Shown piece by piece: positions 1 through 43,926 of a stretch of DNA of 43,926 bases (position 1 is its first letter; each line of letters begins with the position of its first letter). The notes beneath the pieces are model-generated. The model did no database searches, was not told the DNA's origin, and worked only from the letters and a program-made list of their open reading frames with translations. A program made the position numbers and the translations under genes. The DNA comes from Paludisphaera rhizosphaerae (lineage in GTDB: Bacteria > Planctomycetota > Planctomycetia > Isosphaerales > Isosphaeraceae): contig NZ_JAALCR010000041.1 in the NCBI RefSeq assembly GCF_011065895.1, positions 1-43,926 on the forward strand, given 5' to 3'.

Positions 1-1392
1 TTTACCGCTCCCAGCGACTCCAGAGAGCAGCCGAACGCCCGGACCCGACGTCAGCCATCGGACGACCTCTTTCTGCTCAGGGTCGAGCGTCCTGGGCGTT
101 TCTCGAAGGGCTCTCTCGACTCGCTCGGAGGAAACCGAGCTGTCGGGGCCTTGGACGATTCGCTCGACGTCCTGGAGCATCGCCTCCTCGAGCCGCAGGA
201 TTTCCGGCGTCGTGTACCGCATCTCCGTCCGGTCGATGTACCGCGTCCCGCCCTTGGCGTCGGTCACGAGCGTCCCGATGGCGACGAGCTCGTCGCTCCC
301 GAGCTTCTCCTTGACGAGGCCGAGGGCCTCGTCGGCGGCGATGAGGCCCACCGCACGCTCGACGACCGCCTTCGTGAGCTCGGCCTCGTTCCAGTGCGAG
401 AGCTGCTCGGAGAGGGTCTTGACGGCGTCCTGGAAAATCACCTCCTTGCGTTCGGCGACCTGCTCGGGCGTCAGCCGCTCGACCGGTACTCGCAGGTCGT
501 AGAACGCCTCGAGGTCGAAGCCGAACTCACGCCCGACAGCCTGCCACTCCCTGAGGAGCTCGGCCCGCGGCACCTCGGTGTCCTTGGTCCTCCGGGTCTC
601 CAACGCGATGAGGGCCGCGTATTTGGCCGATGCGGCGTCGAGGCTGCCGGCTCGAAGGGTGATGAGCTCGTCCATCTCCGCCTTGCGTTTGCTGAACTCC
701 TCGATGAGCGGCTGAGGGACGCCTTTGATTTCAAACCCGATGCTCGAACCGATTCGCCGCTGCACGACCTCGAAGCCGAGCTCCTGAATCAAGGGGGCGA
801 ACACGGCCCGGTAGACGGCACCGCCCGCCATCTTCCAGTGGTAGAGGTGCGTCGAGTCGATGGCGGTGGTCCTCCCGTCCTCGTGCACGGTGAGGTTCAC
901 GCACAGGGCGTGCGTATGGAGTTGCGGGTCTTTGGCTCGGCTCGTGCCGTGTTCGAACAAGCAGAAGAGAAGGGGGGCCTTGACGAGCGTCTCGCCGTCC
1001 TTGCCGACGCGAGCAAACCCGGCCCTCTGCTCGATGAAGTCCAGGGCCGCTTTGACGGCCTGCTCGTGCTTGATTTCGATGGCCTTCCTCAACGCCGGGT
1101 CGGCCATCGCCCAGAGCACGGAGACCGATTTAGGGGCCGAGAACGTCAGGTCGTGGCCGGGGTTCCGGGTGTCCTTCCCGGCGTTCCTGACGAGGGATTT
1201 GTTCGTCTCGTGATGGAACCCGGCACACAGGCGTTCGACGTGCTCACGCTGGGCTAGGCCGGAAAGGCCGAGCTCCTTGGCCGCGGTGCCGTACCACGTC
1301 GGAGGCGGCTCGCCGCCCGCGGCGTAGTAGTTGATGTTTGCGAGGTCCAGGTAGTAGCCGGGTCCCTGGGCCAGAGGTGCGGCGGACAGCAC
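1..1392 (-). CDS. MobF relaxase, N-terminal part (continues at 43926)
   Basis: N-terminal 464 codons of a TrwC/TraI-type conjugative relaxase, which nicks oriT, binds the 5' end covalently through tyrosine and unwinds the transferred strand. The GTG at 1392-1390 is chosen because it gives V/M-L-S, the usual TrwC start, with GGGGG about 8 nt upstream. Tyrosine pairs sit at residues 13-14 and 22-23. The histidine motif, EHGTSRAKDPQLHTHA, lies near 147-162, with H148, H159 and H161 as likely metal ligands. The frame is open to base 1, where it reads GVAGSGK (458-464), the start of Walker A. The missing T and the rest of the helicase are encoded from 43926 downwards in the same frame. The total is about 863 aa, short for a TraI because only one helicase domain is present. 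Confidence 0.93.
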   Translation of the reverse strand, partial: MLSAAPLAQGPGYYLDLANINYYAAGGEPPPTWYGTAAKELGLSGLAQREHVERLCAGFHHETNKSLVRNAGKDTRNPGHDLTFSAPKSVSVLWAMADPALRKAIEIKHEQAVKAALDFIEQRAGFARVGKDGETLVKAPLLFCLFEHGTSRAKDPQLHTHALCVNLTVHEDGRTTAIDSTHLYHWKMAGGAVYRAVFAPLIQELGFEVVQRRIGSSIGFEIKGVPQPLIEEFSKRKAEMDELITLRAGSLDAASAKYAALIALETRRTKDTEVPRAELLREWQAVGREFGFDLEAFYDLRVPVERLTPEQVAERKEVIFQDAVKTLSEQLSHWNEAELTKAVVERAVGLIAADEALGLVKEKLGSDELVAIGTLVTDAKGGTRYIDRTEMRYTTPEILRLEEAMLQDVERIVQGPDSSVSSERVERALRETPRTLDPEQKEVVRWLTSGPGVRLLSGVAGSGK

Positions 1393-1549
1393 GTGAGGGC
1401 CCCCAAGATTCAAACAAGGTTGAACAATCTGGTATAACCGGACCTCATGGGACGCGAAAGGCCACAAACTGTCGATTATAGACGAACGCCGGATAAGCTC
1501 GCTTGCATCATAGTAGATTAGTACTATGGTATTTTGATATGACAAAATC
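1393..1549. promoter_or_regulatory. divergent intergenic region with small inverted repeat
   Basis: This spacer separates the relaxase (leftward) from the 1550 gene (rightward) and is more AT-rich than its surroundings. It holds an inverted repeat CATAGTA (1509-1515), loop GATTAG, TACTATG (1522-1528). Promoters for both directions are expected here, and oriT is possible because it lies just upstream of the relaxase start, but no nic consensus was recognised. Confidence 0.4.
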
Positions 1550-1780
1550 GTGGAAAGACGACTGACCCCGGAACAGGCCGCACATCTGAGCACGACCGTG
1601 CGGAGCATCATGGGCTACCTTCGCCGATTCGAAGAGCGGCTCAGATACAAGCAGCACGACACGAGCAGTCGGCTGTACGAGCTTGTCGTGGACGCCCACA
1701 AGGCGGTTTACTCGCTGAGCGTGGAGCTCTACTGCCAGATTCACCGACGGGACGCGAGGAAGCCGCGGAAGGACGAATGA
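1550..1780 (+). CDS. small hypothetical protein, first gene of nuclease operon
   Basis: 76 aa, unrecognised. It starts at GTG 1550; the nearby ATG at 1538 runs into an early stop in its own frame. It is predicted mostly helical and charged, has one Cys and no membrane segment, and ends in a basic tail (RRDARKPRKDE). Its TGA overlaps the ATG of the next gene (ATGA at 1777-1780), so the three genes from 1550 to 2525 are almost certainly cotranscribed and translationally coupled. Its function is therefore likely tied to the Cas4-like pair downstream. Confidence 0.7.
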   Translation: MERRLTPEQAAHLSTTVRSIMGYLRRFEERLRYKQHDTSSRLYELVVDAHKAVYSLSVELYCQIHRRDARKPRKDE

Positions 1781-2028
1781 ACAGACCGGACGACCTAGTC
1801 TCAGCATCCGAAATCGCTTCATGGGCCTGGTGCCCCGAGTCGTGGCGACTCGGGAAGCTCGGGGCCGAGCCCTCGAATCGGGCCGAGATGGTCCGCGGCG
1901 AGACGCTCCACGCGGATAAGGCCGACGTCGAGCAGAGCTCACGCTCCGCCCTGGCGTTCGGACGGCTCCTCCTCTTCTGGGCGGTGCTGCTCGCCGCCGC
2001 GGCGTTCGGCCTGGCGGTGCTCCAGTGA
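1777..2028 (+). CDS. Cas4-like nuclease, N-terminal half with membrane segment
   Basis: 83 aa. Residues 10-25 (SEIASWAWCPESWRL) match the start of Cas4/RecB-type PD-(D/E)XK nucleases, where the first cluster cysteine sits in a YCPRRFYL-like motif; C19 is the only Cys here. GETLHADK (41-48) matches RecB motif I (GxxxH), with H45 the likely metal ligand. A hydrophobic segment at about 59-82 then ends the protein. The nuclease core is absent and is supplied by the next gene, which overlaps by four bases (GTGA, 2025-2028). The order of motifs suggests one ancestral protein split between motifs I and II. The family match comes from motif reading and has not been searched. Confidence 0.7.
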   Translation: MNRPDDLVSASEIASWAWCPESWRLGKLGAEPSNRAEMVRGETLHADKADVEQSSRSALAFGRLLLFWAVLLAAAAFGLAVLQ

Positions 2029-2525
2029 CTGAGAAGCTCTTCCTCGTCGCCGCCCTCCTCGGGCTCCTGGGCCTCGTCGTGGTCGTCATCGCGTGGGCGA
2101 GGCGACGCGTCCAGGGCTTCGGGTCCGGCCGAACCGTCGCTCTCGACGACGTGACGCTCTACTCGAAGCGTTACGGCCTGGTGGGGCGTCCCGACCGAAT
2201 CGTGAAGGAAGGGGACGACGTCGTCCCAGAAGAGTGGAAGTCGTCGAGGCAGGTGAGCCACGGGCATCGGCTCCAGCTCGCGACCTATTTCATCCTCATC
2301 GAGGAGAACTACGGCCGCAGGCCGCCCTACGGCTTCGTGGTGCTCGGCGACGGCTCGCGTGTGCGTGTCGAGAACACGGAAGAGCTTTGCTCGGAGGTGG
2401 TCGAGATAGCGGAGCGGATTCGCGAGCACCGGGCCAGGATGGCTGAAGAGATTCCGGTGCAGCAGCCGGCGTGGAAGTGTGAGCGGTGCGGGCAGCGGGA
2501 GAACTGCGGGCAGGCGTCGGGGTAA
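2025..2525 (+). CDS. Cas4-like PD-(D/E)XK nuclease, C-terminal half with membrane anchor
   Basis: 166 aa from GTG 2025. A transmembrane helix lies at about 5-24, followed by RARR-type positive charge. The nuclease core follows: GRPD (54-57, catalytic D57), PEEWKSS (E70-x-K72) and HRLQLATYF with Q84. The C-terminus carries KCERCGQRENC (C152, C155, C161), the three-cysteine spacing of the Cas4 iron-sulfur cluster. The fourth cluster Cys and the motif I His would come from the preceding gene, so the two are inferred to form one composite membrane-associated exonuclease. No cas1/cas2 is nearby, so a CRISPR role is not indicated; DNA processing or defence is more likely. Confidence 0.75.
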   Translation: MTEKLFLVAALLGLLGLVVVVIAWARRRVQGFGSGRTVALDDVTLYSKRYGLVGRPDRIVKEGDDVVPEEWKSSRQVSHGHRLQLATYFILIEENYGRRPPYGFVVLGDGSRVRVENTEELCSEVVEIAERIREHRARMAEEIPVQQPAWKCERCGQRENCGQASG

Positions 2526-2544
2526 CGGGAAACTCCAAACAAAA

Positions 2545-2566
2545 ACCCCCAGCGGATGCCGGGGGT
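2545..2566 (-). terminator. rho-independent terminator
   Basis: ACCCCC (2545-2550) pairs with GGGGGT (2561-2566) around a 10-nt loop. Read leftward, the stem is followed by TTTTTGTTT, so it fits termination of the small-peptide operon on the minus strand. The same stem could weakly end the plus-strand nuclease operon, which lacks a T-run. Confidence 0.7.
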
Positions 2567-2603
2567 CCTTCAAGGAGTCGTCAAGAGCATCGATAGTATG
2601 CCC

Positions 2604-2759
2604 TTAATGGCAGCAATGAGGTCGGTTGACGGGAGGGCCGCACAGCGGCGGGAGCGGATGATTCAGGTCGTACGTGCATCCGCTGGTCTGCTCCCCGAAC
2701 CAAACACCACACCGCCGGCATCGATGGCACCAGCTACCCTTGGAAGGCGTGTAACTCAT
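2604..2759 (-). CDS. 51-aa cysteine-rich peptide
   Basis: Unrecognised peptide of 51 aa beginning MSYTPSKGSW. The ATG at 2759-2757 is preceded by GGGAG about 6 nt upstream, which decides the start over an upstream in-frame ATG. It has six cysteines: a CHRCRRC cluster near residues 11-17, a central C, a C before GPPVNR, and a terminal CCH. That pattern suggests zinc binding or disulfides. It is second in a two-gene operon and is followed by a good terminator. A 34-nt perfect palindrome separates it from the first gene. Confidence 0.55.
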   Translation of the reverse strand: MSYTPSKGSWCHRCRRCGVWFGEQTSGCTYDLNHPLPPLCGPPVNRPHCCH

Positions 2760-2796
2760 GTGAAGCTCCCGTTGGTTCGATTCGCCTTGGAAGAAC

Positions 2797-2830
2797 TGGG
2801 CGAGCCACGGACATGTCCGTGGCTCGCCCA
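2797..2830. promoter_or_regulatory. 34-nt perfect palindrome between two small genes
   Basis: TGGGCGAGCCACGGACA (2797-2813) is followed directly by its reverse complement (2814-2830). As RNA it would form a stem of about 15 bp with a tiny loop. There is no T-run on either side, so an intra-operon processing or stability hairpin, or a protein-binding site, is likelier than a terminator. Confidence 0.7.
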
Positions 2831-2844
2831 AGGGGCCATCGGGG

Positions 2845-2976
2845 TCACTTCGCGTTCGAGTTGGCCTGGCTCACGTGCTGGCCGTTCTGCGAGCCACCCA
2901 CGATGAACCCGTTGGCGGTCACGTAGTTAGAGGCACCGCCGAATCCGTTTGCGTTTTGAACATGGCCGTAGGTCAT
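2845..2976 (-). CDS. 43-aa Gly/Asn/Ser-rich peptide
   Basis: Unrecognised 43-aa peptide starting MTYGHVQNANGFGG and ending VSQANSNAK. It is rich in G, N, S, Q and A, has no cysteine, and lacks an obvious signal peptide or membrane segment. The ATG at 2976 has TGGAGCTTT 5-6 nt upstream, nearly the same leader as the second peptide (GGGAGCTTC), and both proteins start M-(T/S)-Y. It is the first gene after a strongly regulated-looking promoter at 3074-3102. Whether it acts as a structural peptide, a toxin or a modified peptide cannot be told from sequence. Confidence 0.55.
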   Translation of the reverse strand: MTYGHVQNANGFGGASNYVTANGFIVGGSQNGQHVSQANSNAK

Positions 2977-3073
2977 CGAAAGCTCCAGTTGGGAGGGACT
3001 TGAAAACCCCCCGGCACAGCGGTCTCCCAAACCACTGGCCGGCAATCGGTAAGGAAAGCCTCACCGATGCCCT

Positions 3074-3102
3074 ATAGTATTGGAAGCGGCTTCCAATTTC
3101 AA
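3074..3102 (-). promoter_or_regulatory. promoter with operator exactly filling the spacer
   Basis: Read leftward: -35 TTGAAA (3102-3097), then a 17-nt spacer TTGGAAGCCGCTTCCAA (3096-3080) that is palindromic around its centre, then -10 TACTAT (3079-3074). Transcription would start near 3067, about 90 nt before the 43-aa peptide. The spacer palindrome resembles LacI-family operators in length and symmetry. Confidence 0.7.
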
Positions 3103-3109
3103 GACTCAA

Positions 3110-3128
3110 ATGGGAAGCCGCTTCCAAT
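3110..3128. promoter_or_regulatory. second copy of the palindromic operator
   Basis: ATGGGAAGCCGCTTCCAAT differs by one base from a perfect match to the operator at 3079-3097. The copies are 31 bp apart, about three helical turns, suiting cooperative binding on one DNA face. It lies just upstream of the -35 box and just downstream of the stop codon at 3144. Confidence 0.65.
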
Positions 3129-3143
3129 ATTCGGGTTGTGTCC

Positions 3144-4046
3144 CTAACCGATTTGTTGGTTGGCAGTTATGTCTGTCAGAAACTCTTTGACGTCTTTCTT
3201 GGATATCACTTGGAAACGAGGCCAAGATGGAAGTGAAGCGATATACACAGCCGCTTTGTCAGCGGTTCGCAGTTTGAAGCTACTCACGCCTTCATGCTCA
3301 CAACGTATGGTGCATGGCTGATTGGAGTAGTGTCTTCCTTTTCGTCCTTCGCCGGTGAACAGAAGGACGGCCTCGGCTTCCTCGACTAGACTAGTGATTT
3401 GAACGGCATCGACTCTGTTCCCGGTGTAATTTCCCTTGGAGGTCCCTTCCAAGGCGATTAGCAGCTGTTCCAATTCTTCGAGCTGGAGCCGTCGAATCTC
3501 AGCGAAACGCTGCTCGGCCTGTTTGATTCGAACGTCTACCTCTTCAGGCGTGAGCTTCGGCCTATCCGGTAAGCTTGGGAAACCATCGTCAATCGCTTTT
3601 CGCAAATCCTTCTCGACTCTCTCTCGCATACCATCGTTAATATCATAGTCCGTACATATAATGAATTGTCGAACTGAGTAAGGTGCGATGTCGATGGGAA
3701 CCAGGTAGGCGGAAGCGACATCGTTCGACCGGAAGGTGATAGCTCGCTGTTCACGTTCTGGAGCTTTACCGGCGAACGATGCGGCGCCGCTCAAGACTTC
3801 TTCTAGGTCGCCCGCCCAGGAGGCTGCCTTCGTTGGGTCGACCGCCACGACCAGGATTCGAGCCCCCGGACCGAAAGAATTCGACAATCCAAGTTTATAT
3901 TGAATTATTAAATCATTGATTATTTCGTCCGCACTGATGCGGTATTTGGCCGTGCCGCGAGGAACTAGCTTGGAAAAAGCATCGCTCGCGGGAACATCGG
4001 AACCACCACGACCCGGAAGTCGTACAAGCCACATCAAAGGGTTCAC
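3144..4046 (-). CDS. hypothetical protein coupled to Tat-exported protein
   Basis: 300 aa, unrecognised. The GTG at 4046-4044 is preferred because it overlaps the upstream gene's TGA (GTGA); a longer ORF to 4292 would bury most of that gene's 3' end. It has a mixed alpha/beta composition. A charged helical stretch around LTPEEVDVRIKQAEQRFAEI, continuing through LQLEELEQLL, could form a coiled coil. No signal peptide or membrane span is evident. Local GC is lower than in the backbone (runs such as ATATTGAATTATTAAATC near 3898-3915), suggesting separate acquisition. Coupling with the upstream gene suggests joint function. Confidence 0.75.
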   Translation of the reverse strand: MNPLMWLVRLPGRGGSDVPASDAFSKLVPRGTAKYRISADEIINDLIIQYKLGLSNSFGPGARILVVAVDPTKAASWAGDLEEVLSGAASFAGKAPEREQRAITFRSNDVASAYLVPIDIAPYSVRQFIICTDYDINDGMRERVEKDLRKAIDDGFPSLPDRPKLTPEEVDVRIKQAEQRFAEIRRLQLEELEQLLIALEGTSKGNYTGNRVDAVQITSLVEEAEAVLLFTGEGRKGRHYSNQPCTIRCEHEGVSSFKLRTADKAAVYIASLPSWPRFQVISKKDVKEFLTDITANQQIG

Positions 4047-5107
4047 GATGCCAAAGCTCCGTTGACCGCTTTCTCGACAGCACAGCGAAGCACCTGGTTC
4101 AACTCCAAGTACGTGGGCACGTAACGTTCGGTGGCGTCGATGTCGAGGAGCGTGCCTTCGGGACTCAACGCCATGTGGAGGTGGTACCCCCAGACACGCC
4201 TGAGCTGGGTATCGTACGCCGTAAAGAGCCAGGCATCGATGGCCGCGTTCTTCGTGTAGAGCGTCGAACCCGTGGGGCTCAACACGGTCCAATCAGCCTG
4301 TTTCCCATGTTGACCGTACTTGTGCCAGTGACCATTTCTCAGGATTTCCCGCTCGTCGGGAGCAAACCCCAACGCATCAGTCTCGAGGCCGTGTCGGAGA
4401 TTGAAGGGCCGGGGCACGGAGAGCGTCCGCTTGACGCGGAACAACGGAGCGTGACCGTCCAACCCCAGGGGCTCGAATCTGTCGAGGACGCTGGGGTTCT
4501 TGCGGTCGCCCAGCGAAATCGGCAGGTTCATCTCGATGCTCGGGAACCGAAGGCTCAACTGCTTGGGAGAAGGGTTCATTTTAAGGGCTTCGGCACGCTG
4601 AAGCCCTATTGTCCGCTCGACCCCTTCGAGTTCTGGCGATGAGTCGATGGAAACGTGTCCTGAGGTGGTCATAATCAACGCGGGGCAGTCCTGGATGTTA
4701 AGCGGCTTCCGAACCGCATCGGCAAGTTCGAGGAAGTTGCTCAGGTCCATGACCGAGGCGTAGTGTTGAGCCGGGAACTTCTTCCTCCAGAATTCGCCTC
4801 GCATCCGCTCGGTCAACGTCGCGACCACGCTTCCGAGTGCCCGGTAAAGCTCTTTCGACATCCCCAGGGCGACGACCCCGTGAATATCTGCTTCGGAGTG
4901 CGGGCCAAGTGCGGGAACCCTGGTTGCGATTTCATCCGGCTCGATGGATTTGACCACGTAGCCCGCTGCTTGCGTCTTCGCGAAGAGCTTTGGAAGCAGG
5001 ATATGCACGGGGTCGCCCTTGCCGAACCAGGGACCGGCGTTTTCGCTGAAGGCGAATGACGAGGCGGCTGAACTCACGGCAAGCCTCATGAAATCGCGTC
5101 TACGCAC
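4043..5107 (-). CDS. putative Tat-exported protein of unknown function
   Basis: 354 aa. The N-terminus MRRRDFMRLAVSSAASSFAF has the layout of a twin-arginine signal: RRRDFM followed by a short hydrophobic stretch. This implies export of a folded, perhaps cofactor-bound protein. No catalytic motif was recognised in the mature part. A region near 280-320 has repeated aromatic residues (YDTQLRRVWGYHLHMALSPE). It is translationally coupled to the 300-aa gene downstream (GTGA). A 57-bp fragment copied from the immA gene lies between it and ardC, so it may have been placed beside ardC by recombination. Confidence 0.75.
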   Translation of the reverse strand: MRRRDFMRLAVSSAASSFAFSENAGPWFGKGDPVHILLPKLFAKTQAAGYVVKSIEPDEIATRVPALGPHSEADIHGVVALGMSKELYRALGSVVATLTERMRGEFWRKKFPAQHYASVMDLSNFLELADAVRKPLNIQDCPALIMTTSGHVSIDSSPELEGVERTIGLQRAEALKMNPSPKQLSLRFPSIEMNLPISLGDRKNPSVLDRFEPLGLDGHAPLFRVKRTLSVPRPFNLRHGLETDALGFAPDEREILRNGHWHKYGQHGKQADWTVLSPTGSTLYTKNAAIDAWLFTAYDTQLRRVWGYHLHMALSPEGTLLDIDATERYVPTYLELNQVLRCAVEKAVNGALAS

Positions 5108-5182
5108 GGAATGGCTACCCCTTCAGGCTCCCCGACTTCGGCTGGGATTCCTTCGCTTTGGCATTGTATCCCTTGTCATCCC

Positions 5183-5239
5183 GACCGCCATCGTGAGCAC
5201 CGACAGGAACTCGCACGACCTCGTCGAGAAGCGGGCGAA
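5183..5239 (+). repeat. 57-bp inverted duplicate of an immA gene segment
   Basis: Bases 5183-5239 are identical to the reverse strand of 7358-7414, inside the XRE-ImmA/IrrE gene, where they encode roughly TAIVSTDRNSHDLVEKRA just after the HEYGH zinc motif. Here the copy is non-coding, between the ardC stop (5246) and the Tat-exported gene, and points the opposite way. It looks like a recombination scar. Confidence 0.9.
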
Positions 5240-5245
5240 TCCGCC

Positions 5246-6235
5246 TCAGGCGTCGGTTCCGCGAGGCTGCAACCCGTGCAAGAGGTCCGCCGCCTTCTCG
5301 GCCAGGGCGGCGGCGACGAATATCGCCCGCTTGTCGTCCTGGAGCACCTTGAGCCAGTGGGCGACGTAGGCCGCGTGGTCCTCGCGGACGACCGGCTCCA
5401 GGTCGAGTTCCGCACACAGGAAGGAGGCCCCGATTTCGGCCACGAGCTCCTCGCGGGCGTACCCCTCGTCGCCGAACCGCTTGCGGCCGAAGTCCCGGTC
5501 GAGGCGGGCCTCGTGCTTCGTCCAGTGCGTCAGCTCGTGGAGCAGGGTGGCATAGTAGCTCTCGGCGTCCTGGAACGCCTCAAACGGCGGCATCTGGATG
5601 CGGTCCTCGTGCTGGTTGTAGTGGGCCGAGGTGCCGCCGTGTCGAACCTCGGCCCTCGTGTTCCGGCAGAACGCCTCGGCGTGCTCGATTCGCTGCACGG
5701 GGTCGAGGCGGGGGGCGGCCAGGGCGTAGAACCGCTCGGGGAGCCCCGCCACCTGCTCGGCGTTGAAGACGGTGTACTGCTTCATGAAGAAGACATCTCG
5801 CTCCTCCTCCGTGCCGTCGTCGTGCTTCTCGGTCTTCGTGAACCGGTCGGCGTAGACGACGGGCGTCCCCTTCGAGCCCGCCTTGACGTGCCCGCCCATG
5901 TCCCTGGCCTGGTTGAAGGTCATCCAGAGCGGGGCCGCGTACCCGTTCGCCACGGCCGACGACCAGAGCAGGAGCACGTTCATGCCGCGGTAGGGCTGGC
6001 CGTTGGCCCGCAGCGGCCGGGTGATGCGGCCGGCGGCGTGCTCGGCGTCCCAGGGCTTCGTCCAGGGCCGGACGCCCTTCTCGAGGTCGGCGAGTATCTG
6101 ATTCGTGACCCGGGCGTAGAGGTCCTCGCGACCGGTCGTCGGCCTCTGGGGCGGGGTCAGGTCGCGGAACGGGTCTGCGTCCTCTCGTGGGGGCTGCAAG
6201 CCCTCCGGATTGGGTTCGGGTCGTCGACTCGGCAT
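5246..6235 (-). CDS. ardC: ArdC-like antirestriction protein
   Basis: 329 aa. The N-terminal domain (about 38-160, from LYARVTNQILADLEKGVRPW) matches the ArdC single-stranded-DNA-binding domain with its conserved RPWTKPW and NGQPYRGMNVLLL. The C-terminal zincin-like domain carries LHELTHWTKHE (HExxH zinc site) followed by REELVAEIGASFL (third-ligand region). In conjugative plasmids ArdC-type proteins protect incoming single-stranded DNA from restriction. It sits third in a leftward cluster after XRE-ImmA and a PIN protein. Confidence 0.92.
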   Translation of the reverse strand: MPSRRPEPNPEGLQPPREDADPFRDLTPPQRPTTGREDLYARVTNQILADLEKGVRPWTKPWDAEHAAGRITRPLRANGQPYRGMNVLLLWSSAVANGYAAPLWMTFNQARDMGGHVKAGSKGTPVVYADRFTKTEKHDDGTEEERDVFFMKQYTVFNAEQVAGLPERFYALAAPRLDPVQRIEHAEAFCRNTRAEVRHGGTSAHYNQHEDRIQMPPFEAFQDAESYYATLLHELTHWTKHEARLDRDFGRKRFGDEGYAREELVAEIGASFLCAELDLEPVVREDHAAYVAHWLKVLQDDKRAIFVAAALAEKAADLLHGLQPRGTDA

Positions 6236-6299
6236 AGGGCCGAACCCATGCCACGACCGGCCGCGGATTTCAAGCGGGGCAGGGGCCTTCAGGGGCCGG

Positions 6300-6812
6300 T
6301 CACGGGAGCAGGTCGCCGAAGCTCAAGAGCTTCGGCTTCTTGAACTGGTGGTTGTCGTGCCAATCCAGCTTGATGGCGTCCGCTTCCGCGACGGTCAGGA
6401 GCCCCGCACGTATCGCCTCGACCACGAGGCCGACGGTGTCGAGGAGCTTGATTGTGGGATATTGGGCGGCCGTCTTCTTCCGTGCCGTGCCGTCGTCCAT
6501 CGCGAGGGGGAGCCCGCGAGCCTGGGCGGCGGCGATGGCCGAGCATTCGCCGTCGCCGAGCACGCGAAGGGCCTGCATCGCGGCGAAGGCCGCGAGCTCG
6601 GCCGGGTCGACGAGCGAGACGACGTGCAATTGGCCGGCCTTCAATGCCAGGTCGAGATTGGCGTACTGGACCGGGTACGAGGAGAGAATCTCGGCCCGCA
6701 CGTCGTCGGTGACGACGAACCGATACGCGGCGAGCCCCGCGAGCAGGTCGACCCGGCCGATGCGGAGGAAGTTAATCAGCGTGGACGTGTCGATGACGAC
6801 TTCGTCGGCCAT
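6300..6812 (-). CDS. PIN-domain protein (DUF3368-like), putative toxin
   Basis: 170 aa. It begins MADEVVIDTSTLINFL, with the first PIN acidic residue at D8. The central GDGECSAIAAA and the later LAMDDGTARK supply the remaining acidic metal ligands expected of PIN ribonucleases. It lies 46 bp downstream of the XRE-ImmA/IrrE gene on the same strand. Such PIN proteins are often paired with HTH-metallopeptidase partners, so the two may form a toxin-antitoxin-like unit. The RNA target is unknown. Confidence 0.85.
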   Translation of the reverse strand: MADEVVIDTSTLINFLRIGRVDLLAGLAAYRFVVTDDVRAEILSSYPVQYANLDLALKAGQLHVVSLVDPAELAAFAAMQALRVLGDGECSAIAAAQARGLPLAMDDGTARKKTAAQYPTIKLLDTVGLVVEAIRAGLLTVAEADAIKLDWHDNHQFKKPKLLSFGDLLP

Positions 6813-6858
6813 CCGTGGCCACCCCCCTCAGGAATCCTTTCGGGCCCTCTCGGGCTGG

Positions 6859-8088
6859 TTAATCGTAGGCCGCCGTCTGGGCCAGCTCGACGAGTTTTGC
6901 ACCGGAGATGCCGAGCTTCTCGCCGAGGTCGCGGAGGTAGCCGGCCGAGACTTCCTCGCGTTGGAACGCCTCGATGGCCAGGTTCGCCACCTCCATGACG
7001 AGCTCCCGGTCGGGCTCCGATTTCTTCGGCGGATAGAACAGCTCGATGAACTCTCTGGCCGCCGCCCTCTGGGCCTCGTCGAGGAGGGACTCACGCTCCG
7101 CGGGCCGGATGACCCGCAGGTCCCGAAGCCGGTAGACGGCCGACTCGTAGCTGGTCCCGAAATGATGGGCCAGCATGGCGGCGTCCTTGAACGAGATGCG
7201 TTGCGACTTCGGGGCCGCCCGACGCTCGGCGTCCACCTCCTCCTCTCGGGCCACGTCGTAGACGTGCTGGTGACGCCGGCTCGCCCCCCCCTTGTCGAGG
7301 AGGCTCAGGAGCCAGTGCACGCCCGCCTGCGGCATGAGGAACGCCGCGGCGAAGGCGTTCGCCCGCTTCTCGACGAGGTCGTGCGAGTTCCTGTCGGTGC
7401 TCACGATGGCGGTCATGCCCCGGTCGAGGATGGCGTGGCCGTACTCGTGGGCGTAGGAGAACCGCTTGCGGGTCCTCGGGTGGTCCAGCTTGACGATGAT
7501 GATGGACCGCACGGAGGAGTAGCGGAGGAAGAGCCCGGACATCTCGGGCGGCAGGTCGAAGCCCGAGGCCCAAATCCCCTGGGTGTTGATGAGGTCGGAC
7601 ACGTCGGCGATGGGGGCGAACCCGAGCCCGAGCCTGCGACGTTCCTCCTCGGCGACGAGGATGCCCTGCTCGATGGCCTCCTCGGCCCGCTTGGGGGCGG
7701 GGAGGTTGTAGGTCGGCATGGCGATTCGCGGACGCCTGTCGAGCAGGGTCTCGAGCTCGATGGCGATTTGGCAAATCTCCGAGCACCGGGCGACGGCGTC
7801 CTTGACGAGCTGGTTGTCCTCGTAGCCCGGGAGCTGGCGGGCCAGGATGAGGTCGGCCGGCTCGACGACGCTGGCGGGCTCCTCCTCGAAGAAGTGGGCC
7901 ACGGGGCGATGGTAGAGCTTCGCGAACTGCGAGAGCTCGAGGGTCGAGAGCGAGCGTTTGCCCGCCTCGACGGCGACGACGGCGGTCCGAGGGATGCCGA
8001 CCGCCTCCGCGGCGGCTTCCTGGGTCAATCCGCAGTTGGTGCGAGCCTCCTTGAGTCGCCTCCCGATGGTGGTTTGGTCGAAGGCCAT
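6859..8088 (-). CDS. XRE-family regulator fused to ImmA/IrrE metallopeptidase
   Basis: 409 aa. Residues about 8-62 form an XRE helix-turn-helix (IGRRLKEARTNCGLTQEAAA, then AVVAVEAGKRSLSTLELSQF). A long linker leads to the ImmA/IrrE domain with SYAHEYGHAILDRG (HExxH-type zinc site) and AFLMPQAGVHWLL. Related proteins cleave or sense repressors; in this layout the HTH and protease probably control the adjacent PIN gene. A palindrome at 8215-8236 upstream may be its autoregulatory site. A 57-bp slice of this gene is duplicated in inverted orientation at 5183-5239. Confidence 0.9.
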   Translation of the reverse strand: MAFDQTTIGRRLKEARTNCGLTQEAAAEAVGIPRTAVVAVEAGKRSLSTLELSQFAKLYHRPVAHFFEEEPASVVEPADLILARQLPGYEDNQLVKDAVARCSEICQIAIELETLLDRRPRIAMPTYNLPAPKRAEEAIEQGILVAEEERRRLGLGFAPIADVSDLINTQGIWASGFDLPPEMSGLFLRYSSVRSIIIVKLDHPRTRKRFSYAHEYGHAILDRGMTAIVSTDRNSHDLVEKRANAFAAAFLMPQAGVHWLLSLLDKGGASRRHQHVYDVAREEEVDAERRAAPKSQRISFKDAAMLAHHFGTSYESAVYRLRDLRVIRPAERESLLDEAQRAAAREFIELFYPPKKSEPDRELVMEVANLAIEAFQREEVSAGYLRDLGEKLGISGAKLVELAQTAAYD

Positions 8089-8512
8089 GTCATCCTCGCG
8101 TCTTCGTAGTCCCGGTGGGGCTCGGGGCGGTCCCTCGTCATCCGCCTCGCACGCACGGTGCGAGCCTGAAGCGTCGAGCTTGCCGGGAAGGTGGCGGAAC
8201 GCCTTATGGTGCGTGGCTTTATGTCCATATAAAGCCCGCAGGGGAGGAGTCTGTCAGGGTATGCGGACCCGACATCTCCGTCAAGGCGTCCCAATTTTGT
8301 CGCATTACTGGACAAGAGTATTCTGGGTCAATCGGACGTCGGAGTCAAAGAATTTGTCAAAAATCGGACATAGAGTCCGAAAATCGAACTTTCACGTCTG
8401 GTCAGGTCGTCCGAGTCTTTGGAAGGGGTATAATAGATTGGGTGGAGCCTCTACGCGTCCTCGGCGGGTTGCCCGGGGAGCGGAAGATGCGGCCCGAACG
8501 GAGTAAAGCCCG
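8089..8512. promoter_or_regulatory. divergent intergenic region with operator and promoter candidates
   Basis: No gene is seen. GGCTTTAT (8215-8222) and ATAAAGCC (8229-8236) form a perfect inverted repeat with 6-nt spacer, 127 bp upstream of the XRE-ImmA start and a plausible operator for it. A perfect TATAAT at 8429-8434 is a candidate -10 for the plus-strand DUF1883 gene, about 80 nt upstream of its ATG; the -35 is not clear. Confidence 0.5.
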
Positions 8513-8776
8513 ATGCAGTTCCTCCATGCTGATTCCTTCCTCGCCCAGGGCGAGGCCGCCGTCGTCTCGCTCGACAGCCAGGCCAACGTGATGTTGATGG
8601 ACGACTTCAACTACTCGGCCTATCGCTCGGGCCGCTCGTTCAGCTGCTTCGGCGGCCTCGCCGAGCGGTCGCCGGTGCGGCTGTTCGCACCGCACTTCGG
8701 GCATTGGAACGTGGTCGTCGACCTCGGCGGATACGCGGGGAGCGTCCGAGCGGGCGTCGCCTTCGAACGCAACTGA
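8513..8776 (+). CDS. DUF1883 domain protein
   Basis: 87 aa covering the whole DUF1883 family length. The N-terminus MQFLHADSFLAQGEAAVVSL, the middle QANVMLMDDFNYSAYRSG and the C-terminal GHWNVVVDLGGYAGSVRAGV follow the family pattern closely. GGAG lies 10 nt upstream of the ATG. Members are small single-domain proteins of unknown biochemical role, in some genomes found beside TIR or defence genes. A GC-rich hairpin (8800-8827) follows, and the next gene on the same strand starts 88 bp later. Confidence 0.88.
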   Translation: MQFLHADSFLAQGEAAVVSLDSQANVMLMDDFNYSAYRSGRSFSCFGGLAERSPVRLFAPHFGHWNVVVDLGGYAGSVRAGVAFERN

Positions 8777-8799
8777 CGGCGATTCCGGGTTCACACGGC

Positions 8800-8827
8800 G
8801 TGGCCCGGGGGGAATTCTCCGGGCCAC
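8800..8827 (+). terminator. GC-rich hairpin after the DUF1883 gene
   Basis: GTGGCCCGG (8800-8808) pairs perfectly with CCGGGCCAC (8819-8827) across a 10-nt loop. No T-run follows, so it may be a partial terminator or an mRNA stability element rather than a strong terminator. Confidence 0.5.
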
Positions 8828-8864
8828 GACCCTTCAAGCGATTCCAAGCCTTGCGAGGTGTCAC

Positions 8865-9323
8865 GTGAGCGACCAGACGACGATATCGATTCCGACCGAC
8901 GACGACGGCTTCATCAGCCAGAAGTGCCCGACGTGTTCGGGGCTCTTCAAGGTCAAGCACGGGGAGGGGAGCGACAAGCCGCTGGCCCACTGCCCCTACT
9001 GCGGTGCCGCAGGCGACGACTGGTTCACCGACGAGCAGAGGGCCTACATCGAGGCGGCGGGCAGGAACTTCGCCCTCGACCTCGTGAGCAGCGAGCTCGA
9101 GGAGATGACCCGAGACTTCAACCGGGAGATGCCCCGCGGAGGCTTCATCACGGCCGAGATGAGCTTCACCCCGTCGCCCGAGGAGCCGCTGCCCCCGGTG
9201 CCGGCCGAATCGAACGAGCCGATGCCGGTCGCCTTGTTCGAGTGCTGCAACGAGCGAATCAAGCACGACGGCTCGAGCGAAGTTCTGCACTGCGTCATCT
9301 GCGGCACGGCATCGAAGGCGTGA
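8865..9323 (+). CDS. small zinc-ribbon protein
   Basis: 152 aa from GTG 8865. It has two CxxC pairs near the N-terminus (KCPTCSG and CPYCGAA, about 21-48) forming a zinc ribbon, and a further C-C/CxxC set at the C-terminus (FECCNE, HCVICGT). The middle is acidic and proline-rich (EEPLPPVPAE). Two ribbons joined by a linker suggest a nucleic-acid or protein adaptor. No family was recognised with certainty. It follows DUF1883 and may be cotranscribed with it. Confidence 0.75.
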   Translation: MSDQTTISIPTDDDGFISQKCPTCSGLFKVKHGEGSDKPLAHCPYCGAAGDDWFTDEQRAYIEAAGRNFALDLVSSELEEMTRDFNREMPRGGFITAEMSFTPSPEEPLPPVPAESNEPMPVALFECCNERIKHDGSSEVLHCVICGTASKA

Positions 9324-9543
9324 GGCGTGGCAGCGAATTCAACTCAGGGTCGGGCCGCCGCTGAGGGTCGGTCTGTGTTGTGCTAATGGGGTAGAGAATG
9401 GAGAGGTCGAACGGCGATTGCAACGGGCCGCCTGAAGAGCAAATCCGGCTCGAAGAGGAGCCCCGGGGCGGGGGGACGATATACTGTACGTCGGTTCCCA
9501 GATTAAGCATCCGATGACTCCTGCGACCGAGAGGAGGTGCTGC

Positions 9544-10086
9544 GTGGCCTTCCGTTTCCATAACCTCGACGGGACGACGCGGGCTTTCATGGTGTCGGAG
9601 GTCGATAGGGACGCCTCGCAAGGCGTCCTCTACCTAAGCCCCCGGCTGACGGAGCGAGGCCGCATCGATTGGCCGAACCTGCTGCGAGCCGCGGTCCAAA
9701 GGGGCGACGAGGCACGGCTCGCCGAGTCCCTCCGCGGGACCGGGCGGCTCCGCGAGCTCGAACCTCGTCGAAATCCACGGGGCAGGGGGCGGCCGCTCAT
9801 GGTCCGGGTCCCGGTAACGGCCCCCACGACCCTCGCCGACGGGGAGTTCAACCGGTTCTACATCCGCGGCCTCTGCCTCCGGGCCCTGGACGAAGGCGTC
9901 GCCGAGCTGGAAGTCTATCGGGCGAAGGAAGTCGGTATGCCACGGCCCGAGTCGATTGATTTGGTCGGGCGGAGGGTCCCGGTCGGGCGGCTGCTCGACG
10001 ATTTGAGGTTCCACTCGGGCGAGGAGGAGCCGGAGATGAGGGTCCCCGGGGGGCCCAATTCGGGACTGAGCGTCAGGCTGGCGTAG
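9544..10086 (+). CDS. conserved hypothetical protein
   Basis: 180 aa. The GTG at 9544 is chosen because AGGAGGT lies 5 nt upstream, a near-perfect ribosome site, and the family begins xFRFHNLDG; a longer ATG start at 9514 would place that site inside the gene. Conserved features include FRFHNLD, LYLSPRLTERG, GEFNRFYIRGLC, EVYRAKEV, DDLR and the terminal GPNSGLSVRLA. I recall this as a widespread conserved hypothetical of accessory regions with no known function. It appears complete. Confidence 0.8.
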   Translation: MAFRFHNLDGTTRAFMVSEVDRDASQGVLYLSPRLTERGRIDWPNLLRAAVQRGDEARLAESLRGTGRLRELEPRRNPRGRGRPLMVRVPVTAPTTLADGEFNRFYIRGLCLRALDEGVAELEVYRAKEVGMPRPESIDLVGRRVPVGRLLDDLRFHSGEEEPEMRVPGGPNSGLSVRLA

Positions 10087-10163
10087 CAGTCGGCGGGCAC
10101 ATACTGAATGACCGGCCGCCGTGTCGGGACGGCGTCTCACGATTGCCATGAACCCAAGTCTTT

Positions 10164-11567
10164 GTGCCGCGGATGACAACGATGTCGGAAGAACCAAAGA
10201 AGCCAAAGCCTGTAGAACCACCTTTTAGAATCTCACCGCCTTTGGCTGCGGCTAGTTCGCCGTCTCTTACTCGCCTCCTCACGGACCTGGAGAAGGCGTC
10301 GCGACTTCGCGAGGAGCTGGAACGTTCGACGTACGTATTCAGAGCGATGCAGACACCATCGTTCTTTACGGACCTGGAGAAGGCGTCGCGACTTCGCGAG
10401 GAGCTGGAGCGTTCGGCTAACGTATTCAAGGCGATGCACGCTTCAACGGCCTTGCCGAGGAGCTTGAACTCGGTTTCCGACCTCGCAAAATCCATCGGAG
10501 CAGTCGCGGGTCCGGGGAAGCTTAGGTGGTTCGACTCGACGGTCTTCAAGTCGCTCGAAGCCGAGTCGACGACGCTGCGAGCGTTGGAAGCCCAGGCGGC
10601 TCAGTGGAGGTCGCTGACGGGGAACATCGGGAGCGTTGCTCCAAGACTCACGCCACCTGCATCTTTAACCGACCAAGTGAACCGGTCAGCGTTGGCTTGG
10701 CGGACGGGCGTGTCCGAGTCACTCAAGTTCATCGGCGAAATCGGCAATCTGAGGTCCAGCGTCGAACTCTCGAATTCCCTCCTGAGGCCCTCATTGCTCC
10801 ATGGGAAATTCGCCGAACAGACCCTGTCGCTTATCAAAGAGGCCTCGGACCCCAAGGCCATTAAGGCCCTGAACGCATCCTTAAAACTCGTCGACGCTCA
10901 GCACGTCGCCAACATGGAGCTGCTCACGACCCTGGTGCCATCGGTGGACGATGTCGGCTTAGGCTCACCGTCATGGGGATTGAACGCTCCGTTCGTTCAG
11001 CGAGAAGAGCTGCTGTCCGAGTCGGAGCTCGAGAACGACGAAGACCTCGGGCTCGTCGTCGCACTCTCGCCCGCCGCACAGCGGGTGGAGCAGACGAGGT
11101 TGGTTCTCCAGTTGACGACGGATTGCAACAAAGCGAGTCGCACCAAGGGAGGGGTGGAAATCTTCACTCCCACGACTCGGGTCCTCGAGACGTTCGCGAA
11201 CCTTCCTTGGATTACGCCTCGCGACGAGAAATCATTCGGCGATTTCGTCGACGGGTTGTATTTCATCGCGTATGAAGGTGCGGGCAAGGACAAGCTCCGC
11301 TTCCTTCGGGAGTACGGCGGCCCACTCCTGAAGGAGGATTGCGACGTCATCTGGAGCGTCAAGACGCTTCGGAACAAATGGCTGAGGCATGACCCCGACC
11401 ACGGAAAAGAATCCGACATCAAAAAGTCCTGGAGTTCGCTCGAGGAGTGTCTCCGTCGACTTGGCATCCAAGGATACCCGCGGGCGGAAGCCGATTATCA
11501 GCTTCTGCATGGTCGAATCCTCACCGACATGGCGGACTTCCTCGGCAGGCTGCTCAGGGCCATCTAA
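10164..11567 (+). CDS. hypothetical protein with HEPN-like C-terminus
   Basis: 467 aa from GTG 10164; ATG codons at 10173 and 10182 are alternative starts, none with a clear ribosome site. The N-terminal third is helical with a tandem repeat of TDLEKASRLREELERS (about 40-55 and 69-84, 29-residue period). The C-terminal region (about 300-467) is helical and contains TLRNKWLRHD, where R403-N404 and H409 fit the RN-x(4-6)-H signature of HEPN ribonucleases. This supports, but does not prove, a HEPN domain. It is convergent with the SIR2-STAND gene (32 bp between stops), so a defence role is plausible. No close family was recognised. Confidence 0.7.
   Translation: MPRMTTMSEEPKKPKPVEPPFRISPPLAAASSPSLTRLLTDLEKASRLREELERSTYVFRAMQTPSFFTDLEKASRLREELERSANVFKAMHASTALPRSLNSVSDLAKSIGAVAGPGKLRWFDSTVFKSLEAESTTLRALEAQAAQWRSLTGNIGSVAPRLTPPASLTDQVNRSALAWRTGVSESLKFIGEIGNLRSSVELSNSLLRPSLLHGKFAEQTLSLIKEASDPKAIKALNASLKLVDAQHVANMELLTTLVPSVDDVGLGSPSWGLNAPFVQREELLSESELENDEDLGLVVALSPAAQRVEQTRLVLQLTTDCNKASRTKGGVEIFTPTTRVLETFANLPWITPRDEKSFGDFVDGLYFIAYEGAGKDKLRFLREYGGPLLKEDCDVIWSVKTLRNKWLRHDPDHGKESDIKKSWSSLEECLRRLGIQGYPRAEADYQLLHGRILTDMADFLGRLLRAI
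10281..10414 (+). repeat. 87-bp tandem duplication inside the HEPN-like gene
   Basis: Bases 10281-10327 recur at 10368-10414 with 46 of 47 identical. The period of 87 bp is 29 codons, so frame is kept. The near-identity indicates recent duplication of an amphipathic helix segment. Confidence 0.9.
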
Positions 11568-11599
11568 CTCAGAGACGAAGGCGGTACGGTTGTAGATGG

Positions 11600-14500
11600 T
11601 CAAGCCCTCTGAACGGCGAAGGCACGCACGCCGTTCATGCAAAATCCTATATTGAATCGAACGCGACAGTCCTTCGCGACGCTGTCCCACTCCGCCCGGC
11701 TCAAATCGTCCCGGCTGCAATAAATCCTGGCGGAATCGCCAGAACGCGAAATAATGAAGTAATGAGAATCCATATATATGACTTGGCCGATGAATGACTC
11801 CGAGGTTTTGAATCGGAGCCTCGTGCGACTCTCCGGGGACATCCGGTGATTCCTCAAGTCATGAAACACTTCATCGCTCTCTTCAAGCTTGCCCATCAGG
11901 AAAAGCTGTCGGCCGTAAAGGAGTCGCGGTTCTAGCTTCCGGTCGCCAGGACCGAAGCTCTTTTTGAGATAGTGGCTTATCTCCTCGGGTTGCCCCAAAC
12001 CGTGGTCGCTCAGTAGCTTCGCGTAGAGGTAGTGCAGACGTTGGTCGCTTGCTTTCGCGGCGATGCCCTTCCGGAAAATGTCCACGGCCTTGTCGAGATT
12101 CTGCAGCGATTCATAGTGGGCGGCCAATCTAACCGCGATGTGTGATGCACGATTATTGATTTCAAAAGAACGTTCCATCGCCCCGATAGCTCGAGAATGC
12201 TCCGACAATACAGTGGCGAGGTCAGCCTCTGCCTTCAAGAGGAAGGCATTGTCCGAATGCCGTGACATCCCTTCGCGAAGGGTTTTCTCGGCCGCTCTCA
12301 CGAGATGGTCGACCGATTCGTCGTTCGCGTCGTCCGAGTTGAGTTCATCCCTGATTTGGACGGTCTTGATTTTGAGGAGCGTGTAGTAGGGGAAGGGGTC
12401 GTCTCTCCGGGACTTGAGCTGTTCGCAAATCTTGATGGCTTCTTCCAGATGATATCGCTTGTCGAGCGGCTGGGTCGCCGCCTCTGCCCGACGTACGTGC
12501 AGTTCGGCGTGCGTGTGGTGTAGGGCGTTCGACGGTCTCGGCGAGCTCAGAGCTTTCTGGATATACGAATCGGCGAGAGACAGGTTGCCATTCTGCCGCT
12601 TCATTTCATAAATACATTTTTGTTGGAGCAGGTGGGCATTTTCCCCGGTCACCTCCTCTGCGGCTTCGAAGAGTTGGGAAACCATCTGATGGTCCGGGAA
12701 GGTCGTCACGAGCGTCGTGCCGTTCAGGAGCCGCCTGAAGGCCGCATTATCGCTGTTATAGCTCGGGTTGAGGAACCTGATTGCCTTGAGAACTTCGTGG
12801 AAGAGGTCTTCTTTATTCTGAAGCACGGTGCTGACGACCAGTTCGGCGATGTGAGGATGGCGGGCCTTATAGACCATGTCGCCAGAGCCGGTGTCCTTGG
12901 TGGCCGAGATGATTTGTTCCAAGGGCTTGAAAAACGATTTCTCGAACTCCGAGAACGGAAGATTGTAGAGGCGAGAGATGAGTCCCGCCCTCACCGGAGA
13001 GCCGAACTGGTAGAGGAGGCACACGGTCAGGTACATCAACTGGGCCCGATGCGGCGAAATCTGATTGTATTCATCAAGTATGATGTCCTCAAACGGCTTG
13101 CCGAGTGTAGCCTCGTGGAGAGCGACGAGCAGCTGCCGGTCTGCAAGCTCGAGGAAAGCCGCCTGCCTCGCGGAATGCGGGAGCTTTTCGAGCGTACCTA
13201 GCGATTTGTGCGTCTCAAGCTTGGCGAGTAGCCCATCAATCTCGTCCCTTGACAGGTACTTGAGGTCGTAGACGTTGGTAGCCAGGGTAGTCAGCGAGTC
13301 TGGGGCGAGGTTCCATTCGTTCGTTCTGGCCGCTCCCACGACCGTGATTCGGCCTGCCAGCGTGCCGCGTTCATCAAACAGCGAGACGATGTCGCGTCGG
13401 TACTCGACGATGTTGTCGACGAACAAGAAAATGCGTTCGTTGACCTGGTCGGCCAAATTGGAAAGGGCGGCCAGGTTGATGTTGCCGCCGGGTCGTATTT
13501 TGAGGCAAAGCTTGTCGTACTCTCGTGACGCATCCCATGCGAGACGCTGGAGGAAGACCGACTTGCCCGAGCCGGCGTGAGACTTGACCACGATGAAACA
13601 CGAGGCCGACTTCGAGCTGGCCGAACCAGGCAAGATATGTTCAAGCAAAATTGAATCGGTCAAATGCCGTCGGACGTCGAGCTCCTGTTCGACGGCTGAC
13701 CATTCGGAGCTCGTCCCCATGTAGAACTGCTTGGGCTCGATTTTCGCGGCGGGGACGACGGATTTCACATAATCGGCGTCCCTTTCGAGGAACTGGGTCG
13801 TGGCGAAGGGAAGTGTGACGTCCCGCTTGATGAACCGGTCGCTGATAGCCAAATTTCCGATTTCCGACGTCTGTCTGAGACCTCGGAATAATCCGCTAAT
13901 CTGCGTGTCCAGCGTGTCTGCCAGGTCCTCGAACGTGCCGTTGAACGCAGATATGCGAAAGTGCTCCCAATGGGTTTTCTGAATCTCATCGATTCCAAGC
14001 GTCACGAGGAAGGAGCGAGGCGGCGAGGGGATGGCCGCGTGTATTCGCTGAATGAGGCCGAGTAGGTTCGCATCTTGAAGGCTGTATCCAGCGTAGAGGA
14101 CGGGGCGAGTGGCGGCCCAGTTGAATAGGCGGTCGAAGATGAGCTTCCGCCCCTTCTCGTGGGTGTTGTACTGCTCGGTCGTAAGGATGAGCGGGACGGC
14201 CGTATTCGCAACGCGGGTTACACAGCCATGCAGCTTCAGGCATAAGACCGAATTCACGGTCTTCAACTGGTCGTCTGGTCGGTCCGAATCATCTATGGCA
14301 GTGACCAGCTTTTGGGCTGCCGGTTTGTTCTCGTCGTCGTAGGCATCCTCAAGGAGCGTGTCGTAGTTGGTGGTCGCGATTCCGCTCCAACGGAATGCCT
14401 TGAGCCTGTGGTGCGAGGGGCCCGGCTTGAAACCTACTACCGTCTCGGCGACAAATTTTTGAAATGTATATATATCTGATTGGCTAATTGCGTATGCGGA

Positions 14501-14710
14501 TACGAGATTTAGCGGAGATTTATAGTATTTGGATGTGAGAAATTGTTTGGCAATCCTCTCGGCCAGTTCTCCGGCGAGCGGGGGATGTTCGCCCTTTTCG
14601 TTGGTCGCTTCCCTACTGGCCCCGGCTCCCAGCATCAGGACGACGTTGCCGGCCTCAATCTCATTCAGAAGATGCGTTGGAAGTTCGAGCTTCGGCTTCT
14701 TTTTGCCCAC
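11600..14710 (-). CDS. SIR2-STAND NTPase with TPRs and cold-shock-like C-terminus
   Basis: 1036 aa from GTG 14710. The SIR2-like domain (about 10-270) has GAGAS (28-32), ATTNYDTLLEDAY (112-124), LHG (160-162) and GYSLQDANLLG (208-218), matching NAD-binding and catalytic motifs of SIR2 NADases. A STAND-type P-loop follows, SHAGSGKSVFLQRL (377-390), with a Walker B-like IFLFVDNI (427-434). Helical repeats with TPR spacing fill about 690-960. The last 70 residues (FIGQVIYMDSHYFIISRSGD, then CRVRFNIGF) resemble an OB/cold-shock fold. SIR2-STAND proteins such as Avs5 sense phage and deplete NAD. This layout suggests an abortive-infection sensor-effector; the CSD-like tail is a possible nucleic-acid sensor. 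Confidence 0.88.
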   Translation of the reverse strand: MGKKKPKLELPTHLLNEIEAGNVVLMLGAGASREATNEKGEHPPLAGELAERIAKQFLTSKYYKSPLNLVSAYAISQSDIYTFQKFVAETVVGFKPGPSHHRLKAFRWSGIATTNYDTLLEDAYDDENKPAAQKLVTAIDDSDRPDDQLKTVNSVLCLKLHGCVTRVANTAVPLILTTEQYNTHEKGRKLIFDRLFNWAATRPVLYAGYSLQDANLLGLIQRIHAAIPSPPRSFLVTLGIDEIQKTHWEHFRISAFNGTFEDLADTLDTQISGLFRGLRQTSEIGNLAISDRFIKRDVTLPFATTQFLERDADYVKSVVPAAKIEPKQFYMGTSSEWSAVEQELDVRRHLTDSILLEHILPGSASSKSASCFIVVKSHAGSGKSVFLQRLAWDASREYDKLCLKIRPGGNINLAALSNLADQVNERIFLFVDNIVEYRRDIVSLFDERGTLAGRITVVGAARTNEWNLAPDSLTTLATNVYDLKYLSRDEIDGLLAKLETHKSLGTLEKLPHSARQAAFLELADRQLLVALHEATLGKPFEDIILDEYNQISPHRAQLMYLTVCLLYQFGSPVRAGLISRLYNLPFSEFEKSFFKPLEQIISATKDTGSGDMVYKARHPHIAELVVSTVLQNKEDLFHEVLKAIRFLNPSYNSDNAAFRRLLNGTTLVTTFPDHQMVSQLFEAAEEVTGENAHLLQQKCIYEMKRQNGNLSLADSYIQKALSSPRPSNALHHTHAELHVRRAEAATQPLDKRYHLEEAIKICEQLKSRRDDPFPYYTLLKIKTVQIRDELNSDDANDESVDHLVRAAEKTLREGMSRHSDNAFLLKAEADLATVLSEHSRAIGAMERSFEINNRASHIAVRLAAHYESLQNLDKAVDIFRKGIAAKASDQRLHYLYAKLLSDHGLGQPEEISHYLKKSFGPGDRKLEPRLLYGRQLFLMGKLEESDEVFHDLRNHRMSPESRTRLRFKTSESFIGQVIYMDSHYFIISRSGDSARIYCSRDDLSRAEWDSVAKDCRVRFNIGFCMNGVRAFAVQRA

Positions 14711-14751
14711 CGGACACTTCCTCTCGGGAGTCGGCGACTTTCGGCGTTGGT

Positions 14752-15723
14752 TCAGATGGCGATTCGCTCAATCTCATCGAGCGTGATTTCGTCCGACGTC
14801 CGGTTGTAGAGCTGCGTCGTCTTCGAGCTCGCGTGCCCGGCGATTTGCTGGGCCTTCTCGATGGTCCCCCCCGCCGCGATGAACGCGGTGATTCCCGTGG
14901 CCCGGAACGAGTGATTGCAGAGCTTGTGCGTGAGCCCGACCTCGGCGGCCCTCCGCTTCACCATCTCCCACGCGTTGTTCCGCCGGAGCGGTTTCGCGTT
15001 GAGTTCTCCGCTCCTCCGGTTGCCTGAGCGGAAGAGGGGGCCTCGCTTATCCCCTTCGATTTTAGCAGCGTGGATGTATGCGTCCAGGTACTCTTCAGCC
15101 TTGTGATGCACCGGGACTTCGAGGAACTTGCCGCCCTTCTCGTGGAGCCTGAGCCGCCACTTCTTCCCGTTCGCGTAGTAGTCGTCGACGGTCATCGACA
15201 GCACCGCCGTGATGCGGGCGAAGGAATACGTCATCACGGCGATGAGGGCCCTGTCCCTCAAGCCCAAGAGCGTCGAAGGTTCGATGCTGCTCAAGAGCGT
15301 GCGGGCGTCTTCGGCCGACAGGTACGGCGTCTTGCCCTTGGTGACGACGTGCTTCGGGCCTCGAACCGAGGCGGCGGGGTTCACCGGGATGATTTGCCCG
15401 ATGACCATCCAGTCGAGGAGCATCTTGACGGCCGCGAGGTGCTGCTTGACCGTCGGCACGGACTTCGACCTGCCCAGCTCCTCGACGTAGGCGGCCACCG
15501 TCACGGGCTCGAGCGTCTGGAGCGTGAGCCGTCGCTCCTCGCACCAGTTGAGGAACTGGCCAACGGCCTGGGCGTAGGCCTTTCGCGTGTTGGGGTTCCG
15601 AATCTGGGCGGTGAAGAACTCGACGAAGCGTCGCCCGGCCCGGTCGCCCTCCTGGGCGATGAGGGCGGGCAGGATGATTCCGCCGCCCCGACGTTGAACC
15701 AACCCACGGCCCGCTTCGTTCAT
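14752..15723 (-). CDS. tyrosine recombinase 1
   Basis: 323 aa, full length. The SAM-like core-binding domain (about 30-115) contains NPNTRKAYAQAVGQFLNW. The catalytic domain has the first Arg in TYSFARITAVLSM, K in RLHEKGGKFLEVPVHH, H-x-x-R in CNHSFRATGIT, H in QIAGHASSKTTQLYNR and the nucleophilic Tyr in QLYNR. This is a XerC/D-like integrase, likely for dimer resolution, cassette integration or inversion. Its ATG overlaps the stop of the 91-aa gene upstream (ATGA), so the two are coupled. A sister enzyme lies at 26784-27827 under the same upstream control block. Confidence 0.93.
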   Translation of the reverse strand: MNEAGRGLVQRRGGGIILPALIAQEGDRAGRRFVEFFTAQIRNPNTRKAYAQAVGQFLNWCEERRLTLQTLEPVTVAAYVEELGRSKSVPTVKQHLAAVKMLLDWMVIGQIIPVNPAASVRGPKHVVTKGKTPYLSAEDARTLLSSIEPSTLLGLRDRALIAVMTYSFARITAVLSMTVDDYYANGKKWRLRLHEKGGKFLEVPVHHKAEEYLDAYIHAAKIEGDKRGPLFRSGNRRSGELNAKPLRRNNAWEMVKRRAAEVGLTHKLCNHSFRATGITAFIAAGGTIEKAQQIAGHASSKTTQLYNRTSDEITLDEIERIAI

Positions 15724-15995
15724 CGCTCATGCTCCTTGTCGGGGAGATTCCAACCCTCGACGAATCGCTCGACCGCATCGGGCCTGGGCGTGACGCCGAG
15801 CCGAAGGCCTTGCTCCAAGAGTTCGTCGCACCGGTCGACGTCGACCTTCGGGCCGCCTTTGACGAGGCCGTACGAACGAGCCGCGTGAAGGACGCTCAAC
15901 GCCTTCGCCGCATCAACGGCGTTCTGCCACTCGTCGGGAGTCGTCGGGTTCCGCGGCGGCTCGATTGTCAGTGTCACGGTTTTCTTGTCGGTCAT
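15720..15995 (-). CDS. small protein cotranslated with recombinase 1
   Basis: 91 aa. The ATG at 15995 (MTDKKTVTLTIEPPRNPTTP) is chosen because GGAGG lies 4 nt upstream; an ORF extending to 16034 lacks a ribosome site and overlaps the conserved control block. It is small, acidic and helical with one Cys, and unrecognised. Its position, coupled by ATGA to the recombinase, suggests an accessory or directionality factor. That is inference from context only. Confidence 0.65.
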   Translation of the reverse strand: MTDKKTVTLTIEPPRNPTTPDEWQNAVDAAKALSVLHAARSYGLVKGGPKVDVDRCDELLEQGLRLGVTPRPDAVERFVEGWNLPDKEHER

Positions 15996-16071
15996 GGTCC
16001 TCCGGGGGTTTTGAATGCACGCATGTTTTAGCACGAGTTTTACAGGACATAAAGGGCGTTATGTCCTGTAA
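15996..16071 (-). promoter_or_regulatory. control block of recombinase 1 operon with 13-bp inverted repeat
   Basis: TTACAGGACATAA (16040-16052) and TTATGTCCTGTAA (16059-16071) form a perfect inverted repeat around AGGGCG. Leftward from it, CTCGTGCTAAAACATGCGTGC holds a possible -10 (TAAAAC), followed by the ribosome site of the 91-aa gene. The same arrangement, with related sequence, occurs at 28888-28970. Confidence 0.75.
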
Positions 16072-16211
16072 TCGGTCGCCGGGGCAGGGGCCTTCAACTC
16101 CCCGGCGAAGTCGCGAACGAGCAGGTCGTTTACCGTCGGTGTTACGATTGCTAGATTTGTATTACTCAAAACCGACCGCTCCGCCCCAACCTCACCCCGA
16201 AGGGGGGAGAC

Positions 16212-17228
16212 ATGCGACTTCGCCGCGGCTTCACGCTCATCGAACTTCTGGTGGTCATCGCCATCATCGCGGTCCTCATCGCCCTGCTGCTGCCGGCCGT
16301 CCAGGCCGCCCGCGAGGCGTCCCGCCGCATCCAATGCACCAACAACCTCAAGCAGCTCGGCCTCTCGCTGCACAACTACCATTCGGCCATCGGGTCCTTC
16401 CCCTCGGCCGGCTGGGTCGCCCCGATGAACAACTGGTGGGTGGCCCAGAACCTGACCGCCCCGGGCCACTTCCGCTACTCGTCGCTGCTCCAAATCCTGC
16501 CCTACATGGAGCTGGGGGCGGCCTCGAACGCGATGAACTTCATGCTCCCGCTCTACGACATCAACGGCGTCGACATGCCCCAGAACACGACCGTCTACCA
16601 GATGCAGGTGACGTCGTTCCTCTGCCCGAGCGACATTCGCAGCTCGAGGAACGGCAACGAGGCCCCGTGCAACTACGCCTCGTGCTCGGGCGACGGCCAG
16701 CCGGGCGGCGACGGGCTCGCCTGGACGGGGGGCCGGCCGAACGGCGTGCTCTACCTGAACTCGACGACCAGCATGGCGACCGTGACCGACGGCACGAGCA
16801 ACACGGCCATGATGAGCGAGGGCACCGTCGGCCCGAACACGACCGTCTCGCCGAATCCCCAGGACGTCATGGTCCAGCTCACGCTCACGCTCAGCCAGCC
16901 CTCGGACATCTTCCTCTATCAGCCGCTGGTCCCGGCCGACTGCCAGGCGTCGACGAACTACCGCTACGACCGCCACACCAACTGGATCGACGGCGACTAT
17001 CGCCACACCATGTACGACCACTACATGGGGCCGAACAGCAAGATTTACGACTGCCTCCGCGGCCCCCAGCACGGCTGGCGGACCGCCCGCAGCCGGCACT
17101 CCGGCGGGGTCAACGTGCTGATGTCCGACGGCAGCGTCCGGTTCTTCAAGGACTCGGTCAACCTCACGGCGTGGCAGGCCGTGGCCACGGTCGGCGGCGG
17201 CGAGGTCGTCAGCAGCGACGCATATTGA
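16212..17228 (+). CDS. DUF1559 prepilin-like protein 1
   Basis: 338 aa. [20 protein letters not shown] at the N-terminus is a type II/IV pseudopilin leader: cleavage is expected between G and F, and the helix then anchors the protein. The DUF1559 body follows, from [17 protein letters not shown]. The C-terminal H-x9-DG motif is HSGGVNVLMSDG. GGGGGAG lies just upstream of the ATG. These proteins are hugely expanded in planctomycetes, where they are thought to be surface or secretion-related pseudopilins. It is first in a plus-strand run with DUF4198-FmdE and CbiM. Confidence 0.95.
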   Translation: MRLRRGFTLIELLVVIAIIAVLIALLLPAVQAAREASRRIQCTNNLKQLGLSLHNYHSAIGSFPSAGWVAPMNNWWVAQNLTAPGHFRYSSLLQILPYMELGAASNAMNFMLPLYDINGVDMPQNTTVYQMQVTSFLCPSDIRSSRNGNEAPCNYASCSGDGQPGGDGLAWTGGRPNGVLYLNSTTSMATVTDGTSNTAMMSEGTVGPNTTVSPNPQDVMVQLTLTLSQPSDIFLYQPLVPADCQASTNYRYDRHTNWIDGDYRHTMYDHYMGPNSKIYDCLRGPQHGWRTARSRHSGGVNVLMSDGSVRFFKDSVNLTAWQAVATVGGGEVVSSDAY

Positions 17229-17258
17229 GCGGCGAGGAATCCGGAGAGGAACAATCCC

Positions 17259-18365
17259 ATGCGTAGACACCCCATCGCCCTCGCGACGGCCTTCGTGGTC
17301 CTCGCGGCCTCGTCGTCCCGGGCCCACGAGCTTTGGTTCCACCTCGGCGGGGCCGACCAGGCGTCGGCCCGGCTCACCTTCGGCGACACGCCCGCCCCGG
17401 GCGAGGCCGAGCGGGTCGCCGAAATCGCCCACACCAAGGTCTGGGCCGGGGGCGAGCTGCTGAACGTCGTCCGCCTGCCCGACGGCCTGGAGGCCAGGCT
17501 GCCCGAGCCGCGGCCGGCCCTGCTCACCGCCTACGCCGACCGCGGCGTGGTCGACTACCAAGGGCAGACCTTCGTCATCCAGCTCGCCGCCTACGCCCAG
17601 ACCCAAGCGGTCGACGCCTCCCGCGTCGGGGCCCTCGGCCTGGGCGACGACCAGGCCCGGCTGCTGCTGGTCTCGAAGGAGGGCGGACCGCCGGTGTTGC
17701 GGGCGACCTGGAAGGGCAAGCCCGTGGCCGACGCCGTCGTGAAGGTGTTCCACGGCTCGGACGCCCCGAAAGAGGTTCGCACCGACTCGCAGGGCGAGGC
17801 CCCCTGCCCCGACCTGATGGAGGGCCCCTGGACCCTGTACACGCAGCTCGTCGACAAGACGCCGGGCAAGCGTGACGGCCGGGACTACTCCGAGACCCGC
17901 TACAAGGCGACGCTCGCCATCAGCCCGGAAGCCGCCCTCGGCCCTGCGGTGGCGGCCTGCCTGGCCCGGGTGCGGGAGACGCACGGCGGGACCGGCCCGT
18001 GGGCGGTTGCGGGATATCGGATGGGCGATCGGGCCCTGAAGGAGCTGGGCCTCCCCCGGCACAGCTTCAACCTGCTGGCCGTGCATCGCAGCCCCGCCGA
18101 GGTCCAATACACCTGCATCGCCGACGGCCTCCAGGCCGCAACCGGGGTGAGCCCCGGCAAGCTGAACCTCCGGCTGGAGGAGGCGGCGGCGAGCGAGCTG
18201 AAGACCGTCGTGACCGACCGCAAGTCGGAGAGGTCGGTCACGTTCACGCTCAAGCCCGAGTTCGTCCGCTCGGTGCTCGACCTGCCGCCCGAGCGGCTGG
18301 AGGCGGAAGGCCGACGCGTCGCCTCGCTGCCCGACGAGGCCATCTTCGCGACGCAGGTTAAGTGA
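17259..18365 (+). CDS. secreted DUF4198 protein with FmdE-like C-terminal domain
   Basis: 368 aa with a signal peptide (MRRHPIALATAFVVLAASSS, cleavage near SRA-HE). The mature N-terminus begins HELWFHLGG, as in DUF4198/NikK-type periplasmic metal-uptake proteins. A carboxypeptidase-like beta region (about 145-190) follows. The last 130 residues (GYRMGDRALKELGL, then CIADGLQAATGVSPGKLNL) resemble FmdE, a zinc-ribbon protein family linked to metal enzymes. The usual HGHxCPG Cys motif is replaced by HGGTGPW, so the metal site is altered. It lies between a pseudopilin and CbiM and may capture Ni or Co for the permease. Confidence 0.8.
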   Translation: MRRHPIALATAFVVLAASSSRAHELWFHLGGADQASARLTFGDTPAPGEAERVAEIAHTKVWAGGELLNVVRLPDGLEARLPEPRPALLTAYADRGVVDYQGQTFVIQLAAYAQTQAVDASRVGALGLGDDQARLLLVSKEGGPPVLRATWKGKPVADAVVKVFHGSDAPKEVRTDSQGEAPCPDLMEGPWTLYTQLVDKTPGKRDGRDYSETRYKATLAISPEAALGPAVAACLARVRETHGGTGPWAVAGYRMGDRALKELGLPRHSFNLLAVHRSPAEVQYTCIADGLQAATGVSPGKLNLRLEEAAASELKTVVTDRKSERSVTFTLKPEFVRSVLDLPPERLEAEGRRVASLPDEAIFATQVK

Positions 18366-18375
18366 GGTCCCCGCC

Positions 18376-19347
18376 ATGCACATCCCGGACGGCTTGATGG
18401 ACGGCCGGGTCGCGGCCGCGACGACGCTCGTCGCGGCCTGCGGGCTGGCCTACGGGCTGCGGGCCGTGGAACGTCGCCACGGCCTCCGCACGACTTCGCT
18501 TATGGGGATGACGGCGGCCTTCGTCTTTGCGGCCCAGATGGTCAACTTCCCCGTCGGGCCGGGCGTCTCGGGGCACCTCCTGGGAGGCGTGCTCGCGGCG
18601 GTCCTGCTCGGCCCTTGGGCCGGGGCGGTCGTCATCGCGGCCGTCCTGCTCGTCCAGTGCCTGCTGTTCCAGGACGGCGGCGTGACCGCCCTCGGGGCGA
18701 ACTTCGTCAACATGGGCCTCGTCGGGGCGGTCGGCGGCTACGCGGTCTACGACGCGATACGCAGGGCGGTCGGAGCACGCCGCGGCGTGCTCATCGGGTC
18801 GATGGCCGCGGCCTGGTTCTCGGTGCTGCTCGCCGCCGGGGCGTTCACGGTCGAGCTCGCCGCCGGTGGGGGAAAATCCCAGTTCCTTAGCGTGCTGAGC
18901 TGGATGGCCCTGGTCCACGCCGTCATCGGCGTGGGCGAGGCCCTCATCACGGGCCTCGTCGTGCGATTCGTCCTGCTGACGCGGCCCGAAATCGTCGCCG
19001 ACCTCGTGGGCGGCGAGGGGTCCGACGGGTCGTCGCCGTCCAAGACGCCGCGGTGGCTCTCCACGACGGCGGCGGGCCTGGCCGCCGCGTTGGCGGTCTC
19101 CGTCTTCCTCGCCCCGTTCGCGAGCGAGTTCCCCGACGGCCTCGAATACGTCGGCGGCAAGCTGGGCTTCCTGCCCCAGGGCGACGCCCCGCCCCTGCTC
19201 GCCGCCCCCATGCCCGACTACCAGGCCCCGCTGCCGGGGCTCGACTACGCGAAGGCCGCGACGGCCCTCGCGGGGGCCGCGGGGACCTTGGTCGTGTTCG
19301 CGTTCGCCTGGACCCTGGCCAAGGTCTTCCCACGGGCCCAGGCGTAG
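18376..19347 (+). CDS. cbiM: ECF-type cobalt/nickel permease CbiM/NikM with fused PDGLE domain
   Basis: 323 aa. The N-terminus MHIPDGLMD is diagnostic of the CbiM/NikM substrate-binding component, where Met1-His2 bind the metal. Six or seven hydrophobic helices cover about 12-215. After a hydrophilic linker (about 215-235), residues 236-320 form a second membrane unit with FPDGLEYVGGK, the CbiN/PDGLE signature. M and N functions are thus fused. No CbiQ or CbiO is encoded in the window, so energy coupling would need host proteins. It starts 10 bp after the DUF4198-FmdE stop. Confidence 0.93.
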   Translation: MHIPDGLMDGRVAAATTLVAACGLAYGLRAVERRHGLRTTSLMGMTAAFVFAAQMVNFPVGPGVSGHLLGGVLAAVLLGPWAGAVVIAAVLLVQCLLFQDGGVTALGANFVNMGLVGAVGGYAVYDAIRRAVGARRGVLIGSMAAAWFSVLLAAGAFTVELAAGGGKSQFLSVLSWMALVHAVIGVGEALITGLVVRFVLLTRPEIVADLVGGEGSDGSSPSKTPRWLSTTAAGLAAALAVSVFLAPFASEFPDGLEYVGGKLGFLPQGDAPPLLAAPMPDYQAPLPGLDYAKAATALAGAAGTLVVFAFAWTLAKVFPRAQA

Positions 19348-19566
19348 CCGAGGGCCTCGACCGAGGCGAGGCGGCGTCCCGACGGCTACGCGTTCCGCTT
19401 CCCCGGCGAGATGTTCGAGCAGCTCGCCCGCATCGTCGCCATGGAACGCCGCTGCTGCTCCTTTCTCCGCTTCACCCTCACCTCCGAACCCGGCGACGGC
19501 CCGGTCTGGCTGGAGCTGAACGGCCCGCCCGAATCGAAGAGCTTCCTGGCCGCCTTCTGGGAATAA
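19348..19566 (+). pseudogene. 5'-truncated remnant of a small conserved protein
   Basis: After the cbiM stop an open frame without a proper start encodes PDGYAFRFPGEMFEQLARIV, then ERRCCSFLRFTLTSE and VWLELNGPPESKSFLAAFWE before TAA at 19564-19566. This matches the C-terminal two thirds of a small family (about 100 aa, with ERRCCPFLRF) that I recall from heavy-metal resistance loci. The N-terminal third is missing, so it is probably a decayed fragment. Confidence 0.6.
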
Positions 19567-19725
19567 GGACGTCGCAGCACGAGGAATCGCCATCGGCGGA
19601 CGCTGGGTTGACATCGCAAGGTCCGGCCGGGAGCATGGAGGCTTCTCCGAAGCCTCCCGACTTCTTCCTCGGCCCCGATGCCCACGCCTCCGCCCGTCAC
19701 CTTCCTGAGTCGGTCACGCCACCGG

Positions 19726-20172
19726 ATGAGAATCCTGGCCGTGGTCGTGCTCGGCCTCGCCGTCTCGGGCGGGCCCGCGGCGGGCGCCTCGCTGCACGCG
19801 ACCGCGGCGGAGTCGGACGGGGAAGACGGCGGGCCGCATTCCTGCTGCTGCGGCACCCGCTGCCGGGGGGCCTCCTGCTGCTGCGGGCCGAAGAAGTCGA
19901 AGAAGCCTTCCCATCGCGAGTCGGCCCCGGCCTCCCCGCCAAGCTCGGGCGACACCGGCCCCTGCATGGGGGCCGCACCGTGCGGGGACCCCGCCGTACC
20001 GACGGCGACGTTCGCGGGGCCCGCGGCGAAGGCCGCCGTCCTGCTCAGGCATCCGGGCCTGCGTGACCATCGGACCGGCGGCCGCCTCCGCTCGGCCCCC
20101 CCTTCCTTGAGCCTCCCAGCCCGCCTCGCCTCCCGCCTCGAGAGGCCCCCGCGAGGGCTTGCTCCGGCCTGA
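19726..20172 (+). CDS. Cys-rich secreted small protein
   Basis: 148 aa from ATG 19726; an ATG at 19678 is possible but adds a tail before the signal peptide. The leader MRILAVVVLGLAVSGGPAAG is followed by SCCCGTRCRGASCCCG, a dense cysteine cluster, then lysine-rich KKSKKPS and a low-complexity Ala/Pro/Arg tail. The cluster suggests metal binding in the envelope. An overlapping minus-strand frame is open too, but lacks any such organisation. It lies between the metal permease and the pseudopilins, consistent with a metal-related cargo. Confidence 0.5.
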   Translation: MRILAVVVLGLAVSGGPAAGASLHATAAESDGEDGGPHSCCCGTRCRGASCCCGPKKSKKPSHRESAPASPPSSGDTGPCMGAAPCGDPAVPTATFAGPAAKAAVLLRHPGLRDHRTGGRLRSAPPSLSLPARLASRLERPPRGLAPA

Positions 20173-20345
20173 ACCCGTCAGGCCCACATCACCGACGCTT
20201 CATCGCCGTCGCCCTCTCGCGGGACGTCGGCTCGAACTACGTCCGTCGTGTGAACGCGATAGAGCCCCGTTCAGGCCGGGACCGTTGAAGGTCCGGCCCG
20301 AAGCGGCTCCACGCATCGAGCATCCCCTTTCGGAACTCCACTCTC

Positions 20346-21401
<1,056 letters not shown>

Positions 21402-21421
21402 ATAAGAGGAAGCGAATCACG

Positions 21422-22480
21422 ATGCGACTCACTTCCTCGGCCCGCACCCAAGCCCCGGGGCTCGTCTCGGGGCTTGGGCGGGCGTTCACGCTCATCGAGC
21501 TGCTGGTGGTCATCGCCATCATCGCGGTGCTCATCGCTCTCCTCTTGCCGGCCGTGCAGGCCGCTCGCGAGGCGGCGAGGCGGATTCAGTGCTCGAACAA
21601 CCTGAAGCAGCTCGGCCTCGCCATGCACAACTACGAGAACTCGAACCAATGCTTCCCGAGTGCCGGGAGCACCGCGGCCAACAGCGTCTACGCCTTCTCG
21701 ATGCAGGCGAGGCTCCTGCCCCACCTCGAGCAGGCGGCCCTCCAGGGGCTCGTCGACTTCAACCAGCCTGTGCTCTTCGTCGGCTCGCCGCTCTCGATTC
21801 ACCCCGCCTCGATGACGGCGGCCCGCACCGTCGTGGGCACGTTCCTCTGCCCGAGCGACGGCCAGAACCCCCGGTACGGCGGCTACGTCGGCTCGGACGT
21901 GGTGGGCACGAGCTACGTGGCCAACTTCGGCACCGGCCTCCAGACCTACTACGACCCGGCGTTCGTCTCCGACGGCGTCTTCTGGATGCCGGCCCAGACC
22001 CGAATCGCCGAGCTCACCGACGGGACGTCGAGCACGCTGGCGATGTCCGAATGCCTGCTCGGGCCTGGCACCGAACTGACAGGTCCGATGGCGACCATAC
22101 CGAAACCCCTCCGGCTCATGGCCAATGTGACGGCCGGGAAGACTCGCGTGCTTGTCTCGCCGGGCGGGGTTTCCCCCACGTTCGTCGATGGCGAGGCCGC
22201 GGCGGCGACGAGCTGGCGGGGCGACCGAGGCTCGCCGTGGATTTGGGGCCAGGCGAGTGCCACCCTCTTCAACACCTACCTCGCCCCGAACAGCCCGACG
22301 CCCGACTCGTTCGCCCACAACCGCGGCTGGTTCGCGGCCCGGAGCAACCACCCCGGGGGGGTCAACGCACTCTTCTGCGACGGGCACGTGCAGTTCATCA
22401 AGAATTCGGTGAACCTCGCGACATGGCGGGGCATGTCGACCCGAAGCGGCGGCGAGGTCCTCTCCGCGGACTCCTTCTGA
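21422..22480 (+). CDS. DUF1559 prepilin-like protein 3
   Basis: 352 aa from ATG 21422; the frame stays open far upstream through gene 2, but the ATG precedes a normal leader. The N-terminal extension [20 protein letters not shown] is longer than usual before [18 protein letters not shown]. Position -1 of the processing site is therefore Arg-Ala rather than Gly, which may affect prepilin peptidase cleavage. H-x9-DG is [12 protein letters not shown]. It is cotranscribed with the redoxin gene 10 bp downstream. Confidence 0.93.
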
Positions 22481-22490
22481 GAGGCCATCG

Positions 22491-23147
22491 ATGAAACGTC
22501 TCCCTCTGACCCCGCTCATCATCGCTTCGGCGATGGTGGGCGGGCTCTACGCCTGGGCCCGAATCCGCTCAGAGTTACCGACGGAAAAGCCGCAACTGCT
22601 CGTCATCGAGGGGCCGTCGAAGCACCTCGTGACCCCGGAAATGGCGAAGGCGAGTCAGGCGATGCTCGACCGCACTGCTCCGGGGTTCTCGAAGCCTGGC
22701 ACCGACGGCCAGACGCATCGGCTGGGCGAGATGCTCCGGGGCGGTCCCGTGCTCCTCACGTTCATCAAGCAAGGCTGCCCGTGCAGCGAGGCGGCCCAAT
22801 CCTTCTTCAACGACCTGCACGCCGCCTATCCGAAGCTGTCGATGTGGGGCGTCATCGACCGGGAGCACGGTAAGGCGAAGGAGTGGGCGGAGCGATTCCA
22901 CGTGGCCTACCCGCTCCTCATCGACCCCGATGGCGAACTGGTACGGAGTTATGAGGTCGAGAACTCCGCGTACGTCGTGCTCATCGGACGGCAGGGCGGC
23001 ATCGAGAAACATTGGCCCGGCTACTCAGAGTCGATGCTCCGCGAACTCGGTTCACTCATGGCGAAGATGACAGGGTCTTCGGAGAAGCCGCTCGACTTGG
23101 CGGAAGCCCCCGAAGAACTCTACACGGGATGTCCCTATGAACTCTGA
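22491..23147 (+). CDS. membrane-anchored thioredoxin-fold protein
   Basis: 218 aa. An N-terminal hydrophobic anchor (about 6-24) is followed by an AhpC/TSA/redoxin-type domain from TAPGFSKPGTDGQ. The strand VLLTFIKQGCPCSEAAQSFF carries C96 and C98, a CxC at the position of the redox or peroxidatic motif. LIDPDGELVRSYEV fits the family's later strand. The terminal Cys in GCPYEL is an additional candidate thiol. It probably handles periplasmic thiol reduction or peroxide, perhaps in support of the neighbouring pseudopilins or metal proteins. Confidence 0.83.
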   Translation: MKRLPLTPLIIASAMVGGLYAWARIRSELPTEKPQLLVIEGPSKHLVTPEMAKASQAMLDRTAPGFSKPGTDGQTHRLGEMLRGGPVLLTFIKQGCPCSEAAQSFFNDLHAAYPKLSMWGVIDREHGKAKEWAERFHVAYPLLIDPDGELVRSYEVENSAYVVLIGRQGGIEKHWPGYSESMLRELGSLMAKMTGSSEKPLDLAEAPEELYTGCPYEL

Positions 23148-23159
23148 GCTGGTGCCCCA

Positions 23160-23918
23160 ATGAAGCGTCGATTGAACCCCCTGACCGTGCGACGGGCCCA
23201 CCGCTGGCTCGGCCTCTTCTTCAGCGTCACCGTGTTCATGTCTGCCGCGAGCGGCGTCCTGCACACGGTGATGAGTCGCACCCAATCGGCCCCCCCGCCC
23301 GTGCGTCCAACGGGCTCGGGACTCGATGCCTCCAAGGCCGTCGTAACGCTCGCCACGGCAGTGGCGAGCCTTCCTCAACCTGGCGTCGTCGAAGCGGCCA
23401 ATCTCCGTCAAATCAACGGAGAACCCTGGTATCAGATTTACGTCCGGGGCGTGCCGGAGGCGACTTACGTGAACGCCGCAACCGGACGCCTCGATTCCGA
23501 GCGTGATGAAGCCTACGCGTCCCAAATCGCCTCGGAATTCCTGGGAGGCGGCTCGCCTTCCCCCGTAAAGACGAACTACCTGACGAGGTTCGATTCCGAG
23601 TACGTCAACATCTTCCGCGTGCTGCCCGTCTATCGGTTCGACCTCGCAGATGGCAAGGGGACCCGGGTCTACGTCTCGACGACGACTGGGAGCGTCACGC
23701 GGCACACCGACGACTCGAAGCAGTTCGAGGCGTCGATATTCAGCAATCTCCACAAGTGGATGTTCGTGCCGAACAAAGATGCGAGGGACTTCCTGATGGT
23801 GGCCGTGACGTCGGGCATCATCCTCGTCTCGGTCTTAGGCGTCGTGCTCTTCTTCATGACGCGACCCCGCCGCAGAGCCTCCCAAACCGTTCAAGGAGTT
23901 ACTGCAAGCCATGCCTAG
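23160..23918 (+). CDS. PepSY-domain membrane protein
   Basis: 252 aa. The start MKRRLNPLTVRRAHRWLGLF matches PepSY-associated membrane proteins, with a first helix at about 16-38. A periplasmic region of about 160 residues has PepSY-like elements (PWYQIYVRGVPEATYVNAAT, then GTRVYVSTTTGSVTRHTDD). HKWMFVP and a second helix (about 215-236, VTSGIILVSVLGVVLFFMT) follow, then a basic tail. Such proteins occur in iron reductase and metal uptake loci. Its stop overlaps the start of the YHS-DJ-1 gene by 8 bp. Confidence 0.87.
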   Translation: MKRRLNPLTVRRAHRWLGLFFSVTVFMSAASGVLHTVMSRTQSAPPPVRPTGSGLDASKAVVTLATAVASLPQPGVVEAANLRQINGEPWYQIYVRGVPEATYVNAATGRLDSERDEAYASQIASEFLGGGSPSPVKTNYLTRFDSEYVNIFRVLPVYRFDLADGKGTRVYVSTTTGSVTRHTDDSKQFEASIFSNLHKWMFVPNKDARDFLMVAVTSGIILVSVLGVVLFFMTRPRRRASQTVQGVTASHA

Positions 23919-24873
23919 GTTCATTCCATTCGCCAGCGTCCTCGCGACCCTCGTTCTCGTGCAGCCGGGGCACGCATTCGGCGACGACGCCCGAATCGTA
24001 CTCAAGGGGCTCGACCCCGTCTCGCTCCTCGAAGGCCGTGAGCAGAAGGGTGAGGAACGATTCGCTTCGACCAAGGGCCCCTTTCGGTACCTGTTCGCCG
24101 ATGCTGAACACAAGGCCCGCTTCGACAAAGAGCCCGGGCGATTCGCCGCCCAGGGCGACAAGTGCACGGTGATGCCGAAGGTGCCGGCCAACCCCGATTT
24201 GTTCCTCGTCCACGAGGGCAAGCTCTTCCTGTTCGGCTCGCCGCGGTGCGTTGCGAGCTTCAAGGCCGACCCTGCGGCCTACTTCAAGCCGAAGAAGAAC
24301 GTCGTCATTTTGGTCTACGAGGGGATGGAGCTGCTCGACTTCGCCGGGCCCGCCGAAGTCTTCTCCGTGGCGGGCGGCGGCAGGGCGTTCGAGGTCTTCA
24401 CGGCGGCCGCGTCCCCTGAGCCGGTCAAGAGCCTCGGCTTCGCGTTCACACCGCACTACACGCTCGAAAGTTGCCCGAAGGTCGACGTGTTGGTGGTGCC
24501 GGGCGGTTCGACCCGCATCCCGCAAGCCGACCCTGCCGTGGTCGAGTGGGTGAAGAAGAAATCGGGCGAGGCCGAGGTTACCGTTTCCGTCTGCACGGGG
24601 GCTTTGCTGCTCGCCAGGGCGGGCCTCCTCGACGGGTTGGAGGCGACCACCCACCGGGCGTCGCTCGATGCGTTACGGGAGGCGGCCCCGAGGACGAAGG
24701 TGAAGGAGGGAATTCGGTACGTAGACAACGGCAAGGTCGTCACCTCCGCCGGGGTCTCGGCTGGCATCGACGCCTCTCTACACGTAGTCGAACGTTTGGT
24801 CGGCCTCGAGGGGGCAATTCAGACGGCGGAGTACATGGAATATCGCAGCGGTCCTGATTCGGGGTCCAAATGA
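23911..24873 (+). CDS. secreted fusion of YHS-like and DJ-1/PfpI domains
   Basis: 320 aa. After a signal peptide (about 1-22) comes a YHS-like domain (about 33-82: LDPVSLLEGREQKGE and FRYLFADAEHKARFDKEPGR), with a second half-repeat at about 100-126 (KLFLFGSPRCVASFKADP). A DJ-1/PfpI domain begins at NVVILVYEGMELLDFAGPAE (E149), with the nucleophile elbow VSVCTGALLLARAGLL (C228) and THRASLDAL (H248). The YHS domain is a metal-handling module and DJ-1-like domains often act in stress or as hydrolases. The combination with export is unusual. It ends the plus-strand cargo run and is convergent with the zinc-ribbon genes. Confidence 0.87.
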   Translation: MPRFIPFASVLATLVLVQPGHAFGDDARIVLKGLDPVSLLEGREQKGEERFASTKGPFRYLFADAEHKARFDKEPGRFAAQGDKCTVMPKVPANPDLFLVHEGKLFLFGSPRCVASFKADPAAYFKPKKNVVILVYEGMELLDFAGPAEVFSVAGGGRAFEVFTAAASPEPVKSLGFAFTPHYTLESCPKVDVLVVPGGSTRIPQADPAVVEWVKKKSGEAEVTVSVCTGALLLARAGLLDGLEATTHRASLDALREAAPRTKVKEGIRYVDNGKVVTSAGVSAGIDASLHVVERLVGLEGAIQTAEYMEYRSGPDSGSK

Positions 24874-24886
24874 CCGTTGCGTACGC

Positions 24887-25126
24887 CTACCGGGACTCCC
24901 CCGCACAGAGGCAGCCGCAGAAGAGGAGCAGCCTGCCGCACCGCGGGCACGGCTCCTCTTCGCATCCGACGTGATGAAGCCCGCCGGCCGCCACGCCGCA
25001 TCCCGGGCAGCGGCCGTCTTCCTCGTGCGGCCTCGCGGCGAGCGTCACGCCGTCTGCGTATTCGACTTCGGAATTGGCGTGGCACGAGTCGGAAGCTTCG
25101 TCGCCGCAATACAAGCATTCTTTCAT
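24887..25126 (-). CDS. small CxxC zinc-ribbon protein
   Basis: 79 aa from ATG 25126. Paired cysteines occur at CLYC, RCPGCG, the CEEEPCPRCG region and FCGC. GVAAGGLHHVGCEEEPCPRC is a pattern I recall from small planctomycete proteins of unknown role. A longer minus-strand frame continues upstream but has no family features. It is the last gene of a tight leftward run (25999 to 24887) with gaps of about 10 bp. Confidence 0.78.
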   Translation of the reverse strand: MKECLYCGDEASDSCHANSEVEYADGVTLAARPHEEDGRCPGCGVAAGGLHHVGCEEEPCPRCGRLLLFCGCLCAGESR

Positions 25127-25134
25127 ATCAAAGC

Positions 25135-25398
25135 CTAATCGAGACTCGCGTAAATCCGTGCCGCGGCGGCCGCGACGCCGACGGCGAGGAGGACCAGGAA
25201 CCACGTTCGGCAGCGTCGCTGCTGCTGCTCGTAGTAGTTCCGGGGCGGGTTGCCGGGGGGCGGGAAGCACATCCTCCAGAACGACGCGAGCTGGTGGAGC
25301 GGCCCCGAGGGCTTCTTGTACGGCGTCGACGGCTTGTAGGGTCCGTAGCTTCGAGCCCCCTGCTCTTTCTCTCGTGGTTTCCTTTGGGCTTGGCTCAC
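25135..25398 (-). CDS. small single-pass membrane protein
   Basis: 87 aa from GTG 25398, with GAGGAGGAGC immediately upstream as a strong ribosome site. The N-terminal half is basic and proline-rich; a single hydrophobic segment (about 66-84, WFLVLLAVGVAAAAARIYA) is near the C-terminus. No family was recognised. Adjacent starts share the same AGGAGGAGC leader, supporting it as a genuine operon member. Confidence 0.6.
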   Translation of the reverse strand: MSQAQRKPREKEQGARSYGPYKPSTPYKKPSGPLHQLASFWRMCFPPPGNPPRNYYEQQQRRCRTWFLVLLAVGVAAAAARIYASLD

Positions 25399-25407
25399 GC
25401 TCCTCCT

Positions 25408-25695
25408 CTACGGCCACCATGGGTCGGCGGCCCACCGAAGGAAGGCGATGCGGTGCTCGTCGGGCCAGACGTGCAACGCTTCCATCAGCTCGAAGCGTCC
25501 GCACTCCCAATCGGTCGAGGAATCCCAGACCGCGAGCACGAAGCTCGCGGTGACGCGTTCGCCGTGCGACACGCCGGAAGCCGCCCACCGGTTCAGCTCC
25601 TCGGGCGTGAACGGTTCGACCCCCCATGCGTGTCGCAGGCATGGGAAGCCTTGGGCGAGCTTAGTCATCTCCATTCGCGACGCTTCGTCATTCAT
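25408..25695 (-). CDS. small hypothetical protein
   Basis: 95 aa from ATG 25695, with GGAGGAGC directly upstream. It contains FTPEELNRWAASGVSHGERV, ASFVLAVWDSST and DEHRIAFLRWAADPWWP, and reads as a compact soluble domain rich in Trp. It looks like a conserved plasmid or chromosome accessory protein, but I cannot name the family. It sits between two other small genes in the same leftward run. Confidence 0.65.
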   Translation of the reverse strand: MNDEASRMEMTKLAQGFPCLRHAWGVEPFTPEELNRWAASGVSHGERVTASFVLAVWDSSTDWECGRFELMEALHVWPDEHRIAFLRWAADPWWP

Positions 25696-25702
25696 GCTCC
25701 TC

Positions 25703-25999
25703 CTAGGGCATCTGCTCGGACATTCGTCGCGGCCTCTCCACCTCGGGGTTCAGAGCGTCAATCGCGAGCCCGATTTGAAGTCGAGCTTCTTCGTTGGGCT
25801 CCTTCGATTCGGCGTCTCGGAGTCGTTCGAGAACTTCAAAATGGTCTGGGCCTTCGTTCCTCCACTCCAAGCCGGAGAGGCAGAGCAAGGAAGCTGCCGC
25901 ACTTCGAACCTCCGGGCTCTGCGAGTCTTCGAGGCTCTGGAGAAGCCATCCGTGCCAGATGGCTCGGTCGGCTTGCGATGGGTCTTGGGTCATGCTCAT
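25703..25999 (-). CDS. small helical hypothetical protein
   Basis: 98 aa from the ATG giving MSMTQDPSQ; an earlier ATG at 26011 adds four residues with no ribosome site. The sequence is helical and HEAT-like in feel (VRSAAASLLCLSGLEW, then DHFEVLERLRDAESKEPNEE). No family was recognised. It is the first gene of the small-protein run and follows the J-domain gene by about 40 bp of AT-rich DNA that probably carries a promoter. Confidence 0.6.
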   Translation of the reverse strand: MSMTQDPSQADRAIWHGWLLQSLEDSQSPEVRSAAASLLCLSGLEWRNEGPDHFEVLERLRDAESKEPNEEARLQIGLAIDALNPEVERPRRMSEQMP

Positions 26000-26037
26000 C
26001 CGACACCACATAATAAAAGCATGCTAGTAATATTAAA

Positions 26038-26520
26038 TTATAAATCCAAAGTATCAATCGCGGCTTTGTATTCTCGGTCGAGCTTGATGAAAGCCTCGTG
26101 GCTGCCGCCCCGGTCGGGGTGATATCGCATCGCGAGCGTCCGATACGCTCGCTTGGCCTCAAGGGCGTTCTCCTGATTCGGCCGCTGTGCGAGCCGCCGA
26201 ATCGCGTCCCAGAGGGGCTGGTCTTCGGGAGCTGGACTCCAAGGACCCGTCGTGCGTTCCGTGCGAGGGCCGACTTTAATGAATCGCTTGAGAAGCTCGA
26301 CCTTCTCGGCTGCTTTCGCTCGCTCGTGCCTGAGCGTCCACAAGTCGTCCCTGACCCGCTCCCAATGCCGGACGGCTCGTTCGATGGTGTCGGTGCCGTC
26401 TTGCTCGCGTCCCAGATAGCAGAGCGTACGCTTCCGCGAGCGACCAAACTCGTCGCGGTAGCTCTCGACGAGGTAATAGCTTCGCGTGTTCCTGGAGCGG
26501 CGTAGGACGATGAAGGCCAT
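26038..26520 (-). CDS. J-domain protein with transposase-like N-terminus
   Basis: 160 aa. The C-terminal 70 residues form a DnaJ domain: ALEAKRAYRTLAMRYHPDRG has the HPD motif that stimulates Hsp70, and HEAFIKLDREYKAAID is the last helix. The N-terminus, FIVLRRSRNTRSYYLVESYR, then RKRTLCYLGREQDG, resembles the beta-rich start of IS1634/IS4-type transposases, seen also in solitary proteins of unknown role. No zinc or substrate-binding domains are present. It could recruit host DnaK to a plasmid protein such as the initiator. Confidence 0.8.
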   Translation of the reverse strand: MAFIVLRRSRNTRSYYLVESYRDEFGRSRKRTLCYLGREQDGTDTIERAVRHWERVRDDLWTLRHERAKAAEKVELLKRFIKVGPRTERTTGPWSPAPEDQPLWDAIRRLAQRPNQENALEAKRAYRTLAMRYHPDRGGSHEAFIKLDREYKAAIDTLDL

Positions 26521-26542
26521 GCGGGCAACTTAGCACGTCTCT

Positions 26543-26630
26543 ACAGATACCACAGCCGGCCGCCCCGGGTCTCCCGACAGATACCACAGGGAGGCGGGCC
26601 GGGGCGGCCGGGGCGATTTACAGATACCAC
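26543..26630. repeat. triple ACAGATACCAC repeat with 13-bp inverted repeat
   Basis: ACAGATACCAC occurs at 26543-26553, 26577-26587 and 26620-26630, all in the same orientation. CCGGCCGCCCCGG (26556-26568) and its exact reverse complement (26599-26611) bracket the middle copy. The block lies between the J-domain gene start and the 3' end of recombinase 2. It could be a recombination, partition or regulatory site. Confidence 0.8.
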
Positions 26631-26783
26631 GAGGAGCGTCGGGCCGTGCCCAGCCTCCGAGTCGCGTCAAATATGGAAATTATGAAGACAAGTTATCAAT
26701 AGCGTCCTCGTAAGCCGAATCCGCCCGCTGAACGCACCGGTCGACGCGTCGCATTATCATAATAGGTAATTATATTATATTCA
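26631..26783. other. AT-rich spacer beyond recombinase 2
   Basis: No gene or clear hairpin was seen. The stretch at 26677-26702 and 26757-26790 is very AT-rich against the local background, with many short TAAT/ATTA runs next to the recombinase 2 stop. Confidence 0.4.
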
Positions 26784-27827
26784 TTATCGTCCAAGTCGGA
26801 TTCGCTCTACCAAATTCCTCGTGACGCCTCGTCGATTCCGCTTGTAGAGGTTCGTCGTGCGAACGTCGCTGTGCCCGAGGAGGGTTTGAATCTCGTCGGT
26901 GGGAACGCCCTGGTCGTGCAAGTCGGTGGCGATGGCGACGCGGAACGAGTGCGGCGAGACGCGGACGCCGATTCCGGCCTTCTCCGCGTGGCGTCGCATC
27001 ATCTTGTAGACGTCGTTGCCGCTCATCGGCGTCTTCTTGAGCTGGCCCGTCCTGCCTGCTGCGGTGCGGAAGAGAAAGAGCGGATCCCATTCGCCGGTCT
27101 TCGGGTCTCTGGTCCGCTTCTCCTCCTTGACGCCGCTCCGCTCGAGGTACTCGTCGAAGAGGACCTTCAGGTCGTGGGCGACAGGGATTTCGCGGGATTT
27201 CCCGCGTTTCTCGTCGAAGTGGAGCATCCACTGACCGGGGGCCTCGTAGTAGTGCTGCCGCTGGAGGGCGGCGACGGCCCCGACGCGAGTCCCCGTGTAG
27301 GCGAGCGTTTGCAGGATGAGCCGGTCCCTCAAGCCCACGAGGTTCGTCGCGTCTATGCTCGCGAGAATCGCTCGAAACTGAGCGTCGGTGATTTCGGGCG
27401 TCTTACCCTCCACCATGTCGTAACGGACGGTCTCGGCCTCGGCCGCCGGGTTGATGAGGCAGATATGCCGCTCGACCAGAACACGGAAGAAACGCCTGAG
27501 AGCCGCGAGCGTCCGCTTCTTCTTCGACGGCCCGCCGGAGAGCTGCGAGAGGTAGCGGCCGACGTCGCCGGCCATGATGCGAGGAAGTTCTAGCTGCTCG
27601 CCCTCGCTCCACGCGAGGAAGTGCCGCACTGATTGCTGATAGGCTTTCCGCGTGTGGCGGTTCCTCACCTTCCCGTCGAAGAAGTCGGTCCACGCCTGGG
27701 CGGCCGGGCCTCCTGCTCTCGCGACCAACGCGGGAAGCCCTTCGCCTCCACGACCTGGTGGCGGTGCTTGTTCGGCGACGACGAGTTCGTGGGACACCGG
27801 TTCGTACCTCATGCTCTCTGTGACCAA
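26784..27827 (-). CDS. tyrosine recombinase 2
   Basis: 347 aa, full length. The core-binding domain has VRNRHTRKAYQQSVRHFLAW. The catalytic domain shows the first Arg in LAYTGTRVGAVAALQ, K in FDEKRGKSREIPVAH, HSFRVAIATDL (H-x-x-R), LLGHSDVRTTNLYKRNRRG with H and the nucleophilic Tyr. It is third in an operon after an HTH gene and an ADP-ribosyltransferase-like gene, overlapping the latter by 19 bp. It is only distantly similar to recombinase 1, but the two operons share a promoter-proximal palindrome. Confidence 0.93.
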   Translation of the reverse strand: MVTESMRYEPVSHELVVAEQAPPPGRGGEGLPALVARAGGPAAQAWTDFFDGKVRNRHTRKAYQQSVRHFLAWSEGEQLELPRIMAGDVGRYLSQLSGGPSKKKRTLAALRRFFRVLVERHICLINPAAEAETVRYDMVEGKTPEITDAQFRAILASIDATNLVGLRDRLILQTLAYTGTRVGAVAALQRQHYYEAPGQWMLHFDEKRGKSREIPVAHDLKVLFDEYLERSGVKEEKRTRDPKTGEWDPLFLFRTAAGRTGQLKKTPMSGNDVYKMMRRHAEKAGIGVRVSPHSFRVAIATDLHDQGVPTDEIQTLLGHSDVRTTNLYKRNRRGVTRNLVERIRLGR

Positions 27828-28366
27828 TAACGCTTCGCTTCTTCTAGAGCGGCGTCGCTACCACCTTCAAAGAGGCGTTCGATGCAGCGTCGATAGAAGC
27901 CACCCATAACGCGGTAGTTGAGCGGAGTCGGTTGGGCGTCTCCTCCGGTGGCGAGGATGACCTGAATGCTTTTGCGGCAGATGACTCGGCAATCGAGAAT
28001 CCTCTCCGCCGAAATCGAAGGCGTGCACGCGACACCGTTCCTCGTGAGGCTCTCCTGCCAAAGCGGTTGATGGTCTGCCGGGTCAACGCTCGCTTGTCCG
28101 CAGCTCATCGCGTAAGCGATGAAGTCCTCATCTGGGTAGAGGTGGGTTTCGTCTACCTCCACCTTCGCTATCAAGAGGTCGTCGCGGCCTTTCGCAGCGG
28201 CAAGGGCGAAATAGACGGGGTAGGCATCGGTCAGATAAACGAATCCTCGCTTTGACCGGATAGCCCCTTTCCAGTTGCTTCGCCGCTTCGTCACCGCTCG
28301 CGGTTGAAGGCCCTCACGCTCGATGGCCTCGCGGTGGCTGCTCATGGTTCCGTGGTAGAGAATCAC
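27809..28366 (-). CDS. ADP-ribosyltransferase-like protein
   Basis: 185 aa from GTG 28366. MILYHGTMSSHREAIEREGL has the ART-fold H-G-T motif. GFVYLTDAYPVYFALAAAKG gives the second (Y) motif region. A downstream Glu or Gln of the triad is not assigned with confidence. The layout fits small ADP-ribosyltransferases or KptA-like enzymes modifying nucleic acid or protein. The GTG overlaps the stop of the HTH gene (GTGA) and its end overlaps the recombinase, so the three are coupled. A toxin-like or modification role inside a recombinase operon is unusual. Confidence 0.72.
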   Translation of the reverse strand: MILYHGTMSSHREAIEREGLQPRAVTKRRSNWKGAIRSKRGFVYLTDAYPVYFALAAAKGRDDLLIAKVEVDETHLYPDEDFIAYAMSCGQASVDPADHQPLWQESLTRNGVACTPSISAERILDCRVICRKSIQVILATGGDAQPTPLNYRVMGGFYRRCIERLFEGGSDAALEEAKRYWSQRA

Positions 28367-28887
28367 GCTCCTCCCACGTCCTTGGAATCGGTGCTTGGTC
28401 CGAATTGCGTTGGCTCCTTCTCCTCATTCATGTTCCTGCCCGTCCGTCCGTCCCGGTCCGGAAGCGAGTCATGTACGGCTCGGATGTTCCCCGCAAGCTC
28501 ACGGACCCGACGCATCATCTCGGCGAGAGCTTTGCTCTTGAGCGAGTCGGCAGCTCCGTCGGCGAAATGAGCAGCGAGTTTGAGGAACTCCTTGGCCTGG
28601 GCGAGTTGATGGATTTGTCCCATCTCTGGGTCGTCGCTGGCGACGGCGGCACTCGGGTATTCGAGGTTCGTCGCCTTCTTACCCTCATCGTGTTCGATTA
28701 TTTGCCGGACTCTCTGAGCTGAAGCCCCGACCTGATGAGCTATCGCGACCACGCTCACCCCCTCTCCCCTCAGCCGAAGTACTTCTTCACGTCGGAACGC
28801 GATGACCGCTGCCCGCTCGTCCCTCTGCCGCATCCATTCCTGGTGCTTGATTCGCCGCTCGAATTTCCGCCGTTGTAAAGCCTCGTC
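28363..28887 (-). CDS. helix-turn-helix protein, first gene of recombinase 2 operon
   Basis: 174 aa from GTG 28887, which has AAAGGAGGG 2-3 nt upstream; an ORF start at 28932 lacks a ribosome site and reaches into the palindromic block. A charged N-terminal helix (QRRKFERRIKHQEWMRQRDE) precedes an HTH of sigma-region-4 type (EVLRLRGEGVSVVAIAHQVG, then ASAQRVRQIIEHDEGKK). The C-terminal part is helical and ends in a polar tail. It may repress the operon through the 28937-28970 palindrome or act as antitoxin to the ART-like protein. Confidence 0.72.
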   Translation of the reverse strand, partial: DEALQRRKFERRIKHQEWMRQRDERAAVIAFRREEVLRLRGEGVSVVAIAHQVGASAQRVRQIIEHDEGKKATNLEYPSAAVASDDPEMGQIHQLAQAKEFLKLAAHFADGAADSLKSKALAEMMRRVRELAGNIRAVHDSLPDRDGRTGRNMNEEKEPTQFGPSTDSKDVGGA

Positions 28888-28970
28888 CACATCCCTCCTT
28901 TGACGGGTTTGGTTGCATGCGTGTTCTACCACGAAGTTTGTGCAGGATAAAGGGGGTTATCCTGCACAAA
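28888..28970 (-). promoter_or_regulatory. control block of recombinase 2 operon with 14-bp inverted repeat
   Basis: TTTGTGCAGGATAA (28937-28950) and TTATCCTGCACAAA (28957-28970) form a perfect inverted repeat around AGGGGG. Leftward, TTCGTGGTAGAACACGCATGC aligns with the equivalent segment of the recombinase 1 operon, including a possible -10 (TAGAAC). Both blocks keep the core AGGA..ATAAAGGGSGTTAT..TCCT. Confidence 0.75.
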
Positions 28971-29075
28971 GGCAGGACGAGCAATTGCGTGGTTGGATTT
29001 AGCCCGATTGGACGTTATGACTCGGAAGCTCGGCGGGGTCAGAAGGAAATGAGCCTCGAAGGGGATGGGTCGAGG

Positions 29076-29651
29076 TCAGCTGCTCGAGGTGTCTTCAACC
29101 TGAGTCAGCCACTCCTTAAGCTGTGCTTCCAGCTGACCAACATAAAAATCCAGCTTCATTTTTACGGGCGACGAATTCAGGCCGTCTATCTTTTCCGGAA
29201 ACGTCTCCCCGAAGTCTTCTGCGGAGTGGCTCAGTTGAAAGTCTGTCGCCTCATCGTCATAAAACTTTGGATTCTGTGAATATATATACGAATTAACTTG
29301 TGCTAGCACGCTGATTGCTTGGAGATACGCGAGCGTTCCCTGTCTGGCTGCTTCTCTGGCCCGGTCCTTATCAGCCTCCTCAAGCTCTTGGGTCTGGATG
29401 GAGAGCGTATGGATGGCCATCAAGAGGGCGGCCCCAGAGAACAGGGAGTTCACGACCCCAAACATGTCGCCGTACGTGCCCAACTGCGAGAGCACGCCCT
29501 TGATTCTCTCGAGGTCATCAGCTTTCTCAACCGTGAAAATCGACCACTTGAGGGCTATCAGCGGCAGGAAAGCGATTACGAACCACACCACTAGAAGGGC
29601 CAAGAGTGGAAAACCAAACCTGCGTGGCCTGTGTGCTCGCGGACGGGACAT
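29076..29651 (-). CDS. putAbiC-like membrane protein
   Basis: 191 aa, ATG 29651 with GAGGAAA upstream. Two transmembrane helices are likely (about 13-34 and 66-85). The second region, GTYGDMFGVVNSLFSGAALL, continuing to IQTQELEEA, resembles the start of the putative phage abortive-infection family (putAbiC), where a G-D-x-F-G-x-x-N motif precedes the second helix and a Q-x-x-E-L coil. A soluble C-terminal region follows. Local GC is lower, with ATATATATACG near 29280. It is a monocistronic leftward gene and a defence role is inferred from the family only. Confidence 0.65.
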   Translation of the reverse strand: MSRPRAHRPRRFGFPLLALLVVWFVIAFLPLIALKWSIFTVEKADDLERIKGVLSQLGTYGDMFGVVNSLFSGAALLMAIHTLSIQTQELEEADKDRAREAARQGTLAYLQAISVLAQVNSYIYSQNPKFYDDEATDFQLSHSAEDFGETFPEKIDGLNSSPVKMKLDFYVGQLEAQLKEWLTQVEDTSSS

Positions 29652-29753
29652 TGGTGTTTCCTCACGATGCCAGGAGGCGTCGATGCCGATTCGATTCCTA
29701 GGCGGCCAAGTTCATTAACGTGACCTTTGGGTCGACCGAACAGGAAAGAGAGA

Positions 29754-29783
29754 CGGCCCCGTAGCCACAAGGGCCCGGGGCCG
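29754..29783 (-). terminator. GC-rich terminator after the 179-aa gene
   Basis: CGGCCCCG (29754-29761) pairs with CGGGGCCG (29776-29783). Read leftward, the stem is followed by TCTCTCTTTCC. It sits 32 bp beyond the stop at 29815, where a terminator for the XRE-ImmA unit is expected. Confidence 0.65.
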
Positions 29784-29814
29784 AAATCTCTTCATCGCTC
29801 CGGACGACAGGGAC

Positions 29815-30354
29815 TCAGTTCGCAACCTCGTCCAGGTCGGAGAATCCGAGGTCCTGGTCGGTGGCCTTGGGTCGCAGCGTAGCCAACGCACCCGCCTTGC
29901 GACGGGTAATCATCGCGGCTGCCAGAACCATGGAGGGGAGGATGCGGCTGGTGCGGCGGGCGAACTCGTCCTGAAGCTTCTTGCCCAGCTCCGAGTTCAG
30001 GGCGTAGTTGTCGGAGGCGATTTGGAACTCCTCATGGATGGCGTCCAGATGAGCCAACTCCTCCTCATTCAAGTCGACCTGCGGCGTCCTGAATCCGCCC
30101 CCGGCATCACGGCCGAGCTTTTCCCAGCCCTTCCTCGCCCCCTTGTTGTCCTTTCGCCGCGAAATCATGTAGTGCAGCAGGTCGGGCCCCGTGTCGTCGC
30201 GGCCCGAGAGATTGTTCCACGTACTGACGAACCTCGCAAAGTCGTCAGGGCGTTGGGGATACTGGTCGATTGTGATGTCGAACTCACGATAGAGCGTCCT
30301 CAGCAGGGCGTCCTCGTGGTCCTGGAGTCGGAGAGAGAAGCGACGCTTACTCAT
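29815..30354 (-). CDS. hypothetical protein paired with XRE-ImmA/IrrE 2
   Basis: 179 aa from the ATG at 30354 (MSKRRFSLRLQDHEDALLRT), the second of two adjacent ATGs and better spaced from GAGGG. It is charged and helical, with DKNKGARKGWEKLGRDAG-like and FRTPQVDLNEEELAHLDAI stretches. The C-terminal half has a weakly hydrophobic helix (SRILPSMVLAAAMITRRK). No family was recognised. It lies 40 bp after an HTH-metallopeptidase gene, the usual place for that regulator's partner toxin or effector. Confidence 0.7.
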   Translation of the reverse strand: MSKRRFSLRLQDHEDALLRTLYREFDITIDQYPQRPDDFARFVSTWNNLSGRDDTGPDLLHYMISRRKDNKGARKGWEKLGRDAGGGFRTPQVDLNEEELAHLDAIHEEFQIASDNYALNSELGKKLQDEFARRTSRILPSMVLAAAMITRRKAGALATLRPKATDQDLGFSDLDEVAN

Positions 30355-30394
30355 CATGTCCCTCACGGACGAGCGTCCCCGGGGCGATGGTCCG

Positions 30395-31540
30395 TCAGCC
30401 CGGGAACTGGACCGTAACCGTCCCTTCATCCTCAGGGACATCCTGGTTCGCGATACCCATGGCGAAGTTGAGGCGGGCCCGAACCGCTTCGGGGCGGACC
30501 CCCGAGAGGTCGGCGATTTCTTTGAGGGACAGCTTGTTGGCGAGCACGGCTTCGTCAATCAACTGTTCGAAGCGGGTCGCCCGGTCGGGACGCACAACGC
30601 CGGGCTCGGCTGTCTTCCAGCCGCGGCGGGAGAACTCGACCCAGAGCATCTTCGCGTCCTGCTTCGAGATGAACGCCAGCTTCTCAGCCCGGTAGACCAT
30701 CGCGGCCAACGAGATGCCGAACCGTTCCTTGAACTGCACCAGGCGAACCATCGAACGGCCCTCGAAGGCACGCTTGAGCTGGCTGCTCGGAAGCAGGAAG
30801 TGGGAGGCGAAGTCGAAGGCCCTAGACTCAAGTGCTTTGCTCTCCTGCTCGTCGCTGTCGCAATCGCCGAAGAGCACGTGGCCGAGCTCATGGGCCGCGT
30901 TGAGCCGGGACCGGTCGTTCGAGACGCTGGGGTTGAGGACCACGATGTACTCGTCGCCGTACTTCGCCGCGAGGCCGTCGATGCGAAGGTCGGTCGGGTT
31001 TTCGATGGTGCGGATGCCGAAGCTTTCAAGCACCTCGACGACGCTGGCGATGGGCTCGTCCTCGCGGTCGATGCCGAGCTTGCGTCGCGTCTCTCGGGCC
31101 AGTTCGTCGGGTTTGACCCCGTCCTTGGCCCGAAAGTCTTTGATGGTCGGCTTGAGGGGCCGCTTGAGCCGTTGTTCGAGGGTGACGTAAGCGTCCACCC
31201 AGCGTTGTACGTCGGCTTCGAAGCGGTGCATATCCGCCATGCGGACCTTGGATTTCAAGTTCCTATAGCGAACGCCCGTCAGGCATTTGCCGTGCTCCAG
31301 GAACCAGTTGAGAGGCCGGTCGTAAAGCTCGGCTAGGGCGGCGATGACGTCGAGCGGAGGGGTACTCCGACCGCTCTCGTAGTTAGCAATGGTCGCGTGG
31401 GAGATAGGGAATCGACGCGAGAGCCTCGTCGCGACGGCACGGGTAGACATCCCGGTCAAGGTTCGTGCCGCCTTCAGCTTGTTTGACAAGCTCGCCCGCA
31501 CATCGTGCCCCTCGCTGATGCGTAGAGGTTGGCTGGCCAT
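30395..31540 (-). CDS. XRE-family regulator fused to ImmA/IrrE metallopeptidase 2
   Basis: 381 aa. The XRE HTH is near 17-72 (LSNKLKAARTLTGMSTRAVA, then SHATIANYESGRSTPPLDVI). The ImmA/IrrE domain carries LNAAHELGHVLFGDCDSDEQ (HExxH zinc site) and FASHFLLPSSQLKRAF. It is only distantly related to the 6859-8088 protein. TTTTACA repeats at 31561-31567 and 31591-31597, 30 bp apart just upstream of the ATG, are candidate autoregulatory sites. It is probably coexpressed with the 179-aa gene. Confidence 0.9.
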   Translation of the reverse strand: MASQPLRISEGHDVRASLSNKLKAARTLTGMSTRAVATRLSRRFPISHATIANYESGRSTPPLDVIAALAELYDRPLNWFLEHGKCLTGVRYRNLKSKVRMADMHRFEADVQRWVDAYVTLEQRLKRPLKPTIKDFRAKDGVKPDELARETRRKLGIDREDEPIASVVEVLESFGIRTIENPTDLRIDGLAAKYGDEYIVVLNPSVSNDRSRLNAAHELGHVLFGDCDSDEQESKALESRAFDFASHFLLPSSQLKRAFEGRSMVRLVQFKERFGISLAAMVYRAEKLAFISKQDAKMLWVEFSRRGWKTAEPGVVRPDRATRFEQLIDEAVLANKLSLKEIADLSGVRPEAVRARLNFAMGIANQDVPEDEGTVTVQFPG

Positions 31541-31560
31541 GGTGTCCGTCGTCTAAGAAA

Positions 31561-31597
31561 TTTTACAAGCCGACTACGCCTTCAATTAAGTTTTACA
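31561..31597 (-). promoter_or_regulatory. direct TTTTACA repeats upstream of XRE-ImmA 2
   Basis: TTTTACA occurs at 31561-31567 and 31591-31597 in an AT-rich stretch 20-57 bp upstream of the start codon. The 30-bp spacing is close to three helical turns. They may overlap the promoter (TAAAAT read leftward as a -10). Confidence 0.45.
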
Positions 31598-31670
31598 TCG
31601 GCATCGCTGGTGGTCAAGCCCGGTTCCCTCAGAAGTTTCCAGGAGAGCCAGAGCCGCAACCGCCATCTGG

Positions 31671-31880
31671 TTAGAACGGTATGTCGACCTTCTCGCTCGG
31701 CCGCGTCGGGTGGACGATGGTCAATCTAGGCATAACTTCGAGCAGGCCTTTCGCTCCGGCCAGGGTGACGGCCGTGCCGTGGAAGTTGAGTCGCTCGAGC
31801 CCGGAATCCGTGACTTTCGGGCCGCAAAGGGTAAAGGAGACGAACTTGGCGAGGCCCGCGAATCCGCTGGCGGGCGGCCG
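31671..31880 (-). pseudogene. remnant of a leucine-rich-repeat-like protein
   Basis: Read leftward to a TAA at 31673-31671, the frame encodes KFVSFTLCGPKVTDSGLERL, then GTAVTLAGAKGLLEVMPRLT. This resembles planctomycete leucine-rich-repeat proteins (VTDAGL type). No start or upstream repeats remain in frame, so it is a degraded fragment at best. The rest of 31600-32100 holds nothing recognisable. Confidence 0.4.
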
Positions 31881-32101
31881 TCGCCCCTGAGCCGTAAAGC
31901 ACGCACCAACTCGAGGCGATTTCGAGTCGGTCGAAATTCGTTCGAAATCCTTGCCTTACGGAAAACGGTAGATAGCTTGGAGGCACGTTCTTTCGCCCCA
32001 TGCCTGGGCGAAGAGCTCGAGCGGGTCCGGTGCAGGTGAACGCGATGGCCACGACTTGGTGACGACGTTCCTCCGACGTGCTTCTGCGACGAGGCCGACT
32101 C

Positions 32102-32806
32102 ATGTTCTGTCCGGGATGCGGCAACGAGATTTACGGGGACGCCCCCAACTTCTGCCCCCACTGCGGCAGGCCTCAGCCTGGGGCCGCCGTGGCTGCTGCT
32201 CAACCGCAGCAGGTCCTAGCACCGACCGGCCCTGTGGTGCCGAAGAAGACGAAGAAGCGGTTCCTCTGGAACTACCACACCTTCGATTGGGTCGGGCACT
32301 GCCCTACGTGCCACCTCGCCCATAGGTGGGAACACGTTCGATGCCCGAACGACGACGCCCCGATGGTGATGGCCTTCAACTGCTCGCGGTGGAACCCGTT
32401 CAAGTTCCCGATGCAGACGGCTCACCTGAGGTGCCTGAACAACTGCGGATACACGCTGTCGGGCTTCAACTGCACGCACGACAAAACTTTGGTGGCGGGC
32501 CAATCGGTCGAGTTCAGGCCGTCGATTCTCAGGGTATTTCTGTGGAATATTGGAAACACGCTGATGTGTATTATTGCATTAGCGTTCATGATTCCATTTT
32601 TGCTGTGGCTGGCCTTCATCCCGTACGCCGTCGTCACCGGGGGCTTGGCTAAGCTCGAGGCTTTCACTCGGTCGACGGGAGTATTCGCTCTCGGCATGTT
32701 CGGCTTCTGCAGTATCGCAGGTAAATTCCTGTGGGATTGGTGGCTTGAGACTTGGTGGTGGAAGTTCGTCCGGAATTTCGACTTAGAGCGGGTTCAACGC
32801 CGCTGA
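32102..32806 (+). CDS. zinc-ribbon membrane protein
   Basis: 234 aa from ATG 32102, which puts MFCPGCGNEI at the N-terminus as in zinc-ribbon proteins; a GTG at 32078 would add eight residues. An N-terminal ribbon (CPGC...CPHCG, about 3-23) is followed by a linker and a second Cys-rich domain (HCPTCHLAH, RCPNDD, CLNNCGYTLSGFNCTH). Two hydrophobic segments follow (about 145-178 and 192-210), ending with WWLETWWWKF. The function is unknown. It is convergent with the next gene, only a few bases apart. Confidence 0.75.
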   Translation: MFCPGCGNEIYGDAPNFCPHCGRPQPGAAVAAAQPQQVLAPTGPVVPKKTKKRFLWNYHTFDWVGHCPTCHLAHRWEHVRCPNDDAPMVMAFNCSRWNPFKFPMQTAHLRCLNNCGYTLSGFNCTHDKTLVAGQSVEFRPSILRVFLWNIGNTLMCIIALAFMIPFLLWLAFIPYAVVTGGLAKLEAFTRSTGVFALGMFGFCSIAGKFLWDWWLETWWWKFVRNFDLERVQRR

Positions 32807-32811
32807 ATCCC

Positions 32812-33372
32812 CTAGAGAGACGAGAAGGGGTCGCTTAAATCGAGGCCGGTCGCGTCGTAGAGCACCAGGTCCTTCACATCGACGAAGCCATCTGGATTTG
32901 AGTATATTGTAATTTCAAGTTTCTTTGGTGTTTTGCGTTGCTTGGGATTTAGAATCACCCAGGCCCAGCACTCGAGCCACTGCCCCGCCTGCGACTCGTC
33001 GCGGAACGTAGAGAAGCGGGAACTTGTGGTCGGAAAATTGAAGGTGACGAACAATCCCGGCGGGAGTTCGGCATCCATGCAAAGCGTCACCTGCCGTGGA
33101 ACGCTCTCGACGCTCACGAGGCACCGGCAGGCGACTTGCTTAAGCGAGTGGTCGCCGTACGGCATTTTGAAAAGCGTGACTATCGGAGACCCTTTGATGG
33201 GCCAGCCCTTCCCCACCGCTTCCACCCGCCACCCGTCGCCGCGGCTATGACTCCTCTTCCTATCTACGACCGCGTCGGTCGGGTTGAACCGGCGGATGAT
33301 TCTCGATAGGTCGGCGGTCGCCGCGAGCATACGCAGGTTCTGGTAAGCGACGTCGCCTTGGTAATCGCTCAT
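32812..33372 (-). CDS. hypothetical protein
   Basis: 186 aa from the ATG at 33372 (MSDYQGDVAYQNLRML), with GAGGTG 9-10 nt upstream; a GTG at 33378 is an alternative. The middle and C-terminal parts are beta-rich (RQVTLCMDAELPPGLFVTF, then KKLEITIYSNPDG). No signal peptide or membrane span is seen and no family was recognised. It is convergent with the zinc-ribbon membrane gene and divergent from the 120-aa gene at 33433. Confidence 0.7.
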   Translation of the reverse strand: MSDYQGDVAYQNLRMLAATADLSRIIRRFNPTDAVVDRKRSHSRGDGWRVEAVGKGWPIKGSPIVTLFKMPYGDHSLKQVACRCLVSVESVPRQVTLCMDAELPPGLFVTFNFPTTSSRFSTFRDESQAGQWLECWAWVILNPKQRKTPKKLEITIYSNPDGFVDVKDLVLYDATGLDLSDPFSSL

Positions 33373-33432
33373 CGACACGCGACACCTCGAATCTTAGGTT
33401 GCGAATATTTATATTAGTCTCATAATCGGGGC

Positions 33433-33795
33433 ATGCGAGACGGGGAAGAGAAACGGTCGATACTCGAAGCTGTTCACGAGGGCTCGCTCGTCGAGCTCCC
33501 AGACTTTGCGAAGACTTTCGGCGTCCCGGGGCGTCTGTTCGTCACGCCGTTCATGATGAAGAAGCTCGGCGAGGATGGGGCCTACGAGCTCGAGGGCCGC
33601 ATAGGCCTCGTCATCAACGGCCGGTTGAATTGGACGGGCTATCAGAAGTACGGGGCCGAGGACTGCGGCGACTCCTTCGCGGTGTTCGAGCCTCACGAAC
33701 GATTCGGCCACGTCTTCGTGGTGGCCGAGAAGGGGAAGCTCGAGGAGCTGAACGTCGACGTGCCGGTCGTCAGCCCCATGCGGCCGGCCGCTTGA
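33433..33795 (+). CDS. small hypothetical protein
   Basis: 120 aa from ATG 33433. It is a compact acidic protein with ELPDFAKTFGVPGRLFVTPF, YELEGRIGLVINGRLNWTGY and HVFVVAEKGKLEELNVDVPV, likely a small alpha/beta domain. It has one Cys, no membrane segment and no recognised family. It lies on the plus strand just before the convergent mobilisation genes. Confidence 0.65.
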   Translation: MRDGEEKRSILEAVHEGSLVELPDFAKTFGVPGRLFVTPFMMKKLGEDGAYELEGRIGLVINGRLNWTGYQKYGAEDCGDSFAVFEPHERFGHVFVVAEKGKLEELNVDVPVVSPMRPAA

Positions 33796-33800
33796 AGCCT

Positions 33801-34886
33801 TCACGGCGTGTAGCCCTGCGAGTGCTGGCTTCGGTCCATCTTGAACGACTGCTGCTCCCAGTCCCGGGTTATCGCCTTCTGCACCTCCTGGTCGTGCCGG
33901 TTCTGCTGCTGCCGCTCTTGTGAGAGCTCCCTCTGGGCCGCGTGCTGGGCGACCATCTCTTCTCGGAAGGGCGACACGGCCGCTATTCTCCCGCGGCTCC
34001 AACGTCCCTCCCCCCGCTCTATGAGGACGTACATCTCGTCGTCTTGCCGTCCTCGGTCCCTTCCCGCGGTGGGGCCGGCTTTGAAGTCCTGCGGCTCTCC
34101 GTCGTACGTGTGCGACGCACCTTCCCATTGGGCTCGCATGCCCACTTCGGGTTCCGTGGCTACGTCGTTCCAGCGGGCGACGACGTAGTTCTCGCTCATT
34201 CGCCCGCGATGGAACTCGACTCGCTCGAGGTGCTTGTCCACGCTGCGGGACTCGTGCTTTCGACTCTCCCGCAGGCTCGCGTGGTCCCACAATTCGACGG
34301 ACTCGCCTCGCCGGCCCTCGCGTGCTTGAGGCACGGAATAGAGGGCGAGGCCCGACGACTTCCCGAGGTGCTCGTACGCCTTTTCTTCGTCGTCGAAAGA
34401 CTTGATGACCGTGCCGACGATGCGGCCGTCTTTCTTCTCGACCGAGAGCGAGTCGACGAGTACGAACCACCGCTTATCGAGCCCCAGCTCACGCTCGAGC
34501 TCCTTCCCCTGGTGCAGGGTCGAGGCCAGGTGGTCCCCCTGGATTCGTGCCGTCTGCCATTCGCCGGAGCCGTCCCGGGCCTTCTGGGCGAGGTCAATCA
34601 CCACCTCGCCGAACTCGCGGGACATCCGAATCAGGACGTCCCCCACCCCGCCGAATCGCTGCCCCTGTTCCTGACTCTCGACGTACTCCTTCGCTTGCCG
34701 AGCTGCCTCCTCCAGCTTGGCGAGGTCGGTCCGGAATTCCTGCTGCGAGCCGTTCGGCAGCACGCTGTCGAGCTTCACGCCCAGGTAGGAATGCTGGTCT
34801 TTCGTGGTCACGTCGAAGAGCTCGACGCGACTCGACGGGTTGAACTCGACCGTGAGGCGTTTGCTCAGGAGTTGAACTTGTGCCAT
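33801..34886 (-). CDS. hypothetical mobilisation-region protein
   Basis: 361 aa, hydrophilic. The first 60 residues are beta-rich (MAQVQLLSKRLTVEFNPSSR), followed by helices and an Arg/Glu/Gln-rich C-terminal coiled coil (AAQRELSQERQQQNRHDQEV). No family was recognised. Its start overlaps the 3' end of the coupling-protein-like ATPase by 22 bp, so it is cotranslated with it and likely works in DNA processing or transfer. Confidence 0.72.
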   Translation of the reverse strand: MAQVQLLSKRLTVEFNPSSRVELFDVTTKDQHSYLGVKLDSVLPNGSQQEFRTDLAKLEEAARQAKEYVESQEQGQRFGGVGDVLIRMSREFGEVVIDLAQKARDGSGEWQTARIQGDHLASTLHQGKELERELGLDKRWFVLVDSLSVEKKDGRIVGTVIKSFDDEEKAYEHLGKSSGLALYSVPQAREGRRGESVELWDHASLRESRKHESRSVDKHLERVEFHRGRMSENYVVARWNDVATEPEVGMRAQWEGASHTYDGEPQDFKAGPTAGRDRGRQDDEMYVLIERGEGRWSRGRIAAVSPFREEMVAQHAAQRELSQERQQQNRHDQEVQKAITRDWEQQSFKMDRSQHSQGYTP

Positions 34887-36382
34887 GGGGCCGCCTCGTC
34901 TTCTTCCGGGTCCGCGTCGGTGAGGTTCGTGGAAAGGCCTTCCAAAGCTTTCCGCTCTCCAGCCGTGAGCGGTGGGAGCCTCTGCGTGTCGTCGCTACGC
35001 TCTTCGTACTCGATGATGTCCCGGTGCCGCTTCGGAATTCCCTCGACCATGTCGGGCGGATACCAGAACGCCCAGGGTCTCGAGCCGACGAGCGGGCTCT
35101 TCGCCCTCCCGTGGAGACCGCGAGTTTTGTTCGGAGGTTGAATTCCGTTCAGGAGCTCCGTCGGCGAATGAATCGGCCGGTCGTACCACTGCTGGCTCTT
35201 CTGGACGTTCCACGTCGTGTGCGGCATCTCCGGGCTGCGACCGCCGTAAGAGCCGACGCCGCCGAGCGAGACGCTTTTGACGGTCTCGAAGCCGCGTTCG
35301 CAGCCGAGGTCCTTGGAGGCGTACTCGGCGGATTCGACGTCGGTCTGCTGGAGGTACATGACGTTCGAGCACTGGCCGATGAATTCGGTGACCGTGTCGC
35401 CGTAGATTCGCCTGAGAGACGTTTGAGCCTGGTAAGTCAGGAGGACGACCACGCCGCGTGAGCGGAGTCGAAGGAACATGTCGGCCATGCGGGGCGCCGG
35501 ATTGTCGCCGGCGAGCGTCTGGAACTCGTCGATGACGATGAACACCTTCCGCCTCGGGTCCTGCTGCTTCGAGTCGAGGAGCTCCGTCAACCGCATGAAG
35601 AGCACGCCGTTCATCGGGTCCTGGACGTAGCCGAATCTCGTATCCTTCGACACCACGAGGATTCCTTGATTCGTCCCGTCTATGAACTCCCGCAACGAGA
35701 GCGAACCGTTCTCGCGTCGTGCAGCCTCGAGATGGCAGGCGAGCACCTTCATCTGGGCGATTCGCGTATCGATGGTCGCTATGATGCTCGCCTTGGTCTC
35801 GCCGACCTTCCCGCCGTTCTCCTCGACGAGTCGCCTCGCCTGGACGAGGTACTCGTCCCGACCGAGCACTCTCTTCGTGAGCTCCGAGTCCTCGAGCACC
35901 AGACACACGAGCCGCAAATCGGCACGACCGTGCTTCACTCGCAACGCTTCGTAGACGCCCGCGAAGATGGTCCGCAGGGCGTCGCCGAAGAAGCGTTGCC
36001 GCTCGTTCGGGTCGTGCGGATGGAACGCATACGCGAGCGTGTTGCTGTCATTGACGGAGCTGTAGTCCCTCTCGAAGTCGACGGCCTTGCTTCGCTCGTC
36101 GCTCGTGCAGAAGTAGCGGATGGGGGACGAGAGGCCGATTGACGACAGCCAGGCGAAGAACTCCCGCTTCGGCTCGTACACGACGAGCTTCGCGTGCGGG
36201 TTCGCCTCGACCTCACGCAGGACGTCGAGCAGGAAGAGCTTCACGAGGTGGCTCTTGCCGCTGCCGCTCTTCCCGCAGATTCGATAGAAGCCCTCGTCGG
36301 CCTCGTCGGCCGGTAGATGCTTCTCGGCCCAGACGGTCGTGACACGCTTGCCGCCGAGGTTCCGCTTCGGGATGACCGGCAT
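34865..36382 (-). CDS. VirD4/TraD-like coupling ATPase without membrane domain
   Basis: 505 aa from ATG 36382 (MPVIPKRNLGGKRVTTVWAE). The frame is open upstream to 37192, but that region overlaps parA and the 139-aa gene and has no conserved motif. Walker A is CGKSGSGKSHLVK (36-48); Walker B is VFIVIDEFQTLAG; a motif resembling motif C, VVLLTYQAQTSLRRIYGD, follows. The pattern fits type IV coupling proteins and relatives that bring relaxase-DNA to a secretion channel. The N-terminal membrane helices normal for VirD4 are absent, so it would need a partner anchor or be a cytosolic relative. Confidence 0.82.
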   Translation of the reverse strand: MPVIPKRNLGGKRVTTVWAEKHLPADEADEGFYRICGKSGSGKSHLVKLFLLDVLREVEANPHAKLVVYEPKREFFAWLSSIGLSSPIRYFCTSDERSKAVDFERDYSSVNDSNTLAYAFHPHDPNERQRFFGDALRTIFAGVYEALRVKHGRADLRLVCLVLEDSELTKRVLGRDEYLVQARRLVEENGGKVGETKASIIATIDTRIAQMKVLACHLEAARRENGSLSLREFIDGTNQGILVVSKDTRFGYVQDPMNGVLFMRLTELLDSKQQDPRRKVFIVIDEFQTLAGDNPAPRMADMFLRLRSRGVVVLLTYQAQTSLRRIYGDTVTEFIGQCSNVMYLQQTDVESAEYASKDLGCERGFETVKSVSLGGVGSYGGRSPEMPHTTWNVQKSQQWYDRPIHSPTELLNGIQPPNKTRGLHGRAKSPLVGSRPWAFWYPPDMVEGIPKRHRDIIEYEERSDDTQRLPPLTAGERKALEGLSTNLTDADPEEDEAAPWHKFNS

Positions 36383-36420
36383 CCGTCGCTCGACGACTCC
36401 GCTCGGCGGCGACGGCAGCT

Positions 36421-36840
36421 TCAGGATTCTTTCCGAGGCCGGCCCGGTCCCCGCTTTTTGGGGGGCTCGGAGTTCTTTGGCAACGCCTTTCGAGCCGGCG
36501 ATTTGAGCGAGCCTCGCGTTGAGCTCGCCGAGCTGTCTGAGAAAGGGCTCGCCTCCGGGGCTTCCTCCCTTCCGGCGGCTCGCTGCCGCCCCCCGGTGAT
36601 GGCTTCGGCGGCACCTTCTCTTACGGCCTGCTCGACGTCCAACGCCAGTTGCCGGAGCTGCGGGTTCTCGGCGGCGAGCTCGTTCGCCCTGGTGATGGTC
36701 TCGGCCGCGGCCTCGAGCACCACCTTCGCGTGCCCCTGCTGCTCGGCGAATTCGACGGCGGCCACTTCCTTGGCCGCCGTCTCTTGGCCCCTGACGAACA
36801 TCTTCCGGTGGAGGTCTTTCAAGCGTTCGTAGGTCGACAT
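36421..36840 (-). CDS. helical protein with AT-hook-like tail
   Basis: 139 aa from ATG 36840. A long helical, coiled-coil-prone region (YERLKDLHRKMFVRGQETAA through AVREGAAEAITG, about 4-80) leads into a Ser/Pro-rich linker and a C-terminal KKRGPGRPRKES, an AT-hook motif that binds the minor groove. It is not in a recognised family. It lies 38 bp upstream of the coupling ATPase on the same strand and may be an accessory DNA-binding factor for the transfer complex or oriT. Confidence 0.75.
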   Translation of the reverse strand: MSTYERLKDLHRKMFVRGQETAAKEVAAVEFAEQQGHAKVVLEAAAETITRANELAAENPQLRQLALDVEQAVREGAAEAITGGRQRAAGREEAPEASPFSDSSASSTRGSLKSPARKALPKNSEPPKKRGPGRPRKES

Positions 36841-37052
36841 GGCTTCGGCTCCGGGCGGGACGTGGGGGAGTCACCATGTGGAGCGATTGTACCAACAATG
36901 TTGGATTTTCGGCATGAACGTTTTGGAATGCGATGAAGCCCCCGTCGGCCTTGCGATTTTCCCTGTTGCCAGCTCGGACGGCCTTCGCTAGAAACTGCGT
37001 ACGCGGAAACGCAGAGTGTTGCGTACGCGAAATTTCAAAAGGCCGATAATCG
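36841..37052. promoter_or_regulatory. divergent region between AT-hook gene and parA
   Basis: It contains a 13-bp palindrome CCAACAATGTTGG (36892-36904), close upstream of the leftward gene and a possible operator. It also holds two copies of the plasmid's GCGTACGCG element (36997-37006 and 37021-37030) just ahead of parA. The second copy ends with GAAATTTC. Both are probably part of par autoregulation. Confidence 0.6.
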
Positions 37053-37646
37053 ATGATAATCACAGTGGCCAGCTTCAAGGGGGGGGTCGGGAAGACGACT
37101 ACCGCCGTCCACTTGGCCGCCGTCCTCCAGGAGCACAAGCCGACGCTCCTGATTGACGGGGACCCGAACCGGAGCGTCACCGGCTGGAGCAAGCGAGGCT
37201 CCCTCCCCTACAAGGTCGTGGACGAACGCTTGGCCGCTCGCCATGCGGGCGATTACGAGCACCTCATCTTCGACACGAAGGCCCGCCCGGAGCGGGACGA
37301 CCTCGTCGCCCTGGCCGAAGGATGCGACCTGCTCATCATCCCGACGACGCCCGACGCGATGGCCCTCGAGGCCCTGGACCTCATGCTGAGGATGCTCTCG
37401 GAGACGAAGGTCAAACACTACCGCGTCTTGATAACGAAGTTCCCTCCCCCGCCGAGGACGGTAGGCCAGCAAGCCAGGCAGGCCCTCTTCGAGGCTGACA
37501 TCCCGGTCTTCGATTCGCACATCCGGCTCTACGCCGCTTTCGAGAAGGCGGCCGAGCAAGGTTTTCTCGTGAGCGACGTCAAAGACGCGAAGGCCAAGGA
37601 GTGTTGGGCCGATTACGTCGCGGTCGGGAAGGAGGTCCTACGATGA
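37053..37646 (+). CDS. parA: ParA partition ATPase
   Basis: 197 aa, a small ParA/MinD-like ATPase. It has the deviant Walker A FKGGVGKTTTAVHLA (8-22) with the signature lysine, Walker A' LLIDGDPNRSV, and EHLIFDTKARPE as Walker B. There is no N-terminal HTH, as in type Ib partition systems, where a small RHH protein binds the centromere. The ATG of the next gene overlaps its stop (ATGA, 37643-37646). Centromere-like repeats lie on both sides. Confidence 0.93.
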   Translation: MIITVASFKGGVGKTTTAVHLAAVLQEHKPTLLIDGDPNRSVTGWSKRGSLPYKVVDERLAARHAGDYEHLIFDTKARPERDDLVALAEGCDLLIIPTTPDAMALEALDLMLRMLSETKVKHYRVLITKFPPPPRTVGQQARQALFEADIPVFDSHIRLYAAFEKAAEQGFLVSDVKDAKAKECWADYVAVGKEVLR

Positions 37647-38011
37647 GCAACTTCAAGGCTATCTTGAGCCGCCACAAAGGCGAGGACGTCGCGGCGGATG
37701 AAGAACTCGCTCCCGATGAGAAGGCTGCCGCCCCCTCCCCTGCCCCGCTCGCTCCTCCGACGCCTGAGCCGGTCGTCGAGCCTCAGCCCAGAACGAAGTC
37801 GAAGCCTCGGGTTCAAGCTGCGGAGGCCCCGCGGCGGGTCGGACGTCCGCCCGGCAAGCGTTCCGACGAGAATCACGTGCAGGTGACGGCCTACATCCGA
37901 CGAGACACCCACTTCGGCGTGAAGCAGGTACTCCTGGCAGAGCAGAAAGGCCGCGATTTCAGCGTCCTCGTCGAAGAGCTTCTGGCCAAATGGCTTAAGT
38001 CGCGTACGTGA
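37643..38011 (+). CDS. ParG-like ribbon-helix-helix partner of ParA
   Basis: 122 aa. The N-terminal 60 residues are disordered, acidic then proline-rich. A basic patch (RRVGRPPGKRSDENHVQVTA) leads into a ribbon-helix-helix: beta strand HVQVTAYIRRDTHFGVKQVL, then the helix of the second half, FSVLVEELLAKWLK. This is the layout of ParG/Omega-type centromere-binding repressors paired with short ParA proteins. Translational coupling to parA supports it. Confidence 0.82.
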   Translation: MSNFKAILSRHKGEDVAADEELAPDEKAAAPSPAPLAPPTPEPVVEPQPRTKSKPRVQAAEAPRRVGRPPGKRSDENHVQVTAYIRRDTHFGVKQVLLAEQKGRDFSVLVEELLAKWLKSRT

Positions 38012-38091
38012 AATTTCAGATACGCAAAATTTCGCGTACCCAGACTTTCGCGTACCCGGGTTTTTGACTACTCGCCGGTTTGCGTACGCAG
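38001..38091. repeat. degenerate CGCGTACG repeats between RHH genes
   Basis: CGCGTACGTGAAATTTC (38001-38017), TACGCAAAATTTC (38020-38032), CGCGTACCC (twice, near 38033 and 38049) and TGCGTACGCA (38081-38090) are variants of the repeat found at 38582-38836 and before parA. They lie in the spacer after the first RHH gene. Confidence 0.75.
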
Positions 38092-38309
38092 TCGCCTTCC
38101 CTCCTTGCCGTCTCTCCGGTTCCGGCCCGAGGCGATTTCCCGTCAAGTCTCGCCAATCCATCGAAGCCGACGCCGGGGTCACGGCAAGACGGCAATTCCT
38201 TTCGGCCGAGCTCCATCGACGTCCGACCTCTAGAGCAGGGGAGGGGTCACCCTCGAAACCCGCACCAGTCAGCCCCGCCGACGGGGCTCGTTCCCTGGAG
38301 CTCCTAGCG

Positions 38310-38564
38310 ATGAGCGGCGAGGCCACATCTTCGAAGCCGAAAAGGCGAAATGCCAGCAAGACGGCCCCCCGGCAAGACGACCAGAAGGTAAAGGTGACGC
38401 TCTACGTCGCCGCCGACCTGGCCAAGCGGTTCGCGACGCATGCCGTCTACACCGACATGGACAAGTCCGCCTTGTTCGCCGAGATGATTCGCGAGCACTG
38501 CAAGCGGTTCGTGGTGAGCGACCGGGCCAGGGTCACCGAGGACCAATCCGAGGGTGCCGAGTGA
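38310..38564 (+). CDS. second ribbon-helix-helix protein
   Basis: 84 aa from ATG 38310, with GGAG 9 nt upstream; the frame is open to 38064 but that part lacks structure and carries the repeat elements. A basic N-terminus (SSKPKRRNASKTAPRQDDQK) precedes the RHH: strand VKVTLYVAADLAKRFATHAV, helix SALFAEMIREHCKRF. It is related in layout to the ParG-like protein. It may bind the adjacent CGCGTACGCG array or regulate the par operon. Confidence 0.78.
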   Translation: MSGEATSSKPKRRNASKTAPRQDDQKVKVTLYVAADLAKRFATHAVYTDMDKSALFAEMIREHCKRFVVSDRARVTEDQSEGAE

Positions 38565-38581
38565 AGGGCGGGGGGACGTTT

Positions 38582-38836
38582 CGCGTACGCGAATTGTTGA
38601 CAACTCGCGTACGCGGAATTTCGACGATTCGCGTACGCAGAATTCTCTCTGCCGGCCGGCCGCGTACGCGGAATTTCAACCTGCCACGTACCCGAGTACG
38701 CGAAACGCCTCTCATTTGCGTACGCAGATACTCGCGTACGCGAAAGTCCGGATGTTCGGACCTCCAGCCTTACGCTCGCGGCCACCTGGCATTTCGCGTA
38801 CGCGGCTATTTGCGTAGTCGACATTCCGCGTACGCG
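38582..38836. repeat. CGCGTACGCG array, probable partition centromere
   Basis: At least six exact CGCGTACGCG palindromes (38582, 38606, 38661, 38733, 38795, 38827) plus CGCGTACGCA (38630), TGCGTACGCA (38717) and weaker copies (38685, 38694, 38811) lie in 255 bp. Several extend as CGCGTACGCGGAATTTC. Spacing is irregular. The array lies just downstream of parA and the RHH genes and upstream of the rep 3' end, and fits a parS/parC-type centromere. The rest of 38837-39149 holds no recognised feature. Confidence 0.85.
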
Positions 38837-39149
38837 GCCACGCGATTGGGCTCCCGCGAGCGGGGACCCGACGATTCGTCCCGAGTGCTGAAGCAGGCCC
38901 CGCGGGGAGGCGACCCGCCTAGGGGTGCTCGACACCTCGGCGGTATCGCGGCCGTCGTTTCGGCGACGGGGCGGGTCGGCGAGCCCCGGCTGCCGCCGGG
39001 GTCGTCGGCCCCCTGTTGACCGGCTCGAGCGGCGAATCCGCTTCCCGCAGCCCCGCCCACCCCGTCGCCAAACCCCTCAGAATCGACGCCACCGCATTTT
39101 CGCGGGCCGAGCCATGGGAGAGGTAGGGCAGGGGGCGATTCGAGCCCTG

Positions 39150-40661
39150 TCAGCCGTCCTGGGACGTTTGGCGGACCTGCCGGTTCGTCGAAGCTTCTTC
39201 CCGCTCGATGAGCCGCCTCAGGTAGTCCTTGCGAATCGGGGTCATCAGCATCGACCGAAACTTCGGCGTCGCCTCCAGCTGCTGACGAGCCTCCTCGCCC
39301 GCCTCGGCCAGGGCCTTGGCCTCGAGCGACGCCCGCTCGTCGGGAGTCATCGCCTCCCATCGCTGGGACAGCCGCCTCTCGAGGTCGTCCTCTCGACGCT
39401 TCGCCTCCATTCGGAGTCGAGCTCCCTCGTGCTCCTGCTCCCGCTTCAGCCGCTCGGCCGCCAGCCGCTTCTCCCGCTCGGCCTTGGACTCGAAGCCCTT
39501 CGGGACGGCGAGGTATCGGTCCCTGATGGATGAGACGAGATACCCGGTCGGGCTCTCCTTGATGATTTTCTGGTTCTTCTGCGACAGCACCCACTCGAGC
39601 ACCTCGAGTCGGAGCGTGATGAGCTCCGGGGGCCGGGTCCGCACGAGCTCTTCAGCCACCTCGGCCGCCACGCCACGCGAGACCAGCTCGGCGACGAGGC
39701 CCCGGGGCTCCTGGGGATTTTCGAGCGGCACGTCGGCGGGGAGGGAGGCTCCAACCTTCCGCTCGAATCGGATGAGCCACTGCCCCTTGCCGACCTTCGC
39801 GTATCGCTCCTCGAGGCCCATCGGCTCGATGAACGCGGCCCGCTCCTTGGTCGCGTGCGAGAGCTCCTCAATCGCCGGCAGGAGCTTGTTCTTGATTTGA
39901 CCCACGTTGTACTTCCGGCTCAGCCCGATGTGCTCGAACGCGAAGTCCTTGAGGTCGAACTCCCAGCACGGCTTGACCCAGAAGCGTTTGTCGAGGAAGC
40001 GATACATCCGCTTCGCTATGGACGTCGAAAACGAGAAATATGCGTCGATGTCAAGCCGCTTGAGCGACCCGGCCTGGAAGCTCCGGAAGACCACCTCGTT
40101 CCAGCTGAACGACGAGAGGGCGAGCTCGGGTTGTCCCATGGACCTCCGGACTCGCTTGGTCGCCTCGTCGACGAACGTCGCCCGCTCGATGATGTGGAAC
40201 GTCTCGCTCACCATCGTGCCGGTTTCTTTGTTGTACCAGGCGTTGTCGTAGTAGAGCGTCACGCCCGCCCAACGATTGATGGCCTCCTGAATCCGACGGT
40301 AGCTCTTCCCGTCGTCGGGCCAGCCGAGGATTCGGACGAGCTCGTAACGCGAGAACGAGACTTTGGGGCTCGTGAAATCGTTCCTGAGCTTCGTGAGCTG
40401 GATGAGGGCCACGAGCACTTCGTCGTCAATCGCGGTGGGAAGGCCGTAGGCGTCGCCGCCGGTGATGGTGACCTTGCGTCTGGCCGGCTGCGAATCGCTG
40501 TCGCGGGCCCCAATTTCGAAGACGAGCGTCTTGCATCCCTTGGGGACCCGGTCGCTCAGGAGCGTGATGGGGAACTCGGCGAGGTTCAGTTCGTCACGCC
40601 CGAAGGACGCTCGGATGGCCTCTCGGGGGTCGTGTTGGTCGTGTTCGGGAGGGGTTTCCAT
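39150..40661 (-). CDS. repA: RepA-type plasmid replication initiator
   Basis: 503 aa from ATG 40661. The core (about 25-320) matches the replication initiator protein A family: FPITLLSDRVPKGCKTLVFE, PTAIDDEVLVALIQLTKLRN, VSFSRYELVRILGW, YRRIQEAINRWAGVTLYYDN, and a winged-helix-like second half ending in QWLIRFERKV. A long Arg/Glu-rich coiled coil (about 400-480) forms the C-terminus. Such proteins bind iterons to open the origin. Eight iterons lie upstream at 40781-41164, and the leader carries a terminator-like hairpin. Confidence 0.9.
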   Translation of the reverse strand: METPPEHDQHDPREAIRASFGRDELNLAEFPITLLSDRVPKGCKTLVFEIGARDSDSQPARRKVTITGGDAYGLPTAIDDEVLVALIQLTKLRNDFTSPKVSFSRYELVRILGWPDDGKSYRRIQEAINRWAGVTLYYDNAWYNKETGTMVSETFHIIERATFVDEATKRVRRSMGQPELALSSFSWNEVVFRSFQAGSLKRLDIDAYFSFSTSIAKRMYRFLDKRFWVKPCWEFDLKDFAFEHIGLSRKYNVGQIKNKLLPAIEELSHATKERAAFIEPMGLEERYAKVGKGQWLIRFERKVGASLPADVPLENPQEPRGLVAELVSRGVAAEVAEELVRTRPPELITLRLEVLEWVLSQKNQKIIKESPTGYLVSSIRDRYLAVPKGFESKAEREKRLAAERLKREQEHEGARLRMEAKRREDDLERRLSQRWEAMTPDERASLEAKALAEAGEEARQQLEATPKFRSMLMTPIRKDYLRRLIEREEASTNRQVRQTSQDG

Positions 40662-40674
40662 CCTGCAGCCTTCG

Positions 40675-40704
40675 AAAAAAGAGCAGCAACCGCTCCTGTT
40701 GCTG
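40675..40704 (-). terminator. attenuator-like terminator in the rep leader
   Basis: CAGCAAC (40684-40690) pairs with GTTGCTG (40698-40704). Read leftward, the stem is followed by CTCTTTTTTCG, with the T-run at 40680-40675. It ends only 13 bp before the rep ATG, so rep transcripts must read through it. This fits attenuation control of initiator level. Confidence 0.7.
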
Positions 40705-40740
40705 TCTTAGTTAATAGTTTAGATACAATAAGTTTAGGGG
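40705..40740. other. AT-rich segment between iterons and rep
   Basis: TTAGTTAATAGTTTAGATAC and adjoining bases form the most AT-rich stretch of the origin region. It lies between the iterons and rep, where a DNA unwinding element or the rep promoter is expected. No exact DnaA box was identified. Confidence 0.5.
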
Positions 40741-40780
40741 TCGAAAACCCCTTTGATATCAATGACTTACGGCGAAAAAT

Positions 40781-41164
40781 GTTCCCCGAATCCCGGTGTT
40801 TTCGAGGAAAAGGTTCCCCGGTTCCCGGTAAAAGGTTCCCCGGTTCCCGGTAAAAATGTTCCCCGAATCCCGGTGTCAGGTGACGATAATGTTCCCGAAA
40901 TCCCGGTAAGTCAAGAGTCTTCGACACGCTCCCGAGCGAACGAACCTGCCTGCTTTGCCGGTTCTGCCGATTGGGCCTTCCGGGCATGCAGCCCAGAACC
41001 TCACTGGGAGCCTCGGAAATGTTCCCCGGTTCCGCCGAGGGCGGCGTCCGGGGGATAAAAAGGTTCCCCGAATCTGGAGGCCGCCCGCGAGCCGGGATGA
41101 AAACCCGCATCCGACTCCAGGTGGGAGCGGGGGAGGGGATAAAAATGTTCCCCGGTTCTGGGAG
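40781..41164. repeat. eight origin iterons, consensus GTTCCCCGRWTCCCGGT
   Basis: Copies start at 40781, 40813, 40835, 40858, 40891, 41021, 41063 and 41148. The first five are tight, with 22-23 bp between copies 2, 3 and 4, about two helical turns; the last three are spaced out and truncated at the 3' half. They lie upstream of repA in one orientation. This is the likely replication origin and copy-number control site. Confidence 0.88.
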
Positions 41165-41677
41165 CCCATGACGCTTCGGTCTCAGACCGGGAACCTGAAA
41201 GCGTGAGCTTCCTGGCTTTGCCCTGTCCCGTCCCCTTCATCCTCGCCCCTCGCTCTTGAAGGGGGCGGGGATGAAGGGGATGGGGCTGGGCACCCGGTCC
41301 GGCCGTCGGCAGCACCACAGCCGCTGTCCTGTTTAGCTGACTCCGAGCCCCCTCGACCTTCGGCGGCAGGAGCCGCCGAAACCGTCCCGGAGGGACACCC
41401 TCTGAGGCGACGGGGTCCAGTCAAGGAACATGACGAGCAGGATGCTCGGCGTGTTCCTTGCCCCGGCGCCGGTCTGGTTGTCCGGCAGGGCAGGAGGCCG
41501 ACAGCCCCCCGGTTTGGGGTTCAGAAAGTGTTCCACGCGTTCCACGGCCGAAAGTCGGAGTCGATTTTTGCTGTCCCACCGGCAGGCTAACCCATTGAAT
41601 CTCCTGGGCACAACCCAGTGGGACACCTGACGTTGGACGCTCGAACAAAGCGACTGTTCCAAGGTGCCCGAATCGAA
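41165..41677. other. gene-free region with large inverted repeat
   Basis: No convincing gene is seen. TCCCCTTCATCCTCGCCCC (41231-41249) and its reverse complement with one mismatch (41262-41280) make a strong 19-bp hairpin with a 12-nt loop. Short GTTCC motifs recur (for example near 41451, 41531, 41543, 41656), but not with iteron spacing. Small open frames on both strands lack ribosome sites and family features. Confidence 0.5.
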
Positions 41678-41705
41678 TTGACACACATTATAAAATAAAT
41701 ATATG
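41678..41705 (+). promoter_or_regulatory. promoter of the Phd/PIN toxin-antitoxin operon
   Basis: TTGACA (41678-41683), a 16-nt spacer, and TATATG (41700-41705) form a good sigma-70-type promoter in AT-rich DNA. The predicted start is about 32 nt before the antitoxin ATG. TAAACTAGACTAA just downstream may be an operator for the antitoxin. Confidence 0.6.
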
Positions 41706-41743
41706 ATGAATTGACTAAACTAGACTAAGCCAGGTATGGTCCT

Positions 41744-42001
41744 ATGGACGTCACGAACATCCACGAGGCTAAGACGCACCTCTCAAAGCTCCTCGAACGA
41801 GTTGAGCAGGGAGAGGAAATCGTCATCGCTCGTGCTGGTCGTCCGGTCGCGAAGCTCGTGCCTTACGAAGCGGCTCATGAACGACGGAAAGGGGGTCAGC
41901 TTCGGGGCCGGATTTGGATGGCTCCGGATTTCGACGAGCTGCCGGAGGGGTTCGCTGAAGCTTTTGGAATAACCTCAGTCAAAGACGATGTACTCGCTTG
42001 A
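41744..42001 (+). CDS. Phd/YefM-type antitoxin
   Basis: 85 aa. The N-terminal Phd/YefM fold is seen in MDVTNIHEAKTHLSKLLERV, then GEEIVIARAGRPVAKLVPY, the DNA-binding part that represses the operon. The C-terminal RGRIWMAPDFDELPEGFAEA, about 50-80, is the toxin-wrapping peptide typical of antitoxins paired with PIN toxins. Its end overlaps the toxin start by 14 bp, ensuring coupled translation. Confidence 0.92.
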   Translation: MDVTNIHEAKTHLSKLLERVEQGEEIVIARAGRPVAKLVPYEAAHERRKGGQLRGRIWMAPDFDELPEGFAEAFGITSVKDDVLA

Positions 42002-42362
42002 TACCCATACCTTCCTTTGGTGGCTCGATACTCCTGAACAACTGAAGCCGGCGACCCGAGAAATCATCGAGGACCCAACAAATTTAATTTATGTGAGTGC
42101 CGCCGTTAGCTGGGAAATCACGGTCAAGAGAGCCCTCAAAAAGCTTTCGTTCGAGCACGACTTTGAAGCCGTGATTGCCCTGAACAACTTCCTGCCTCTC
42201 CCGATTACGGTCCATCACACGCTCGCTCTCGACAAATTGCCAAACCACCATCGGGACCCGTTCGACCGAATCCTTGTGGCTCAAGCCTTGTCCGGCGGCT
42301 TCACGCTCGTCACGCGGGATCCAGATATTCCGAAATACGGCGTGCCTGTCCTGGCCGCGTGA
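41988..42362 (+). CDS. vapC: VapC-like PIN-domain toxin
   Basis: 124 aa, complete PIN ribonuclease. The four acidic positions are D5 in MYSLDTHTFLWW, E in SAAVSWEITVKRAL, D in HHRDPFDRILVAQAL and D in FTLVTRDPDIPKYG. VapC toxins cleave tRNA or rRNA when the antitoxin is lost, stabilising the plasmid. It is convergent with the relaxase gene, about 365 bp away. Confidence 0.93.
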   Translation: MYSLDTHTFLWWLDTPEQLKPATREIIEDPTNLIYVSAAVSWEITVKRALKKLSFEHDFEAVIALNNFLPLPITVHHTLALDKLPNHHRDPFDRILVAQALSGGFTLVTRDPDIPKYGVPVLAA

Positions 42363-42523
42363 GCGGGCCGGAAAACCCGAGTCATCAATAAAACTGCATT
42401 TGAAACCGGCTGGTAATTCTGCTTCGGATATTGGGATTTCCTGGGGGCGGAAACCCGGAAAACCACCCCCAAAACCCCAATTCCGTAAGTCCTTGTCATC
42501 ATTACGCTTCGGCGTAATGGACA
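42363..42523. other. intergenic inverted repeats near the relaxase 3' end
   Basis: No gene is seen. A nested imperfect inverted repeat spans 42430-42481 (ATTGGG/CCCAAT outside, TGGGGG/CCCCCA inside). A second hairpin at 42494-42523 has CATTACGC, loop TTCG, GCGTAATG with outer TGTC/GACA pairs; the C(UUCG)G tetraloop is unusually stable. They may terminate the toxin transcript or be parts of an oriT. Confidence 0.5.
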
Positions 42524-42726
42524 GGTGTGCGGTTTAGGTGATGGGAGTATGTAAGAGGCGTGCGTGCTGAGGGTGGCAGAGGTGGCGTCCGTGCGTGTGA
42601 GGAGTCGTTGGGAGTGAGGTGTCGGGGGTGGTCGTGAGTGAGTGAGGAGCGAGGTGCGGGGGGCGTCGCGGGGCGTGAGGTGAGAGGCGAGGTGCGTCGG
42701 GGGAGCGTGAGAGAGGGTAGAGGGTG
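42524..42726 (-). terminator. C-rich, G-poor region, candidate Rho-dependent terminator
   Basis: Immediately after the relaxase stop, the leftward transcript would be strongly C/T/A-rich and G-poor for about 200 nt, for example CTCTCTCTAACACCC, then repeated CACCTC and CTCACTCAC. A C-over-G bubble of this kind is the usual mark of a Rho loading site. No stem with T-run is present here. Open frames in this stretch reflect the composition, not coding. Confidence 0.5.
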
Positions 42727-43926
42727 TTAGAGAGAGAGCGAGGGGCCGTGGTCGTGTCGGTGGCCTTGGTCTTGGGACTGCTCCCTTTTTACCCCGTGCC
42801 GCGGGTCGTCGGAAATCGAGTGCTCGACCTGGCCCGCGGGCCTGTCGACGATGGCGTGGGCCATCGTCTTGGGCCGCTCGCGTGCGGCGGCACGCACGAG
42901 GTCGGCGAGCTCCTTCCCGGCGGTGTCCTTGTCGCAGAAAAGGTGCGTCGAAAATACCGAGCGGCTCGCCTGGACGTAGGTCATGTGTCGGTCGGTGAAC
43001 ATGCCGCCGAGCAGGACGTGGACGTGGTCCAAGGTAGCACCCTGGGCTTTGAAGGTGGTCGAGGCGTAGCCGAGCCGCAGCTTCTCGGGCTGGTACCGGT
43101 TGAAGGCCACGTCGATTTCTCGGTCGTCGTCCTCGAGCCGCACGCGGATTTTCTTTCGGTCCGGGTCGACGTCGACGACGGTTCCGCCGTCGCCGTTCGA
43201 GACGCCGAGCGGCTTCGAGTTTAGGAGGAATTGGAGCCTGTCGCCGGGGTGGAAATTGACCCCGTTCGCATGAATTTTCTTTTCTCCGTCCACCTCGCCG
43301 GCCCGAATCCGCTCGGCCTGGGCCAGCACGTTGAGCTGCTTCACCTCGCAATTGAGCGACGCGAGCATCAGGACCGAATCGGGTTTGAAGATGCCCCCGT
43401 CCGCCTTCCACTGCTCGACGAGCTCGGCCATCGCCTGCGTCCGCGTCTTCGCGATGTGGACGAGCCCCCGTTGCCTGAAGGCGTCTATCGCTTCCTGCGA
43501 GTTCCCAGCCCGGAAGTCGGTCACGGCCTGCCTCTGCCACGGCTCGTTCTGCCGCCGCACCGTCGTGAGCTCCGCCTCTTTCAGGGCGTCGCCCATGTAC
43601 CGGAAAGGTCCTCCGGCCATGATGGGCTGAATCTGCACCCTGTCGCCCGCGAGGACGAGCCGGGACCCTTCGGCGTCCGCGAGGTATTTGCTGAGTCGGG
43701 CCATGTGCTTCGTGCCGACCATGCCGGCCTCGTCGACGACGACGACGGAGCGGCCGTCGAGCGAGACCTCGCCGCGGTCGAGTCGGTTCAGCAACCCGTC
43801 GAGGGTGCCGGACTTGATGCCGGTCCCGCGTTCGAGCCGCTTCGCGGTCTTCGCCGCGACCGTGGCGCCGATGACTTCGCGTCCCTCTGATTCCCAAATC
43901 TCGCGACACGTCTCGAGGGTCCACGT
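42727..43926 (-). CDS. MobF relaxase, C-terminal helicase part (continues from base 1)
   Basis: The last 399 codons of the relaxase begun at 1392. From base 43926 the frame reads TWTLETCREIWESEGREVIG, completing Walker A (GVAGSGK at the other end plus T). The RecD/TraI-like helicase motifs follow: SVVVVDEAGMVG (Walker B), LVLAGDRVQIQPI (motif III), TTVRRQNEPWQRQAVTDF, and RLGYASTTFKAQGATLDHV with YVQASRSVF (motifs V/VI). The tail is short and His/Arg-rich (QGHRHDHGPSLSL). There is only one helicase domain and no large C-terminal extension. Confidence 0.93.
   Translation of the reverse strand, partial: TWTLETCREIWESEGREVIGATVAAKTAKRLERGTGIKSGTLDGLLNRLDRGEVSLDGRSVVVVDEAGMVGTKHMARLSKYLADAEGSRLVLAGDRVQIQPIMAGGPFRYMGDALKEAELTTVRRQNEPWQRQAVTDFRAGNSQEAIDAFRQRGLVHIAKTRTQAMAELVEQWKADGGIFKPDSVLMLASLNCEVKQLNVLAQAERIRAGEVDGEKKIHANGVNFHPGDRLQFLLNSKPLGVSNGDGGTVVDVDPDRKKIRVRLEDDDREIDVAFNRYQPEKLRLGYASTTFKAQGATLDHVHVLLGGMFTDRHMTYVQASRSVFSTHLFCDKDTAGKELADLVRAAARERPKTMAHAIVDRPAGQVEHSISDDPRHGVKREQSQDQGHRHDHGPSLSL

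Follow-up and report, generated by a model that had tools for sequence, protein, structure and literature searches.

Do two small overlapping genes of the planctomycete Paludisphaera rhizosphaerae encode a single Cas4-like nuclease in two membrane-anchored pieces, or are they the remains of an ordinary Cas4 gene that has been broken? The question comes from the window analyzed here, a whole stretch of 43,926 nucleotides (contig NZ_JAALCR010000041.1 of assembly GCF_011065895.1). A first-pass annotation, made without database searches, had described one nuclease there as divided by a membrane hairpin. That reading is supported by what follows; the physical assembly of the two proteins, their shared Fe–S cluster and DNA cutting remain inferred.

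Arrangement of the Two Genes

ORF A (positions 1777–2028, plus strand) encodes 83 amino acids from an ATG start. It contains the N-terminal segment of a Cas4 protein, with Cys19 and motif I (G41xxxH45), and then a C-terminal transmembrane helix (residues 64–82, positions 1966–2022, plus strand; Kyte–Doolittle hydropathy 2.64) that ends one residue before the C-terminus. ORF B (positions 2025–2525, plus strand) encodes 166 amino acids from a GTG start. It begins with a transmembrane helix (residues 5–23, positions 2037–2093, plus strand; hydropathy 3.13), which is followed by a positively charged ARRR stretch and the Cas4 PD-(D/E)XK core. The core has D57, E70-x-K72, Q84-xxx-Y88 and three cysteines, Cys152, Cys155 and Cys161. 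The start codon of B overlaps the stop codon of A in the four bases GTGA (2025–2028, plus strand), and translational coupling is inferred. The first-pass annotation had placed the first cysteine and GxxxH in A, motifs II and III and the other three cysteines in B, a four-base overlap between them and the helices at the junction. All of this held, including the positions.

It had also reported an uncharacterised 76-aa gene coupled upstream. This ORF (1550–1780, plus strand) does overlap A, by ATGA, but its membership in the system failed: no tblastn match to it was found in the other 42 of the 43 loci examined. It was dropped as a partner because it is unconserved, and it is probably not part of the A/B system.

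Assignment to the Cas4 Family

B alone matches the TIGR00372 cas4 model at 70.9 bits (cut-off 65) over model positions 57–178. A alone matches no family strongly; its match to TIGR00372, over positions 3–50, is 13.6 bits and under the cut-off. When A and B are joined without their helices, the score is 85.2 bits over positions 3–178 of 180. A control in which A was swapped for a hand-made scramble and joined with B gave 70.6 bits. The Bacillus pair, joined likewise, scored 78.6 bits over positions 1–179. By hhalign, the A profile falls on the N-terminus of an ordinary Cas4 profile (columns 2–47 of 194, E 4.4e-5, probability 69), and B falls on the next stretch of it, columns 64–189 (E 1.3e-20). 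The ordinary profile consists of five sequences, both Cas4 and Cas4-like, and the E-values apply to one comparison.

An AlphaFold model of B, made from a two-sequence alignment, has a mean pLDDT of 80.3 and a pTM of 0.61, with a helix at residues 2–32 and then the nuclease core. Its top Foldseek matches are the Cas4 entries 7mi5, 7mi4 and 8d3q (E 1.9e-6 to 3.4e-6, TM by query 0.55). After Cas4 come MGME1, ACE1, Dna2, RecE and, more weakly, AddAB. The AF2 model of A is one continuous helix, residues 35–82, spanning motif I into the membrane segment, and can be given only limited trust (pLDDT 78.0, pTM 0.43). A prediction placing the motifs in unrelated folds would have refuted the divided nuclease. 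With Cas4 entries as the best matches to the B model, and with the A profile aligning to the N-terminus of Cas4, no refutation came from this check.

The residues C19, G41, D57, E70, K72, Q84, Y88, C152, C155 and C161 are present in all 20 aligned planctomycete pairs, and H45 is present in 19, with Gln in its place in L006. Seven rows that are broken, truncated or duplicate (L013, L017, L019, L021, L034, L039 and L041) were excluded from this alignment. The RecB motifs I (GxxxH), II (D) and III (ExK) and the QxxxY motif are near-invariant across the 20 planctomycete proteins, 49 other split proteins and 43 fused proteins, with E70 absent in four of the fused proteins. The A parts of the archaeal proteins were chosen by profile, so the counts of A conservation are biased upward.

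By its sequence, the A/B pair belongs to the Cas4 family (COG1468/TIGR00372). The four cluster cysteines are present; the Fe–S cluster and a DNA nuclease activity are inferred. One criterion of the family, that of a single soluble polypeptide, does not hold, since the pair consists of two ORFs, each with its own predicted transmembrane helix. The maximum 19-residue hydropathy of four ordinary Cas4 controls is 0.86–1.36.

Predicted Membrane Topology

In the window's own A protein, the 15 residues preceding the helix include two Lys or Arg, and none follow it. Across 22 pairs, the 15-residue flanks of the A helix contain 74 Lys and Arg before the helix and 17 after, and those of the B helix contain 4 before and 84 after. 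For 48 split A proteins, the counts are 164 before and 3 after. Because of this bias, the nuclease is placed on the cytoplasmic side. The charges fit a hairpin that keeps the nuclease parts of both chains in the cytoplasm and leaves a cut loop of a few residues outside, a topology predicted from sequence.

The Split Form in Planctomycetes

Matches to B at E ≤ 0.001 were found in 28 of 99 relatives searched, a count that includes ordinary Cas4s. For the planctomycete set, we required B to match at 80 bits or more, which gave 29 distinct loci and left out weaker B fragments such as L040. All but one of these loci fall in the window's own family, Isosphaeraceae, and the remaining one (L004) is in another family of the same class. 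A match to A lies just upstream of B in 26 of the 29, the three without one being L020, L022 and L038. The two-ORF layout is thus common to 26 of 29 loci, at about 47–60% identity to B. The divided reading would also have been refuted by homologs with a single intact frame. A and B share one ORF in none of the 27 listed planctomycete rows (one locus is listed twice, as L021 and L041), so the check brought no refutation within the window's clade.

Helices at the junction are predicted in most rows. Of 27 rows, 25 have one closing A; the exceptions are L013 and L017, whose A frames are broken. Of 30 rows, 26 have one opening B; it is missing in the fragments L020, L022 and L038 and falls just under threshold in L037. 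Among the 26 loci with A, a B start codon occurs at −4 relative to the A stop in 19 and within −10 to +3 in 24.

A profile search of the phylum with B at 1e-15 gave matches in three of 392 sampled genomes: the window's own, G111 and G075. The G075 match is an ordinary Cas4 without helices. G111 belongs to another planctomycete family, and its pair (L085, contig 17) is split, with an in-frame TAG inside B. This TAG might reflect decay or recoding. For the 392 sampled genomes, it is shown that the pair is rare in the phylum beyond the window's family. A genome-contig scan returned one relative only.

Relatives on Bacterial Plasmids

Relatives are carried on Singulisphaera pSINAC03, Paludisphaera PALBO2, Planctomyces SH-PL62 pPL62-2 (where the copy is broken) and three B. 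subtilis plasmids. One of the three B. subtilis plasmids, CP120602.1 (L047), was examined. Its pair is split, at 5679–5924 and 5929–6417, with a helix in each chain, and a DinG/XPD-type helicase is encoded two genes upstream of A (Helicase_C_2, 1.5e-44). The region 3336–6657 of this plasmid forms an operon-like series of the helicase, a 77-aa protein, A, B and a gene annotated as Hfq.

Phages and viruses were dropped as carriers of the pair. No match appeared in a phage collection with the Bacillus B or the window B, and none appeared in IMG/VR with the window B, the B profile, the fused profile or the Thermoplasmata B; the IMG/VR scans rely on short conserved peptides and may overlook relatives.

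Split and Fused Forms in Archaea

The same split occurs in a Thermoplasmata genome (L003), where B has no canonical start before its helix except a TTG inside the helix. In Thermoplasmatota, 183 of 292 genomes match at 1e-10. We classified 91 Thermoplasmatota loci, consisting of the 30 best, 60 hand-picked from the next listed, and L083; this is not a random sample. They comprise 47 split loci with one helix per chain, 43 fused single chains and one with B only. The first-pass annotation had raised the search for fused versions with two transmembrane helices, and these 43 are the result. Their helices are inserted between motif I and motif II, the same place as in the split form, and number two in 11 proteins, three in 3, four in 26 and seven or eight in 3. 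The last three, L116, L129 and L168, have seven or eight predicted helices within the Cas4 fold.

In a FastTree tree of 116 sequences, the 20 planctomycete pairs (support 0.998), 45 archaeal split pairs (0.93) and the 43 fused proteins (0.82) form clades. L124, L175, L085 and the Bacillus pair branch between them. The deep nodes and the root are weak (0.29–0.93, the L124/L175 pair excepted). The split is therefore old and stable, although the tree leaves the order in which the split and fused forms arose unresolved.

At the expected B start, an ATA overlaps the A stop (as ATAG or ATAA) in 22 of the 47 archaeal split loci, for example in L098, L105, L131, L132 and L136. No ATG, GTG or TTG occurs from −13 to +21 around the A stop in 22 of the 47. 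An SD-like G[AG]GGTG lies just upstream in 23 of the 25 loci with ATA or TTA, versus 3 of the 22 others. A non-canonical B start or an unusual decoding at these junctions is possible.

Genomic Surroundings

The window's contig is plasmid-like. It encodes a MobF relaxase (TrwC, 249 bits), a TrwB-type coupling protein, an RPA replication initiator, a tyrosine integrase and ArdC. The A/B pair adjoins the 5′ end of the relaxase gene, a neighbor outside the system (1–1611, minus strand) whose true start, judged by eye, is probably a GTG near 1393. The relaxase frame is open across the contig ends (1 and 43926); if the molecule is circular, it has 936 aa from 1611, within the range of the frames of many relatives. 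Because the frame stays open over the joined ends, the contig may be a complete circular plasmid, and no exact terminal overlap of 16–200 bases was found between those ends. Beside the relaxase there is a single imperfect palindrome at 1507–1538, and inverted repeats are otherwise weak. A comparison for conserved intergenic DNA (oriT) beside the relaxase gave no match to other loci.

The association with MobF relaxases extends beyond the window. Of 30 B loci, 8 have a MobF relaxase no more than 5 kb away (0.08 expected; maximum 3 in 20,000 trials) and 14 have one within 25 kb (0.42 expected; maximum 5 in 20,000 trials). The expectation is for random placement in the same genomes, the 30 loci are the 29 above plus the fragment G031:C1, and the distances were read by hand. 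In the other 16 loci, no MobF relaxase is within 25 kb on the locus's own contig; short draft contigs may conceal such neighbors. No universal partner gene other than A recurs in the 29 planctomycete regions. ArdC homologs occur in the regions around L045, L049 and L067, and methylases lie beside the pair on two named plasmids.

Elsewhere in the window are other genes of some interest. A 1036-aa protein with SIR2-like, STAND NTPase and TPR domains is encoded at 11603–14710 (minus strand), and we take this to be a candidate anti-phage defense gene. The same element carries two separate regulators with HTH and IrrE-like (Peptidase_M78) domains, at 6862–8088 and 30398–31540 (both minus strand).

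The archaeal surroundings differ between groups. In 10 of 30 loci, all split, the gene order is the C-terminus of SMC, a kleisin-like protein, A, B and TyrRS. One SMC protein (4.6e-26) and one TyrRS protein (2e-41) were tested and are clear matches. The kleisin-like protein is weak, matching PF02616 at 2e-4 and 5e-3 in two of six proteins tested, both under the cut-off. A FEN1-like gene is near 6 of the 30 loci (one tested, XPG_I 1.9e-8). In a second archaeal group, an aRF1-like gene is beside 7 of the 30 loci (one tested) and an RLI-like gene, named by eye, is beside 6. Since the archaeal contexts are unlike one another, a single common role is unproven.

Cas1 is found once in the host genome, on another contig (C9), beside an ordinary Cas4 without a hydrophobic helix, and no cas1 match was found on the window's contig. 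The first-pass annotation had stated that no cas1 or cas2 accompanies the pair; this result covers cas1 alone. As a Cas4 homolog outside CRISPR loci and on a mobile element, the pair meets the criterion for solo or MGE-Cas4.

Relation to Known Nucleases

Solo-Cas4 or MGE-Cas4 (COG1468, TIGR00372, PF01930) is the nearest known system in both motifs and setting. It shares GxxxH, D, ExK, QxxxY and the four cysteines and lies outside CRISPR loci, often on mobile elements. The difference is that solo Cas4 is one chain, whereas A and B are two, with a transmembrane helix in each. Solo Cas4 proteins are widespread and include a clade on Burkholderiales conjugative plasmids, and their function was described as uncharacterised (PMC5704561). 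The CAS-Cas4 proteins of CRISPR adaptation modules (8d3l, 7mi4, 4r5q; SSO0001, 4ic1) share the fold of B and the active-site motifs, but they are single chains and by rule stand beside cas1 and cas2, unlike this split pair with no cas1 on its contig. ACE1, an Argonaute-associated Cas4 family protein (9iac, 9iab), has the Cas4-family fold and is a single chain in the structure list. The nuclease domains of MGME1, Dna2 and AddAB have the RecB-like nuclease fold and provide a model for single-strand or end processing; they are not known to be membrane-embedded or to be divided inside that fold.

A split or membrane Cas4 is not described in the open-access literature searched, preprints and supplements being outside its scope. 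The main text of PMC5704561, supplements apart, does not contain "transmembrane", "split", "planctomycet" or "thermoplasm". The passages of PMC12669027 on Cas4 and on transmembrane proteins describe no such form, and those passages of PMC11541004, on plasmid leading regions, that bear on the matter do not mention Cas4. It is likely, within that open-access scope, that the two-piece membrane Cas4 is real, stable and apparently undescribed.

A Proposed Two-Chain Nuclease at the Membrane

The sequences themselves show the two halves with their motifs and helices, the overlap of the genes and the conservation of the pair in both bacteria and archaea. That they amount to a two-chain membrane Cas4 is very likely, with the assembly, the Fe–S cluster and the activity inferred. 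In the proposed mechanism, A and B would be the halves of one Cas4 nuclease whose motifs I and II are separated by a transmembrane hairpin, and the gene would be split in the loop of that hairpin. A would be a tail-anchored and B a signal-anchored subunit, with the nuclease parts inferred to be cytoplasmic. Pairing of A and B through their helices would complete the active site, bringing H45 together with D57, E70 and K72; this is inferred, as only single-chain models were made. One Fe–S cluster would likewise be built from Cys19 of A and the three cysteines of B. On the simplest account, the enzyme would be active only where A and B meet at the inner membrane face. It is inferred, less surely, that single strands or DNA ends would be processed there.

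What its settings have in common, with conjugation genes in some, SMC genes in others and a helicase on the Bacillus plasmid, concerns the movement or processing of DNA. Overall, a split transmembrane-hairpin Cas4 nuclease that processes DNA at the membrane is the explanation we prefer, with moderate confidence. For the MobF plasmids, we favor an action on DNA that is entering the recipient, or being established in it, after conjugation. This specific role at DNA entry is tentative, and on balance we would not yet lean toward accepting it. In one archaeal group, the nuclease may serve chromosome maintenance with SMC and kleisin.

Alternative Explanations

One alternative is that the pair is an ordinary Cas4 gene broken by a frameshift, through sequencing error or as a pseudogene. 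Some loci are indeed degraded: A is frameshifted or truncated in L013 and L017, B has in-frame stops at three places, and the degraded Planctomyces SH-PL62 copy adjoins an IS701 transposase. However, most loci with the two-ORF layout have both helices and coupled starts, and the split is also found in Bacillus and archaea with its motifs conserved. Because the split recurs, we regard the frameshift reading as all but excluded. Programmed frameshifting or readthrough, by which A and B would be made as one polypeptide and mature as a single-chain hairpin, is unlikely. In its favor, B reads in the −1 frame relative to A at 37 of the 47 archaeal split junctions and at 22 of the 24 planctomycete junctions that have a start codon close to the A stop, many archaeal junctions lack an ordinary start codon as noted above, and fused forms exist naturally. 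Against it, a −1 frame is also expected from a plain ATGA-type overlap, and the frame varies, being +1 in 8 and 0 in 2 of the 47 archaeal loci and 0 in 2 planctomycete loci. The planctomycete and Bacillus pairs have ordinary start codons, the SD-like sequence precedes nearly all archaeal junctions with ATA or TTA, and the sequence at the stop is not consistently slippery. A CRISPR connection, in which this Cas4 serves adaptation in trans or acts as an anti-CRISPR decoy, is very unlikely. Interference with host CRISPR has been reported for phage Cas4-like proteins (cited in PMC5704561), and the host genome does carry cas1 and an ordinary Cas4. But cas1 is not matched on the window's contig, and no cas gene was recognized among the recurrent archaeal neighbors, although no targeted cas search was made there. 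By inference, a Cas4–Cas1–Cas2 complex would not easily accommodate a membrane tether and an inserted hairpin. From its context, then, the pair is very likely not a Cas4 of CRISPR adaptation.

Two further alternatives concern function, and both are possible. The pair could be a plasmid weapon, a membrane nuclease that destroys incoming phage or plasmid DNA in superinfection exclusion or defense. The predicted cytoplasmic position of the nuclease at the membrane, the strong MobF link and the methylases beside the pair on two plasmids speak for this, as does the finding that loss of a Cas4-like gene in Synechococcus favored conjugation or maintenance of an RSF1010 plasmid (PMC10653904). In the same study, however, no strong effect on the conjugal transfer of integrating plasmids was seen for any gene; from these results, we take it that Cas4-like nucleases can matter for plasmid establishment rather than for entry itself. 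Also against a weapon, the archaeal copies lie amid housekeeping genes (SMC, TyrRS, aRF1-like and RLI-like), no immunity partner recurs, and PADLOC matches are limited to Cas4, Cas4/Cas1-fusion and DruK nuclease models. Alternatively, the pair could be a membrane-tethered repair or replication nuclease, processing ends or flaps like Dna2 or AddB, that is archaeal housekeeping in nature and was recruited by plasmids. The SMC, kleisin-like, A, B, TyrRS order, the nearby FEN1-like genes, the DinG/XPD-type helicase of the Bacillus plasmid and the presence of MGME1, Dna2 and AddAB among the fold matches agree with this. On the other hand, the pairs in planctomycetes have a patchy distribution and are frequently carried by mobile elements, and 20 of the 30 archaeal loci lack the SMC–kleisin–TyrRS order. 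Neither exclusion of competing DNA nor repair or replication falls far behind the role at DNA entry, and the evidence separates the three poorly.

Implications for Solo Cas4

A bolder form of the preferred reading, that of a split membrane Cas4, can be stated, and it could as easily prove wrong as right. The pair would represent an old branch of Cas4, embedded in the membrane and found both in archaeal genomes and on conjugative plasmids of bacteria. Neither membrane-anchored chain would hold a whole catalytic site or Fe–S cluster; each would supply, in trans, what the other lacks. DNA cutting would be tied to the membrane, and there to condensin (SMC–kleisin) in one lineage of archaea and to conjugation among planctomycetes.

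The SMC-linked gene order in some archaea and the conjugation-linked order in planctomycetes narrow the possible roles of solo Cas4. If the proposal is true, an active site and an Fe–S cluster built between two membrane proteins would be an unusual form of nuclease control, and the nuclease would work only where both subunits are inserted in the membrane.
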